From positions 1 through 64,000 of the forward strand of contig JAHIWE010000069.1 of the NCBI GenBank assembly GCA_018816105.1: DNA of 64,000 nt, in the 5' to 3' direction. Position numbers and translations under genes: made by a program. The notes under the pieces are model-generated. The model saw only the letters and a program-made list of their open reading frames with translations, had not been told where the DNA came from and made no database searches. Shown here piece after piece: positions 1 through 64,000 of the stretch. Each line of letters starts with the position of its first letter. The stretch's first letter is position 1. The stretch is from a bacterium (GTDB taxonomy: Bacteria > Campylobacterota > Campylobacteria > Campylobacterales > Arcobacteraceae).

Positions 1-2
1 CA

Positions 3-77
3 AATCCTGAAGATGAATATTTAGAAGTACATAATAAACTTGCTGCAAATATTGCAACTCTAAAAGATTTAAGCTAA
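3..77 (+). CDS. 3' end of an unidentified CDS truncated by the window edge
   Basis: Open frame ...NPEDEYLEVHNKLAANIATLKDLS* ending TAA at 75-77. Confidence 0.5.
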   Translation, partial: NPEDEYLEVHNKLAANIATLKDLS

Positions 78-159
78 TTTAAAACCCTTTATTTCACTTC
101 TTTATTTAATATTGGCTATTATTTCACTTAGAAATAAAGCCCATATTAAAGGATGAATT

Positions 160-945
160 TTGTTACTTGGTGTAAATATTGACCATATTGCTGTTTTAAG
201 AGAAGCTAGAAAAATAAACGACCCAAATCCCCTAGATGCCCTTGGTATTTGCAAAATTGCAGGGGCAGATCAAATCACGATACATTTAAGAGAAGATAGA
301 CGTCATATTCATGATAATGATGCAATTGCTATTTGCGCTCAATCAACTCTGCCTGTAAATCTTGAATGTTCTATAAATCCAGATATTATTGATATTATTT
401 GCAAATTAAAACCCTCTCGTGTTACTCTTGTTCCTGAAAATAGAAATGAAGTTACAACAGAAGGTGGACTTGATGTAAAAGGAAACTACGAAAAACTTCA
501 AAAAGCAATAGATAAACTTCATGCTAATGAAATTGAAGTTTCACTATTCATTGATCCAAAGGATGAAGTAATTGAACTTTCAAGTCAATTAGAAGTTGAG
601 TGGATAGAACTACACACAGGAACATTTGCAAATATTTATGCAATGCTTTATACAAATTTATCTCAAACTCATCATACAATTAAAGAGTTAGAATTAAGTA
701 AAAATGAATTAAAAACTAAACTTGAAAAATCAATAAAAGAGATTGAAAGAACATCAAAACTTGCAAAAAAATTAAATCTAAAAATTGCTGCTGGTCATGG
801 ACTTAACTATCAAAACGTAACACTAATTTCAAGAATTCCTGAAATTGAAGAGTTAAATATTGGTCAAAGTATTATTGCAAGATCTGTATTTATAGGTCTA
901 GAAAAAGCAATTATTGATATGAAAGAATTAATTAAAAATGACTGA
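160..945 (+). CDS. pdxJ: Pyridoxine 5'-phosphate synthase
   Basis: [16 protein letters not shown]...[12 protein letters not shown]...AGHGLNY motifs; TTG start after AAAGGA; overlaps pdxA. Confidence 0.95.
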
Positions 946-1873
946 TTATAAACCAAAAATAGCAATTAGTATTGGTGATTTAAATGGTATTGGAATTGAA
1001 ATTGCTTTAAAATGCCATGATAAAATATCAAAAATTTGTAAACCAATTTATTGTATAAATAATAAAATGCTAAAAAGTGCTGCAAAAGAATTAAAGCTTG
1101 AAATTCCTAAAGATTTTGAGATTTTTAAAACAAAAGGTGAATTTGAGATAAAAGCAGGAACAGTTTCAAGAAAAGCTGGAAAATACTCTTATGATTCTTT
1201 TATGGATGCTATAAATCTTGCAAATACAAAAGAAGTAGATGCAATTTGCACACTTCCTATTAATAAAGAAGCTTGGAGTAAAGCAGATATAAAATACAAG
1301 GGTCATACAGAGGTTCTAAGAGATTTTTTTGGTAAAAATGCAATTATGATGCTTGGATGTAAAAAGATGTTTGTAGGACTATTTACAGAGCATATACCTC
1401 TTAGAAAAGTTGCAAAGAAAGTTAATGAAGAGGATTTGACTACATTTTTAATTGATTTTTATAAAAATGTGAAAAATGACAATATTGGCGTTCTTGGTCT
1501 TAATCCACATGCAAGTGATAATGGGGTTTTAGGAGATGAAGAAGTTTTAATTTTCAAAGCTATTAAAAAAGCAAATAAAGCTTTAGATAAAAATATTTTC
1601 AAAGGCCCATTAGTTCCAGACACTGCATTTTCACCACTTTCAAGAAAAAACTATAAATATTTTGTAGCTATGTATCATGATCAAGGTTTAGCTCCACTAA
1701 AAGCTTTATATTTTGATCAAAGTATAAATGTAAGTTTAAATCTTCCAATAATTAGAACTTCAGTTGATCATGGAACAGCTTTTAATATTGCATATAAAAA
1801 TGAAAAAGTAAATACAAAAAGTTATGTAAATGCAATTAAAGAAGCAATTATTTTAATATCAAATAAAAAATGA
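938..1873 (+). CDS. pdxA: 4-hydroxythreonine-4-phosphate dehydrogenase
   Basis: [52 protein letters not shown] motifs; coupled to pdxJ. Confidence 0.95.
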
Positions 1874-2937
1874 AAAGTTTAGAAGTTTGTTATGAAATTA
1901 ACTTTTCAAAAGTTAATTTCATTGAACGAAAAATAAAAATCGAACATAATAAAACCATAATATCAGGTGCTTCTAAAACTGGTAAGAGTTACTTGATTTA
2001 TGATTTTTTATCTTCTTTTAAGCCAAAAGAATACTTATATATTGATTTTTCTGATTTAAGAAATGATATTATCGAGATTTCGCAAAACATACAAAGATTT
2101 ATCAAAATGAATGAAATCTCTGTTTTAGTTTTGGAAAATTTTGATTTTCAGTTTGAACTTCCTCTTTGTGAAAATATAATAATTTCTACAATCAATCCAA
2201 GAAAAATAAAAGGTTTTAAAAATCTAATAATTGGTGCTTTAGATTTTGAAGAGTACTTATTACATGATAATAAGCATCAAAACATTACTCAAAGTTTTAA
2301 TGTATTTTTAAAATATGGAAATTTACCAGAGCTTATAAATATCGATGAACACAAGAGAATTCATAGATTACAAGAAATAATTGAACTTCAATGTAAAGAT
2401 GTTACACAATATGAGATTTTTAAAATCTTAGTTGAAAATATAGATGAAAAAAAATCACTTTTTCAACTTTTTAACTCCCTAAAATTAAAAATGAAGATAT
2501 CAAAAGATAAGTTTTATGAAATTTGTAAACTTTATGAAAATAATAAATCAATCTATTTTTTACAAAAATATAATCAAGAAAAAGCAACAAAAAAAATCTA
2601 TTGCTATAATCACTCATTTATAAATGCAATCTCCCATACAAAAAAGTTTAAAAATGAATTTTCTAACCTAGTTTTTTTAGAATTAATAAATAAATATGAA
2701 GATATTTACTACTTAGATAATATTGATTTTTATATTAAATCAAAAAATATAGCTGTTGTTCCAATTCCATTTTTTAATACTTTTTTAACTGGTAATTTAG
2801 TAAAAAAAATAATAAAAAATGCACAAGAGTTAAATATAAATGAAATAAATATTATCACCATTTCAAATAATGAAAAAATATCCGATCCAAAATTAAAAAT
2901 AAATGTATTGCCTTTCTATGAATGGGCATTAAGCTAA
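1870..2937 (+). CDS. ATP-binding protein, AAA_14/DUF4143-like
   Basis: Walker A-like GASKTGKS, 'YGNLPEL' reminiscent of DUF4143; overlaps pdxA stop. Confidence 0.6.
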
Positions 2938-2979
2938 GTATTTGTTAATCATTATTTAGGTAAAATCCAAAAATTATAG

Positions 2980-3699
<720 letters not shown>

Positions 3700-3725
3700 A
3701 AATTAAATACCAAAAGGAATAATTT

Positions 3726-3944
3726 ATGATGAGATTAGAAGAAAGAATATCAAAAGCTTTAAAACAAGTTGACAATGACAGATATATTTTAGCAATTGCA
3801 GTTGGACAAAGAGCGGATGAATTAAGTAAAGGTGCTAAACCGTTATTAGAGCATAATACTCAAAAAATGAAATATACAGATATCGCAATTGATGAGATTG
3901 CATCTGGTTTACTAAGAATCGAAGGTTTTGTAGACAGAAAGTAA
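3726..3944 (+). CDS. rpoZ: DNA-directed RNA polymerase omega subunit
   Basis: 72 aa, MRLEERISKAL...NDRYILAIAVGQRADELSKGA; between pyrH and spoT. Confidence 0.9.
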   Translation: MMRLEERISKALKQVDNDRYILAIAVGQRADELSKGAKPLLEHNTQKMKYTDIAIDEIASGLLRIEGFVDRK

Positions 3945-3981
3945 AGATAAGCCTAAAAACTTATCTTTAGGTCTTAACATT

Positions 3982-6126
3982 ATGGATCCATTTATCAAAG
4001 AAATTCAACATATAAACAATGTTGATGATGCTATAAACAAACTCAAAACTCAAACTGAAATATCACCAAAACTTATAGAAATAATTAATTTTATTATTGA
4101 AGCACATGAAGGTCAATATAGAAAAAGTGGAGAACCTTATTGTGTTCATCCAATTTTAGTAGCCTGTATAACTGCACACTTTTCCAAAGACGAAGCCATA
4201 ATAGCAACTGCCCTACTTCATGATGTTGTTGAAGATACTTATCATTCACTTGATTACATCAAAGAAAGATGGGGAAGTGATATTGCTCATATGGTTGATG
4301 GTCTTACTAAAATCGTTGAAATAAGAGAGCATGAGTTTATTGCTTCTGATGAAACAAGTGATTCAAGAATTATATCATCAGCTTTAACATTTAGAAAAAT
4401 GCTAATTGCATCAATTGATGATGTAAGAGTTCTAATCGTAAAACTTTGCGATAGACTTCATAATATGCTTACTCTTCAAGTTCTTCCTGCTAATAAACAA
4501 AGAAGAATTGCAGAAGAAACTCTTGTAGTTTACGTTCCAATTGCAAATAGATTAGGAATTTCTAATTTAAAAAATGCCTTAGAAGATTTAGCATTTTTTT
4601 ACATCTATCCAGAAGAATATAAAAAAATTGATGACTTCTTAAAAGTGCAACAGCATACTATGCAATTAACTTTTAATAATTTTATATCTACAACAAAAAA
4701 TTTATTAGAAAAAAATGGTTATGATTTAAATAAAATCAAAATCTACGCAAGAATAAAACATCACTATTCAATTTATTTAAAAATGCAAAGAAAAGGTATT
4801 TCTATTGATGAAGTATTAGACTTATTTGCTATTAGAATTTTGGTTGAAGAAGATATAGATTGTTATAAAGTTTTAGGTTTTATGCATTTAGAATTTAAGC
4901 CATTAATCTCTAGATTTAAAGATTATGTAGCAACACCAAAAGAAAATGGTTACCAAACGATACATACAACAATATTTTACAATTCAAAGATTTATGAGAT
5001 TCAAATTCGTTCATTTGAGATGAATAAGATTGCAGAATTTGGAATTGCAGCACATTGGAAGTACAAAACAGGTGCTAAAAATACTACAAATTTAAATTGG
5101 TTAAAGTCATTAGAGTTTTCAAATGAAAATGTAGAAGAGTTTTATCAAGAAACAAAAGACAATTTATATACAGAAGAAATCATTATTTATTCGCCAAAAG
5201 GAGAAGTTTTTACTCTTCCTGTTGGTTCAACTGCATATGATTTTGCATTTGCTGTTCATACTAATATTGGTAAAAAAGCAATTGGTTGTTATATTAATAA
5301 AATTAAAAAACCTCTTTTAACTGAGCTTAAGAGCACTGATATCGTGTCTATTGAATTATCTAATGAAGTAATTGTTAGATGTTCTTGGTTTGATATGGTT
5401 AAAACTTCACGTGCTAAAAAACAAATTAAACTTTTATGTACACATAGACAAAAAGAGATTGATGAGTTATCTGGAAAAAATATTATAAATTCAGTATTTT
5501 CAAGATACTATGAAGATATAACAAAAACATATCATGTTGATTCATTATATAAAATCCCTCAAATATTAGATTTTTTCAAGCACACAAAACAAGTTCTTGA
5601 AAAAAATATAATAAATGACAATGGATTAATGACTAGATTTAAAATCTTAACTAGTAAAATAAAAGAATTTAAATTTGATAATGTTTTAATATATTCAAAT
5701 TTCAGTATAAGTTCTGTATCATTTGACCATTGTTGTCATCCAAAATTTGGTGATGATATTGTTGCATTTAAAAACGGCAATGAAGCAATCATTCATCATA
5801 AAATGTGTGATAAAGCTTACAGTAAAATAAAAACAAACCAACAAATGCTTTTCTGTAAATGGACAAAAAGTAGTGTTTACCAATATAAAATGGTAATTAG
5901 TATTCCAAATACGAAAGGTGAATTAGCAAAAGTATTGACATATTTAGCTGAAAATGAATTTTATATTCTTGCAGTTGAATTTGGAAGACAGAAGCATTCA
6001 TATATTCAATACTGCGATATTGAATTTGAAATAAACAAATCAAATATTGAAGAAGTAAGAAAAATTATAGAAAGAAAAGTAAAAGTTATAGAATTCTTTT
6101 CAAAAAAAGATGCATATACTAAATAA
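3982..6126 (+). CDS. spoT: RelA/SpoT family (p)ppGpp synthetase/hydrolase
   Basis: HD domain (HPILVA..LLHDVVEDT), synthetase domain (YQTIHTTI), TGS domain, C-terminal ACT-like region. Confidence 0.93.
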   Translation: MDPFIKEIQHINNVDDAINKLKTQTEISPKLIEIINFIIEAHEGQYRKSGEPYCVHPILVACITAHFSKDEAIIATALLHDVVEDTYHSLDYIKERWGSDIAHMVDGLTKIVEIREHEFIASDETSDSRIISSALTFRKMLIASIDDVRVLIVKLCDRLHNMLTLQVLPANKQRRIAEETLVVYVPIANRLGISNLKNALEDLAFFYIYPEEYKKIDDFLKVQQHTMQLTFNNFISTTKNLLEKNGYDLNKIKIYARIKHHYSIYLKMQRKGISIDEVLDLFAIRILVEEDIDCYKVLGFMHLEFKPLISRFKDYVATPKENGYQTIHTTIFYNSKIYEIQIRSFEMNKIAEFGIAAHWKYKTGAKNTTNLNWLKSLEFSNENVEEFYQETKDNLYTEEIIIYSPKGEVFTLPVGSTAYDFAFAVHTNIGKKAIGCYINKIKKPLLTELKSTDIVSIELSNEVIVRCSWFDMVKTSRAKKQIKLLCTHRQKEIDELSGKNIINSVFSRYYEDITKTYHVDSLYKIPQILDFFKHTKQVLEKNIINDNGLMTRFKILTSKIKEFKFDNVLIYSNFSISSVSFDHCCHPKFGDDIVAFKNGNEAIIHHKMCDKAYSKIKTNQQMLFCKWTKSSVYQYKMVISIPNTKGELAKVLTYLAENEFYILAVEFGRQKHSYIQYCDIEFEINKSNIEEVRKIIERKVKVIEFFSKKDAYTK

Positions 6127-6148
6127 GTTGTAAAGGTAAAGAAGATTA

Positions 6149-7357
6149 ATGGAAAATAGAGTTCAAGAAGCATTAAGTGAAATTAAAAGAGGTAGTTTTG
6201 AAATTATAGATATTGAAGCTATCGAAAAACTTATAAAAAGATATTTTGAAACTGGCGAAAACTTCTATGTAAAAGCTGGTTTTGATCCAACTGCTCCTGA
6301 TTTACACTTAGGTCATACAGTACTTATCCAAAAATTAGCAACTTTCCAAAAGTTTGGAGGAATTGTTCAATTTTTAATTGGAGATTTCACAGCAACTATT
6401 GGAGATCCAACAGGAAAAAGTGAAACAAGAAAAGTTTTAACTGAAGAAGACGTACAAAAAAATGCAGTTTCATATAAAGAACAAGTATTTAAAATATTAG
6501 ATGAATCAAAAACACAAGTTATGTTTAATTCAACTTGGTTAAAAGAACTAGGAACTGGTGGTTTAATATCACTTGCTTCAAACTTAACGGTAGCAAGAAT
6601 GCTAGAACGTGATGATTTTTCAAAAAGATATGCATCAAATACACCTATTGCTTTAAGTGAATTTACTTATCCATTATTACAAGGTTATGATTCAGTTGCT
6701 ATGAATACTGATATTGAACTTGGTGGAACTGATCAAAAATTCAACTTATTAATGGGAAGAACTTTACAAAAAGCTTATAATTGTAAAAAACAACAAGCAG
6801 TTCTTATGATGCCTATTTTAGAAGGTCTTGATGGTGTTCAAAAAATGTCAAAATCATTAGGAAACTATATTGGTGTAACTGATGAACCATTTGATATGTT
6901 TGGTAAGATATTATCTATTTCTGATGAATTAATGTGGAGATATTTTGAATTAATATCTGCAAAATCATTAAAAGAAATAGAAGAGATAAAAGAAGGTGTA
7001 AAAAATGAAACTTTACATCCTAAAAAAGTAAAAGAATCACTTGCAATGGAAATTGTTGAGAGATTCCATGGAAATGGCGCTGGAGCAAAGGCAAAAGAAG
7101 AGTTTGAAAGAGTATTTGCAAAAAAAGATATTCCAACAGATATTCCAGAATTTGTATTTGAAGCTCCTGTTTGGGTTTGTCAAGCATTAGTTGATTCAAA
7201 ATTAGTTGATTCTACATCACAAGCTAGACGTGATGTAAAAGCGAATGCAGTGTCAATAAATCAAGAAAAAATAAACGATGATAAATTAAATTTAGAAATT
7301 GGTGAATACATTTTACAAAAAGGTAAAAAGAATTTCGCTAAGATAATAATAAAATAG
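6149..7357 (+). CDS. tyrS: Tyrosyl-tRNA synthetase
   Basis: [24 protein letters not shown]-terminal S4-like region. Confidence 0.96.
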
Positions 7358-7368
7358 AAAGGCTAATT

Positions 7369-8448
7369 TTGAAAATAGGAAAATATGAAATAAAACACCC
7401 AATTATTCAAGGCGGAATGGGCGTTGGAATAAGCTGGGATCAATTAGCTGGTAATGTTAGTTTAGAGGGTGGATTAGGTGTAATTTCTGCAGTTGGAACA
7501 GGTTACTACAGAAATAAAAGTGAGAGTGTACAAATTGTTACAAAAAAAGATAAGCCAAAAGATGTTGCTAACTTTTATAACAAAGACTCTTTATTTGAAA
7601 TTGTAAAAAACGCTAGAAAAATTTGTGGAGATGCACCTTTAGGTTGTAATGTTTTATATGCAATTAATGATTATGGAAGAGTTGTGCGAGATGCTTGTGA
7701 AGCTGGTGTTAATATCATAATTACAGGTGCTGGAATTCCTACAAATATGCCTGAATTTACTAAAGATTACCCAGATGTAGCATTAATTCCAATAGTTTCA
7801 AGTGCAAGAGCATTAAAACTTATTTGTAAAAAATGGAAAAGATATAACAAACTTCCTGATGCAGTTATTGTAGAAGGACCTTTAAGTGGTGGACACCAAG
7901 GGTTTACTTATGATCAATGTATGCAAGAAGAATTCCAATTAGAAAATATTGTAGGACCTGTTATTGAAGAAGCTAAAAACTGGGGAGATTTCCCAATAAT
8001 AGCAGCAGGTGGAGTTTGGGATAAAAATGATATAGATAAATATCTTGCTATGGGATGCTCAGGTGTTCAAATGGCTACTAGATTTATTGGTACTTTTGAA
8101 TGTGATGCAGATGCAAAACTTAAAAATGTATTATTAAATGCAAAAGAAGAAGATATTACATTAATGAAATCACCTGTTGGATTACCAGCTAGAGGTGTTA
8201 GAACAAATTTACAGTTTTCAATTGAAAATAACACAGCACCAAAAGTACAATGTATTTCAAACTGTGTAGCACCTTGTAATAGAGGACATGAAGCTAAAAT
8301 TGTTGGTTATTGTATTGCAGATAGATTAGGTGCTGCATATAATGGTGATGTGGAAACAGGTCTGTTTTTTACAGGATCAAACGGTTATCGAATTAACAAA
8401 ATCATTTCAGTGAAAGAGTTAATGGAAAAATTAACTCAAGGAGAATAA
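7369..8448 (+). CDS. NAD(P)H-dependent flavin oxidoreductase / nitronate monooxygenase family
   Basis: IKHPIIQGGMGVGISW...EGPLSGGHQG...IIAAGGVWD...GCSGVQMATRFIGT. Confidence 0.85.
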   Translation: MKIGKYEIKHPIIQGGMGVGISWDQLAGNVSLEGGLGVISAVGTGYYRNKSESVQIVTKKDKPKDVANFYNKDSLFEIVKNARKICGDAPLGCNVLYAINDYGRVVRDACEAGVNIIITGAGIPTNMPEFTKDYPDVALIPIVSSARALKLICKKWKRYNKLPDAVIVEGPLSGGHQGFTYDQCMQEEFQLENIVGPVIEEAKNWGDFPIIAAGGVWDKNDIDKYLAMGCSGVQMATRFIGTFECDADAKLKNVLLNAKEEDITLMKSPVGLPARGVRTNLQFSIENNTAPKVQCISNCVAPCNRGHEAKIVGYCIADRLGAAYNGDVETGLFFTGSNGYRINKIISVKELMEKLTQGE

Positions 8449-8450
8449 AA

Positions 8451-10268
8451 ATTTTTAAAAAATTTTTTATTCTTACTTTTTTAACATTTAACTTATTGTT
8501 TGCAAACGGTATTATTAGTGATTTAATGCAACAGTACCGTACTGCAAAAATGGATTACTTAAAAGCCCTCATTGAAAAAGATGAACAAGGTAAAATTGAA
8601 CAACTAAAAAAGATTATTGTATTAGGAGAACAACTAAATAAAGATGTTACTCCTGATAAGAAAAAACTAGAAATTCTTGAAGCAAGGGGGAATAAAAACC
8701 CTACGCCTCCAAGAAAATTAGAATCAGCAACACCAATAGTGCAAAACTCAAAATCATCATCCTCTTCATCTTCAAGTAATGATTTATATTACTCGATAAA
8801 ATCAGTTTATACGTCTAATAATACAGTTATTGTAGATTTTAATGTTGATATAAATGAAAAAGATATTAGATTCTTTGAACTAAATCAAAATCCAATACAT
8901 AAAGACGTATTTGATATTAATGGTTATTTTAAAGATGCAGGTCCTACAAAACTAGCTATAAATGGAATTGATAGAATTGCTATTGGTCAATATAAACCCG
9001 ATGTATTAAGAATTGTTTTAAGTGATAAAAAAAATCTTAATACATCTTACACTGTAAGTAAAAATCAAATAATTATATCAGTAAATGAAGCTTCAATAAA
9101 AAAAGATGAAGATATATATACTCCATCAAAAACTAATAATGAAGTTAGTAAAACAAATGAAGTTCCTGCAAGTAACGAAAATAGCGCTGGACAAAATATA
9201 GATTTGGAAAATCCTATACGTTCTATGGAAACTCAAGGTGATAAAATTCTTGTTAAATTTAATAAAAGTTATTACAAAAGAGATGTTCAATTTGTAAGAT
9301 ATAAAAATGCCTCAAATTATGAAAATGTTTTTAATATAAAAGGTAAATATAAATATACAGGGCCTACAAAATTAACAATTGATGGCGTTGATAAAATTGT
9401 TGTTAGTGATAGTGGAAGTAATGAAGTAAAAATAAGAATCATAAATAATTATAATCAAAAAGTTAATTATGTACTTAATGATAAAGAGCTTACCATTACT
9501 ACTTTTCCAAAAGATCAAGGTTCAAACAAAACAAAAGATACAACAAATACTAAACCAACAGCCATAGCTGCACCACAACCAAGAATTATAAATAAAACAA
9601 TAGTAATTGACCCAGGACATGGTGGAGATGATGCAGGGGCTGTAGGACCAAATAAAAGATATGAAAAAGTAATAAATTTGAATGTATCTAAGAATTTATA
9701 TTCAATATTAAAACAACGTGGATATAAAGTATATCTTACAAGAAGCAATGATACTTTTATAAAAGTTATGAATAGAACAGTTTTAGCAAATGAAAAAAAT
9801 GCTGATTTATTTATTTCTGTTCATACAAACTCAGTTCCAAAAGAAAAAGCCCATGAGATTTCAGGAATTGAAACATTTTTCTTAAGTCCAGCTAGAAATG
9901 AAAGAGCAAAAAGAGTTGCAGCATTGGAGAATAAATCAGATATTAGAGAAATGAGTAATTCATCAAAAGATGTATTTTTAGAATCATTAAATAGACCAAG
10001 AATCACAGCTTCACATAAACTAGCAATTGATGTACAAGCAGGTATTTTGCAATCTACTAGATCAAAATATAAAGATATAAATGACTCAGGTGTTAGAGAG
10101 GGTCCTTTTTGGGTTCTAGTAGGTGCACAAATGCCTTCTATTCTAGTAGAACTTGGATATGTATCACATCCAACTGAAAGTAAAAGATTATATGATAAAA
10201 GTTACCAACAACTATTAGCAAATGGGATTGCTAATGGTGTAGATTCTTACTTTTCAAAAAATCCTTAA
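8451..10268 (+). CDS. N-acetylmuramoyl-L-alanine amidase (AmiC-like); probable ATT start at 8451 (ORF track starts internally at 8496)
   Basis: C-terminal amidase_3 domain TIVIDPGHGGDDAGAVG...ISVHTNS...ILVELGYVSHPTE; in-frame upstream codons give signal peptide IFKKFFILTFLTFNLLFA preceded by GGAG. Confidence 0.88.
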   Translation: MFKKFFILTFLTFNLLFANGIISDLMQQYRTAKMDYLKALIEKDEQGKIEQLKKIIVLGEQLNKDVTPDKKKLEILEARGNKNPTPPRKLESATPIVQNSKSSSSSSSSNDLYYSIKSVYTSNNTVIVDFNVDINEKDIRFFELNQNPIHKDVFDINGYFKDAGPTKLAINGIDRIAIGQYKPDVLRIVLSDKKNLNTSYTVSKNQIIISVNEASIKKDEDIYTPSKTNNEVSKTNEVPASNENSAGQNIDLENPIRSMETQGDKILVKFNKSYYKRDVQFVRYKNASNYENVFNIKGKYKYTGPTKLTIDGVDKIVVSDSGSNEVKIRIINNYNQKVNYVLNDKELTITTFPKDQGSNKTKDTTNTKPTAIAAPQPRIINKTIVIDPGHGGDDAGAVGPNKRYEKVINLNVSKNLYSILKQRGYKVYLTRSNDTFIKVMNRTVLANEKNADLFISVHTNSVPKEKAHEISGIETFFLSPARNERAKRVAALENKSDIREMSNSSKDVFLESLNRPRITASHKLAIDVQAGILQSTRSKYKDINDSGVREGPFWVLVGAQMPSILVELGYVSHPTESKRLYDKSYQQLLANGIANGVDSYFSKNP

Positions 10269-10677
10269 TCTCTTTGATTAAAGTTTCTTGTTTATTTTTT
10301 ATTCTAGGAAGATTAGTCAAAGGGAAAAACTTTACCTTTGAATTTTCCCAAGACAGGTAATTACTTTTCAAAGTATCAACATCAAAATACTTATTTAAAT
10401 CTTCAATATTATCAGCATTAACCAACCAAATACCAACATCTTTATCTATATTTATTTGTTCAAAATAATCTTCAAATAAAGCTGTTTCAACACTTAAGGA
10501 AGACTCTTCAAAGAATTCTCTTTTAGCACATTCATAAGCTGTTTCATTTTTGTTTTTAGTTCCCTTTAGACAACCCCATTTGTTCTTACTAGCAACAGAA
10601 AGACATAATAATATTTTAATACTATTATCTCTAATTAAATATGGAACTATTCCATAAGCTTTAACATGAGATCTCAT
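10231..10677 (-). CDS. NUDIX hydrolase
   Basis: GCLKGTKNKNETAYECAKREFFEES Nudix box. Confidence 0.85.
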   Translation of the reverse strand: MRSHVKAYGIVPYLIRDNSIKILLCLSVASKNKWGCLKGTKNKNETAYECAKREFFEESSLSVETALFEDYFEQINIDKDVGIWLVNADNIEDLNKYFDVDTLKSNYLSWENSKVKFFPLTNLPRIKNKQETLIKEIKDFLKSKNLHH

Positions 10678-10689
10678 TTATATGACCTT

Positions 10690-11757
10690 TTATGAATTGA
10701 TTTTTCTATTATAAAAATATATTGATATTACTATCCAAAGAAACATTGGTAATAAAATTGAGATTTCAGGAATTACTATTCCACCATTTGTAAATTTAAA
10801 TAGCATAAAAAAGAATCCCCAAACAATTAAAGTACCAAATATTGAAAAAGAAGTAAATTTACCAAGATTAAAAAATCTACTATTTAATGATGCATATGCA
10901 TAAATTAATAACAATAGTGGGATCACAAAAAATGGGATTATTATTTGATTATATAAGACACTTCTAATCTTTTGTGTATTGATTTTCTGTTCATTTAATA
11001 AAATTAAAGCTGAAATAGCATCAAGAATAGAAAAATCGGATTTATTCTCATATACATTATCAAGAATTTTAGGTTTAAATCCATCTAAGGTATGTAAAAA
11101 CTTTTCGTATCTTACATCTAATTTTGAACTATCAATATTTATATCTTTTGGTTTATTAACAATTTTAACATTAACAACATACCATTTATCATTTTGAAAA
11201 TATGCTTTTTCACCTAATATAGTTTCAACAACATCCATATTATTTACTTTAAAAATATGTATATTCTCTGCTCTTTTTTCCAATGGTAATAGTTTTTCAA
11301 AATATATATAATAATCATTATATTTTAAAAAAATATCACTTTTACTACTTGTGAAATATTCATTATTTAATATTTTTCTCTTTTGATCATAAGAGTATGC
11401 AAGAGGTGTTGCTTGAAGAAAAATTAATAATGTTAATAAAAAAATTGAAATATTAACTATTGGAATAAATATCTCTTTTCTTGTAGCACCCAAGGCATTA
11501 AAAGCAACAAATTCATTGTTTCTAATAAAAATTGCTAATGTTATAACCCATCCAAATACAATAGATAAAGGTAATGCAAGAGTTAATGTAAAAAAACTAT
11601 TATATAAAACATAAAGTAGTTGTAAATTTGCTGATGCTGGTATACTTTTGAAGTTTTGTAAAAAATCAATACCTACGAAAAATAGCTCTAAAGAGATTAA
11701 AACGATAATAAAATTTAGTAAGTATTTCTTTAAAATATATTTAGTTAATATGCTCAT
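10690..11757 (-). CDS. LptF/LptG family (YjgP/YjgQ) permease
   Basis: LTKYILKKYLLNFIIVL...ALPLSIVFGWVITLAIFIRNNEFVAFNALGATRKEIF typical of LptF/G. Confidence 0.85.
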   Translation of the reverse strand: MSILTKYILKKYLLNFIIVLISLELFFVGIDFLQNFKSIPASANLQLLYVLYNSFFTLTLALPLSIVFGWVITLAIFIRNNEFVAFNALGATRKEIFIPIVNISIFLLTLLIFLQATPLAYSYDQKRKILNNEYFTSSKSDIFLKYNDYYIYFEKLLPLEKRAENIHIFKVNNMDVVETILGEKAYFQNDKWYVVNVKIVNKPKDINIDSSKLDVRYEKFLHTLDGFKPKILDNVYENKSDFSILDAISALILLNEQKINTQKIRSVLYNQIIIPFFVIPLLLLIYAYASLNSRFFNLGKFTSFSIFGTLIVWGFFFMLFKFTNGGIVIPEISILLPMFLWIVISIYFYNRKINS

Positions 11758-11758
11758 G

Positions 11759-12310
11759 TTATTTCAATGTAAATTTTGATTTTATTTGATCGATTTCTTC
11801 AGTTTTAAGTGCTTCTATCGCTTTAATAGTATGAGATATTATATCTGGTAGTTTATTCAATTCTTCTTTTGAAAAATTGCTTAATACATAATTTGCAACA
11901 TCGTCTTTATGGGCTGGTTTTCCAATACCAATTCTAACTCTAATATACTCTTTTGTAATATGTGCATCAAGTGATTTCAAACCATTGTGTCCACCATGTC
12001 CACCACCAATTTTAAACTTTACAGTTCCAAAAGGTAAATCTAAATCATCATGAATTACAATAATATTTTCTAAATCAATTTTATAATACTCTTTTATTGC
12101 ATGAACTGCAACCCCAGAATTATTCATAAAAGTTGTTGGTTTAGAAAAAAGATTATAACCTGATTTTAAAAGAGTAGATTGAAAGTTTGGATTATTTATA
12201 TTTGAAGTGCTAAGATTTTTAGTTATCTCATCGATAACTAAAAAGCCTATGTTATGTCTTGTTAACTGATATTTGTCACCAATATTACCAAGACCTACAA
12301 TTAAATGCAT
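11759..12310 (-). CDS. pth: Peptidyl-tRNA hydrolase
   Basis: LIVGLGNIGDKYQLTRHNIGF, KPTTFMNNSG, HDDLDLPFG, GGGHGGHNGLKS. Confidence 0.96.
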   Translation of the reverse strand: MHLIVGLGNIGDKYQLTRHNIGFLVIDEITKNLSTSNINNPNFQSTLLKSGYNLFSKPTTFMNNSGVAVHAIKEYYKIDLENIIVIHDDLDLPFGTVKFKIGGGHGGHNGLKSLDAHITKEYIRVRIGIGKPAHKDDVANYVLSNFSKEELNKLPDIISHTIKAIEALKTEEIDQIKSKFTLK

Positions 12311-12319
12311 AAATATTAA

Positions 12320-12856
12320 TTATTTAGCTTTAATTACACCAACAACTGGAACTCTTGGATCTAAGAAACAAGTTACATCTGCAGGTAAAGTTAAATCTCT
12401 AATTAAAATATTATCACCTGTATCTAATTGAGAAACTTCTAAAGTAATGCTATTAGGTAAGTTTTCATAAGTACATTTAACTGGTACTCTTTTTGTATGA
12501 ACCATTAAAAGACCTTTATTTTTAAGACCTTTTGCAATACCTGTAGTTTTAACAGGAATTTTATAAGATGTAAGTACACCTGGTTGTGCAACCATTAAAT
12601 CAACATGTAATAACTCCGAAGTTAATGGACATTTTTGGTATTCTTGAACTACAACTTTTGTAATTGTTCCATCAAGATTAACATCAAATGCTAAAGTCTC
12701 TTTATTTCTTAAAAACTTAATAAATTCATTTCTTTTAAATGCTGCTGAAACATTTTCTAAACCTTTTCCATAAATATTTGCAATTAAATATCCATTTCTT
12801 CTTAAAGTTTTAGTAGCTTGTTTTGTCATACTATCTCTAATGATACCCTCTAACAT
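12320..12856 (-). CDS. rplY: 50S ribosomal protein L25/general stress protein Ctc
   Basis: [31 protein letters not shown]; adjacent to pth. Confidence 0.93.
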
Positions 12857-13012
12857 AACGATCCTTTGTGTGTTTAATTTTAGGGCGTGATTATATAAAA
12901 GCTTTCCTAAATTTTTGTTTAAGTCTTTATTAATAAATTATTTAACTTTTATTAATTGAATTTTTGATAATATGATTACCTCAATAAAAAACAAAATACA
13001 AGGTATAATCCA

Positions 13013-13873
13013 ATGATATTATTAGATGGAAAAGCATTATCTGAAAAAATCAAAGAAGAAGTTAAAGTAGAAGTAGCTCAATTAGTAGAAGAAAAACACA
13101 TAACTCCAGGGTTAGCTGTTATATTAGTTGGAAACGATGCTGCAAGTGCAACTTATGTTGCTAGTAAAGCAAAATCATGTAAAAACGCAGGTATATATTC
13201 TGTTGTTCATGAAATGCCAGATAGCATTACTCAAGAAGAATTATTAGAAACAATTGAAATGATGAATAACAATCCAAAATTAGATGGAATATTAGTTCAA
13301 TTGCCACTTCCAAAACATATTGATACAACAGTTGTTTTAGAAGCAATTAATCCATTAAAAGATGTTGATGGGTTCCATCCTTATAATGTAGGAAGAATGG
13401 TTTCAAATCTTGATTCATTTTTACCAGCAACTCCATTTGGTGTAATGAGAATGTTCCAAGAGTATGGAATTGAATTAAGTGGGAAAAATGTTGTTGTAAT
13501 TGGTTCTTCTGATATTGTTGGAAAACCAATGGCTGCACTTTTAACAAATGCAAAAGCAACAGTAACTGTTTGTAATAGCAGAACTAAAGATTTAGCATCT
13601 CATACAAAAGCTGCTGATATTGTAGTAATTGCAGTTGGTGTTCCTCATTTACTAAAAGGTGATATGCTAAAAGATGGTGCAGTTGTAATTGATGTTGGTA
13701 TTAATAGACTTGATACTGGTAAATTAACAGGTGATGCTGATTTTGAAGATTGTAAAGATAAATGTACTCATATAACACCTGTTCCAGGTGGTGTGGGACC
13801 AATGACTATTGGAATGTTATTAAAAAACACTCTAAAAGCTGCAAAATTAAGAGAAAAAAGAGAAAGCAAATAG
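13013..13873 (+). CDS. folD: Bifunctional methylenetetrahydrofolate dehydrogenase/cyclohydrolase
   Basis: YVASKAKSCKNAGI, DGILVQLPLPKHID, VVIGSSDIVGKPMAALL, TPVPGGVGPMTIGML. Confidence 0.97.
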   Translation: MILLDGKALSEKIKEEVKVEVAQLVEEKHITPGLAVILVGNDAASATYVASKAKSCKNAGIYSVVHEMPDSITQEELLETIEMMNNNPKLDGILVQLPLPKHIDTTVVLEAINPLKDVDGFHPYNVGRMVSNLDSFLPATPFGVMRMFQEYGIELSGKNVVVIGSSDIVGKPMAALLTNAKATVTVCNSRTKDLASHTKAADIVVIAVGVPHLLKGDMLKDGAVVIDVGINRLDTGKLTGDADFEDCKDKCTHITPVPGGVGPMTIGMLLKNTLKAAKLREKRESK

Positions 13874-14659
13874 ATGTTAAAAAAACTATATGGTTGGTCT
13901 TCTTCATGGACTGGAACAATAATAATTGTTCTTGGTATTATATTTTTCGTTGCACAAGCATTTGTAATTCCAAGCGGAAGTATGAAAAACTCTTTATTAA
14001 TTGGTGATATGCTTTTTGTAAAAAAATTCTCTTATGGTATTCCAACTCCTAGAATTCCTTGGCTTGAAATAAAAGTTTTACCTGATTTTAATGACAATGG
14101 ACATTTAATAGAAGGTCCAAGACCCAAAAGAGGAGATATTGTAGTTTTTAGATACCCTAAAAATGAAACAATTCACTATGTAAAAAGAGCCGTGGCAACG
14201 GGTGGTGATTTAGTTGCGATTAAAGATAAACATCTTTTACTTCATCCAAAAGAGGGAAATGAGTTTGTAAAAGCTAATTATCCAAAAGAGAATATTATTG
14301 AAGTTGGAGATAAACTTTGGGTGGTAGATCCATATAAAAAAGATCATCCAGGTATCCATAGTGACCCAGAGGTTGTAGATAATGGAATGAATCCTAGTGA
14401 ACTATTTAATATGATGCCAATTATTATTCCTGAAGATGAAACATTTATGATGGGTGATAATAGAGATCACTCAAATGACTCAAGATTTTGGGGAACTGTT
14501 CCTTATAAATTTATAGTTGGAACTCCTTGGTTTGTATATTTCTCTTGGGATGAAAATAAAGAAATTAGATGGGATAGAGTTTTAAAAACTGTTGAATCTA
14601 TTGAAGAGAATATGGATACAAAAAATATGCAAATCAATCATGAAAAAGGAATCTATTAA
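13874..14659 (+). CDS. lepB: Signal peptidase I
   Basis: AFVIPSGSMKNSLLIGDML, GDIVVFRYPKNETIHYVKRAVATGGD, FMMGDNRDHSNDSRFWG. Confidence 0.95.
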   Translation: MLKKLYGWSSSWTGTIIIVLGIIFFVAQAFVIPSGSMKNSLLIGDMLFVKKFSYGIPTPRIPWLEIKVLPDFNDNGHLIEGPRPKRGDIVVFRYPKNETIHYVKRAVATGGDLVAIKDKHLLLHPKEGNEFVKANYPKENIIEVGDKLWVVDPYKKDHPGIHSDPEVVDNGMNPSELFNMMPIIIPEDETFMMGDNRDHSNDSRFWGTVPYKFIVGTPWFVYFSWDENKEIRWDRVLKTVESIEENMDTKNMQINHEKGIY

Positions 14660-14660
14660 T

Positions 14661-15116
14661 ATGAAATATTTTATCGGTGCAGATCATGCAGGTATTGATA
14701 TAAAAGCTTATGTAAAAGAACTTTTTGAAGAAAGAGGACATGAAGTAGTAGACTTAGGACCTTTTAGCAAAGATAGAGTTGATTACCCTGATTATGCTGC
14801 TAAAGTTTGTAATAAAGTACTTGAAAATGAAGGGACTATGGGAATTTTAATTTGTGGTTCTGGACTTGGTATGAGTATGGCTGCAAATAAATTTGATGGT
14901 ATTAGAGCTGCACTTTGTCACAATGAATATAGCGCAAGAATGGCTAGAAAACACAACGATGCAAATATCATTTGTTTAGGTGAGCGAGTTTCAGGTTATG
15001 GAATGATTGAAGCTATTGTTAAATCTTGGGATAAAGCAGAATTTGAAGGTGGAAGACACGCAGGTCGTGTTGAAAAAATAAATGCCTTAGGAAAAATGGG
15101 AAGCTGTAGAGCATAG
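14661..15116 (+). CDS. rpiB: Ribose 5-phosphate isomerase B (start at ATG 14661, not 14592)
   Basis: MKYFIGADHAGIDIKAYVKE...ILICGSGLGMSMAANK; ATG 14661 directly follows lepB stop. Confidence 0.93.
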   Translation: MKYFIGADHAGIDIKAYVKELFEERGHEVVDLGPFSKDRVDYPDYAAKVCNKVLENEGTMGILICGSGLGMSMAANKFDGIRAALCHNEYSARMARKHNDANIICLGERVSGYGMIEAIVKSWDKAEFEGGRHAGRVEKINALGKMGSCRA

Positions 15117-15132
15117 GGTTTAACCCTATGCT
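15110..15132. terminator. Bidirectional terminator between rpiB and the acetyltransferase
   Basis: AGCATAGGGTT-T-AACCCTATGCT, 11-bp perfect arms, contains both stop codons. Confidence 0.75.
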
Positions 15133-15554
15133 TTAGACTCTTTTTTATACATCAAATATCCATCACACTCTTCATAATAATCTTTTAAAACCTTTTTAAT
15201 CTCAAAGCCAAATTTTTTATATAAATTAATCGCGGTTTCATTTAAAACTTTTACTTCTAAAGAAAAATCTCTATCTATTAAATTCTCAAAACTATACGCT
15301 AAAAGTTTTTTGGCAAAACCTCTATTTTGAAAATCATTTCCAATAGCCAAAGAATAAAGCCTATAATATTTTTTTCTCTTAAGCCACAAAATATATCCAG
15401 CAATTACTCCATCAAATTCTATTTTATATAATTCATTTTTTATAATATGATATTTAATAGAATTTTTACTCATTGAAAATGGGTCATTTGAAAAAACTTC
15501 TCTTTCAATATTATAAAGAGCTGATAAATCTTTTAAATTTGCTTTTGTTATCAT
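15126..15554 (-). CDS. rimI: GNAT N-acetyltransferase, RimI-like
   Basis: VIAGYILWLKRKKYYRLYSLAIGNDFQNRGFAKKLL...LEVKVLNETAINLYKKFGF. Confidence 0.8.
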   Translation of the reverse strand: MITKANLKDLSALYNIEREVFSNDPFSMSKNSIKYHIIKNELYKIEFDGVIAGYILWLKRKKYYRLYSLAIGNDFQNRGFAKKLLAYSFENLIDRDFSLEVKVLNETAINLYKKFGFEIKKVLKDYYEECDGYLMYKKESKA

Positions 15555-16531
15555 TTTTGATAAATTGTATATTTAGGAACTAATTTTTTTGGTCTATATG
15601 ACATTTTTACTTTTTTAAGATTTTCAAATCCCATATCATCACCAACATTTATATACTCACTATTATATTTCTCTTTTAAAATTTTTGTAAATTCTCTGAA
15701 AATAAATTGAGCACATCCAAGTATTTCAAAATCTGTTTTTTCAATAATTACACTTGCTGTGTTTTCATTTATTCGCTCACCTACAGTGAAACCTTTTATT
15801 TCATCATCAATATAAATTACAAGTCCAATGATTTCTAAATTATTATAATCATTTATAAGTCTTTTTATAGCAAATCTTTCAAAATAAATACCATCCATAA
15901 AAACTTCAACTTCTTCTTTTGGCATATATGTTGTTCTGTCTTTTACCCATTTATTAAACAGATGCATAACGGCCGTACCATGCTTTTCTTTGTCTAGTAT
16001 TTCAATTCTATGATTTGGATAAACTTTTGAAAATCTATTTATTTCATTTCTTTTTGATTTGTAAGAATCACCTTTTAAATCAATTAAATCATCAACTTTA
16101 TAAATATAATCAACAAGTTTTTTTTCAATAATAAAATCTTTTAGCATTTCATATACTAAAGTGCCCTCTTCTAAATAATCAACAAATCCTTCAAGTAATT
16201 CTTCATGAACATACTCTATTTTCGAATAATTTCTATTACTATTGTGCGAATTCATAATATCAAAACACTGTAACATAGCATCATAAGTATTCTCTTTTTT
16301 ACCAATTGGTGGTAAAAGCATTGATAATTCACCTGAATTTAATATAAATAAACAAAAAGTATCATTTACGATTGTATAAAATCCTGTTGCTGTTGAAAGC
16401 CATATATAATTTCCAGCAAAAGTGTAATCACTAACATCTACATTTATAAGTTTTAGATATTCATCCATTGTACTTTTTGCTCTTAAATCAAAATGCTTTA
16501 GAGTGTAATTACTGATTGTCAAAGTTGACAT
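15551..16531 (-). CDS. DUF2156 (LPG synthetase C-terminal-like) domain protein
   Basis: GNYIWLSTATGFYTIV...SKRNEINRF...FTVGERINENTASVIIEK...YINVGDDMGFENLKKVKMSYRP. Confidence 0.75.
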   Translation of the reverse strand: MSTLTISNYTLKHFDLRAKSTMDEYLKLINVDVSDYTFAGNYIWLSTATGFYTIVNDTFCLFILNSGELSMLLPPIGKKENTYDAMLQCFDIMNSHNSNRNYSKIEYVHEELLEGFVDYLEEGTLVYEMLKDFIIEKKLVDYIYKVDDLIDLKGDSYKSKRNEINRFSKVYPNHRIEILDKEKHGTAVMHLFNKWVKDRTTYMPKEEVEVFMDGIYFERFAIKRLINDYNNLEIIGLVIYIDDEIKGFTVGERINENTASVIIEKTDFEILGCAQFIFREFTKILKEKYNSEYINVGDDMGFENLKKVKMSYRPKKLVPKYTIYQK

Positions 16532-16667
16532 TTTGTTTTATCCTTAATAAAATTTTCGAAATTATACATCTGATTTTAACTTTTGCATCAAATTTTTTTA
16601 AATTTAATTCTAAGTGCCTATTTATCAATATTATGAGATAATCAAACAAAATAAAAAAGGCATATTT

Positions 16668-16781
16668 ATGAGTGATTGGCAAGTTTATTTAATGATGTTT
16701 ATTGTCGTAAGCCTAATGTTACTTGGTAAAAAAATGATGTTTTTTGATGACAAAAAAGAAGACTCAAAGGATAAGAATTGA
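16668..16781 (+). CDS. Small single-TM protein (37 aa), not in ORF track
   Basis: MSDWQVYLMMFIVVSLMLLGKKMMFFDDKKEDSKDKN*; RBS AAAAAAGG upstream; TTGA overlap with next CDS. Confidence 0.65.
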   Translation: MSDWQVYLMMFIVVSLMLLGKKMMFFDDKKEDSKDKN

Positions 16782-18007
16782 TAAATCCTAGAATTATAGA
16801 TTATATATTTACTTCAGCATCTATTCAAAGATGGAATGACTATCCAAGAATGGTTCAATTAGTTGAACTTGATAAACAAGCACATAAATTTATTATTGCT
16901 TATTTTATAGCAAAACTAGAAAAAGATATAGATTACACACACCTAATAGAAGCTGGAATTTTTGAATTTCTTAGACGTGTAGTTGTAACCGATATTCGAC
17001 CTGATGTTTTTAGAAAAGCTCTACAAAAAAAATCAAAAGAAATAAACTCATGGGTTATTTCAAAACTCACTCCTTCACTAAAAGATATAAATAATGGAAC
17101 TTTTTTACAAAAATTTGAAGAATATTTATCAAATCCTGACATGTATAAAAAAGAAAGATTTATACTAAAAGCTGCATCATATCTTGCTACAAAATGGGAA
17201 TTTTCAATAGTTTATCAAACGAGCCAATTTTTAAATGATATTGAAGATGTAAAAAAAAGTGTTGATGAAGAGATTGAAGACTATTATGAATTAATTGGAG
17301 TAAGAAAAATTGCATTAAATAAAAAGCTTGGGAAAATCATAGATTTAAGTGGTAGATTAAGATTTCAAAAAAGATGGGCGCAAACTCCTAGAATTCCTGA
17401 AACATCAGTTTTAGGGCATATGCTTACAGTTGCTCTTTTTGGATATTTTTTCTCACTTGAAGTAAATGCTTGTGATAAAAGATTACAAAACAACTTTTTT
17501 ACAGCTCTATTTCACGATTTACCAGAAGCTTTAACTAGAGATATTATAACACCTGTAAAATACTGTGTTGATGAGTTATCTGATATTATTGCAGAGTATG
17601 AAATAGAAAAAATTCAAGATGATATTTTGCCTAATATTCCGGAGGTTTTACATGAAGAATTCTCTTATATTTTAGGTCTTTATGATGGAATAAAAGAGGA
17701 ATTCACAAATAAAATAAAATTAAATGGCAAAATAGAAGTAGTTGATGATGTATCAAAATACAATACAGATAAATACGAAGCAATAGATGGACTCGCTCTT
17801 AAGCAGTGTGATAAACTATCAGCATTTGTAGAAGCTAGTTTATCTATTTCACATGGTATAAAATCAAAAGAATTACTAAATGGTAAAAAAGAGATTTTAA
17901 AAGGATTAAAAGAAGTTCAAGGAATCGATTTCAAAGCTATAGCTATGCAAATTGACTATGAATTTGGAACAACAGGTCAAACACAAGCACGAATGGAGTT
18001 TGATTAA
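16778..18007 (+). CDS. HD domain-containing metal-dependent hydrolase
   Basis: PETSVLGHMLTVALFGYFFSLE...FFTALFHDLPEALTRDIITPVK (H..HD..E HD motif). Confidence 0.8.
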   Translation: MINPRIIDYIFTSASIQRWNDYPRMVQLVELDKQAHKFIIAYFIAKLEKDIDYTHLIEAGIFEFLRRVVVTDIRPDVFRKALQKKSKEINSWVISKLTPSLKDINNGTFLQKFEEYLSNPDMYKKERFILKAASYLATKWEFSIVYQTSQFLNDIEDVKKSVDEEIEDYYELIGVRKIALNKKLGKIIDLSGRLRFQKRWAQTPRIPETSVLGHMLTVALFGYFFSLEVNACDKRLQNNFFTALFHDLPEALTRDIITPVKYCVDELSDIIAEYEIEKIQDDILPNIPEVLHEEFSYILGLYDGIKEEFTNKIKLNGKIEVVDDVSKYNTDKYEAIDGLALKQCDKLSAFVEASLSISHGIKSKELLNGKKEILKGLKEVQGIDFKAIAMQIDYEFGTTGQTQARMEFD

Positions 18008-18014
18008 AATATAG

Positions 18015-18043
18015 AAAATATAGCTTATTAAAAGCTATATTTT
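18015..18043. terminator. Bidirectional terminator
   Basis: AAAATATAGCTT-attaa-AAGCTATATTTT between convergent CDSs. Confidence 0.75.
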
Positions 18044-20004
18044 AAATTTGCGTATAAATATCTTCCAGGATCATTAAATGAAGAAGAAGTTGCATACATA
18101 ATATCTTTGTACATGTTTGTTGATGCATAAGTTTTATCAAATACATTATCAACCCCAAAAGTTAAACCTATATTTTTATGAACTTGATTATTATATTTTA
18201 AATTAAATACAGCATATCCACCAAGTTTACTTTCCCCAGCATCATTATCAAATTTACTCCAACTATCAACAGCTATTACTTCAGCTGTATATTTTGATTT
18301 ATCTATTTCATAATTTAAAGCTAAATTTCCTTTTAATGGTGGGATTTCAGCTAAATCTCTGTCTATTTTTCCAGCAAGTGCTTCATCTTTTTTACCTCTT
18401 TGATAAGCAATTCCATAATCAAGTGATAAATTTTCAGTCATGAAATAAAATCCAGAAATATCTAAACCATAAATTTTAGCATCAATATTTTCAAATGATA
18501 CAGGAGACATTCCTCCAGTATAAGGATTATAAATATAATCTTTTAATATAGAGTAAAATAATTTTGGCCTAATATTAAATGTTCCAATAGTTTTATCAAA
18601 ACCAATATCAGCTTCATAATTTTTTGTATCTTCTAAATCTGAATTTCCTTGTGCTCCCATTCCTGTTGTATATAGTTCTCTAGCATCAGGAACTCTTGCT
18701 GATTTTCCAATACCTGCAAAATATTTTGTATTATCATCTAAATTATAGATGGCAAAAATATTTCCATTTAAAGCAGTGTATTTATTGTCTTTTTTTGTTA
18801 CATTAGCTGAGTCAATATCAGTATAATCATATCTTAACCCCATTTCTAAATCTAATTTACCAAATGATTTTTCAAGTTTTGAAAATATTGCTTTATTTGT
18901 AGTATCTGTTGATGCTAAACTAGAACCTGTGTATGTAGAAACTCCAGTAGTTCTATTTGTAATATAATTTTCACCTCTCCAATTTCTAACACTCGTATCT
19001 AAACCTAAAGTTACAACAGAATCAGCAACTTCCATACTATTTTTAATTTTTGTTCCCCACATTGATGTTTTATAATGTGCAGTAGAATATGTAAGCCCAC
19101 TATTTCTAAGTTTAGTACTCATTGGATGATCAACATTTGAATAGTAGTATTCTAAGTTTAACTCTTTTGATAAGTCTGATAAATTTCTTGCAGTATAGCC
19201 AAGAGTATAAATATTTGAATCATCATAATCAGCATCCATTGAACCTGCTGGATATAATACTTCATCACTTCTATTAGCTGTATATGAAAGTTTTATTTCA
19301 GAATCATCATTTATATTAAACACTCCCTTTGTTAAAAGTGTATTCTTTTCAAAAGCTTCTTGTTTAGAATCAGAATATAATCTAGAGTTTGCAAATCCTT
19401 TTTCTATTTGTTGTTCTGTAAAATTATTCCCATTCCCATCTTTATATTGATCACCTTGCTCTGTTGAAGTAGAAACTAATAATTTAAATCTATCAGTACC
19501 ACCACTTAGTGTTGCACTAGCTTTTTTATATCCAAAACTTCCAGCTCCTAGATTTACTTCACCATGTACGTTTTTTGTTGGTTCTTTTGTTGTTACTTTT
19601 ACAAGTCCACTTAATGTTCCAAAATTTTCAACATCATAAGGTCCTTCGATTACTTTTACACTTTGAATATTATTTGATAAAACATGAGAAGTTGCAGGAT
19701 CCATTCTATTTGGACATGCACCATAAATTTTGGCATCGTCTAAAATGATATTAATATTATCTTTTTTTTGCCCTCTTAAAATAATATCATTTGCAATCCC
19801 ACTTCTTCGTACAATTGAAATCGAAGGAACATTTTTGCTTAAAGCCTCAGCCAAATCTGCACTTTTTATTTGTTCATTACTAACATCTTTTACTATTTTT
19901 GAATTTGCAGTTTCTACTACACTAATTGTGTCTAAAGTTGTGATTTCACTTGCACTTAATATAACAGCAGTTGTTACAAGTGATAAAGAGATAATTTTCT
20001 TCAT
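18028..20004 (-). CDS. TonB-dependent outer-membrane receptor
   Basis: Signal peptide; plug domain (NVPSISIVRRSGIANDIILRGQ...VKVIEGPYDVENFGTLSGLV); C-terminal GRYLYANLKYSF. Confidence 0.9.
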   Translation of the reverse strand: MKKIISLSLVTTAVILSASEITTLDTISVVETANSKIVKDVSNEQIKSADLAEALSKNVPSISIVRRSGIANDIILRGQKKDNINIILDDAKIYGACPNRMDPATSHVLSNNIQSVKVIEGPYDVENFGTLSGLVKVTTKEPTKNVHGEVNLGAGSFGYKKASATLSGGTDRFKLLVSTSTEQGDQYKDGNGNNFTEQQIEKGFANSRLYSDSKQEAFEKNTLLTKGVFNINDDSEIKLSYTANRSDEVLYPAGSMDADYDDSNIYTLGYTARNLSDLSKELNLEYYYSNVDHPMSTKLRNSGLTYSTAHYKTSMWGTKIKNSMEVADSVVTLGLDTSVRNWRGENYITNRTTGVSTYTGSSLASTDTTNKAIFSKLEKSFGKLDLEMGLRYDYTDIDSANVTKKDNKYTALNGNIFAIYNLDDNTKYFAGIGKSARVPDARELYTTGMGAQGNSDLEDTKNYEADIGFDKTIGTFNIRPKLFYSILKDYIYNPYTGGMSPVSFENIDAKIYGLDISGFYFMTENLSLDYGIAYQRGKKDEALAGKIDRDLAEIPPLKGNLALNYEIDKSKYTAEVIAVDSWSKFDNDAGESKLGGYAVFNLKYNNQVHKNIGLTFGVDNVFDKTYASTNMYKDIMYATSSSFNDPGRYLYANLKYSF

Positions 20005-20069
20005 AAATATTGCCTTGTATTAATAAATTTATGAATTATCCCAAATAGCTGTTAATTTTCTGTTAATTA

Positions 20070-21680
20070 TTAGAAATAGTTTTCTATGTACTCTTTTGTT
20101 TCATTTATTTGAAGTTCAAGGTCTTTTTCATCCCAATTATAAAGTTTTGCCATCACTTGACAAATTGTTTCAACACATGATATTGAAGCTTTTTTATCCA
20201 CAAAACAAAGCCCTATTCTTCGTGATAAAAAATCAATAGGTTTTTTTACAAACTCATTTTCAATACAATATATAATCTCAGCTTTTAAATATGGTAAATC
20301 ATCATTTATTAACTCAAAATTATCAAGTTCATTTGCTAATAATAAAACTTTTGTTGCATTAGTTCCATAAAGTGTAATTAGTGATTCTTTTGTATTTTTC
20401 GATACTGGATAAAAACTTATTAGTTTTTCTAAATCTTCATGCTTTTCTTCATTTCCAAGTAATTTAAAATTTTTTGTAATACAAGGCTCTTTTTTCTCTA
20501 AGATTTTTTTCTCTATTAAAAAATCTATCATATCTTGTGCCATTTTTCTATAAGTAGTCCATTTCCCTCCAGCAATTGAAATTAAACCATTTTTAGAACT
20601 TGTTATTAAATGCTCACGAACTATCTCTTGAGTTGTATTAATATTCCTATTTTTTATAAGTGGTCTTATTCCACTCCAAGACGATAATATATCCTCTTTT
20701 TCCAAAGGCTTTTGAAAATAAATATTTACTTCATTTAACAAATATTCAATCTGCTTATCTTTTACTTTTGGATTCTCATCATAAACACAGCTTTCATCTG
20801 TTGTTCCTATTAAACAGTGGTTTAAATATGGAAGTATAAATATAATTCTTCCATCACTTGTATTTGAAATTAATAATGCCTCACTTGAACCTAAAAACTC
20901 TTTTTTAACTACTATATGAACTCCACTACTCAAAGCTAAAATCTCATCTGAATATTTATCATCTAAAATTCTAATATTATCAACACTTGCGCCACTTGCA
21001 TTTATAACACATTTTGAAAAAACTTCATATTCTTGATTTTCAAATTTATCAAAATATTTTACACCTATAATTTTTTGATTTTCATCATATAAAAAACCAT
21101 TTACTTCACAATAGTTTTTAAGACTTGCTCCTTTATTATTAGCTGTTTGTAAAAGTGAGATTATCATTCTAGTATCTAAAAAAGTGCCATCATAAAAAGA
21201 TACACATCCTTTTAGTTTTTCATTTTTTATATTTGGGAAAAATAAAGTAGAAACAACTTTATTTAAAAAAGAGTTATTACCTAAGCTTTTTTTACTGGCG
21301 ATTAATTTATACATAAAAAGACCAATCCATGTATAAAAAAGATTTATATATGAAAAAGTTGGAATATTGATTTTTACTCTTGAAGAAAGGTTTGAGGCAT
21401 TTTTTAGAAAAATAGCTCGTTCTTGTAATCCCTCTTTTACTAGATCATACTGAGATTTATCAAGATTTTTAATAGCTTTTTCAAGATACCGAACTCCTCC
21501 ATGAACTAATTTAGAACTTTTAGAGCTAGCACCACTTGCAATGTCATTTTTTTCAAGTAATAAAACTTTATATCCACGTAAAGAGGCATCCAAAACAATG
21601 CCACTTCCAACAGCACCTGCACCTATTATAATAATATCATAGTTTTCGTCTTGCAATTGCATGATTTTTCCCTTTTTCAA
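20070..21680 (-). CDS. glpD: Glycerol-3-phosphate dehydrogenase (FAD)
   Basis: YDIIIIGAGAVGSGIVLDASLRG, SSKSSKLVHGGVRYLE, LIGTTDESCVYDENP, AGGKWTTYRKMAQ. Confidence 0.9.
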   Translation of the reverse strand: MKKGKIMQLQDENYDIIIIGAGAVGSGIVLDASLRGYKVLLLEKNDIASGASSKSSKLVHGGVRYLEKAIKNLDKSQYDLVKEGLQERAIFLKNASNLSSRVKINIPTFSYINLFYTWIGLFMYKLIASKKSLGNNSFLNKVVSTLFFPNIKNEKLKGCVSFYDGTFLDTRMIISLLQTANNKGASLKNYCEVNGFLYDENQKIIGVKYFDKFENQEYEVFSKCVINASGASVDNIRILDDKYSDEILALSSGVHIVVKKEFLGSSEALLISNTSDGRIIFILPYLNHCLIGTTDESCVYDENPKVKDKQIEYLLNEVNIYFQKPLEKEDILSSWSGIRPLIKNRNINTTQEIVREHLITSSKNGLISIAGGKWTTYRKMAQDMIDFLIEKKILEKKEPCITKNFKLLGNEEKHEDLEKLISFYPVSKNTKESLITLYGTNATKVLLLANELDNFELINDDLPYLKAEIIYCIENEFVKKPIDFLSRRIGLCFVDKKASISCVETICQVMAKLYNWDEKDLELQINETKEYIENYF

Positions 21681-21743
21681 AGGTTTTTAATAAAAGCTTT
21701 GTGTAAAGGTAGGATATAATAAAAATAAATAAAAAGGAATAAA

Positions 21744-22154
21744 ATGCAAATTATTATTGCCATTGCTATTTTGATTGTAGCTCTTACTTTGATACTTTAT
21801 AAGGTAAATAATAAATTCGAGAAAAAAGAATTTATAATCCTTTTAACTATTATAGTAATCTCATCAATTGCTTATATGTTCTATGAAAAGACACAAGAAG
21901 AATTTTTTCCAAAAATGTTTAAAGAAAAATATTCAAAAGAAAAAAGTGCAACTATTGAAGGTTTAAAAGCAGAATTATTAAATAATAAAGTAGTTAGTTC
22001 TAAAACTAAGTTTGTTTATAAGTTTACTTATTTAGTAAAAAAAGAAAATAAAGAGTTTTTATGTACTGCATCAGATGTTGAAATAAATAAAATCGAAGAT
22101 AACTATATCTTCACTAATTTCTCAGATTTAAAAGAAGAGTGTATTTTAAAATAA
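21744..22154 (+). CDS. Hypothetical membrane-anchored protein
   Basis: Two predicted N-terminal TM helices, hydrophilic tail; RBS AAAAGGAA. Confidence 0.6.
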   Translation: MQIIIAIAILIVALTLILYKVNNKFEKKEFIILLTIIVISSIAYMFYEKTQEEFFPKMFKEKYSKEKSATIEGLKAELLNNKVVSSKTKFVYKFTYLVKKENKEFLCTASDVEINKIEDNYIFTNFSDLKEECILK

Positions 22155-22175
22155 TCTCTTCTTTTAAAATATAAA

Positions 22176-22823
22176 TCACCCAGGTTTAAAAGACTTTTTA
22201 GTTTTACAAACCTGAGGGAACAAACAGTTATCACACTCAGGTTTAACTGCTTTACAAATATATCTTCCAAATAAAACCATAGCTTGATGAAAAATATGTA
22301 AATCATGCCCTTTTAGTTTTTTAACCAAATCAGCCTCTGTTATATCTACTGTTTTTCCATCGCTTAACCCCAATCTATGTGAAACTCTAAAAACATGAGT
22401 GTCAACGGCCATAAGATTTGCACCTTCAAACTCAATCATAAAAACATTTGCAGTTTTATTTCCAACACCTGCTAATTTCATAAGCTCTTTTTGATTGTGA
22501 GGAATTTCACCATCATAGTTTTCAAGTACACTTTGCGCCATTTTGATAATATTTTTTGCTTTATTATTGAAAAATGAGCAAGTATTTAATAAAGCTTTTA
22601 CATCTTCAAGTTGGGCAAAAGCAAGTTCATTTACACTTGGATACTTTTCAAATAATGCAGGCGTTATAATATTTACTCTTTTATCAGTACATTGAGCGCT
22701 TAAAATAATTGCAATTAATAACTCATAATCATTTCTATAACTCAACTCTGTAACAGCATCACTGTACTTTTCCACAAATGCTTGTTTTATTATTTCTATA
22801 TCTGCTTTTGTTGCTTTTTTCAT
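22176..22823 (-). CDS. nth: Endonuclease III
   Basis: [50 protein letters not shown]-x6-C-x2-C-x5-C Fe-S loop. Confidence 0.95.
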
Positions 22824-24793
22824 ATCTCTTTAACCTTAGCAATTTCATCTCTTAATCGGATAGCTTCTTCAAAGTTTAGATCTTGAGCTGCTTTTTTCAT
22901 TAGTCTATTTAGTTCAATTAAAATCTTTTTTCGCTCACTAGCTGGCATTTTTTCTATTTTTTCTTTTTTCCATGCAAGTTCATCGTATTCTTCAAGTTTT
23001 AGACTTTGATCTAGTCTTCTTTTTGTTGATTTTGGTGTGATTCCATGTAGTGTATTATGCTCTTCTTGAATTTTTCTTCTTCTACTTGTTTCATCTAATG
23101 CAAATTGCATTGAAGCTGTTACTTTCTTTGCATATAAAATAACTCTTCCATTTTCATTTCTTGCAGCTCGTCCAATTGTTTGAATAAGAGAAGTTTTACT
23201 TCTTAAAAACCCTTCTTTATCTGCATCTAAAATAGCCACAAGAGAAGTTTCTGGGATATCTAAACCTTCTCTTAAAAGATTGATTCCAATAAGTACATCA
23301 AAAACTCCAAGTCTTAATTCTCTAATAATATGATTTCTTTGAATTGCATCAATTTCACTATGCATATATTTTACTTTTATTCCCAAATCTGCATAATAGC
23401 TTGCTAGCTCTTCTGCCATTTTTTTAGTAAGAACTGTAACCAATACTCTTTCATTTTTAGCAATAACTTTTTTGATTTCATCATGAAGTTTCTCCACTTG
23501 AAATTCACTATCAACCACATCAATAATAGGATCAAGAAGTCCAGTTGGACGAATTATTTGCTCAGCTACAACTGAACTTAAATTTAGTTCAAGTTCATTT
23601 GGTGTTGCACTTACAAATACAAAATGTGGAGCTTTTTTTATAAATTCATCAAATTTTAAAGGTCTATTATCAAGTGCACTTGGAAGTCTAAATCCATAAT
23701 CAACTAATACTTCTTTTCTGCTTCTATCAGCTGCATGCATTCCTCTAAATTGAGATAAAGATACATGAGATTCATCAACCACAAGTAAAAAATCTTTATC
23801 CATTTGTTCAAAATAGTTTAAAAGTGAATATGGAGTTTCTCCTGGTTTTTGACCTGTTAAGTGTCGTGCATAGTTTTCAATTCCCTTACACATTCCAGTA
23901 CCTTCAATCATCTCTAAATCAAATTCAACTCTTTGTTTTAGTCTTTGATATTCTACAAGTTTTTGCTCTTTTGTATAATAATCAAGTCTAAGATCGAGCT
24001 CTTCTTCGATTTGTTTTACAGCGTTTGCAAGTTTATCATTTGAAACAACAAAGGGATTAACAGAATAGATAATTACCTCATCTAAATCTTTTGATTTATT
24101 GTTTGTTAAATATTCTCTTTTTGAAATAGACTCAACCTCATCACCAAAAAACTCAACTCTAATAAATTCATCTTCATAATAAGCAGGGAAAATATCAATA
24201 ACATCACCATTTACTCTAAAATCTGCCCTATCAAAAAATTTATCATTTCTTTTATAACCCATTTCCACAAGTTTTATTAAAAACTGTTTTTGAGAGTATT
24301 CAAATCCTACTTCAATTCGTTGCACCATAGCTTTGTACTCTTCTGGATTTCCCAAACCATAGTTTGCTGAAACAGAAGCTATTACAATAACATCATCAAA
24401 AGACAAAAGTGAAGCTGTAGCACTAAGTCTTAATCTTTCTAATTCTTCATTTATTGAAGAATCTTTTTCAATAAATAAATCACTTCTTGGAATATAAGCT
24501 TCAGGTTGATAATAATCATAATAAGAGATGAAATATTCAACATGATTATTTGGGAAAAACTGTTTAAACTCTGAGTACAACTGTGCTGCCAAAGTTTTAT
24601 TGTGAGTCATAATAAGAGTTGGTTTTTGAGTGGCTTCTATTACTTTAGCAATTGTATATGTTTTACCAGAACCAGTAACTCCTAAAAGAGTATTATACTG
24701 GTTTCCAGCATTTATAGAATCACTAAGAGCCTTTATAGCAACTGGTTGATCTCCAGCTGGTTCATAATCACTTACTACTTCAAACTTTGCGAT
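22820..24793 (-). CDS. uvrB: Excinuclease ABC subunit B; apparent ATC start at 24793 (ORF track starts internally at 24610)
   Basis: In-frame extension (I)[22 protein letters not shown]...[43 protein letters not shown]-terminal UVR motif. Confidence 0.95.
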
Positions 24794-24807
24794 GAGAGCT
24801 CCTTTAT

Positions 24808-25347
24808 TTAAGAATTTATAATTTTATATAAAATTATTGACACATCACGTGCTGACCAAATCACTTGATTACTCAAATAATCTCTATCTTTATATATATC
24901 AATATTTTCCATATATTTTTTACATACTCTTTGCATTTCTTGTTCAATTTGATTTTCATTTAATTCTAAAATAACATCATGAAATAATCTTACATCATTT
25001 GAAATATAATATTTCCCTTTTGTTTTTAAAAAATATAATATAATAGATACTTGCCAGGTATGCCACTCTATCTTATCTAAACTGCTTGATACTTTATTTG
25101 CATAATCTAATGACTTATAAGAATCAAAAATAACTTTTGAAGCTTTAGTTAAAGAATCTGAATTCATTTGCTCTATATTTTTAGGGAATTTAATATTGTT
25201 TAAATCATATTCAAATAACTTTATATTCATTTTTACTTGATTTTTATTAGCTGTATTTGATATGTTTTTTTTAATTGTTAATAAATATATTAAAATAATT
25301 ATTAACAAAATAACAATTATAATAAAACCAACTAAAGCAATATTCAT
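24808..25347 (-). CDS. Hypothetical protein with N-terminal TM helix
   Basis: 179 aa, strong N-terminal hydrophobic segment; overlaps next CDS by 4 nt. Confidence 0.6.
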
Positions 25348-26042
25348 ATATTTTCTCCTATAAATTCTAAATCATTAAATACAATATATTTATTTTGACA
25401 ACATAAAGATGGAATATTTATATATATTTTTTCATTAATATTATAGATATCTCCTTGATGATAATGCCCTTCTATTACAATATCAGTATCATAGTTTTCC
25501 AACCTTTTTGAAACAATTTTTTTAAAATTATTCATTTTGTGGCAGATGTTTTTATTTAGAAGAGAATTTTCTATTTTTTTTGAAATAAAGTAATTTATAT
25601 CTATAAAATTCAAAAACTTAAGCAGAATGCTACTTCTTATTAATTTACAATATAAATCATATTTCCAATTTATAAAGTTATCTCCATGGGATAAAGAAAT
25701 TGTTTTGTTCTTAAATTTAGCAAGAAGGGGTTGATTTTCTCTTTTTATTACATTTATATTAGGGAAAAGAGTTTTTAAGTTATAGTCATGATTTCCTTCT
25801 AAATATATAATCTCAATAGTTTTTGATAATTTATTTAAAAGTTCAATAACATCACTATTTTGTTTTATAAAATATCGACTCTCACCTGATATAAAATCAA
25901 TCATATCACCCATCAAAAAAAGCTGAGAAGTTTTTATCTCTTTATTTTCAAGTTTTTTTAAAAAAACTAAAAACTGAGTATTTTTTTGGTTATAGTGAGA
26001 GTCAGCTACAAAAATAGAGCCTTGAAGAATACTAAGGTACAT
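25344..26042 (-). CDS. Metallophosphoesterase, UDP-2,3-diacylglucosamine hydrolase-like
   Basis: FVADSHY, FLMGDMIDF, YLEGNHDYNL, LSHGDNF, VIEGHYHQGD metallophosphatase motifs. Confidence 0.75.
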   Translation of the reverse strand: MYLSILQGSIFVADSHYNQKNTQFLVFLKKLENKEIKTSQLFLMGDMIDFISGESRYFIKQNSDVIELLNKLSKTIEIIYLEGNHDYNLKTLFPNINVIKRENQPLLAKFKNKTISLSHGDNFINWKYDLYCKLIRSSILLKFLNFIDINYFISKKIENSLLNKNICHKMNNFKKIVSKRLENYDTDIVIEGHYHQGDIYNINEKIYINIPSLCCQNKYIVFNDLEFIGENI

Positions 26043-27036
26043 AGGCTATTTTTGGTATTCCTTCATATTCTTCATATCCACATAAGATATTTGCATTTAC
26101 TACAGCTTGAGAAGATGCTCCTCTTAGAAGATTATCAATAGCTGAACTTACAAAAAGTGCTTTACCATTTTTTGCAGTAAATAAATCACAGAAATTTGTT
26201 CCAGCAACTGATTTTACATCAACTGGCTTATCTCTTAATCTAATAAATTCACAATCTTTATATGCACTATTTAAAACTTCATTTACATCAATATCATCTT
26301 TAAGTGTTGCAAATACAGAAACTAACATACCTCTTGTAAGTGGCAATAAATGAGGTACAAAATTAATTGAAACATCTTTACCTTTTAGAATTCTTACTTT
26401 CTCATGAATTTCTGGCATATGTCTGTGTTTAAATGGATTGTAAGCATGAACATTATCATTTATTTGACAATAGTGCGTTGTTTCACTTGGATTTTTCCCT
26501 GCTCCACTAACACCTGATTTTGCATCAATAAAAATTGGAGCATCAGTATCTATATAATCTATAAACGGCAATAAAGCCAATAATGAAGCAGTTGGGTAAC
26601 ATCCTGGGTTTGCAATTAATTTTGCATTTTTAATATCTTCTTTAAAATACTCAGGTAATCCATAAACTGCATTTTCAATATTTTCTTTATCACCATGTTC
26701 ACAATAATGTTTTTCATAAGCTTCAAGTTCAAGTCTATAATCAGCACTTAAATCTACAACTTTCACATCTAAAGATAAAAGCTCTTTTGCAAAAGCCATA
26801 GATGTTTTATGAGGAAGTGCTAAAAATGCTAAATCAGCAACTTTTGCAACTTCACTAGCATTTGCTAACTCTACATCAATATTAATTACACTTTTTAGAC
26901 ATGGATGTAAATCTTGAACATTAATATCTCCAGTTGAATTTGCAACATAAGAGATATTGAATTTTGGATGATTTATTAGAATTTTTATTAATTCTAAACC
27001 AGTGTAACCACTAGCTCCTATAATCGCAACATTCAT
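26032..27036 (-). CDS. argC: N-acetyl-gamma-glutamyl-phosphate reductase
   Basis: NVAIIGASGYTGLELIKIL, ANPGCYPTASLLALLP, DAKSGVSGAGKNP. Confidence 0.96.
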   Translation of the reverse strand: MNVAIIGASGYTGLELIKILINHPKFNISYVANSTGDINVQDLHPCLKSVINIDVELANASEVAKVADLAFLALPHKTSMAFAKELLSLDVKVVDLSADYRLELEAYEKHYCEHGDKENIENAVYGLPEYFKEDIKNAKLIANPGCYPTASLLALLPFIDYIDTDAPIFIDAKSGVSGAGKNPSETTHYCQINDNVHAYNPFKHRHMPEIHEKVRILKGKDVSINFVPHLLPLTRGMLVSVFATLKDDIDVNEVLNSAYKDCEFIRLRDKPVDVKSVAGTNFCDLFTAKNGKALFVSSAIDNLLRGASSQAVVNANILCGYEEYEGIPKIAYVP

Positions 27037-27527
27037 ATTAAAGAGATCTCCTTATAACTTACATTTAAAACTTCAAAAGTTTTAACACCACCTGGAAGGG
27101 TAGCTCTGATTTCATCACCCTCTTCTTTTCCCATTAACTGTTTTGCTAAGGGTGAATTAAATGAAATCATTCCTTTTTCAGCGTTAGATTCAACACCACC
27201 AACTATAGTATAAATAAACTCTTCATCTGTTTTTACATCAACTAAACCAACAGTTGATCCGAAACTTACTTTGTTATGAGGAAGAGTTGAAGGATCTATT
27301 ATCACAGCTTTTGAAATAACTGCATTTAACTCTGCTATTTGAGAATCAATTAATCCTAATTTTTCTTTTGCTGAGTGATATTCTGCATTCTCTTTTAAAT
27401 CTCCTAATTGTCTAGCTTCTTCTAATGCAATTACAGTTTCAGGTCTTTCTGTTTTTTTAAGAAACTCTAATGTTCCTGTAATTTTATTATATCCTGCTAG
27501 TGTCATTGGTTCTTTATCCATCAACAT
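27033..27527 (-). CDS. greA: Transcription elongation factor GreA
   Basis: MTLAGYNKITGTLEFLKK...ARQLGDLKENAEYHSAKEKLG...FNSPLAKQLMGKEEGDE. Confidence 0.95.
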   Translation of the reverse strand: MLMDKEPMTLAGYNKITGTLEFLKKTERPETVIALEEARQLGDLKENAEYHSAKEKLGLIDSQIAELNAVISKAVIIDPSTLPHNKVSFGSTVGLVDVKTDEEFIYTIVGGVESNAEKGMISFNSPLAKQLMGKEEGDEIRATLPGGVKTFEVLNVSYKEISLI

Positions 27528-27582
27528 CTCCCATAATTTAATTTATGATATAATACCCAAAAATAGTAAAAGAGAAGTTTAG

Positions 27583-28233
27583 ATGAAATATGATAGATCA
27601 AAAAAGTTATTTGGTGAGGATGTTTTTGAGAAATTCAAAGATGTTAAACTAATACTTTTAGGAGTTGGTGGTGTTGGAAGCTTTGCTTTAGACGCACTTT
27701 ATAATACAGGAATTACAAATATTACAATCGTTGATTTTGATACTTATGAAGAATCAAATTTAAATAGACAAATGGGAAGCCAAGGTAATATTGGACGAAT
27801 TAAAGTTGAAGCTTTAAAAGAAAAATATCCAGAAGTTACCGCAATTCATGTAAAAATAACACCTGAGTGGATTGATAATTTTGATTTCTCATCATATGAT
27901 TATATTTTAGACGCAATTGATGATGTTAAGCCAAAAGTTCACCTAATTAAAAAACATTTTACTAAAATTATTAGTACAAGTGGTGGAGCGAAAAGAATAG
28001 ATCCAAGTAAGATTGAGTACATCTCTATTTGGGATACTTATAACGATCCATTTATAAAAAAAATAAGAACAGAATTAAAATCACAAGGTTTCAAAAAGAA
28101 GTTTAAAGTAATTTTTTCTTCTGAACTTCCTCTTTGTTTAGAGAAAGGAAGTTTTGAGGGGGTTACTGGTTCATTTGGTTTAATGATGGCTTCTGTGACC
28201 ATTCAAAAATTAATCAATAAATTCAGAAAATAA
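27583..28233 (+). CDS. tcdA: ThiF/MoeB-family tRNA threonylcarbamoyladenosine dehydratase-like
   Basis: VKLILLGVGGVGSFALDALYNTGITNITIVDFDTYEESNLNRQ...ISTSGGAKRIDPSKI. Confidence 0.8.
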   Translation: MKYDRSKKLFGEDVFEKFKDVKLILLGVGGVGSFALDALYNTGITNITIVDFDTYEESNLNRQMGSQGNIGRIKVEALKEKYPEVTAIHVKITPEWIDNFDFSSYDYILDAIDDVKPKVHLIKKHFTKIISTSGGAKRIDPSKIEYISIWDTYNDPFIKKIRTELKSQGFKKKFKVIFSSELPLCLEKGSFEGVTGSFGLMMASVTIQKLINKFRK

Positions 28234-28297
28234 CTTAAAGTTTCTTAAAGAAAAAAACATATATAATAAATAACATACACTTATAAAAAGGATTCTC

Positions 28298-29206
28298 ATG
28301 AGCGGTATTAGTGGTAGTGTTGAACAAATGACACAAGCGCATCTTAGAAATGTTCAACAGTTGGCAGTATTTTATACTGGTCATAACAACATTTACGCAA
28401 TTAACATAGCAAAAGTTAAAGCTTTTATAATTACTGAAGAAGTAGCTATCAATGATACACCAAGAGATACAAATATAATTGCAGGAATTGCAACTATTAG
28501 AGGTGAACCTGTAACTTTAATCAACCTTGATGCATGGCTTGGACTTCCAGCACTTGAAGTAAAAGATTATAAGCTAATTATTTTTTGTGAGTTTAATCAT
28601 AAGAAAATTGGTTTCTTAGTAAAAGATATGCTTGATATTGTAGAAAAAACTACACAAGATTTAAGACATACAGAAGAAACAAACTCTAAAATAACATATA
28701 CGACATATGTAAAAGTAAATAATAAAGATGAACTTTGCACTGTATTTAATGCAGAACAACTTTTAAGAGATATTCACTGGACAAATGATGGTGAAGATGA
28801 AGTTCGAAAATATGTAGATGATAAACTTGAGTCAAATAAAGTAATTCTAGCAGCAGAAGATTCAGGAGTTGCAAGAGAAGTTTTAAATAAATTCTTCAAA
28901 AAAACAGGTGTAAGATTTGAGATATATTCAAATGGCGAATTACTAATAAAAAGATTAGAAGAATTAAATCCAAATGATATAGGTATGGTACTTACAGATA
29001 TTGAAATGCCAGGAACTGATGGATATCAAGTTGCTTCTTATGTAAAAAACAATAAAAAGTTTGAACATATACCTGTAATTGTAAACTCATCTATGACAAC
29101 AGATGCAGTAAGAGGAAAAATGAATAAAATTGGAGTTGATGGATTTGTAGGTAAAACTGATATACCTAATTTATTTGAATTAACAAAAAAACATTTACTT
29201 CGTTAA
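28298..29206 (+). CDS. cheV: Chemotaxis protein CheV (CheW + receiver domain)
   Basis: CheW-like N-terminus; receiver ILAAEDSGVAREVL...MVLTDIEMPGTDGYQV...PVIVNSSM...GFVGKTD. Confidence 0.9.
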   Translation: MSGISGSVEQMTQAHLRNVQQLAVFYTGHNNIYAINIAKVKAFIITEEVAINDTPRDTNIIAGIATIRGEPVTLINLDAWLGLPALEVKDYKLIIFCEFNHKKIGFLVKDMLDIVEKTTQDLRHTEETNSKITYTTYVKVNNKDELCTVFNAEQLLRDIHWTNDGEDEVRKYVDDKLESNKVILAAEDSGVAREVLNKFFKKTGVRFEIYSNGELLIKRLEELNPNDIGMVLTDIEMPGTDGYQVASYVKNNKKFEHIPVIVNSSMTTDAVRGKMNKIGVDGFVGKTDIPNLFELTKKHLLR

Positions 29207-29212
29207 ACCTAT

Positions 29213-29246
29213 AAAATAAGATGAGATTATTTTCTCATCTTATTTT
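29213..29246. terminator. Intrinsic terminator downstream of cheV / argH
   Basis: AAAATAAGATGAG-attatttt-CTCATCTTATTTT. Confidence 0.8.
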
Positions 29247-29264
29247 CTTTACTTATTTTTTAAA

Positions 29265-30656
29265 CTATTTATTACTTATCCACTCTTCAAAATATTTAAT
29301 TTGATTTTCAGTTTGCATTGATGATGTTCCACCAAATGAGTTTCTAGCATTCATTGAGTTTCTTAAATCTAAATACATTACAATTTCTTCACTTACATTT
29401 TTAAGTTCATCAGAAGCAGATCTTATTTCCTCAATATTTAATTCACTAATATCTTTGTTTAATTCATTTGCTTTTGTAACTACATCTTTTGTAATATAAT
29501 AAGCTGTTCTAAAAGGCATGTTTTGTTTTTGAACTAAAAAATCTGCTAAATCAGTAGCACTCAAGTGCCCTATTTTACAAGCTTTTTCCATTTTATCAGT
29601 GTTTACAATCATTGTTTTTATAACTTCATTCAATATTGAAATTGAAATTTCAACAGTTTTTACTGAATCAAATACACCCTCTTTATCTTCTTGAGTATCT
29701 TTATTATAAGCTAGTGGTAAACCTTTCATAACTGTGAAAAGTGAAATTAAATTTCCATAAACACGTCCTGTTTTACCTCTTAGAAGTTCTGGAACATCAG
29801 GATTCTTCTTTTGTGGCATAATAGAACTTGTTGTTGCATACTCATCACTCATTCTTACAAATTGAAACTCATATGATGACCAAAGAATCAACTCTTCAGA
29901 AATTCTGCTTATATGCATCATACAAGTAGAGATATTAAATAAAATCTCTAAAGCAAAATCTCTATCTGAAACTGTATCCATTGCATGAATAGTTGGAGAT
30001 ATAAATCCTAATTTTTGTGAAGTTGAATCTCTATTTATATTATGAGGAGTTCCTGCAAGTGCAGCACTTCCAAGAGGACAATAGTTATTTCTTTCATATG
30101 AACTTTCAAATCTTTCAAAATCTCTTTTAAACATATTTGCATAAGCTAATAAATGATATCCAAAGTTAAGCGGTTGGGCATGTTGTAAGTGCGTCATACC
30201 TGGAATTAACGTAGTTGTGTAATTTCCTGCAACATTTACAAAAGTTTCAACTAACTCTTTTAGTTGCTCTTTAATACTAATTGATTTATCTTGAACATAA
30301 AGTCTGAAATCAGTTGCAACTTGGTCATTTCTACTTCGTGCTGTATGAAGTCTTTTACCTGGTTCACCTACAATTTCAGTTAGTCTTGTTTCAACTGCCA
30401 TATGAATATCTTCATATGCTAGTGAAAATTTAAATTCTCCACTTTCAATTTCATTTTTTACTTGTAAAAGTCCTGTTTCAATTGCTTTTTGTTCCTCAAT
30501 TGTTAAGATACCTTGTTCACAAAGCATTTGTGAGTGAGCAATTGAGCCTTTGATATCTTGAGCATAAAGCTCTTTATCAAACATAATTGAAGCGTTAAAC
30601 TCATCTAGTATTTGTGCATTTGTATTTTTTAAAATTTGATTGTTTTGATTTGCCAT
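29265..30656 (-). CDS. argH: Argininosuccinate lyase
   Basis: [57 protein letters not shown]. Confidence 0.96.
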
Positions 30657-30714
30657 TTGGTTCCCTAAATTATAATGTACCTAAAAATTAGGCAACATTA
30701 TAACACAAGTGAGA

Positions 30715-31983
30715 TTATTTAAAAGAAGATAAGTCCATAGGATCAGTTTTTGATATATTTATATATTTTTTTATGGCAACTATACAGTTTATTAAAAAAA
30801 TCATATTTGACATAAAAAATAAAGTTGCAGCTAAGTAAATTAAATCATTCTCAAAATAAGCTAATACAAAAAATAGTATTGAACTAAGATGAACAAAGAA
30901 ATTAATCTTAATATATTTTTCATCTATAAACTCTCTTATTGTTGGAAGTTTAAAATAACCCTTAGAATTTAGATGAAACCATGCTAAAAATGGAATTATT
31001 TTATAAACCATACCTTGAAGTAAAGAGTATAAAAATCCAAAAGCAAAAATTATTGCTAAAATATAATTTGTCTCAAAAATAGAAAACAACCAAATAACTT
31101 GTGATAAAACTAACATAGATAAAGAAAATTTCCAATACCATAAAGTCACATCAAAAACAGGTCTTCTTCTATTATTTAGTGATTTTAATCCATAATATGC
31201 AAATAAAATTATAATAGATGTAAAAATGATTTTTAATATTAAAAAATTTATATCAAAATATAAAAATAAAGAAGCTAGAAATAAAAATAAAAAAAGAACT
31301 AAAGGAACTCTATTTTGTATATATTTAGGAAAATCAAGTGCCACATAAAACATAGGAATAACTTGAAATGAAACTCCCATAATAAGTAATAGTGCAAAAC
31401 CAAATAAACCAAAAAGAATATGCATATTCACTAAAGCATAATGAAAAACAGAAAAATTCAAACTAATATGAGATATTGCTAAAACAAGACCTAATAGAAG
31501 AGTTATTAATCCAGATACACTAAATAGCCTCATAGTTTTTACTGTTGATGTAAGATACTCAACTTTAAATAACAATTTAATAGATACTACAAAAAATGTA
31601 AAAAAAGATATAGCTAAAAATAAAACACCTATATGCAATAAAAATCTTATTTCTAAAATAAAAGAAAAACTCATAAAAAGTGTTCCTAATACCAAAGAGC
31701 TATGAACAATAGATGCAAATAGTTTTGACTTTTTTACAACTGCACCTGCTAGAACGGGCATCATTTGCTGCATCGCTCCAAAAATTATCATAGATAAAAT
31801 TCCAAGGGTAAACAGATGAACTATTCCTATGGCTTTTTGTGAGTATTGATTTGAAACTTCATTAAAAGGTAAAAAGAGAAAAACTAAAGAGATAAGTACT
31901 CCAAAAATCGGAGCACTTAAAAAAAATCTAAAAGGCACACTAACAGAGGGTGCTTGTTCTAAACTTAAACCTTTATTGAACAT
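30715..31983 (-). CDS. Polytopic membrane protein, NnrS/haem-copper-oxidase-subunit-like (uncharacterised)
   Basis: ~12 TM segments with conserved-looking His in GIVHLFTLGILSMIIFGAMQQMMPV and ALVNMHILFGLFGF; directly follows hemerythrin gene. Confidence 0.5.
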   Translation of the reverse strand: MFNKGLSLEQAPSVSVPFRFFLSAPIFGVLISLVFLFLPFNEVSNQYSQKAIGIVHLFTLGILSMIIFGAMQQMMPVLAGAVVKKSKLFASIVHSSLVLGTLFMSFSFILEIRFLLHIGVLFLAISFFTFFVVSIKLLFKVEYLTSTVKTMRLFSVSGLITLLLGLVLAISHISLNFSVFHYALVNMHILFGLFGFALLLIMGVSFQVIPMFYVALDFPKYIQNRVPLVLFLFLFLASLFLYFDINFLILKIIFTSIIILFAYYGLKSLNNRRRPVFDVTLWYWKFSLSMLVLSQVIWLFSIFETNYILAIIFAFGFLYSLLQGMVYKIIPFLAWFHLNSKGYFKLPTIREFIDEKYIKINFFVHLSSILFFVLAYFENDLIYLAATLFFMSNMIFLINCIVAIKKYINISKTDPMDLSSFK

Positions 31984-31985
31984 TT

Positions 31986-32420
31986 TTATATAGCTTTCAT
32001 ATTCTCAATAACTTGAGGAACAAGTGAAGCTAAATGAACATCAGCCATAGCATAAAGCATTTGTTCTTCTTTCATATTATGTTGTTGCATTAACATCATT
32101 AAACTTTCACTTACACCAAAAAAATGATTTTTATCTTTTTTGTCTAAATCCTCTTGTAAAGCATTTAATAACTGTCTCATTTGATCATGTTCCATTCTCA
32201 TAATCATAGTAGGACCTTGTGTCATACCTGTTACATCTTCAAAAGTTGGAAACATAACTTTTTCTTCCATATCAAAATGGTGTAATAAATCTGTTATAAA
32301 TTTATTTAGTTTAATTGCTGATTCTTCCCAATCACCACTTGCTACTGCATTTTCTAAATTTGCAAACTCTTCATCACATGCTCTGTGATCTGCTGTTAAA
32401 AAAGATGAAATTGTACTCAT
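31986..32420 (-). CDS. Hemerythrin domain protein
   Basis: TADHRACDEEFANLE...HHFDMEEKVMFPTFE...MRMEHDQMR...MLMQQHNMKEEQMLY iron-ligand His/Glu pattern. Confidence 0.88.
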   Translation of the reverse strand: MSTISSFLTADHRACDEEFANLENAVASGDWEESAIKLNKFITDLLHHFDMEEKVMFPTFEDVTGMTQGPTMIMRMEHDQMRQLLNALQEDLDKKDKNHFFGVSESLMMLMQQHNMKEEQMLYAMADVHLASLVPQVIENMKAI

Positions 32421-32476
32421 AATATTTGCCTTATAATATATTTTTTACATTATAAGTAAAATAGTAAAAAATTTAA

Positions 32477-32490
32477 TTGATAGTAATCAA
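32477..32490 (-). promoter_or_regulatory. FNR/CRP-type operator upstream of the hemerythrin gene
   Basis: TTGATAGTAATCAA, exact match to TTGAT-N4-ATCAA; candidate -10 TATAAT at 32454-32449. Confidence 0.6.
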
Positions 32491-32492
32491 TA

Positions 32493-32675
32493 TTAATTTT
32501 CCTCAATCTCTGCAATTGCATCTTTTATAATATATAAAATCTTACTTCTTGCATTATCTTCATCATTTTCAGGAACATCCCATCCTACAATTGACATATA
32601 TTTATCAACTAATGCTTTTACATCATCAACAATTGAATCATGTAATTGAGCTAATTCTTTATCTTGTGCATTCAT
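32493..32675 (-). CDS. Hypothetical small protein (60 aa)
   Basis: ORF with RBS; acidic helical protein. Confidence 0.55.
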   Translation of the reverse strand: MNAQDKELAQLHDSIVDDVKALVDKYMSIVGWDVPENDEDNARSKILYIIKDAIAEIEEN

Positions 32676-32787
32676 TTTTTTTCCTAATTAGAACTTTTTT
32701 AACTATATTTTATTTTTATTATTGAATAATAACTGTTATAATACAATATAATAAAAGTATATACAATAAATTATAAGGTTTTATGTT

Positions 32788-34035
32788 TTGGGACAAATAA
32801 GAGAATTAACTAAAAATACATTAACAAAACTAAAAGAAGAAAACAAAGATACCCTTCCAAGTAATTATTTTATTGAGTTCAAAAAACAAGCAGATTTATC
32901 AAACATAGAAATTGAAGAGTTTGAATTATTTGATAAAATCAAAGATGCTCTAACAAATGATGAAAAAAAATCAAATGATATTCAAAACTTCAAAGAATTA
33001 GCCATAATTTTAGCAAAAAGAGTTAGCTCAGATGAATTAAAAAAATTGATCAATGCTTTTGATGAAATTTTAAAACCATCTATTGATTTTACTCACTTTG
33101 AAGATATAGAAAATTTCATTGCAAAAACTTTAAATGAACCAAAAAATATAATTACAGATAGTGCTATAAATGAATTAAAAGAGATTTCTAAAAATAGAGT
33201 TAATAAAGATAGAAGAAATCTAAAAGATAAAACAGATGATATTGTTAAATTAACTTCATTAATGAGTAGATATTTTGATAAAACTCTAAGTGATAGTGAA
33301 AATTCAACAGATGAAATAATGAAAATCAAAGATGAATTAATTACCCTGAATATTTCAAATGCATCACAAAGAGAATTAAAAATTGTACAATCAAAACTAA
33401 TTGATACTATATATAAAATAGAGAATTCTATACAAATAAATAAAACCATACTTAAAGATAATAAAGAAAGATTTAGCAACTTACATAAACAAATTGAAGA
33501 ATTACAAAAAGAGTTACTAATAGCTAAAGAAGAAAAAGAAACTGATTTTTTAACTAATATATTAAATAGACGGGCATATCATCATGAAATAGAAAAAATG
33601 GAAAAAAAATACTCTATGTTTGAAAATAATTATGCAATAATTTTTTATGATATAGATTTTTTTAAAAATATAAATGACATTTATGGGCATACTTGTGGAG
33701 ATGCTGTTCTTAAAAATTTTGCAAGTATTTTAAAAAGATTAACAAGAAAAGAAGATGTAATTGCTAGATATGGGGGAGAAGAGTTTATTGCACTTGTAAA
33801 TTATGAAGAAGAAATTGAAATACAAAGATATATAAAAAGAGTAAAAGAGACTATTACTTCAACAAATTTTATTTATAAAAAAAATAATATCCCTATTAGA
33901 TTTAGTGCAGGTGTTACTTTTAGAAAAGATTATGAATCATACCTCGACGCCAAAAAGAAAGCTGATGAACTTTTATACCAAGCTAAACATAAAGGTCGAG
34001 ATAAAATTATATTTGATAATGGAATAGAATTTTAG
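32788..34035 (+). CDS. GGDEF diguanylate cyclase (TTG start)
   Basis: TDFLTNILNRRAYHHEIEKM...DIDFFKNINDIYGHTCGDAVL...ARYGGEEFIAL. Confidence 0.9.
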   Translation: MGQIRELTKNTLTKLKEENKDTLPSNYFIEFKKQADLSNIEIEEFELFDKIKDALTNDEKKSNDIQNFKELAIILAKRVSSDELKKLINAFDEILKPSIDFTHFEDIENFIAKTLNEPKNIITDSAINELKEISKNRVNKDRRNLKDKTDDIVKLTSLMSRYFDKTLSDSENSTDEIMKIKDELITLNISNASQRELKIVQSKLIDTIYKIENSIQINKTILKDNKERFSNLHKQIEELQKELLIAKEEKETDFLTNILNRRAYHHEIEKMEKKYSMFENNYAIIFYDIDFFKNINDIYGHTCGDAVLKNFASILKRLTRKEDVIARYGGEEFIALVNYEEEIEIQRYIKRVKETITSTNFIYKKNNIPIRFSAGVTFRKDYESYLDAKKKADELLYQAKHKGRDKIIFDNGIEF

Positions 34036-34799
34036 TCAAGTATTATTTTAATAATATTTGCTAATAACATAAAGATCAAGACAAAAATCAAAACTTTTTT
34101 AATAAAAACTTCTCCACCTTTTATAGCATAATGGCTTCCTATATAAGAACCCAACATATTGGCAATAGCCATAGGAATAGCAATCATCCATAATACTTTT
34201 CCAGCCATAACAAAAGCTATCGCAGATCCCACATTTGTTGCTAAATTTAGAGGTTTTGTAGATGCAGTTGAAATAATATAATCCAAATGTAAAAACTTTT
34301 TCATAGAAATAGTCATATAAGTTCCAGTACCAGGCCCTAAAAGTCCATCATAAAAACCAATTGGAGCAGTTGCTAGGATAATATTTTTATTCGTTAATTT
34401 AGTATTTTCTTCTTTTATTTCTGAACTTTTTTTAAGTAAAAAAATCAAAGCAACAGGAATTGCAATTAGAATAGCCCATTGAATAATATCATCAGGAATA
34501 TACATAACTAATTTACTTCCAATATAAGAAGCTAATAAGCAAGGAAGAATAGCAATACTTACAACTTTTATAGAGATTTTTTTACTTAAAAAATATTTTA
34601 TTGTTGCCATTAAAGTACCAAAAAGACTAGCCATTTTATTTGTCGCTAATACAAAAATAGGAGGAATTCCACTATATAAAAGAACAGGTACCTGAATCAT
34701 CCCTCCACCTCCTGCAATTGAATCAATATAACCTGCAATAAAACCTGTAATTATAAATATAATAATCCATGTTAATGTAATATCTTGTAAAAATTCCAT
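34032..34799 (-). CDS. TSUP family (TauE/SafE) permease
   Basis: GFIAGYIDSIAGGGGMIQVPVLL...GFYDGLLGPGTGTYM. Confidence 0.85.
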   Translation of the reverse strand: MEFLQDITLTWIIIFIITGFIAGYIDSIAGGGGMIQVPVLLYSGIPPIFVLATNKMASLFGTLMATIKYFLSKKISIKVVSIAILPCLLASYIGSKLVMYIPDDIIQWAILIAIPVALIFLLKKSSEIKEENTKLTNKNIILATAPIGFYDGLLGPGTGTYMTISMKKFLHLDYIISTASTKPLNLATNVGSAIAFVMAGKVLWMIAIPMAIANMLGSYIGSHYAIKGGEVFIKKVLIFVLIFMLLANIIKIILD

Positions 34800-34884
34800 A
34801 TATACTCTTTTAATTTTTAGGGAAGTATATCTAAAAGTTATATAAAAGTTTTATGATAATTTCAATTTAAAAAAGATTTATCTA

Positions 34885-35520
34885 TTATGACCAAAGTTGT
34901 AAACTAGGTAGATGTGAAATAGCTTTTATAATATCAGTTTTAGAAATAATACCAGCCAAAACATCATTTTCTCCAACGATAGGAAGAGCATCCAATTCAA
35001 AATCAACCATAACCTTTGCGATTCTTCTAATATCAGATATAGGATCAGCTGTTATAAGCTCTAATAATTTAATATCATCTATTTTTTTATTTAAAATATA
35101 TTTACTATTTTCAATATCATCCATTAATAAATCTAGAATCATTTTTTTACTTATCATACCAACAATTTTTTTTCCAAATGAAACAACAGGCATTTGATCA
35201 ATATCAAATTTAATTAAAGAGTTATAAGCATCATTTACTGTTGATTGAACATCAATATAAATGCAATTCTTAGTCATTATATCTTTTGCATGATACACAG
35301 GTTCTGAAGTATCAATATTTGCCATTTTTTTATATTGATTTAAAGCATCATCTTTATCTTTTTTTTGTTCTTTATTGTCTTTATTTTTACCTAATTCTTG
35401 AATAAATCCTTCATCTGGTTTTAATCTTGTTTCAGATAATTCATCAATATTTTTAAGATTATATAGATTATCAACAGTACTTCTAAAACCTACATTTCCA
35501 TTTTTATATATTGCAAACAT
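34885..35520 (-). CDS. CBS-domain protein
   Basis: Tandem CBS repeats: DIMTKNCIYIDVQSTVNDAY...MPVVSFGKKIVGMISKK and ITADPISDIRRIAKVM...LPIVGENDVLAGIISKTDII. Confidence 0.8.
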   Translation of the reverse strand: MFAIYKNGNVGFRSTVDNLYNLKNIDELSETRLKPDEGFIQELGKNKDNKEQKKDKDDALNQYKKMANIDTSEPVYHAKDIMTKNCIYIDVQSTVNDAYNSLIKFDIDQMPVVSFGKKIVGMISKKMILDLLMDDIENSKYILNKKIDDIKLLELITADPISDIRRIAKVMVDFELDALPIVGENDVLAGIISKTDIIKAISHLPSLQLWS

Positions 35521-35587
35521 CTAAAATCCTTTTTTAATATGATTAATCATAAGATAAATTATATAATAGATTGTTAATAAGAAAGAT

Positions 35588-37966
35588 TCATAGAGTTACT
35601 TTTCTTGATATATTTATTAAATTTCCAATTAATTGTGTATCCTTTTGATCTATCCAAAACTCTTCATTTGCAACTATGATTAATCTTTTTTTTGTTCTAC
35701 TTACTACTGTATTTATTAAATTAAGGCTTTTGAAATTATCATTTAAAGAGTTTGTAAAAAACATTTTTCTTTTCCCTAAATTAGAATCATCAACAACAGA
35801 AAAAATCACATTATCCCATTCACTTCCTTGGGATTTATGAATAGTCATAATATTTTCAAAATATTTTTTTCCTAAAATCTCTTTTAGAACTTTTACTTGT
35901 TTTTTATATGGAGTTAAAATAGCAAAAGATTTTCCTTCTAGTTTTTTTACTAACTCTTTTATAATTAATGCCTCTTCTATACTTGAACGTTCAATTGCTT
36001 CATTTGCATTTGAGTTACTATTTATAAACATTAATTGTGTATTTTGATTTAATGCGGATTGAAAAGCAAATTTATATACAAATTTATCTAAAACAGCCGC
36101 TAAATTTATTCCAAATCTATGGGTATATTTAAGGTTTTTTTGAATAGTTTTTTCATAGCTTGGCAATGTTTGATTTAAAAACTCTTTATATATTTCTTCT
36201 TCATTTTTTTTCAAAAACAGACTTTCAAAGAACAATGAAGATTGAGAATATAAAAAACTTTTTTTAATAGCATTTACATCATCATTTTTAACTTCACTAA
36301 CAGGAGGAAGTTGCATATGATCTCCTAAAAATGTGATAGGACAATCATTTTTAAAAAGAGTTAAAGCTTTTATATTTGACATATACCCTGCTTCATCACA
36401 AAAAATATGATCAACTTCAATTTTATCTTTTAAAGTGTATTGAATAAAAGCATCAATTGTCATGGCTAAAATTTTTGAATATTTTATTCTTTGTTTTGTA
36501 CTTTGTTCTAAAATATCATTTCTATCATTTGTTATTTGAATAATTCTCTCTTTTAATTTCTCTTCATCAAAGTTTTTATGGTGTTCATCTAGTGCTTGAT
36601 TTATAAGATTGTCATTTGAGTTTTTGATTAGTTTTTTTAAATTTTCTTCATTTGTTTTACACCATAATTTTAGCTGTGAAATTTTATTATTTAACTCAAC
36701 TCTTTTTTCAGCAATATTTTCATTATTTAAGTCTTTAAATATTTCATTATAAATTTTTTCACTTTTGATTAAATCTTTTGATTGAGATAAAATTTTGATA
36801 TTCTCTTCATTTAGATTATCAATTATTCCTTCATATTCTTTGATATTTTCCCTTATACAATCTATATTTATTACTTGTTTTAATCTTTTTTCTTCTATTA
36901 ATTTTTCATCATAATTTATGCAAGAACTATCTTCTCTTTTTTTTATGGCTTCTTTTATCATTTTACAATTATTAGAAAAATGATAAGATTTTAAAGGTTG
37001 AGTTAGAAGATTTATCAAGGGTTGAAAATACTCTATTTTCTCTTCTTCTTTTTTTATTTTTTCTTTATTGTGTTCAAGAATAGAAAAAAAAGTATCAATT
37101 TGTTCTAAATCAGAAGTTATAAGTTTTCCTTCTCGATATTTGATTACTCTATTTAAAATTTTAATCTCATTTTCTAAACTTTCAAGAACCTTTTCTAAAC
37201 CTCTTGTTTCACAAATTTCTGGATATTTATCAAAAAAATCTTTAGATGGAATTCCAAATCTAAGAATTTTTTCATTTGGAATTTGTAGTTTTTCAGTATT
37301 CTCTAAAACACCCAAAAGAATCTGCTCCAATGCTACATTTGTTGGAGCAACTATTAAGACTTTTTTATCTTCAAATATATAGTTTATTACACTTGTTGAT
37401 AAAACTGCTTTTGTTTTTCCAGTTCCAGGAGGTCCCCAAATATATGAATATGAGTTTTGGAATATTGCATTTACAGCCTCTATTTGATTTTCATTTAAAA
37501 TTGTATCAATACAAATATCAAGTTTTGGCTTTTTTATACTTGGAAGTTGAGCTGAAAAATTCAATTCTAAACCATTTTTATCATACCATTCAATCAAATT
37601 ATTTATTAAAAAAAGTAAATCAGTAACTATAAAAAAGTCATCACTATTTAACTCTTTTAAGTTTATATCTTCTCTTAAAATCTGAATATAAAGCAGTCTA
37701 TTTTTTTCATCATACTCTTTTATTAAAATATCTCTTTTATTAAAGTAGTACTCATTTGTAAGATTATTTTTATAATAAGTTTTTTCAAAATCAAAAATAG
37801 GTTTCTCAAGTTTTATCTCAAACAACAGTGGAGAACTTCCCTCTTTAAAAAAAATTGAGTGAACTTTTTCTACTGTTTTTCCATTATGTTCACTATATTT
37901 TTTCACATAATCATAATAATAAAGTGATTGAGAATGACAAAGTTCTTTGATTTTTGATATTTCCAC
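35588..37966 (-). CDS. AAA/SF1 helicase, DNA2/NAM7-like
   Basis: Walker A YIWGPPGTGKTKAVL, DEAG, TYKHRFG-like motif, MTIHKSQGSEWDNVIFSVVD, VVSRTKKRLIIV. Confidence 0.85.
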   Translation of the reverse strand: MEISKIKELCHSQSLYYYDYVKKYSEHNGKTVEKVHSIFFKEGSSPLLFEIKLEKPIFDFEKTYYKNNLTNEYYFNKRDILIKEYDEKNRLLYIQILREDINLKELNSDDFFIVTDLLFLINNLIEWYDKNGLELNFSAQLPSIKKPKLDICIDTILNENQIEAVNAIFQNSYSYIWGPPGTGKTKAVLSTSVINYIFEDKKVLIVAPTNVALEQILLGVLENTEKLQIPNEKILRFGIPSKDFFDKYPEICETRGLEKVLESLENEIKILNRVIKYREGKLITSDLEQIDTFFSILEHNKEKIKKEEEKIEYFQPLINLLTQPLKSYHFSNNCKMIKEAIKKREDSSCINYDEKLIEEKRLKQVINIDCIRENIKEYEGIIDNLNEENIKILSQSKDLIKSEKIYNEIFKDLNNENIAEKRVELNNKISQLKLWCKTNEENLKKLIKNSNDNLINQALDEHHKNFDEEKLKERIIQITNDRNDILEQSTKQRIKYSKILAMTIDAFIQYTLKDKIEVDHIFCDEAGYMSNIKALTLFKNDCPITFLGDHMQLPPVSEVKNDDVNAIKKSFLYSQSSLFFESLFLKKNEEEIYKEFLNQTLPSYEKTIQKNLKYTHRFGINLAAVLDKFVYKFAFQSALNQNTQLMFINSNSNANEAIERSSIEEALIIKELVKKLEGKSFAILTPYKKQVKVLKEILGKKYFENIMTIHKSQGSEWDNVIFSVVDDSNLGKRKMFFTNSLNDNFKSLNLINTVVSRTKKRLIIVANEEFWIDQKDTQLIGNLINISRKVTL

Positions 37967-38073
37967 TGATTTCCGATTTTATGAAGATTTGAAAGATTTG
38001 AATTGTAACAAAGAGTGCTTTATAGCGATATTAATTTTTATAATAAGTTTTTAATGAAGATATTAATACACTT

Positions 38074-38886
38074 ATGAATAATTAATCAAACACTATATTT
38101 TACAGATAAAAACTAAACTATCTAGAACTTAGATACTCAAAATCTAATAATTGCTATAAAGAACATATTCATAATACTTTATCAATTGGGGCTATATTAA
38201 ATGGGAAAAGAATTTATACAAATAAAAATAAAAGTTTTATTCTCAAAAAAAATCAATTAGCAATTGTAAACCCAAATATAAGTCATAGCTGTAACAATAA
38301 TAGTAAAACTGCAAATAAGCTCTATATGCTATATTTATCAAAAGATTGGTGCTTGAGTGTTCAACAAAGTATTTTTCCAAATATAAAAGGGTTTATTCCT
38401 TTTTCAAATGAATTAATAAACAATAAAACTATTTATAATAATTTTATTAAACTATGTGAATTACTTTTTTCAAATAGTTTAATTTTAGAAAAAGAGACAC
38501 TTTTAATAGAATTTTTCACTTCTTTATATGTGAAATATAATCAAGAAATTAAAATTGAAATTAATGATAATTCTATTATAAATAAAATTATTGAATATCT
38601 AAATTACAATATCAAAGAAGATATAAGTCTATATGATTTATCAAAAGAGTTTAATCTTTCAACATTTTATATAACTAAATTATTCAAAAAAGAGTTAAAT
38701 ATTCCTGCTCATTCCTATTTTATAAATCTAAAAATTGAATTTGCAAAAGATTTATTAAAAAATGGATTAAGTATCTCTCAAACAGCACTTGAGTGTGGTT
38801 TTTTTGACCAAAGCCATTTTCATAGAAACTTCAAAAAAATTCTTGCAATTACTCCCAAACAATACCAAGACAATTTTGTACAATAA
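38074..38886 (+). pseudogene. AraC-family transcriptional regulator with two in-frame TAA codons near the N-terminus (ORF track covers only 38326-38886)
   Basis: Frame reads MNN*SNTIFYR*KLNYLELRYSKSNNCYKEHIHNTLSIGAILNGKRIY...; C-terminal HTH LYDLSKEFNLSTFYITKLFKKELNIPAHSYFINLKIEFAKDLL. Confidence 0.6.
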
Positions 38887-38929
38887 TTAATTTCTTGATT
38901 TTCATACAATCTTTTTTTAAAGGAGATTT

Positions 38930-39559
38930 ATGGAATTACAAATATATTTACAAGATTTTTTAATTTTAGTTTTTGCACATTTTATGGCACTGATAAGCCC
39001 TGATGTTGATTTTTTTATTATCATTAACTCAACATTAAAATATGGTAGAAAAGCTGGATTTATGAGTGCTTTTGGTATCTCTATTGCTAATTTAATTTAT
39101 ATAATATTAGCACTATTTGGAATTACAATTATAAAAGAGAATATTTATATATTTAATTCTCTAAAGATTTTAGGATCTTTATATTTATTTTTTATATCTT
39201 ATTATCTAATTCAATCAAAAAAAAGAGATTTATTTAATAAACATATAAAATATGAAAATGCTAATAATTTATTTGATAGTTTTATAAAGGGTTTTATTAG
39301 TGCTGTATTAAATCCTAAAAATTTTATCTTTTATTTTACTATGTTTTCAATTACTATTGAAAAATCTACACCTTTTTCTATTCAAATTATTTATGCATTA
39401 TGGATGTTTTTTGCTGTATTGATTTGGGATATTTTTATTGTTTATGTTATTAGTTTAGAAAAGATAAAAAAAGTTTTTAATAGCTATATTAATTTGATAG
39501 AAAAAATCTCCGCATTATTTTTAACTTTTATTGCTTGCATGATTATTTATAAGCTATAA
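38930..39559 (+). CDS. LysE/RhtB family transporter
   Basis: MALISPDVDFFIIINSTLKYGRKAGFMSAFGISIANLIY...FIKGFISAVLNPKNFIFY. Confidence 0.82.
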   Translation: MELQIYLQDFLILVFAHFMALISPDVDFFIIINSTLKYGRKAGFMSAFGISIANLIYIILALFGITIIKENIYIFNSLKILGSLYLFFISYYLIQSKKRDLFNKHIKYENANNLFDSFIKGFISAVLNPKNFIFYFTMFSITIEKSTPFSIQIIYALWMFFAVLIWDIFIVYVISLEKIKKVFNSYINLIEKISALFLTFIACMIIYKL

Positions 39560-39593
39560 AAAAAGGCTCATGCAAACTGCACAAGCCTTTTTT
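39558..39593. terminator. Bidirectional terminator between LysE-family gene and nifU
   Basis: AAAAAAGGCT ... AGCCTTTTTT inverted repeat. Confidence 0.8.
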
Positions 39594-39624
39594 AATAATT
39601 GTTAGTATTTATTTGTTTTATTTA

Positions 39625-40605
39625 TTAGATTGGTAAAACTCTTAAGTTTTCATCAATTTTTTGTTGTAATACAGATTCGATTGCATATAAAGTTCCTGAA
39701 GATCCAGACGAACATCCAGAACATGAACCTAAGTATCTGATATATAAATCATAATGAGGTAAGTTATCTTTAATATCAATAATTTCCATATTTCCACCAT
39801 CCATAACTAGCATTGGTCTAATATCAGAATCTAATACAGAATCAATTGCTTTAATTCTTTGAACTAAAGTCATTTTATCAAATGATAATGTTCCGCTAGC
39901 ACTTGCATCTGCTGCATTTTTCATTTTTGATTCTTCCATTTCAGCTCTTACATCTTTTAAAATATCAACTAGGTAGTACTCTTTCGCTTCATGACCACCT
40001 GGTTTAATACATGATTTACAAAAAGCACCAGCTTTTGTATAATCTGTAATTTGCTCAACAGTTTTTAAGTCATTGATTCTAATAACTTCTCTAATTGTTC
40101 CTAATGAAACCCTTGCACATTCACAAACGATTACTTCAGTTTCAAAAGATTCCATATCAACACCTTTGTACTCAGCTGCTGCTTTTTTGATAACATCATA
40201 AGCCATAACTGAACAGTGCATTTTTTGAGGTGGAACAGCTGGTGTATCTGCATTATCTCTTAGTGCAAATTCAACATCAATATTTGTGATTTTAACAGCT
40301 TCATCAACTGTTTTACCAACACAAAGTTCTGCCATAACATCAGATGATGCAATTGCAGTACCACAACCAAAAGATTTAAATTTTGATTCTACAATTTTAT
40401 CATTTGACTCATCAACTGCCCAGTAAAGTCTTACTGCGTCACCACATGATTCAGCTCCAAAATCTGCAACGATTAGTTTTGCTCCTAATGCTGCTGCTCT
40501 TTCTTCTGTAATTTCACCTTGGTGTTTTGGGTTGTTCATTCTATTTACAACTTGATTTGAGTACTCGTCCCAAATTGATCCGCTAATTAAACTATTTTTC
40601 GCCAT
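39625..40605 (-). CDS. nifU: NifU-type Fe-S scaffold (IscU + bfd-like Fe-S + NFU domains)
   Basis: SFGCGTAIASSD, VIVCECARVSLGTIREVI...AGAFCKSCIKPGGHE, C-terminal YLGSCSGCSSGSSGTL. Confidence 0.9.
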   Translation of the reverse strand: MAKNSLISGSIWDEYSNQVVNRMNNPKHQGEITEERAAALGAKLIVADFGAESCGDAVRLYWAVDESNDKIVESKFKSFGCGTAIASSDVMAELCVGKTVDEAVKITNIDVEFALRDNADTPAVPPQKMHCSVMAYDVIKKAAAEYKGVDMESFETEVIVCECARVSLGTIREVIRINDLKTVEQITDYTKAGAFCKSCIKPGGHEAKEYYLVDILKDVRAEMEESKMKNAADASASGTLSFDKMTLVQRIKAIDSVLDSDIRPMLVMDGGNMEIIDIKDNLPHYDLYIRYLGSCSGCSSGSSGTLYAIESVLQQKIDENLRVLPI

Positions 40606-40638
40606 AAAATTTTCCTTTATTTATTATTCGTTTTTTTA

Positions 40639-41856
<1,218 letters not shown>

Positions 41857-41925
41857 TTAATTTTATATGCAAAAACTATTCCGAAGTTTTAATTATCTCA
41901 TATAAATTTTTTTGTATTGTAATGT

Positions 41926-41950
41926 AAATAGGATAAGAATTGTCTTAATT
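41926..41950. promoter_or_regulatory. Degenerate copy of the suf operator upstream of nifS-nifU
   Basis: AAATAGGA-N9-TCTTAATT; same left arm and spacer as the two sufB-upstream dyads. Confidence 0.45.
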
Positions 41951-42134
41951 CTTTTACTTAAGAAATTTTTATTCCTAAAAGTAACAAATAATAAAGTTAA
42001 TAAATTAATTAAATTATTTTTATCCTAAATTTTGCGAACATTATATTCAAATAAAAATAAATAAAAAGAGTCATAAATAAAGAAATGTTAAGTTTAGTAT
42101 GAGATAATAAAAAAATTTATATTTAAGGTCAAAA

Positions 42135-42950
42135 ATGAAAAAAATAATTTCAATTATATCTCTTACATTTTTATCACTATTTTTTATTGCTTGTGATAAT
42201 AAAAGCGAAGTAAAAACTGAAAAAAAAGAAGAAAAACAAGTATTAAAAGTAGGAATGGAATTAGCTTATCCTCCTTTTGAAATGAGTGATAAAGATGGTA
42301 ACCCACAAGGTGTATCAGTTGACTTTGCTAAAAAGTTAGGTGAGTATTTAGGGAAAGAAGTTGTAATTGAAAATACAGCTTGGAGTGGATTAATTCCATC
42401 ACTTAAAACTGGAAAAATTGATTTAATTATCTCTTCAATGACAATTACAGATGAAAGAAAAAAATCAATTGATTTTTCAATTCCTTATGCACAAACAGCT
42501 TTGGCAATTCTTGCAAATAAGAATTCAAATGTAAATTCTATTGATGATTTAAATGTAGCAGGTAAAAAAATTGCTGTTAAAAAAGGTTCAACTGGACATA
42601 TTTATGCCACTGAAAATTTAAAAAATGCAGAAATTTTAGTATTTGATAAAGAAAATGCTTGTGTTTTAGAAGTAGTTCAAGGAAAAGCTGATGGATTTTT
42701 ATATGATCAATTAACAATTTATAAAAACTATGCACAACACAAAGATACAACAGTTGCTCTACTAAAACCATTTCAAAAAGATTTTGAATATTGGGGAGTT
42801 GCACTTAGACAAAATGATCCATTAAAAGATAAAGTAAATGAATTTATAAGTAAAGCAAAAGCAGATGGAACATTTGCAATATTTGCACAAACACATTTAA
42901 AAGATGCAAAAGCTACTTTTGATGAATTAAAAATTCCATTTTTCTTTTAG
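42135..42950 (+). CDS. Amino-acid ABC transporter substrate-binding lipoprotein
   Basis: Lipobox FFIACD; LKVGMELAYPPFEMSDKDGNPQGVSVDFAKKLG...SSMTITDERKKSIDFSIPY. Confidence 0.92.
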   Translation: MKKIISIISLTFLSLFFIACDNKSEVKTEKKEEKQVLKVGMELAYPPFEMSDKDGNPQGVSVDFAKKLGEYLGKEVVIENTAWSGLIPSLKTGKIDLIISSMTITDERKKSIDFSIPYAQTALAILANKNSNVNSIDDLNVAGKKIAVKKGSTGHIYATENLKNAEILVFDKENACVLEVVQGKADGFLYDQLTIYKNYAQHKDTTVALLKPFQKDFEYWGVALRQNDPLKDKVNEFISKAKADGTFAIFAQTHLKDAKATFDELKIPFFF

Positions 42951-42962
42951 GACTTTTACCCA

Positions 42963-43751
42963 TTGAATTTAAAAAAATATTTCATAAATGAATTAGATAT
43001 AAAAAAGATAAACCCTTTGTCAAAAGGGGTTTATCTTTTTAATTTTTCACTTCTTTTATTTTTAGTTTCTCTATGCATGTATTTTATGTTTTCAAATATC
43101 ACTTACAATTTCAACTGGGCTCACGTTTATGAATATAAACAAAAGTTTATAAATGGTTTTATAATGACAGTTGTAATCTCATTTTTTGCACTAATTCTTA
43201 GTTTTATAATTGGGCTGTTTTTTGCTTATGCTCAAAACTCTAAATTAATAATACTAAGATTTTTTTCACGATTTTATATTGAAATTATAAGAGGAACTCC
43301 CCTACTTGTTCAAATACTTATTTTCTTTTATGTATTTGCAAATAATTTGGGTTTTGAAAATAGATATATAGTTGGAACAGTAATTCTTGCTATTTTTTCA
43401 GGTGCTTATGTATGCGAAATAATAAGAGCAGCAATTCAATCAATAGAAAAAGAACAGTTCGAAACCTCTTTAAGCTTAGGAATGTCTAACTATCAAATGT
43501 ATAGATATATCATTTTTCCTCAAGCTTTTAAAAGAATGCTTCCCTCACTTACGGGGCAGTTTGCCTCAATTATAAAAGATTCTTCATTATTATCAATAAT
43601 TGCTATTAGTGAATTTACTATGAATGCTCAAGAAGTTGATGCTATTACATACTCAACATTAGAGAGTTATATACCTCTTGCTATTGGATATTTAATTTTA
43701 ACATATCCTATTTCTTTCTATACTAAAAGCTTAGAAAATAAGATAAAATAG
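42963..43751 (+). CDS. Amino-acid ABC transporter permease
   Basis: HisM-type: IEIIRGTPLLVQILIFFYVF...SGAYVCEIIRAAIQSIEKEQFETSLSLGMSNYQMYRYIIFPQA. Confidence 0.92.
   Translation: MNLKKYFINELDIKKINPLSKGVYLFNFSLLLFLVSLCMYFMFSNITYNFNWAHVYEYKQKFINGFIMTVVISFFALILSFIIGLFFAYAQNSKLIILRFFSRFYIEIIRGTPLLVQILIFFYVFANNLGFENRYIVGTVILAIFSGAYVCEIIRAAIQSIEKEQFETSLSLGMSNYQMYRYIIFPQAFKRMLPSLTGQFASIIKDSSLLSIIAISEFTMNAQEVDAITYSTLESYIPLAIGYLILTYPISFYTKSLENKIK
43002..43040 (+). terminator. Terminator-like hairpin inside 5' end of the permease ORF
   Basis: AAAAAGATAAACCCTTT-gtcaa-AAGGGGTTTATCTTTTT (one G-U pair), followed by T-rich tract. Confidence 0.6.
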
Positions 43752-43771
43752 TATTTACATATCAAAATATT

Positions 43772-43800
43772 TTAAATAGGATAATTTATATCCTATTTAA
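43772..43800. promoter_or_regulatory. Operator-like perfect inverted repeat upstream of sufB (copy 1)
   Basis: TTAAATAGGATA-atttа-TATCCTATTTAA: 12-bp perfect arms; core AAATAGGA-N9-TCCTATTT at 43774-43798. Confidence 0.65.
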
Positions 43801-43831
43801 GTATTTATTAATAATTGTGGTGCTATATTTC

Positions 43832-43856
43832 AAATAGGACTAATATTATCCTATTT
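43832..43856. promoter_or_regulatory. Operator-like inverted repeat upstream of sufB (copy 2)
   Basis: AAATAGGA-CTAATATTA-TCCTATTT, identical core arms and 9-nt spacer; 30 nt before the sufB ATG. Confidence 0.65.
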
Positions 43857-43885
43857 AAAAATTCAAATAAAATATTGGAGAAGTC

Positions 43886-45331
43886 ATGAACGAAAACAAA
43901 CAAATACATGACGTAATAAACAAAGAGTATAAACTCGGATTTGAAACTTTAGTACAAAGTGACACTTTTGCAAAAGGTTTAAATGAAGACGTAATAAGAG
44001 CAATATCAGCCAAAAAAGATGAACCTTCTTGGCTTTTAGATTTTAGGTTAAAAGCCTATGCTAAATGGCTTAAAATGGAAGAGCCATCATGGGCACATTT
44101 AAAATATCCTAAAATTAATTATCAAGATATTGCATATTATTCAGCACCAAGAAAAGCTTTAGATTCACTTGATGAAGTTGATCCTGAGATTTTAAAAACT
44201 TATGAGAAGCTAGGTATTCCACTAGAAGAGCAAAAACAATTAGCAGGTGTTAAAACAGTTGCGGTTGATGCTGTATTTGATTCAGTTTCAGTAAAAACAA
44301 CATATCAAGATGAACTTGAAAAATTAGGAATCATTTTTTGCTCAATTTCTGAAGCTGCACATAAATATCCTGAACTTGTAAAAGAGTATTTAGCATCAGT
44401 TGTTCCTACTGTGGATAACTATTTTGCCTGTTTAAATTCTGCTGTTTTTACAGATGGAAGTTTTGTATATATTCCAAAAAACACTAGATGTCCAATGGAA
44501 TTATCAACATACTTTAGAATAAATGCTCTTGATACTGGACAGTTTGAAAGAACATTAATCATTGCAGATGAAGGCTCTTATGTATCTTATAATGAAGGCT
44601 GTTCAGCTCCAACAAGAGATGAAAGACAACTTCACGCAGCAGTTGTTGAATTAGTTACATTAAAAGATGCACAAATAAAATATTCAACAATTCAAAACTG
44701 GTTTCCAGGTGATGACAATGGAAAAGGTGGGATTTTAAACTTCGTTACAAAAAGAGGTTTATGTAAAGGTGATAACTCTAAAATCTCATGGACACAAGTT
44801 GAAACTGGATCTGCTATTACTTGGAAATATCCTTCATGTATTCTTGCTGGTGATAATAGCGTTGGAGAGTTTTACTCTGTTGCCATCGCTTCAAAATCTC
44901 AGCAAGCAGACACAGGAACTAAAATGGTGCATTTAGGGAAAAATACTAAATCAACTATTATTTCAAAAGGAATCTCAGCAATGAGAGGAACAAATGCATA
45001 TAGAGGACTTGTAAGAGTTGGGAAAAATGCAAGTAATGCTAGAAATATTTCAGAGTGTGATTCACTTTTAATTGGAAATAAATGTCATGCACATACATAT
45101 CCATATCATGAAATAAGAAATAGTTCAGCAAATATCGAGCATGAAGCAACAACTTCAAAAATATCTGAAGAGCAACTATTTTATATTTCTCAAAGAGGAA
45201 TTAGTGAAGAAAATGCAATTGCCATGATTGTAAATGGTTTTTGTAAAGAAGTATTAAAAGAGTTACCAATGGAATTTGCAGCAGAAGCAAAAGAATTATT
45301 AAGCATATCATTAGAAGGAAGTGTGGGTTAA
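43886..45331 (+). CDS. sufB: Fe-S cluster assembly protein SufB
   Basis: [34 protein letters not shown]...[26 protein letters not shown]...[11 protein letters not shown]. Confidence 0.95.
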
Positions 45332-45333
45332 TC

Positions 45334-46101
45334 ATGAAAAATACAGTATTAAAAATAGAAGACTTAGAAGTAAGCATAAATGAAAATAAGATTTTAAAAG
45401 GTTTAAATTTAGAGATTAAAGAGGGTGAAGTTCACGCTTTAATGGGAACAAATGGAGCTGGAAAATCTACTTTAGTAAAAACATTAAGTGCACACTATGA
45501 CTGTGTTGTAACAAATGGAGTAATCACATATAAAAAGAAAAACCTTCTTGATTTAGATGTTTCACAAAGAGCAAATGAAGGTATTTTTATGAGTTTCCAA
45601 TCTCCTATTGAAGTTCCAGGTGTTAATAATAGCTATTTTCTAAAAACTGCAATGAATGAAAAAAGAAAATATGCAGGTCTTGAAGAAATAGATGCAATGG
45701 AGTTTTTAAAACATGTAAAAGAAGAAACAGCAAAATTCAATATCGATAGAAAACTTTTACAAAGAGATTTAAATGATGGTTTTAGTGGTGGTGAGAAAAA
45801 AAGAAATGAACTAATTCAACTTTTAATGCTACAACCTGATTTAATTTTATTAGATGAAATAGATTCAGGACTTGATGTAGATGCTATTAAAACCGTTGCA
45901 AATGTGATAAATTCTATGCTAGATGGTAAGAGATCAATTTTAATGATTACTCACTATGATAGACTTTTAGAGTTAATCAAACCTGATTTTGTACATATTT
46001 TAAATGATGGGAAAATTGTAAAAACAGGAGATTATAGCTTAGCCTTAGAACTAGATGAAAAAGGTTATGAAGCAATAGGAATCAAAGATGAAAGTAAATG
46101 A
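45334..46101 (+). CDS. sufC: Fe-S cluster assembly ATPase SufC
   Basis: ALMGTNGAGKSTLVKTLSAH, FSGGEKKRNELIQLLMLQPDLILLDEIDSGLDVDAI. Confidence 0.95.
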   Translation: MKNTVLKIEDLEVSINENKILKGLNLEIKEGEVHALMGTNGAGKSTLVKTLSAHYDCVVTNGVITYKKKNLLDLDVSQRANEGIFMSFQSPIEVPGVNNSYFLKTAMNEKRKYAGLEEIDAMEFLKHVKEETAKFNIDRKLLQRDLNDGFSGGEKKRNELIQLLMLQPDLILLDEIDSGLDVDAIKTVANVINSMLDGKRSILMITHYDRLLELIKPDFVHILNDGKIVKTGDYSLALELDEKGYEAIGIKDESK

Positions 46102-47122
46102 GATAAAAGGTTTAAACTTACCTAATAAAAAAGATGAAGAGTTTTTAAAAATAAATCTTGATGCCCTATTCTCTTATGATTTTAAAGATGTTCAAACTTA
46201 TGAGTTTGATATTATGGGATTAAAAACAGTAGATGATGAAAAATCTTATGAAAGCGTTTTATTTGATATTACAAGAAGTATTGATAATAAACAAAAAGTT
46301 ATCACTATAAATAAAAATATTGCAGAGCCTATTTTTTTAATACATAAAATCAAAGAGGATGAAACATTTTTTACTAACTCTTTGAAAATAGAAGTTGCAA
46401 AAGATATAAAAGCTCAAGTGGTTGAAGTTTTTGTTAGTTCTTCAAAAAACTCTGCATATAGTGTAAATAGAACTTTTGAGCTTGATGAAAACTCATCCCT
46501 AGAGTATGTAAAAGTTCAAGACTTTGATGTATCAAATTCATTTATTTTTAACTCTTATGTGGAACAGCAAGAGAGTTCAACTCTTGATTTTACTAACTTT
46601 GAATATGGAAATGGTTTTATTTTAAACAATTTTATTAACAATATAAACAAAGAAAATATAACTTATAATCTAAATGGTTTAGTAAAACTAAAAGATGATA
46701 CTAACTGTTCAAATTTGATAAAAACAGTACATAATGCAAAAAGTTCACTAAGTAATATTGATTATAAACACTCTTTGAAAGATAACTCAAAAGCAATATT
46801 TAAAGCAAAATCAATAGTAAATGAAACAGCTTTATTTACAAAAGCTTTTCAAAATACAAATACAATTTTATTAAGTGATGATGCTACTATTTTTGCTCAG
46901 CCTCATCTTGAAATTTATATAGATGAACTAGAAGCTAGTCATGGTGCAACAACAGGAAGTTTAAATAAAGAACAGCTTTTATATTTAGAATCAAGAGGGA
47001 TTCATAAGGAATTAGCTTATGAAATATTGTTAAAAGCTTTTGAAGAAAAAATAGCTCATAATATAAAAGATGAAATAATAAAAGATTTTATAGAAACTTA
47101 TGAAAGAAGTAAATATGTTTAA
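46088..47122 (+). CDS. sufD: Fe-S cluster assembly protein SufD
   Basis: Position in suf operon; C-terminal ATIFAQPHLEIYIDELEASHGATTGSLNKEQLLYLESRGI. Confidence 0.9.
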   Translation: MKVNEIKGLNLPNKKDEEFLKINLDALFSYDFKDVQTYEFDIMGLKTVDDEKSYESVLFDITRSIDNKQKVITINKNIAEPIFLIHKIKEDETFFTNSLKIEVAKDIKAQVVEVFVSSSKNSAYSVNRTFELDENSSLEYVKVQDFDVSNSFIFNSYVEQQESSTLDFTNFEYGNGFILNNFINNINKENITYNLNGLVKLKDDTNCSNLIKTVHNAKSSLSNIDYKHSLKDNSKAIFKAKSIVNETALFTKAFQNTNTILLSDDATIFAQPHLEIYIDELEASHGATTGSLNKEQLLYLESRGIHKELAYEILLKAFEEKIAHNIKDEIIKDFIETYERSKYV

Positions 47123-48299
47123 AAAAGATTTTCCTTATTTTCAAAATTCGAAAACTATATATTTAGATAATGGTGCAACAACTCAAAAACCAAAAGTAGT
47201 AATTGATTCACAAATTGAGTATTATGAACAGTATTGTTCAAATACCCATAGAAGTAACTTTGGTCATGCAAATAAAGCAACACAAGAGTTTGAAAAAACA
47301 AGAGTTACATTAAAAGAGTTTATAAATGCTTCAAAAAATGAAGAGATTATTTTTACAAAAGGTGTAACAGAATCTATAAATTTTATATCTAGTTCATTTG
47401 CAAAAGATTTTAAAACTGTAATTATCTCTTCACTAGAACATCACTCAAATATCGTTCCATGGCATATGCAAGGAAGATCTTTGGGAAATGGTCTTGAAGT
47501 TGTAAAATGCAATGATAACTTAGATTTTGATTTGGAACATTTTGAAGAGTTATTAAAAGCAAATCCTAACGCCTTTGTAAGTGTTACACATATTTCAAAT
47601 GCCTTTGGAAAAATACATGACATAGAAACTATTACAAAACTTGCTCACTCATATGGTGCTGTTGTTTTAATAGATGGGGCTCAAAGTTTAGCTCATTTAA
47701 AAGTAGATATGCAGAAATATGATTGCGATTTTTTTGCAATTTCAGGACACAAAACTTTTGCACCAACAGGAGTTGGAGCTATTTATATAAAAGAGAAATA
47801 TTTAAAAGATATTAAACCATATCAAACAGGAGGAGCAACTATTCACGAAGTTGATTTTAATAGTTCAACCCTTTTAGATTCACCTTATAAATTTGAAGCA
47901 GGAACTCAAAATATAGCTGGAGTTATAGGATTTGGGAAAGCACTTGAATATCTAACACATATAAAATATGAAAATATTGAAAGTATAGAGAACCATGTTT
48001 ATAAATATTTAGATGAAGAACTAGCTAAGATTCCTAATATTATATTTTATAATGATATTTCTAATTCTATAGGAAGTAGAAGTTTTAACTTCGAAGGTAT
48101 TGTTCATGATGACATAGGGATTTTAGTAGATAAAATGAATATAGCGCTAAGAGTTGGTCATCACTGTGCTCAACCTATTATGAAAAAACTTGGAATCAAA
48201 GGGACTATTCGAGTTAGTACTGCTTTTTATAATGATTATGTTGATGTAGATAAATTAATAGAAGCTTTGAAAAAAGCTTTAAGAATGTTAAAGGATTAA
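47100..48299 (+). CDS. sufS: Cysteine desulfurase SufS (probable start at ATG 47115)
   Basis: YLDNGATTQKPKVVIDSQIEYYEQYCSNTHRSNF...SSLEHHSNIVPWHM...SGHKTFAPTGVGAIY...LRVGHHCAQPIM. Confidence 0.94.
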   Translation: MKEVNMFKKDFPYFQNSKTIYLDNGATTQKPKVVIDSQIEYYEQYCSNTHRSNFGHANKATQEFEKTRVTLKEFINASKNEEIIFTKGVTESINFISSSFAKDFKTVIISSLEHHSNIVPWHMQGRSLGNGLEVVKCNDNLDFDLEHFEELLKANPNAFVSVTHISNAFGKIHDIETITKLAHSYGAVVLIDGAQSLAHLKVDMQKYDCDFFAISGHKTFAPTGVGAIYIKEKYLKDIKPYQTGGATIHEVDFNSSTLLDSPYKFEAGTQNIAGVIGFGKALEYLTHIKYENIESIENHVYKYLDEELAKIPNIIFYNDISNSIGSRSFNFEGIVHDDIGILVDKMNIALRVGHHCAQPIMKKLGIKGTIRVSTAFYNDYVDVDKLIEALKKALRMLKD

Positions 48300-48302
48300 A
48301 AA

Positions 48303-48713
48303 TTGAATATTATAGAAAAAAGAGTAGAAGATATAAAAGAGAATTTAGACTTTTTTGATGATGAATTAGCAAAATATGAATATATTATAGATTTAGGAAA
48401 AAAATTAGAAGAATTTAAAGAAAGTGATAAAACCCCAGAAAATATAGTACATGGCTGTACTTCACAAGTTTGGTTAACACATGAAGTAAAAGATGGAAAA
48501 ATGTATTTTAGAGGAACAAGCGATGCAATAATCGTAAAAGGTTTAGTTTATATGATTTTACAAATATTTTCAGATTCTACAATTGAAGAGTTAAAACAAA
48601 TTGATATGGATATAGTACACGAACTAAAATTAAGCGAAGTAATAACTCCAAATAGACAAAGTGGAGTAATAGGAATGATGAAAAAAATAAAAGAATATGC
48701 ACAAAATGCATAA
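48303..48713 (+). CDS. sufE: Cysteine desulfuration protein SufE
   Basis: YEYIIDLGKKLEEF...NIVHGCTSQVWL; TTG start; in suf operon. Confidence 0.92.
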   Translation: MNIIEKRVEDIKENLDFFDDELAKYEYIIDLGKKLEEFKESDKTPENIVHGCTSQVWLTHEVKDGKMYFRGTSDAIIVKGLVYMILQIFSDSTIEELKQIDMDIVHELKLSEVITPNRQSGVIGMMKKIKEYAQNA

Positions 48714-48740
48714 TAAAAATAATTAATAAAGGATAAAAAA

Positions 48741-49091
48741 ATGCAAACAAATTTTGATTTAAAAAGTATTGAAGAAAAAGTAATAACAAATTTAAAAAAT
48801 GTATTTGATCCAGAAATACCAACAAATATTTATGATTTAGGATTAATTTACAATATAGACTTCGAACAAAAAAATCAATACCTATACTGTACAGTAACAA
48901 TGACACTAACAAGTCCCACTTGTCCAGTAGCAGAAAGTCTATTAGAGCAAGTAAAATATGTAACTCTAGCAGTTGATGAAATTGATGAAGCAAAAGTAAC
49001 TCTAGTATTCAATCCACCATGGGATCCATCTATGATGAGTGAAGATGCAAAAGAAGTTATGGGAGCAAGTGGAGCAGCTATGCCTTTTTAG
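48741..49091 (+). CDS. DUF59/MIP18-family (SufT/PaaD-like) Fe-S assembly protein
   Basis: NVFDPEIPTNIYDLGLIYNIDF...VTMTLTSPTCPVAESL...VTLVFNPPWDPSMMSEDAKEVMG. Confidence 0.88.
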   Translation: MQTNFDLKSIEEKVITNLKNVFDPEIPTNIYDLGLIYNIDFEQKNQYLYCTVTMTLTSPTCPVAESLLEQVKYVTLAVDEIDEAKVTLVFNPPWDPSMMSEDAKEVMGASGAAMPF

Positions 49092-49200
49092 GGCATAGCG
49101 TTAAGAAATATTTAAAAACTTATCATTTTGTTCCTAATATGTGTAAAATAACTATACAATACAAACAAAAAGTATTAAGGAATATAAATGAAAGACTGCA

Positions 49201-49686
49201 ATGACTAATACAACTGAAATGATAATTGGTTCATTATCATATATCTGGCACTTAATCCCAATAGTTATTTTTATAATATTATTAAAAAAACTCCTTACAT
49301 ATAAAGATAATCAAAAAAGAAAAATCAAAAATGAAGAAAATGAAAAAAATGGTCTAACGTTAGAGTTAAGAACTATAAAAAAATATGAAGACTTAGGATA
49401 TAAAGTAAATACTAATACAACAGAAAATCAAGATATAGATATGATTTGTCATAAAGATGATAAAACAATTTTAATCAAATGCAACAATAGTTCAGAATCA
49501 AAATCAATCAAAGAAGAAGATATAATCTCATTTTATGATAGTGCAATAGAATATATCAACACAAATAAAATAAAAGAAAAAAATACAACTTTTAGATATG
49601 CCATACCCTACAAAGATTTATTTCATAAATCTGCAATTAAAATACTAACGGATGATGATTATAATTGTAAGTATGTTCTTGTGTAA
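49201..49686 (+). CDS. TM-anchored restriction-endonuclease-like (Mrr_cat-like) protein
   Basis: N-terminal TM helix, then YEDLGYKVNTNTTENQDIDMICHKDDKTILIKCNNSSES resembling the D..(E/Q)xK-type PD-(D/E)xK fold. Confidence 0.5.
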   Translation: MTNTTEMIIGSLSYIWHLIPIVIFIILLKKLLTYKDNQKRKIKNEENEKNGLTLELRTIKKYEDLGYKVNTNTTENQDIDMICHKDDKTILIKCNNSSESKSIKEEDIISFYDSAIEYINTNKIKEKNTTFRYAIPYKDLFHKSAIKILTDDDYNCKYVLV

Positions 49687-49690
49687 AAAA

Positions 49691-49830
49691 TTTTCAGTTT
49701 TTTTGACATGTTATAAATGATATGTAAAGATTTTGCAGTTTTTTTACATAGGTTTTCATCTATGAGTAAATTTTCATATTTTTTACACATAGATTCTAAG
49801 TTATAGGTAAATTTCTATAAATTTTACCTA
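49691..49830. repeat. Imperfect tandem repeats (~40-41 bp period, 3+ units), each with an internal dyad
   Basis: Units starting at 49691, 49731, 49771 of form TTTT(n)CA-T-run-ACAT(AG)...(T)ATG-GTAAA; last dyad ATAGGTAAA...TTTACCTAT. Confidence 0.5.
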
Positions 49831-50000
49831 TATCAAGATTTGCCTTGTAAATTTCATCGTGGGATAATGATATTTTTAATTACCAAACTATCTTTTGCTT
49901 CTTGAAGAACTAAAGAATTTATCAAAATTGCACTATTTACTGATATTGATTTTTTTAGAACTTTCGGTTTTGATCTTTTAAGATAAAATAATTTATTCAT
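49810..50000 (-). pseudogene. Fic-family N-terminal fragment (frameshifted, truncated)
   Basis: MNKLFYLKRSKPKVLKKSISVNSAILINSLVLQEAKDSLVIKNIIIPR* then, in another frame, DEIYKANLDIGKIYRNL; matches Fic_N pattern '(G)ILINTLxLQEAKDSSxIENIxTTHDELYKA'. Confidence 0.65.
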
Positions 50001-50002
50001 TA

Positions 50003-50971
50003 TCAGGCAACTTTTAAATGTTTATCAAAAAATTCTATTAAACAATTTGGAGTATTTGAATATTGGGTCAAAACTGAAATCGAATCTTCTAATTTAAAAG
50101 ATAAAGTACACTTGTATTTTTTTGTCAATATCTTTGGTTGTTTGCTAGTAGCTTCTTCTTTCAGTCTTTTTAGAAAATCAATGAAAAATTTTAATTCAAA
50201 CTTACCTCTGAACATACAAGCTTTATTAAAATCACGTGAATTAAATAATGCTAATTTTTCATTTAATAAGTCATCTAAAATTTTTGGTGCATCTTTAAAC
50301 AAAGTATTCTCTAAAATATCTTTATTCTTAAAATCATCAAAAATATTAGCTCTTAAACTTAAACATACATCGAACATATTCTCATTATTCTTAAAATAAT
50401 TTTTCAGAACCTCATTAATATCCAATCTTGTACTTGTATTTGTTTTTATTCTTATATCATATTGACAAGATAACCAAGCATTTAAAAACAACAATTTATC
50501 ATGATAATTCATTAATAATGTAGTATATAACTCTAATATTTTAAGAAAATTCTCATCTTTTTCTTTCATATTAAATTCATTATTTAAAATTCTTTTCAAA
50601 GTATCTTCTGTTGAATAAAAATTTTCTATTGAATAACAAGGAGTAACATATAATTCATCTTTTACTTTATCATCAGTATAATCTCTATCTATAAAAAATA
50701 ATACTTTTGCTTTGTTATATTCAATTCTATTTTTAATTAATTCTATTGCTTTTAAAACAAAATCACGTCCACCACACGTAAAATCTTCAAATTTTTTTTC
50801 ATATTTTATAGTAATTATACTACCATAATATTTTTTATCTTCATCACCTTCAAAAAAACAATAAACTAAATCAGGATTATCGATTGAGTAAGCGGTAACA
50901 AAATTTGTATATGCAACATGAGCTGATTGTTTAGAATTTTTCATTTCTTCCAATAAACTAGTATTCTTCAT
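50003..50971 (-). CDS. DUF4435/TOPRIM-like protein, PARIS AriB-like
   Basis: CFFEGDEDKKYY...CGGRDFVLKAIELI...VLFFIDRDYTDD...CYSIENFY (acidic TOPRIM-like motifs typical of DUF4435); overlaps ATPase gene by 14 nt. Confidence 0.75.
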   Translation of the reverse strand: MKNTSLLEEMKNSKQSAHVAYTNFVTAYSIDNPDLVYCFFEGDEDKKYYGSIITIKYEKKFEDFTCGGRDFVLKAIELIKNRIEYNKAKVLFFIDRDYTDDKVKDELYVTPCYSIENFYSTEDTLKRILNNEFNMKEKDENFLKILELYTTLLMNYHDKLLFLNAWLSCQYDIRIKTNTSTRLDINEVLKNYFKNNENMFDVCLSLRANIFDDFKNKDILENTLFKDAPKILDDLLNEKLALFNSRDFNKACMFRGKFELKFFIDFLKRLKEEATSKQPKILTKKYKCTLSFKLEDSISVLTQYSNTPNCLIEFFDKHLKVA

Positions 50972-52340
50972 TTAAATCATCCATATATATATTTATTCCT
51001 ATTGCATATTTTTCTAACTCATTATCAAAAATAAATGGAGAATGAGTTACTGCTAATAAAAATTTACACTTTCTTGAATTCATAATATCTGGTAATAATA
51101 ATTTTTGCCAAGGTAAAGATAATGATAGTTCTGGTTCATCAAATAAAATAATTAAATTATTGCTTTTTTCTAAATATATTTTTGTAAGAATTGAAATAAT
51201 TTGTTTTTCTCCTGATGAAAGTTTATTTAATTCAACTCTTTCTTTTGTATTTATTCTGTAAATATCTAAATCTATTGAACTTTCGTCGTATCTAAATTCT
51301 TTATCAACTAAATATCTATTACAAATATCTTTAAATGTTTTTAGATTATCATCCAAGTGCTTGTGTTCATTATATATTCCAATTAATTTGCTGATGAAAT
51401 ACACTAACTCTTTTTTCTCTTTTAATGACTCTTTACTTTCTAATAATCCATTTATATTATCTTTATCAGTTTTAGATAAACTATTACCAACTCTATCTAA
51501 AATTATTTTCCCAGCTTGAACATCCAAATCATTAATGAGCTCATTATCTATGGTAGGAAATCCTCTTAAAAATTGAGAAAGCATTTCTCCAGTTAATTTT
51601 GAAAAACCACTTATTGTTGATTTTTCTATTTCTCTTTCAATCTCAATTACTTTTTCTCTCACATCTTCCATTCCAAAATGAATTAACGTATCATCGTTTA
51701 TTTCTTTTTCTTCTTCTATTTCTTTATAATATCTATCATTTCTGTAATCTATAAAATTTTCTTTAAAATTTCCTAAATTATTTAAATCTTCTTCTACCCT
51801 TCTATATGTTGGCAAATAAATTAATTTAAAATCTAATCTACTCTTAAAAATTTCAAATTCTTGAAAAATGTTAAATGAAAGTTTATTTTTTGCAAATTTA
51901 AACATATATTGAGCCATAATTCTCAGACCTAATCCAAACTTTTTTATTCTATTTTTTCTGATAAAATGATTAATAAGATTATATACTTCATCGTTAAATT
52001 CATCATAATTATTTAAAAAAGATAAATCATATTGGTGCAATATACCTATAAAATTTAGTGGTAACTTTTTTCGAGGATTAATTTCAATTTCTTTTAAATA
52101 TTTATCTAAATCAAACTTAGAAAAAATAAATTGTTCACCAGATATAAATGAGATTGTAATTTCTTCAAACTCTATTTTTGATAATTTTTCATGTTTGTTA
52201 TTTAGTAAATAATACAATGAATTTAGTACTGTTGTTTTACCAAAACCATTCTCACCTATTAATATTTTAACATTATCTTCAAAATTAATATCAACATTTC
52301 TAAAACCAAAAAGCCCTGTTATTTTAAATCGCTTAATCAT
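50958..52340 (-). CDS. AAA (ABC/SMC-like) ATPase, PARIS AriA-like
   Basis: Walker A LIGENGFGKTTVLNSL, signature KLSSGEKQIISILTKI, Walker B LIILFDEPELSLSLPWQ, LLAVTHSPFIFD. Confidence 0.78.
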   Translation of the reverse strand: MIKRFKITGLFGFRNVDINFEDNVKILIGENGFGKTTVLNSLYYLLNNKHEKLSKIEFEEITISFISGEQFIFSKFDLDKYLKEIEINPRKKLPLNFIGILHQYDLSFLNNYDEFNDEVYNLINHFIRKNRIKKFGLGLRIMAQYMFKFAKNKLSFNIFQEFEIFKSRLDFKLIYLPTYRRVEEDLNNLGNFKENFIDYRNDRYYKEIEEEKEINDDTLIHFGMEDVREKVIEIEREIEKSTISGFSKLTGEMLSQFLRGFPTIDNELINDLDVQAGKIILDRVGNSLSKTDKDNINGLLESKESLKEKKELVYFISKLIGIYNEHKHLDDNLKTFKDICNRYLVDKEFRYDESSIDLDIYRINTKERVELNKLSSGEKQIISILTKIYLEKSNNLIILFDEPELSLSLPWQKLLLPDIMNSRKCKFLLAVTHSPFIFDNELEKYAIGINIYMDDLNEEY

Positions 52341-52543
52341 CTATTCTTTCCTTTATATTTAATTTTCAAAACATTCCTCTCAAATTCTTTCACATCCCCA
52401 CCACTCAAAATCCTCATTTAATTAATGACAATTTTATTAATTTTTTCAATTCTTTCTCTTTTGAAAAATCCCTCATTTAAAAATTCTATTTTAAAGCCAT
52501 CGAATTCGACGGCTTTAAAATCAAAATCATAAAAGTTTTCCAC
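52337..52543 (-). pseudogene. Coding-like remnant of unidentified gene upstream of the ATPase
   Basis: One continuous frame VENFYDFDFKAVEFDGFKIEFLNEGFFKRERIEKINKIVIN*MRILSGGDVKEFERNVLKIKYKGKNR*, final TGA overlapping the ATPase ATG (ATGA). Confidence 0.4.
52489..52520. repeat. 32-bp near-perfect palindrome
   Basis: TTTTAAAGCCATCGAATTCGACGGCTTTAAAA; single non-WC pair (G-U in minus-strand RNA). Confidence 0.6.
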
Positions 52544-52569
52544 ATATTCTTACTCTTTTTCACTTCGTA

Positions 52570-53589
52570 TCATCTTAATCCCAAAACATCCCTTTCAATC
52601 TCTCTTCTAAACTCTTCTTCCGTTGGCAAATAAAGCTGATATTTTGATACAAAAAGATTATCTTTACTATTTATGTGTGAGTATTTTACGATGGTTTCAT
52701 CTTTATCTGTACATAAAATTATCCCAATAGTTGGATTATCACTTTCATTTTTTTCTAAATCATCGTACATATTTACATACATATCAATTTGTCCTATATC
52801 TTGATGGGTTAGTTTTCCTATTTTCAAATCCACGAGTACAAAACATTTTAAAAGATAGTTATAAAAAACTAGGTCTATATAAAAATCACTTGTTTGGGTT
52901 TTGATTCTTTTTTGTCGTGACACAAATGCAAAACCTCGACCTAGTTCTAGCAAAAATTCTTGTATTTTTTCTAGTAAGGCACTTTCAAGTTCATTTTCTC
53001 TGAATGATTTATTATCTTTTAAATCTAAAAATTCCAATACATAAGGGTCTTTGATAATATCTTTTGCTGTGAGTTGTAGATTTTTTGTATTTTCTTTGGC
53101 TTCTTGGATAACTGGTTGTTTTTCTTGACTTGATATAAGTCTTTCATAATAAAGTGAATTTATTTGTCTCTCTAAAGCTCTTACACTCCAGTTTGAAGCG
53201 ATTGTTTCTTGAATATAATAATCTATTGCTTTTTCGTTTTCAATTCTCATAATAAGTCGATAATGACTCCAACTCAATTGGTCACACAGTGTGTGACGAT
53301 TTGGAAAAATCAAATAAAACTATCTCATCATTTTTAAATTTGTAGTATTAAAACCTTTTCCAAAATCAACAGTTAGCTATTTTGATAACTCACTTATAAG
53401 CTTTGAGCCATATTTTGCTTTTGTTTCTCCATTTTGTTCAACTTCTACTATTTTTTTACCAATATTCCAGTAGGCTTCTACCATTATAAAATTTACAGAT
53501 TTATAGGCATTATCTCTTGCTGTTTGTAAAATAGATTTAATATCATGATAAAAACTGTTTTGTGTCTGCAATGCTTCTTTCATCTGCAA
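52570..53589 (-). pseudogene. DUF1016/YhcG-type PD-(D/E)xK nuclease interrupted by two in-frame TAG codons
   Basis: ORFs 53589-53377 and 53313-52570 are in the same frame; intervening ELSK*LTVDFGKGFNTTNLKMMR*FYLIFPNRHTLCDQLSWSHYRL. Confidence 0.85.
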
Positions 53590-53810
53590 ATTTCCTTTTC
53601 TATTTTTTTAAAACTAATAAAAATATTATACTAAATTTAAGTTATAATAAAATAATCAATAATAATTATTTTATTCCCAATTAGAGCAATAAGAAATAAA
53701 ATATTTAGCACTAATAAACAATTATTATAGCAAGGGTTAAGAAGATTAAATTCTAAAAATACTCTACAATTCCGATATAATTTTTAATTAATTCTTAAAA
53801 GGCAAATAAA

Positions 53811-55262
53811 ATGGCAAAGATAAAAAAAGTACTTATTGCAAATCGTGGAGAGATAGCTCTTAGAATCATAAGAGCATGTAAAGAGCTTGAGATAAATAGT
53901 GTTGCTATTTTCTCTGAGGTTGATGTTGAGGGTATTTGGGTTAGAAAAGCTGATGAATGTTATCCTATTATGGGTGATCCTATTAAAGCTTATCTTGATT
54001 ATAGTGTTATCATTTCAATTGCTAAAAAATCTAATTGTGATGCTATTCATCCAGGTTATGGATTTTTAAGTGAAAATGCTGATTTTGCAAAAGCTTGTGA
54101 GGAAAATGGAATCATTTTTATTGGGCCTAAACCTGAACATATTGAACTTTTTGGTGATAAAATGGCTTCAAAAGTTGCTATGAAAAAAGTGGGAGTTCCA
54201 GTTTTAGAAGGAACTGATGAGCCAATTGTTGGTATTAAAGAAGGTGAAAAAATAGCACGAGAAATCGGTTTTCCAGTAATCATCAAAGCTGCATTTGGTG
54301 GTGGTGGAAGAGGTATGAGAATTGTAAAACTTGAAAAAGATTTCAAAGAGATGTTTGAAAGTGCTACAAATGAATCTATGAAATATTTTGGAAGAGATGA
54401 AGTTTTTATTGAAAAATATGTTGAAAATCCAAGACATATAGAGATTCAAGTAATTGCTGATAAATATGGAAATGTTCTTCACTTAGGAGAAAGAGATTGT
54501 TCAATTCAAAGAAGACATCAAAAAGTTATTGAAATTGCACCAAGTCCTAGATTAAATGCTGAAACTAGAAAAGAGTTATATAGAATTGCAACAAAAGCAA
54601 TGTTCAAACTTGGATATGAAAGTGTTGGAACTGTTGAGTTTTTAGTTGATGAGCAAAATAATATCTATTTTATTGAGATGAATACAAGAGTTCAAGTTGA
54701 GCATCCAGTAACTGAAACTATTACAGGTGTTGATATAATTCAAAGAATGATAGAAATCGCCGAAGGTGATAAACTTCAGTTCTTACAAGAAGAAGTACAA
54801 TTTAGAGGTTATGCAATTGAGTTTAGAATAAATGCTGAAAATCCTCAAAAAAACTTTATGCCAGGAACTGGAACTGTAAGTAAATACTTAACTCCAGGAG
54901 GTCCAGGAGTAAGAATTGATACAAGTATTTATACAGGATATAAAGTACCTGCAAACTATGACTCTATGATTGGAAAACTAATTGTTTGGTCACTTACTTG
55001 GGAAGGTGCTGTTAAAAAAGCAAAAAGAGCTTTAGATGAGTTTTATATTGAAGGTTTCCCTACAAATATTCCTCTTCATAGAGAAATCGTTAGAGATGCT
55101 GAGTTTATAGCTGGAACTTTTAATACAAGTTACTTAGATAAAAAAATGCAAACTTTCACACTAAATAGTGAAGAAAATATCAAAAAAGAAGAAGATAAAA
55201 TATCAAATATTGTTAAACTTATGGAAACAATAAATAAAAATAAATTAAAAATAAAACATTAA
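53811..55262 (+). CDS. accC: Biotin carboxylase (acetyl-CoA/pyruvate carboxylase subunit A type)
   Basis: KVLIANRGEIALRIIRACKEL, AIHPGYGFLSENADFA, AFGGGGRGMRIV, GERDCSIQRRHQKVIE, EMNTRVQVEHPVTE. Confidence 0.94.
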   Translation: MAKIKKVLIANRGEIALRIIRACKELEINSVAIFSEVDVEGIWVRKADECYPIMGDPIKAYLDYSVIISIAKKSNCDAIHPGYGFLSENADFAKACEENGIIFIGPKPEHIELFGDKMASKVAMKKVGVPVLEGTDEPIVGIKEGEKIAREIGFPVIIKAAFGGGGRGMRIVKLEKDFKEMFESATNESMKYFGRDEVFIEKYVENPRHIEIQVIADKYGNVLHLGERDCSIQRRHQKVIEIAPSPRLNAETRKELYRIATKAMFKLGYESVGTVEFLVDEQNNIYFIEMNTRVQVEHPVTETITGVDIIQRMIEIAEGDKLQFLQEEVQFRGYAIEFRINAENPQKNFMPGTGTVSKYLTPGGPGVRIDTSIYTGYKVPANYDSMIGKLIVWSLTWEGAVKKAKRALDEFYIEGFPTNIPLHREIVRDAEFIAGTFNTSYLDKKMQTFTLNSEENIKKEEDKISNIVKLMETINKNKLKIKH

Positions 55263-55283
55263 GAATCTCAAAAGAGATTCTTA
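55260..55283 (+). terminator. Intrinsic terminator after accC
   Basis: TAAGAATCTC-aaaa-GAGATTCTTA then T-rich tract. Confidence 0.8.
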
Positions 55284-55332
55284 ATCATATTTTTATGGGA
55301 AAGTTTAATCAAAACAATGCAAGAATATTTCC

Positions 55333-55560
55333 ATGAAAGATTTAAAACAATTAATTATTAAAATAGTAATAAGTGCAATAGTTTTAATATTAGCATTTAT
55401 TTATTTAGAAAAAAAACCTCCTGTAAATGCTATTCATTTTGATATAAGTAAACCATCAGATACATCTGCTACTCCCTCACAACTAAAATGGCATGACTCA
55501 TTTAAAGGGATTGAAAATTTACCTTCTAAACCAAAAATTAGCCCTAAAGAAAATAATTAA
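55333..55560 (+). CDS. Hypothetical small TM protein (75 aa)
   Basis: One N-terminal TM helix followed by soluble tail. Confidence 0.5.
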   Translation: MKDLKQLIIKIVISAIVLILAFIYLEKKPPVNAIHFDISKPSDTSATPSQLKWHDSFKGIENLPSKPKISPKENN

Positions 55561-55626
55561 AATATTTTAGCTTATTATCATATTTTTAATAGTAGTATTA
55601 GTAAATGTTATAAGATAAGGGAAAAG

Positions 55627-57786
55627 ATGTCTGAAAATAATTGCTATAAAATAGAAGATGATGAAAATGAGGAGATAACACTTACTCCAAAAGAATATAA
55701 TCAAATTCTAAATATTCAACAGCAAATATTAGAAATGTTAGCTTCACATAATAAAACATCTAAAATTTTAGCCAAGCTTTGTTCTCTTGCGGAATCTCTT
55801 CTTCCTAATGCAGTAGCCTCTATAATGATTAAAAATAAGAACTCTAATTCGATGAATGTTAGATCCGCTCCATCAATTCCTCAAAACGCAAAAGAGATGC
55901 TTTCAAATTTAATACCTGGACCAAATACTGGTTCATGTGGAAATGCTGTATTTGAAAATAAACCACAATTTGTACAAAATACTTTTACAGATAAAAGATG
56001 GAAGGAATTACAACAAATTGCTAGAGATTTTAATATTTGTTCATGTTGGTCAATGCCAATAAGAGATAAAGACAAAAACCCTATTGGTTCTTTTGCCATT
56101 TCCTCTTTTGAACATAGATACCCAAGCTTTTTTCATATAAAACTATTAAAAACTGCTTCTTCAATTGTAAGTATAGTACTAAAAGATGAAAAAACAGAAA
56201 AAAGAAATAAACTTTTTTCTAATGCAATGCAAAACTCAGCCGATGGCATATTAATTACAAATGAAAAAAATAAAATTATTAAAGTAAATGATGCACTTTT
56301 AAATATTTATGGCTATACAAAAGATGAATTATTAGGAAAAGATCCTAAGATTTTTGCCTCAGATACTTACAATAAAGAGTTTTATGAAAAAATGTGGAAT
56401 AATTTAACAGTAAACTCAAAATGGTCTGGAGAAATCATAAATAAGAAAAAAAATGGTTCATTAATTGATCAATGGGTTAGTATAACTGCTTTATATGATG
56501 AGAATAATCTAGCTTATAATTATTTAGCAATGTTTACAGATTTAACTGCACTAAAAAAAGCTCAAAATAAAATGGAATTTATGGCTTATCATGATCCTTT
56601 AACTAACCTTTATAATAAAAGCTATTTAGAAATTAAATTAAATTCCCCAAAAGATAAAACCTTAATTCTTTTAAATATAAATAATTTCAGTTATATAAAT
56701 ACAGCTTATGGTTTTGATATTGGAGATGAAATTTTAATAAATGTTTCTAAAATATTAGAAAATAATTTTAATATTGATACTCTTTGTAAAATTAACTCTG
56801 ACGAATTTGCACTTTTATTTTATGAAAAAATTTTAATTAATGAAAAAATTTCAGAAATACAAAATTTCTTTATGAAAAACCTTATAAACATTGAAAAAAT
56901 TAAATTAAATATTACATTTTCATATGGAGCAGTTTCAGGAAAAAATAATCTTCTTAGAAAAGCAGCTTCAGCATTAAAAGAAGCAAAAGAGAGTGGAAAA
57001 AATAGATTTGAAATCTTTGAGCAACATATCAACGATGATTATATAAAAAGAGAATTATTTATTAACTATACAAACCTTATAAAAAATGCCTTAGATAATA
57101 ATCAAATTGTTCCATATTTCCAAGGAATACATGATAATAATAGTAATACTATTACTAAATATGAAGCATTAGCTAGAATTGAGTTAGATGATAGGATTAT
57201 CTCACCATATGAATTTTTAGAACCTGCAAAACTATCTGGATTATTACCTGAAATTACAAAAATAATGATTGATAAAACACTAAAAGTAATGAGCTCTAAT
57301 AATTGTGAATTTTCTATAAATATTGCAGAAGATGATTTGGCTGAGAATTATTTAAATGATTATTTAGATGAAAGAACAACTTTTTATAAAATAAATCCCA
57401 AAAGAGTTATTCTTGAAATCTTAGAAGGAGTAAGTTCAAATGGTAAAAAAAATCATATAAATCAATTAAATCAATTAAAAAATAGTGGATTTAAAATTGC
57501 AATTGATGATTTTGGAGCAGAATATTCCAACTTTGAACGAATTTTAGATTTAGACATTGATTATATAAAAATTGATGCAAAATATATTAAAGATATTGAT
57601 ACAAATAAAAGAAGTTACGAAATAGTAAGAGCAATTAGCTTTTTTGCTAGAAATGTGAATATTTCTTGTATTGCTGAATTTGTTCACAGTAAAAGTGTTC
57701 AAGAAATTATTAAAAATCTAAATATTAATTACTCCCAAGGTTATTATTTTTCAAAACCAGAAAAAGTATTAATTAGTGATTGTTAA
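55627..57786 (+). CDS. GAF-PAS-GGDEF-EAL signalling protein
   Basis: GAF (GSCGNAVFENKPQFVQNTF), PAS (ADGILITNEKNKIIKVNDALLNIYGYTKDELLGKDPKIFAS), degenerate GGDEF, EAL-type YEALARIE...IAIDDFGAEYSNFERI. Confidence 0.88.
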   Translation: MSENNCYKIEDDENEEITLTPKEYNQILNIQQQILEMLASHNKTSKILAKLCSLAESLLPNAVASIMIKNKNSNSMNVRSAPSIPQNAKEMLSNLIPGPNTGSCGNAVFENKPQFVQNTFTDKRWKELQQIARDFNICSCWSMPIRDKDKNPIGSFAISSFEHRYPSFFHIKLLKTASSIVSIVLKDEKTEKRNKLFSNAMQNSADGILITNEKNKIIKVNDALLNIYGYTKDELLGKDPKIFASDTYNKEFYEKMWNNLTVNSKWSGEIINKKKNGSLIDQWVSITALYDENNLAYNYLAMFTDLTALKKAQNKMEFMAYHDPLTNLYNKSYLEIKLNSPKDKTLILLNINNFSYINTAYGFDIGDEILINVSKILENNFNIDTLCKINSDEFALLFYEKILINEKISEIQNFFMKNLINIEKIKLNITFSYGAVSGKNNLLRKAASALKEAKESGKNRFEIFEQHINDDYIKRELFINYTNLIKNALDNNQIVPYFQGIHDNNSNTITKYEALARIELDDRIISPYEFLEPAKLSGLLPEITKIMIDKTLKVMSSNNCEFSINIAEDDLAENYLNDYLDERTTFYKINPKRVILEILEGVSSNGKKNHINQLNQLKNSGFKIAIDDFGAEYSNFERILDLDIDYIKIDAKYIKDIDTNKRSYEIVRAISFFARNVNISCIAEFVHSKSVQEIIKNLNINYSQGYYFSKPEKVLISDC

Positions 57787-58645
57787 TATTCTTTTTTGAA
57801 AATATTGTAAGAATTATTCCTGCAAATATAATTATAGTTGATAAAAGAAGTGTAAATGTTAAACTCTCATTTAAAAATATTATACTAATTATTATAGAAA
57901 TAATTGGTACAAATAACTGAATTATTCCAGCTGTTATAAACTGCATTTTTGGTAATACCATGTACCATAAAACATATCCAACAGCAGAAGTTACACTTCC
58001 AGAGATAAAAGCTAGTAATAAACCATTTATAGTCACAAAGCTATTTTGAGGTAAAAACAATATATAAAAGATTCCTACAAAAACCAAAGATTTTGTAAAA
58101 TTATCCATAGTATTATATAAAGCATCTGAAGATTTTTTACCAAGTACTGAATATATAGCCCAAGCAATTCCTGCAATTATCATTAAAAATGCATGAAAAA
58201 GTGATACTTCAAAACTCTCTTTTGGATATAAAAGATAAACTAATCCAAATAAGGCTAATAGTATTCCAATAATTTTTTGAAGATTTATCTTCTCTTTATA
58301 TAAAAGTGAGAAAACAACCATTACGATTTGAACAACGGCAAATAATAGCAAAGTTCCAAGTCCTGCGTTTATATCTAAAAAAGAGTAGGAAAAACAAATA
58401 GCATATAAAAAAAGCATAAAGGAGCTTAACCAGTTTGATTTTGGCAAAATTGATATTTTTTTTGTTTTATAAAAATATATTAAAATAAGTGTGATTGAAC
58501 CAAAAAATAGTCTAAAAAATGTAAAAGAATAGGCATCTATAGAGTTAGTTGATAAAGCTAATTTACAAAATATTGAGTTAAGTCCTAAAAAGAGTAAAGA
58601 GATTAATATTAAGAAAATAAATTTTGTATTTATACTTTGATTCAT
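57773..58645 (-). CDS. EamA/DMT family transporter
   Basis: Ten TM segments; SINTKFIFLILISLLFLGLNSIFCKLAL...FTFFRLFFGSITLI. Confidence 0.85.
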   Translation of the reverse strand: MNQSINTKFIFLILISLLFLGLNSIFCKLALSTNSIDAYSFTFFRLFFGSITLILIYFYKTKKISILPKSNWLSSFMLFLYAICFSYSFLDINAGLGTLLLFAVVQIVMVVFSLLYKEKINLQKIIGILLALFGLVYLLYPKESFEVSLFHAFLMIIAGIAWAIYSVLGKKSSDALYNTMDNFTKSLVFVGIFYILFLPQNSFVTINGLLLAFISGSVTSAVGYVLWYMVLPKMQFITAGIIQLFVPIISIIISIIFLNESLTFTLLLSTIIIFAGIILTIFSKKNINNH

Positions 58646-58704
58646 TTTTATACTATATCATAAAATTTAATCTTATGACCTAGTATAAATTTGAAAATTT
58701 AATT

Positions 58705-59961
58705 TCAATATGAGTTTTTCTCAAAGATTCTATCAAGTGTAGAAATTGCTAAATATTTATCAAAATATGCTCTATTAAAACCTTGTTGTGCTTGAGTTAA
58801 TAAATAGTTGGCATCTGTTAAATCTGTACTTGTAGATATACCTTCTGCAAATCTATTTTTCACAATACTATAGTTTTCTTTAGCTTGTAAAAGTGCTAGT
58901 TTTGAAGTTTCAAGATTATCAATTGCTACTTCTAAATCTGATTTTGCACTTTCATATTGAAGTTTGATATCTAGTTTTGTTTTATTTAAAAGAGATATTG
59001 CACTTAAATATTTTGTTTTATAAATTTCAGTTTGAGCAGAATCATATCCACCATTGTATAAATTCCATGATGCACTTAATTTTGCTATATTTTGATTTTC
59101 TTCACCTTCATCAAAACTTTTTGTTGATAATCCATCAAAATATTTATTATGAGAAATACTTGCATCAACTTTTGGTAAAAAGCCTGATTTTACTGATTTT
59201 TCTAATTCTTTAATTGATTTTAGATTCATATTTAAAGCTTGTATTTCACTTCTATTATCAAGTAATTTTTCATCAAAAGATGATATTTGTAAACTTTTTT
59301 CATCTAAATCTTCTATTACTTCATATGTTAAATCAATTCCACCTAAAATATTTGAAAGTTTATGTTTCGAAACTTTCAATGCTCCTTGTGCTTTTACAAC
59401 ATTTTGTTTTGCACTAGAAGTATTTACTTGAACTTGTAGTAAATCATTTTTTGCAATTAATCCTTGTTCAAATCTATTCATAGAATCAACAAACTGCTCT
59501 TGAAATAGTTTAAGAGCACTCTTGTAAGTTTCCAGTTCATTTTTTTTATCAAGAAAATCAATATAAGCAATCTTTGTATTTAATACAATATCTTGTTTAA
59601 TTGCATTTAAAGAGTATTGAGAAGATTCTGATAAAAAGTTTGATGATTGAGTTAGGGCTAAATCTTTAAATCCATTAAACAAGTTATATGATAATGCAAT
59701 ACTAGCTGCTGCTTCTTCTTCTAATTCACCAATATTTGCATCATCTCTATTTAAATATGAATATCCTAAATCTAGTTTTGGCATAAAATTTGATTTATTT
59801 GATTTTACATTTTCTAAACTCTCAATATAATCATATTTTTTACCTTGAATATCAAAGTTATTTTTCAAAGCAATATCAACTGCTTCATTTAATGTCATAG
59901 CGTTTATATTAACAGCAAAGAATGCTGTTAATGATAATGTTATTAATTTTATTTTTTTCAT
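58705..59961 (-). CDS. TolC-family outer-membrane efflux protein
   Basis: Signal peptide; MTLNEAVDIALKNNFDIQGKKYDYIES...SLSYNLFNGFKDLA...AEGISTSTDLTDANYLLTQAQ. Confidence 0.9.
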   Translation of the reverse strand: MKKIKLITLSLTAFFAVNINAMTLNEAVDIALKNNFDIQGKKYDYIESLENVKSNKSNFMPKLDLGYSYLNRDDANIGELEEEAAASIALSYNLFNGFKDLALTQSSNFLSESSQYSLNAIKQDIVLNTKIAYIDFLDKKNELETYKSALKLFQEQFVDSMNRFEQGLIAKNDLLQVQVNTSSAKQNVVKAQGALKVSKHKLSNILGGIDLTYEVIEDLDEKSLQISSFDEKLLDNRSEIQALNMNLKSIKELEKSVKSGFLPKVDASISHNKYFDGLSTKSFDEGEENQNIAKLSASWNLYNGGYDSAQTEIYKTKYLSAISLLNKTKLDIKLQYESAKSDLEVAIDNLETSKLALLQAKENYSIVKNRFAEGISTSTDLTDANYLLTQAQQGFNRAYFDKYLAISTLDRIFEKNSY

Positions 59962-59972
59962 AAATTTTCCTT

Positions 59973-62900
59973 TTATGATTTACTTACATCTACATTTTCA
60001 ATAGATGTTTGAGTTTTAGAAATTCTTTGTTCAAGTTTTATAAAAAACATCAATAATGCTGGTGTTACAAATATAGTAAATACAGTAGAAAGAGCTAGCC
60101 CTCCTGTTATTACTGAACCTAAACCTCTATAAAACTCACTTCCAGGCCCTGGTATTAAAACCAATGGAAGCATTCCAAAAACAGAAGTTAATGAACTCAT
60201 ATAAATAGGTCTAATTCTTGAACGAGTTGCTTCTATAACAGCTCGTTTATGTTCATAACCTTCATCTCTAATTAGATTTAAACTTTGATGTACAATTAAA
60301 ATTGCATTATTAACAACAATTCCCACTAAAATAATAAATCCAAGCATGGTTAAAACATCCAAAGGTTGAGCTTCAATAAATCTATTTGTTAATGCAAGTC
60401 CTATAAATCCACCTGCAGTTGCCAAGGGAACTGTAAACATAATAACTATTGGATATAAGAAGTTTCCAAATAGTGCTGCCATTAATAAATATACAATCAC
60501 AAGAGCTAGTATAAAGTTCATACTTAACATTCCAATTGTTTCTGTTAATTTATCAGCTGTTCCACTAATTCCAATATCAACACTTTTTGATATTTTTCCA
60601 TCATTTTGCATTTGTGCAATTGCACCTTCTAAAATTCCCATTGTTTCTTGAATAGTCATTGATGGTGGTGGTGTTACTTGTAATGTAATTGTTCTTTTCC
60701 CATTTAAGTGTCTAATCTCACTAATACCTGTTGTATCAACTGCACTTGCAAGTGATGACATTGGTAATAATGAACCATTTGGAAGAGCAACTTGTGTTGC
60801 TAAAATATCCTCAGGTGTTTTGATTTGACTATCATTTGCTTTTAAAACTAAATCAATTTTCTTTTTACCATCTTGCTCAAAATCTGATATTTTTCTACCA
60901 CTCATTAAAACATCAGTCATAATTCCTAAATCTCTTGAACTTAAATTTAAAGCTTTTAGAGCATCTTGATTCGGTTTAATTCTAACTTCTGGATAAAGTA
61001 GCTCAATAGAAGGAACAGGTCGCACTTGAGCTCCAGCAATTGCTCCTTGACTTGCCATAAATAATTGAAATCCTGTATTTGCGATATCTTCTATTTTTTC
61101 ACCACTAATATCAACATTTACAGTTTTACCCTCACCTATTCCATTTTCAAAAACTCCTGATTGAAGAGAAACTCCAAACACAGAAGGAAGTGAATTTACA
61201 ATAGGTCTAAAAAATGGTATTAACTCCCTTGCACGACTTTCATGCATTGAAGTTCCACCAAATAGATTAAAATCTCCAAAAGATACAAAGAAAACTCTAT
61301 TTAATCCAGGAACTCCATCAACATCTTTATTTACATTTGGTTCAACTTTTTTCATTAAATAAGTTCCCATATCATATCTTTCTTCATAAGAAAGACCAGG
61401 AGGTGTTATTAAAATATTAAAAATTAAGTTTTTATTTCCTTGTGGTAAATAATCCAATTTTGGAAATAAAGCCCAAATAGTTAAAACTGAAAATAGTGCT
61501 AAACTTACAATCGTAATTACTTTTGTCATAACAGATTTTAAAGACCAATGAACAAAAGCCATCATTTTATTTACAATATTATTTCCAAATCTAGTTAATG
61601 AACTCTCACCTCGAGGCTCTTTTCCACTAATACTTGCAAGTTTTTTCCAAAGCATTGGAATAACAGCAATTGATACAAATAATGAAAAAGTAACAGAAGA
61701 TACAACAGCAATTGCAATATCCTTAAATAACTGCCCTGCTTCATCTTCTAAGAAAATAATTGGTAAAAATACAGCCATAGTTGTAGAAGCTGATGCAATT
61801 AATGCACCCCATACTTCACTTGCACCTTTATATGCAGCATCAGGTATACTCATTCCTTCTTTTCTATGCCTATCAATGTTTTCAAGTACAACAATAGCAC
61901 TATCAACCAACATACCAACAGCAAAGGAGATTCCAGCAAGTGAAATAGTATTTAAACTTCTGTCTAACCATGAAAGAATAATAAATGTACCAATAACTGA
62001 AATTGGAATAGCAACAGCAACAACAGCAGTTGGAGAAATAGCTCTTAAAAATAATATTAAAATAAATACAGCTAAAACACCACCAATAATGATATTTTGT
62101 TGAACTAAATCAACAGAACCTACGATATATGGTCTTTGATCATATATCCATTTTATATTTAATCCCTCTTTTTTAAGAACTGTTTCATTTAGTTCATTCA
62201 CAACTTTTTCAACATCATTTGTTAATGCAACAATATTTGCATCGCTACTTGGTTGTACACCTAAAAATATTCCATCTTTACCTAAAAACATAGCAACAGA
62301 ACTAGCTGTTGTATATCCAAAATCAACAGTTGCAACATCTGCTACTGTTACTCTTTGTTCTCTATTTGAAACTAAAATAATATCTTTAATATCTTGAGTT
62401 GAAGTAAATTTATGAACTGTTCTAATTCTATAACTTCTTCTTCCCATATTTAAAGAACCAGCTGAAATATCAACATTTTCATTTTGTAAAATATCAATTA
62501 CTTGTGGAATTGTAAGATTAAAAGAAGCCAGTTTATTCACATCAAGATTGATTTGCATCTCTTGCTCTCGGCCTCCTCCACCCATAGTTCCAGATACACC
62601 CTCAACTCTTTTAATAACTGGTTTTATTTCATCATCAAAAAAAGTTTTATACTCATCTATATGTCTAGTATTCTCATCTAAAGTTTGTAACATCATCCAA
62701 ATAACAGGGCTTGCTGTTGCTGTTTCTATTATTGGTTCATTTACATTATCAGGATAAGAACTAACCTCATTTAATTTATTTGAAACATCTTGAAGTGCTA
62801 CTCTAATATCAGTTCCAAGTTTAAAAGTAAGAGTCACTTCCCCCATATTATCTTTTGCAGATGATTCATATTCAACTAAATTATTTAAACTTTTTAATGC

Positions 62901-63107
62901 ATCTTCTTGTTCTTCTATAATCTCACGCTCAATCTCATACGGCGTTGCTCCTGCCCATACAGTTGTGATTTTAATTTCTGGTTTTGAAACATTTGGAGTT
63001 AATTGGTAAGGTAAATTACCAAGTGATATAAATCCAAATAAAACCACAATTAAAACTGAAACTATTATAGTTACAGGGTTTTTAATCGAAAATTTTATTA
63101 AATCCAT
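59973..63107 (-). CDS. RND efflux transporter (AcrB/HAE-1 family)
   Basis: 1044 aa, SIKNPVTIIVSVLIVVLFGFISLGNLPYQLTPNVSKPEIKITTVWAGATPYEIEREI...GMLVDSAIVVLENIDRHR. Confidence 0.94.
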   Translation of the reverse strand: MDLIKFSIKNPVTIIVSVLIVVLFGFISLGNLPYQLTPNVSKPEIKITTVWAGATPYEIEREIIEEQEDALKSLNNLVEYESSAKDNMGEVTLTFKLGTDIRVALQDVSNKLNEVSSYPDNVNEPIIETATASPVIWMMLQTLDENTRHIDEYKTFFDDEIKPVIKRVEGVSGTMGGGGREQEMQINLDVNKLASFNLTIPQVIDILQNENVDISAGSLNMGRRSYRIRTVHKFTSTQDIKDIILVSNREQRVTVADVATVDFGYTTASSVAMFLGKDGIFLGVQPSSDANIVALTNDVEKVVNELNETVLKKEGLNIKWIYDQRPYIVGSVDLVQQNIIIGGVLAVFILILFLRAISPTAVVAVAIPISVIGTFIILSWLDRSLNTISLAGISFAVGMLVDSAIVVLENIDRHRKEGMSIPDAAYKGASEVWGALIASASTTMAVFLPIIFLEDEAGQLFKDIAIAVVSSVTFSLFVSIAVIPMLWKKLASISGKEPRGESSLTRFGNNIVNKMMAFVHWSLKSVMTKVITIVSLALFSVLTIWALFPKLDYLPQGNKNLIFNILITPPGLSYEERYDMGTYLMKKVEPNVNKDVDGVPGLNRVFFVSFGDFNLFGGTSMHESRARELIPFFRPIVNSLPSVFGVSLQSGVFENGIGEGKTVNVDISGEKIEDIANTGFQLFMASQGAIAGAQVRPVPSIELLYPEVRIKPNQDALKALNLSSRDLGIMTDVLMSGRKISDFEQDGKKKIDLVLKANDSQIKTPEDILATQVALPNGSLLPMSSLASAVDTTGISEIRHLNGKRTITLQVTPPPSMTIQETMGILEGAIAQMQNDGKISKSVDIGISGTADKLTETIGMLSMNFILALVIVYLLMAALFGNFLYPIVIMFTVPLATAGGFIGLALTNRFIEAQPLDVLTMLGFIILVGIVVNNAILIVHQSLNLIRDEGYEHKRAVIEATRSRIRPIYMSSLTSVFGMLPLVLIPGPGSEFYRGLGSVITGGLALSTVFTIFVTPALLMFFIKLEQRISKTQTSIENVDVSKS

Positions 63108-63115
63108 TTTAATAC

Positions 63116-64000
63116 CTATTTATTTTCGCTATTATTTAGCACTTTTACATCCATATCAGGGAATACTCTTTCATTACCTTTTGTAACTATCTGCATTCCA
63201 TCTGCTAAACCTTGACCGGTAATTGCCGCATTCATTCCTGAATATGTTGTAACATGTACAGGAATCATCACAGCCTTATTATCAACAATTGCAAATACAA
63301 CATCCATATTAAATCTTTTTATTACAGCATCTCTATTTATAACTAATGCTTCACTTTTTGACTCTTTTGCAAAATTGATTTTTGCTCCTGCTCCATCAAA
63401 AATAAACATATCTTTTATATCAGCTTTAAATCTAACTGGAAAAGTTCTTGTTAATTTATCTCCACTTGGAATTGCTGCATATAATTTTGCTTTTATTATT
63501 TCACCTGAAATATCAATATCGTAAATATCCCCTGCTTTTAAGCCACCAATAAATGATATAGGAAGGTTAAAAATAATCTCAATTTCTTGTATATTTACGA
63601 TAGTTGCAACTGCACTCCCTTGGTTTAACCATTCATTTGTATTTATATTTTTCTCTACAATTACACCTGAAAAGGGAGCTTTTATCTCTTTTTTTGATTT
63701 TTGAATTATTAACTCATTAAGTTTTGCATTTGCAGATATTAGGTTTTCATTTGCAACATCATATTCAAGTTTTGAGTCATCAAATACTTTTTGTGCAATA
63801 GATTTTTTCTCTAATAAAGCAGCATATCTCTCAAAATTCTTCTTTGTATTTTTAAGCTGCACACTATACATATTCACAGCTGATTTTGAAGCTTTTATTT
63901 GGGCATCTAAAATATCTGAATCAATTTGTACAAGTACCTCATCTTTTTTTACTTTTTGTCCAACTTCAAAATTTATATTTTTTGCAATTCCTGAACTTTG
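63116..64000 (-). CDS. RND efflux periplasmic adaptor (5' end outside window)
   Basis: Frame stays open from 63877 to the window edge (QSSGIAKNINFEVGQKVKKDEVLVQIDSDILDAQIKASKSAVNMYSV...); IKAPFSGVIVEKNINTNEWLNQGSAV. Confidence 0.9.
   Translation of the reverse strand, partial: QSSGIAKNINFEVGQKVKKDEVLVQIDSDILDAQIKASKSAVNMYSVQLKNTKKNFERYAALLEKKSIAQKVFDDSKLEYDVANENLISANAKLNELIIQKSKKEIKAPFSGVIVEKNINTNEWLNQGSAVATIVNIQEIEIIFNLPISFIGGLKAGDIYDIDISGEIIKAKLYAAIPSGDKLTRTFPVRFKADIKDMFIFDGAGAKINFAKESKSEALVINRDAVIKRFNMDVVFAIVDNKAVMIPVHVTTYSGMNAAITGQGLADGMQIVTKGNERVFPDMDVKVLNNSENK

Follow-up and report, generated by a model that had tools for sequence, protein, structure and literature searches.

The nif and suf genes of the window share a 25-bp operator

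The window, by which we mean the whole 64-kb stretch of DNA analysed (GC content of 27%), carries the genes of both a NIF-type and a SUF system for Fe-S assembly. The reverse strand encodes the Fe-S scaffold NifU (39625–40605) and the cysteine desulfurase NifS (40639–41838), the latter scoring above the cut-off of TIGR03403 (nifS_epsilon), and the forward strand contains sufB (43886–45331), sufC (45334–46101), sufD (46088–47122), sufS (47100–48299), a sufE-like gene (48303–48713) and a sufT-like gene of the SUF-associated MIP18 family (48741–49091). All of these nif and suf gene calls proved correct in a profile search. Between nifS and sufB lie forward-strand genes of an amino-acid ABC transporter (42135–43751), encoding a substrate-binding protein (42135–42950) and a permease (42963–43751). 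A strong terminator-like hairpin (43002–43040; 17 pairs, T tail) falls inside the start of the listed permease open reading frame (ORF), so that the true permease start may be located more 3', with the hairpin possibly forming a boundary between the permease and binding-protein genes.

A pattern search of the window recovered the two exact copies of AAATAGGA-N9-TCCTATTT that had been reported in front of sufB. Copy 1 (43774–43798; AAATAGGATA-ATTTA-TATCCTATTT) is a perfect 10-N5-10 palindrome 88 bp 5' of the sufB ATG, and with its flanks included the 12-bp arms described before were borne out (TTAAATAGGATA-N5-TATCCTATTTAA); copy 2 (43832–43856; AAATAGGACT-AATAT-TATCCTATTT) is located 30 bp 5' of the same ATG. 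The third dyad, at 41926–41950 (AAATAGGATA-AGAAT-TGTCTTAATT) and 88 bp 5' of the nifS ATG, is present with the two mismatches originally noted, but it is not a degraded copy: its right arm, AATTAAGACA, is an alternative half-site that occurs commonly in the family, and the dyad shows no mismatch to the family consensus. None of the three sites is assigned to a strand. Apart from these, the window holds no further copy with up to three mismatches, in line with the preliminary description, in which no other copy had been noticed, and a first-order model predicts 0.00014 exact copies per 64 kb. The sufB and nifS dyads all represent a single 25-bp operator, AAWTARGAYA-N5-TRTCYTAWTT.

The placement of these sites is shared with relatives, where the counterpart of copy 2 lies 17–39 bp 5' of the sufB ATG and the nifS operator 83–94 bp, or 90 bp, before nifS. 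In many relatives (L019, L186, L196, L202, L270–L274) nifS or nifU is divergent from an adjoining sufB with no transporter genes in between, and the gap contains two sites, one at 17–30 bp from sufB and the other at a distance of 43–90 bp from the nif gene. NifS and sufB are separated by the transporter genes in the window and in L020, and by a longer stretch including them in G098; despite this separation the sites are kept with their own genes, in the window at the 30 and 88 bp given above. The second, upstream sufB site is an addition common to the window, G098 and L020. In a contig search for SufB, only four loci were clearly from Campylobacterota.

The operator is conserved among Campylobacterota

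The 8-N9-8 form of the motif is near background when three mismatches are allowed, both in the window (1.8 expected) and in the genome to which it belongs (89 sites versus 70 for the control), whereas the 10-N5-10 form yields 26 sites versus 5 for the reversed control in the same genome. The signal thus resides in the longer form, and the 8-N9-8 form was dropped. The refined consensus given above was built from the first hits in the own genome, with the reversed motif as control. At up to one mismatch it gives 12 sites versus none for the control in the own genome, a count that is partly circular because the consensus derives from hits in that genome; the family and phylum counts are free of this circularity. 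Across the Arcobacteraceae we found 584 sites versus 22 in the control, with the motif present in 98 of 101 genomes. In a pooled logo of 105 distinct sites the blocks AA.TA.GA and TC.TA.TT are near-invariant, which is partly built in, as the sites were gathered using the same pattern. The motif is far above background in its own and in related Arcobacteraceae genomes, and suf and nif orthologues are preceded by it in many genera, which belong to several families. One match of a different kind, with a single mismatch, lies inside an ORF of 305 residues (G195, L262:1001–1025) and recurs in genomes of family f3; given its position inside an ORF, it is probably a chance match carried along by a conserved gene.

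Genes preceded by the operator

None of the 12 sites of the own genome falls inside an ORF; each precedes a gene, at no more than about 220 bp from a start codon. By pattern search, on which the regulon lists rest, the genes behind them comprise Fe-S functions (sufB with two sites, nifS and an Mrp/ApbC-type Fe-S carrier), redox functions (a di-haem cytochrome c peroxidase, a glutathione peroxidase and ccoN) and a set of others, namely a NosL-like protein, a chemotaxis receptor, an ORF without Pfam match and a secreted protein of 75 residues with two tandem sites. Matches with two mismatches add a superoxide reductase (SOR) and a U32 peptidase, both named by Pfam. In other genera and families the recurrent targets are sufB, nifS, nifU, SOR, the thiol peroxidase Tpx, Mrp, SufE-like and SufT-like genes, joined by ferredoxin, flavodoxin and, in G014, nifH; several of these names in relatives were read from the sequences rather than assigned by profile search. 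Most sites lie 17–90 bp before the ATG.

Three promoters merit separate description. The 75-residue protein (contig C34, L001:1203–1427) contains HEAT/leucine-variant-like repeats, and the two sites in its promoter, 35 bp apart, are among the strongest site pairs of the regulon; in G098 (L264) the promoter of this protein likewise carries two tandem operator sites at a distance of 35 bp. In G014 a perfect operator (L183:1224–1248) is found 146 bp upstream of the nifH-like gene, so that nitrogenase may be part of this circuit in at least one relative. In G001 a site (L194:1264–1288) lies between a Fur/PerR-family gene, at 29 bp, and a divergent rubrerythrin-like gene, an arrangement that suggests cross-talk between two oxidant regulators.

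An Rrf2 protein as candidate regulator

A search with PF02082 identified three Rrf2 genes in the own genome: a CymR-like gene beside cysK, an NsrR-like gene beside a norC-like gene, and a third, L016, downstream of rpsO on contig C71, outside the window. The L016 protein is well above the cut-offs of the Rrf2 superfamily (TIGR00738, 116 bits versus 73.3; PF02082, 106.6 versus 30). It has the winged-helix Rrf2 fold: its sequence matches the structures of IscR, RsrR and CymR, and the same three are matched by its predicted structure (E values of 1e-6 to 1e-5, TM of about 0.6), which is of low confidence in the cysteine loop. Three cysteines, Cys91, Cys98 and Cys106, spaced C-X6-C-X7-C, do not vary among 58 orthologues, and 56 of 57 retain Glu8. 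All 58 orthologues have Ala-Lys at positions 41–42 of the recognition helix, in place of the Glu43-Gln44 of E. coli IscR. Of the solved structures, the one matched best in sequence is 4hf2, catalogued as IscR with the E43A mutation in complex with its promoter; this substitution lets apo-IscR bind type 1 sites (PMC3899308, PMC5411485).

Nearly all Arcobacteraceae have an L016 orthologue, as do 103 of 150 Campylobacterota, and the 47 genomes without it all belong to family f2, probably the Helicobacteraceae, in which the motif is at background (3 sites versus 4 in the control). Any site at all was present in 77 of the 103 genomes having the orthologue versus 3 of the 47 without it, leaving about a quarter of the orthologue-bearing genomes with no site at the stringency used; the Fisher p of 4e-16 for this co-occurrence is overstated, as the absence in f2 is a single phylogenetic event. 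In the Arcobacteraceae genus g8, where the L016-type gene is absent or has diverged, hardly any motif sites are left, and some f2 genomes have other Rrf2 proteins yet no or single sites. The L016 orthologue is the sole Rrf2 protein in several genomes holding 3–6 sites (e.g. G108, G129, G144, G151 and G193). The CymR-like and NsrR-like paralogues were rejected as the general binder, as genomes lacking them keep the sites.

A regulator gene with the same site at its own promoter, for which the preliminary description had proposed to look, occurs in some lineages: a site is located 28–56 bp upstream of the L016-type gene in G001, G150 and G153, and one with three mismatches precedes it in G154 and G183. 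Most Arcobacteraceae, the own genome included, have no such site before the L016-type gene itself. With about 0.4 such self-promoter sites expected by chance (a rough figure from about 12 loose sites, some 1,600 promoters and 59 loci), these cases are supporting rather than decisive. In three draft genomes (G055, G060 and G050; L277–L285) no L016 orthologue was detectable; they have an NsrR-like Rrf2, and their sites precede nifS, tpx or sufT-like genes. The absence might be due to gaps in the assemblies or to divergence. Linkage to rpsO was of no help in locating the gene in these drafts, since in G006, of the same genus as G055 and G060, the L016-type gene and rpsO are on different contigs.

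Proposed mode of action and alternatives

Taken together, the operators conserved across Campylobacterota probably bind one uncharacterised Rrf2 sensor controlling both Fe-S systems and oxidative-stress defences. The earlier suggestion that a single regulator might co-ordinate the NIF and SUF systems gains support from the comparative data, with a motif above background, located at suf and nif orthologues and before some Rrf2 genes. The computation establishes a conserved operator with a regulon, co-occurring with L016-type proteins, and from this we infer binding and repression by L016; with good confidence, we regard the sites as operators of this one cluster-binding factor, which most likely represses suf, nif and oxidant-defence genes when clusters are plentiful. 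In this model a dimer of L016 would bind the 25-bp palindrome, the three cysteines would hold the sensing Fe-S cluster, and Glu8 might provide a fourth ligand. With plentiful clusters, the cluster-loaded dimer would most likely repress sufBCDSE-T, nifSU and the oxidant-defence genes by covering their promoters; upon loss or oxidation of the cluster, the DNA would be released and all targets raised together. At sufB, a possible extended −10 element (TGCTATATT, 43821–43829, forward strand) was read by eye, though it was not listed by the promoter scan. Such an element would place copy 2 over the transcription start and copy 1 just upstream of the −35 region, a putative layout that fits repression by the cluster-loaded form and release upon cluster loss.

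The same regulator might instead act in another mode, either by activation or by both activation and repression, with one form activating from the upstream sufB site and the other form repressing from the start-site copy, as E. coli IscR does at suf and isc. The two sites at sufB, of which the first lies upstream of the putative −35 and the second covers the putative start, would suit such a scheme, and E. coli apo-IscR is an activator of suf (PMC12594620). Nevertheless, all targets found carry one operator type and most sites occupy the 17–90 bp before the ATG that are the usual place of a repressor, so that we consider an activating or dual mode possible yet clearly the less likely arrangement.

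It appears rather unlikely that the operator is bound by another regulator of similar distribution, PerR or a CymR-like or NsrR-like paralogue, with L016 a mere fellow traveller. The site 29 bp before the Fur/PerR-family gene of G001 and the three genomes with sites and an NsrR-like Rrf2 lacking an L016 orthologue speak for this possibility, and as some Helicobacter lack PerR too, co-occurrence by itself does not tell PerR and L016 apart. Known Fur and PerR boxes, however, are of the TTATAAT type and differ from the operator motif, which counts against PerR; in many genomes with 3–6 sites the L016 orthologue is the sole Rrf2, and this rules out a paralogue as the general binder; and sites precede the L016-type gene in several lineages. 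Finally, the probability that the sites are AT-rich palindromes arisen by chance, or else terminators of transcription, as the GC content of the window and the near-background counts of the 8-N9-8 form might suggest, is practically negligible given the excess over control in the Arcobacteraceae, the promoter positions, the recurrence of the same genes across several families and a terminator scan that does not call the operator sites.

Returning to L016 as a putative cluster-sensing repressor, we lean slightly towards the broader view that the main regulator of Fe-S and oxygen damage in Campylobacterota is a separate Rrf2 subfamily, marked by an Ala-Lys pair for recognition and by a cluster site made of Glu8 and three cysteines, with a single operator tying together NIF-type, SUF, superoxide reductase and thiol peroxidase genes. 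Microaerophilic Campylobacterota, some of them food-borne pathogens, live at the edge of oxygen damage, and for a joint rise of Fe-S assembly and oxidant defence the analysis yields one candidate sensor together with a defined operator and a list of the genes behind it. A function is thereby suggested, too, for a conserved C. jejuni gene that bears only the annotation 'Rrf2 family': judging from the linkage to rpsO and the nifS site of an f3 genome, Cj0883c (CJJ81176_0891) is probably the L016 orthologue. Transposon mutants of CJJ81176_0891 were depleted in mouse colonisation (log2 −7.14; PMC5438104). In the open-access literature searched we found no regulon for Cj0883c or any L016-type protein.

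Comparison with known Rrf2 systems

The operator recalls those of IscR from E. coli and Pseudomonas in its 25-bp 10-N5-10 geometry, its central GAY-N-RTC core and the occurrence of a pair of operators at a single promoter. The window sites agree with the IscR type 1 operator (ATASYYGACTRWWWYAGTCRRSTAT; PMC3899308) at 12–15 of its 25 positions, which is not above window background; direct comparison with the E. coli type 1 consensus thus gave no significant match, and by letter count the half-site is, as remarked at the outset, unlike the E. coli IscR motifs, with only geometry and core in common. The proteins share the Rrf2 fold, three cysteines and, on our reading of the regulon, control of Fe-S assembly genes, but L016 was rejected as an IscR orthologue: it scores 79.3 against a TIGR02010 cut-off of 207.6 and lacks Glu43 and the cluster ligand His107, with no conserved histidine at positions 107–112 among its orthologues. 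Further differences from IscR are that the L016 gene is not in an isc operon, that the outer half-site letters differ, and that the candidate regulon holds SOR, Tpx and NIF-type genes.

With the Xanthomonas-type SUF regulator (TIGR02944), L016 would share the role of an Rrf2 regulator of suf genes, but it scores 71.6 bits against a cut-off of 110.7 and its gene is unlinked to suf. RirA of Rhizobium is likewise a three-cysteine Rrf2 sensor linked to iron, in which position 8 tunes iron sensing (PMC10510648); it differs in having Asn8 instead of Glu8 and in controlling iron uptake, and L016 reaches 59.3 against the RirA cut-off of 193. NsrR of Streptomyces coelicolor resembles L016 in the Ala44 and Lys45 of its recognition helix (PMC5411485) and in having, besides its three cysteines, an acidic side chain at position 8. 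As position 8 provides the fourth cluster ligand in NsrR, the Glu8 of L016 leads to the prediction that the protein could hold a cluster in the manner of NsrR. The two are nonetheless distinct, as NsrR has Asp8, L016 scores 40.8 against a cut-off of 182 for NF008240, and its candidate regulon comprises Fe-S assembly and peroxide and superoxide defence rather than NO detoxification.
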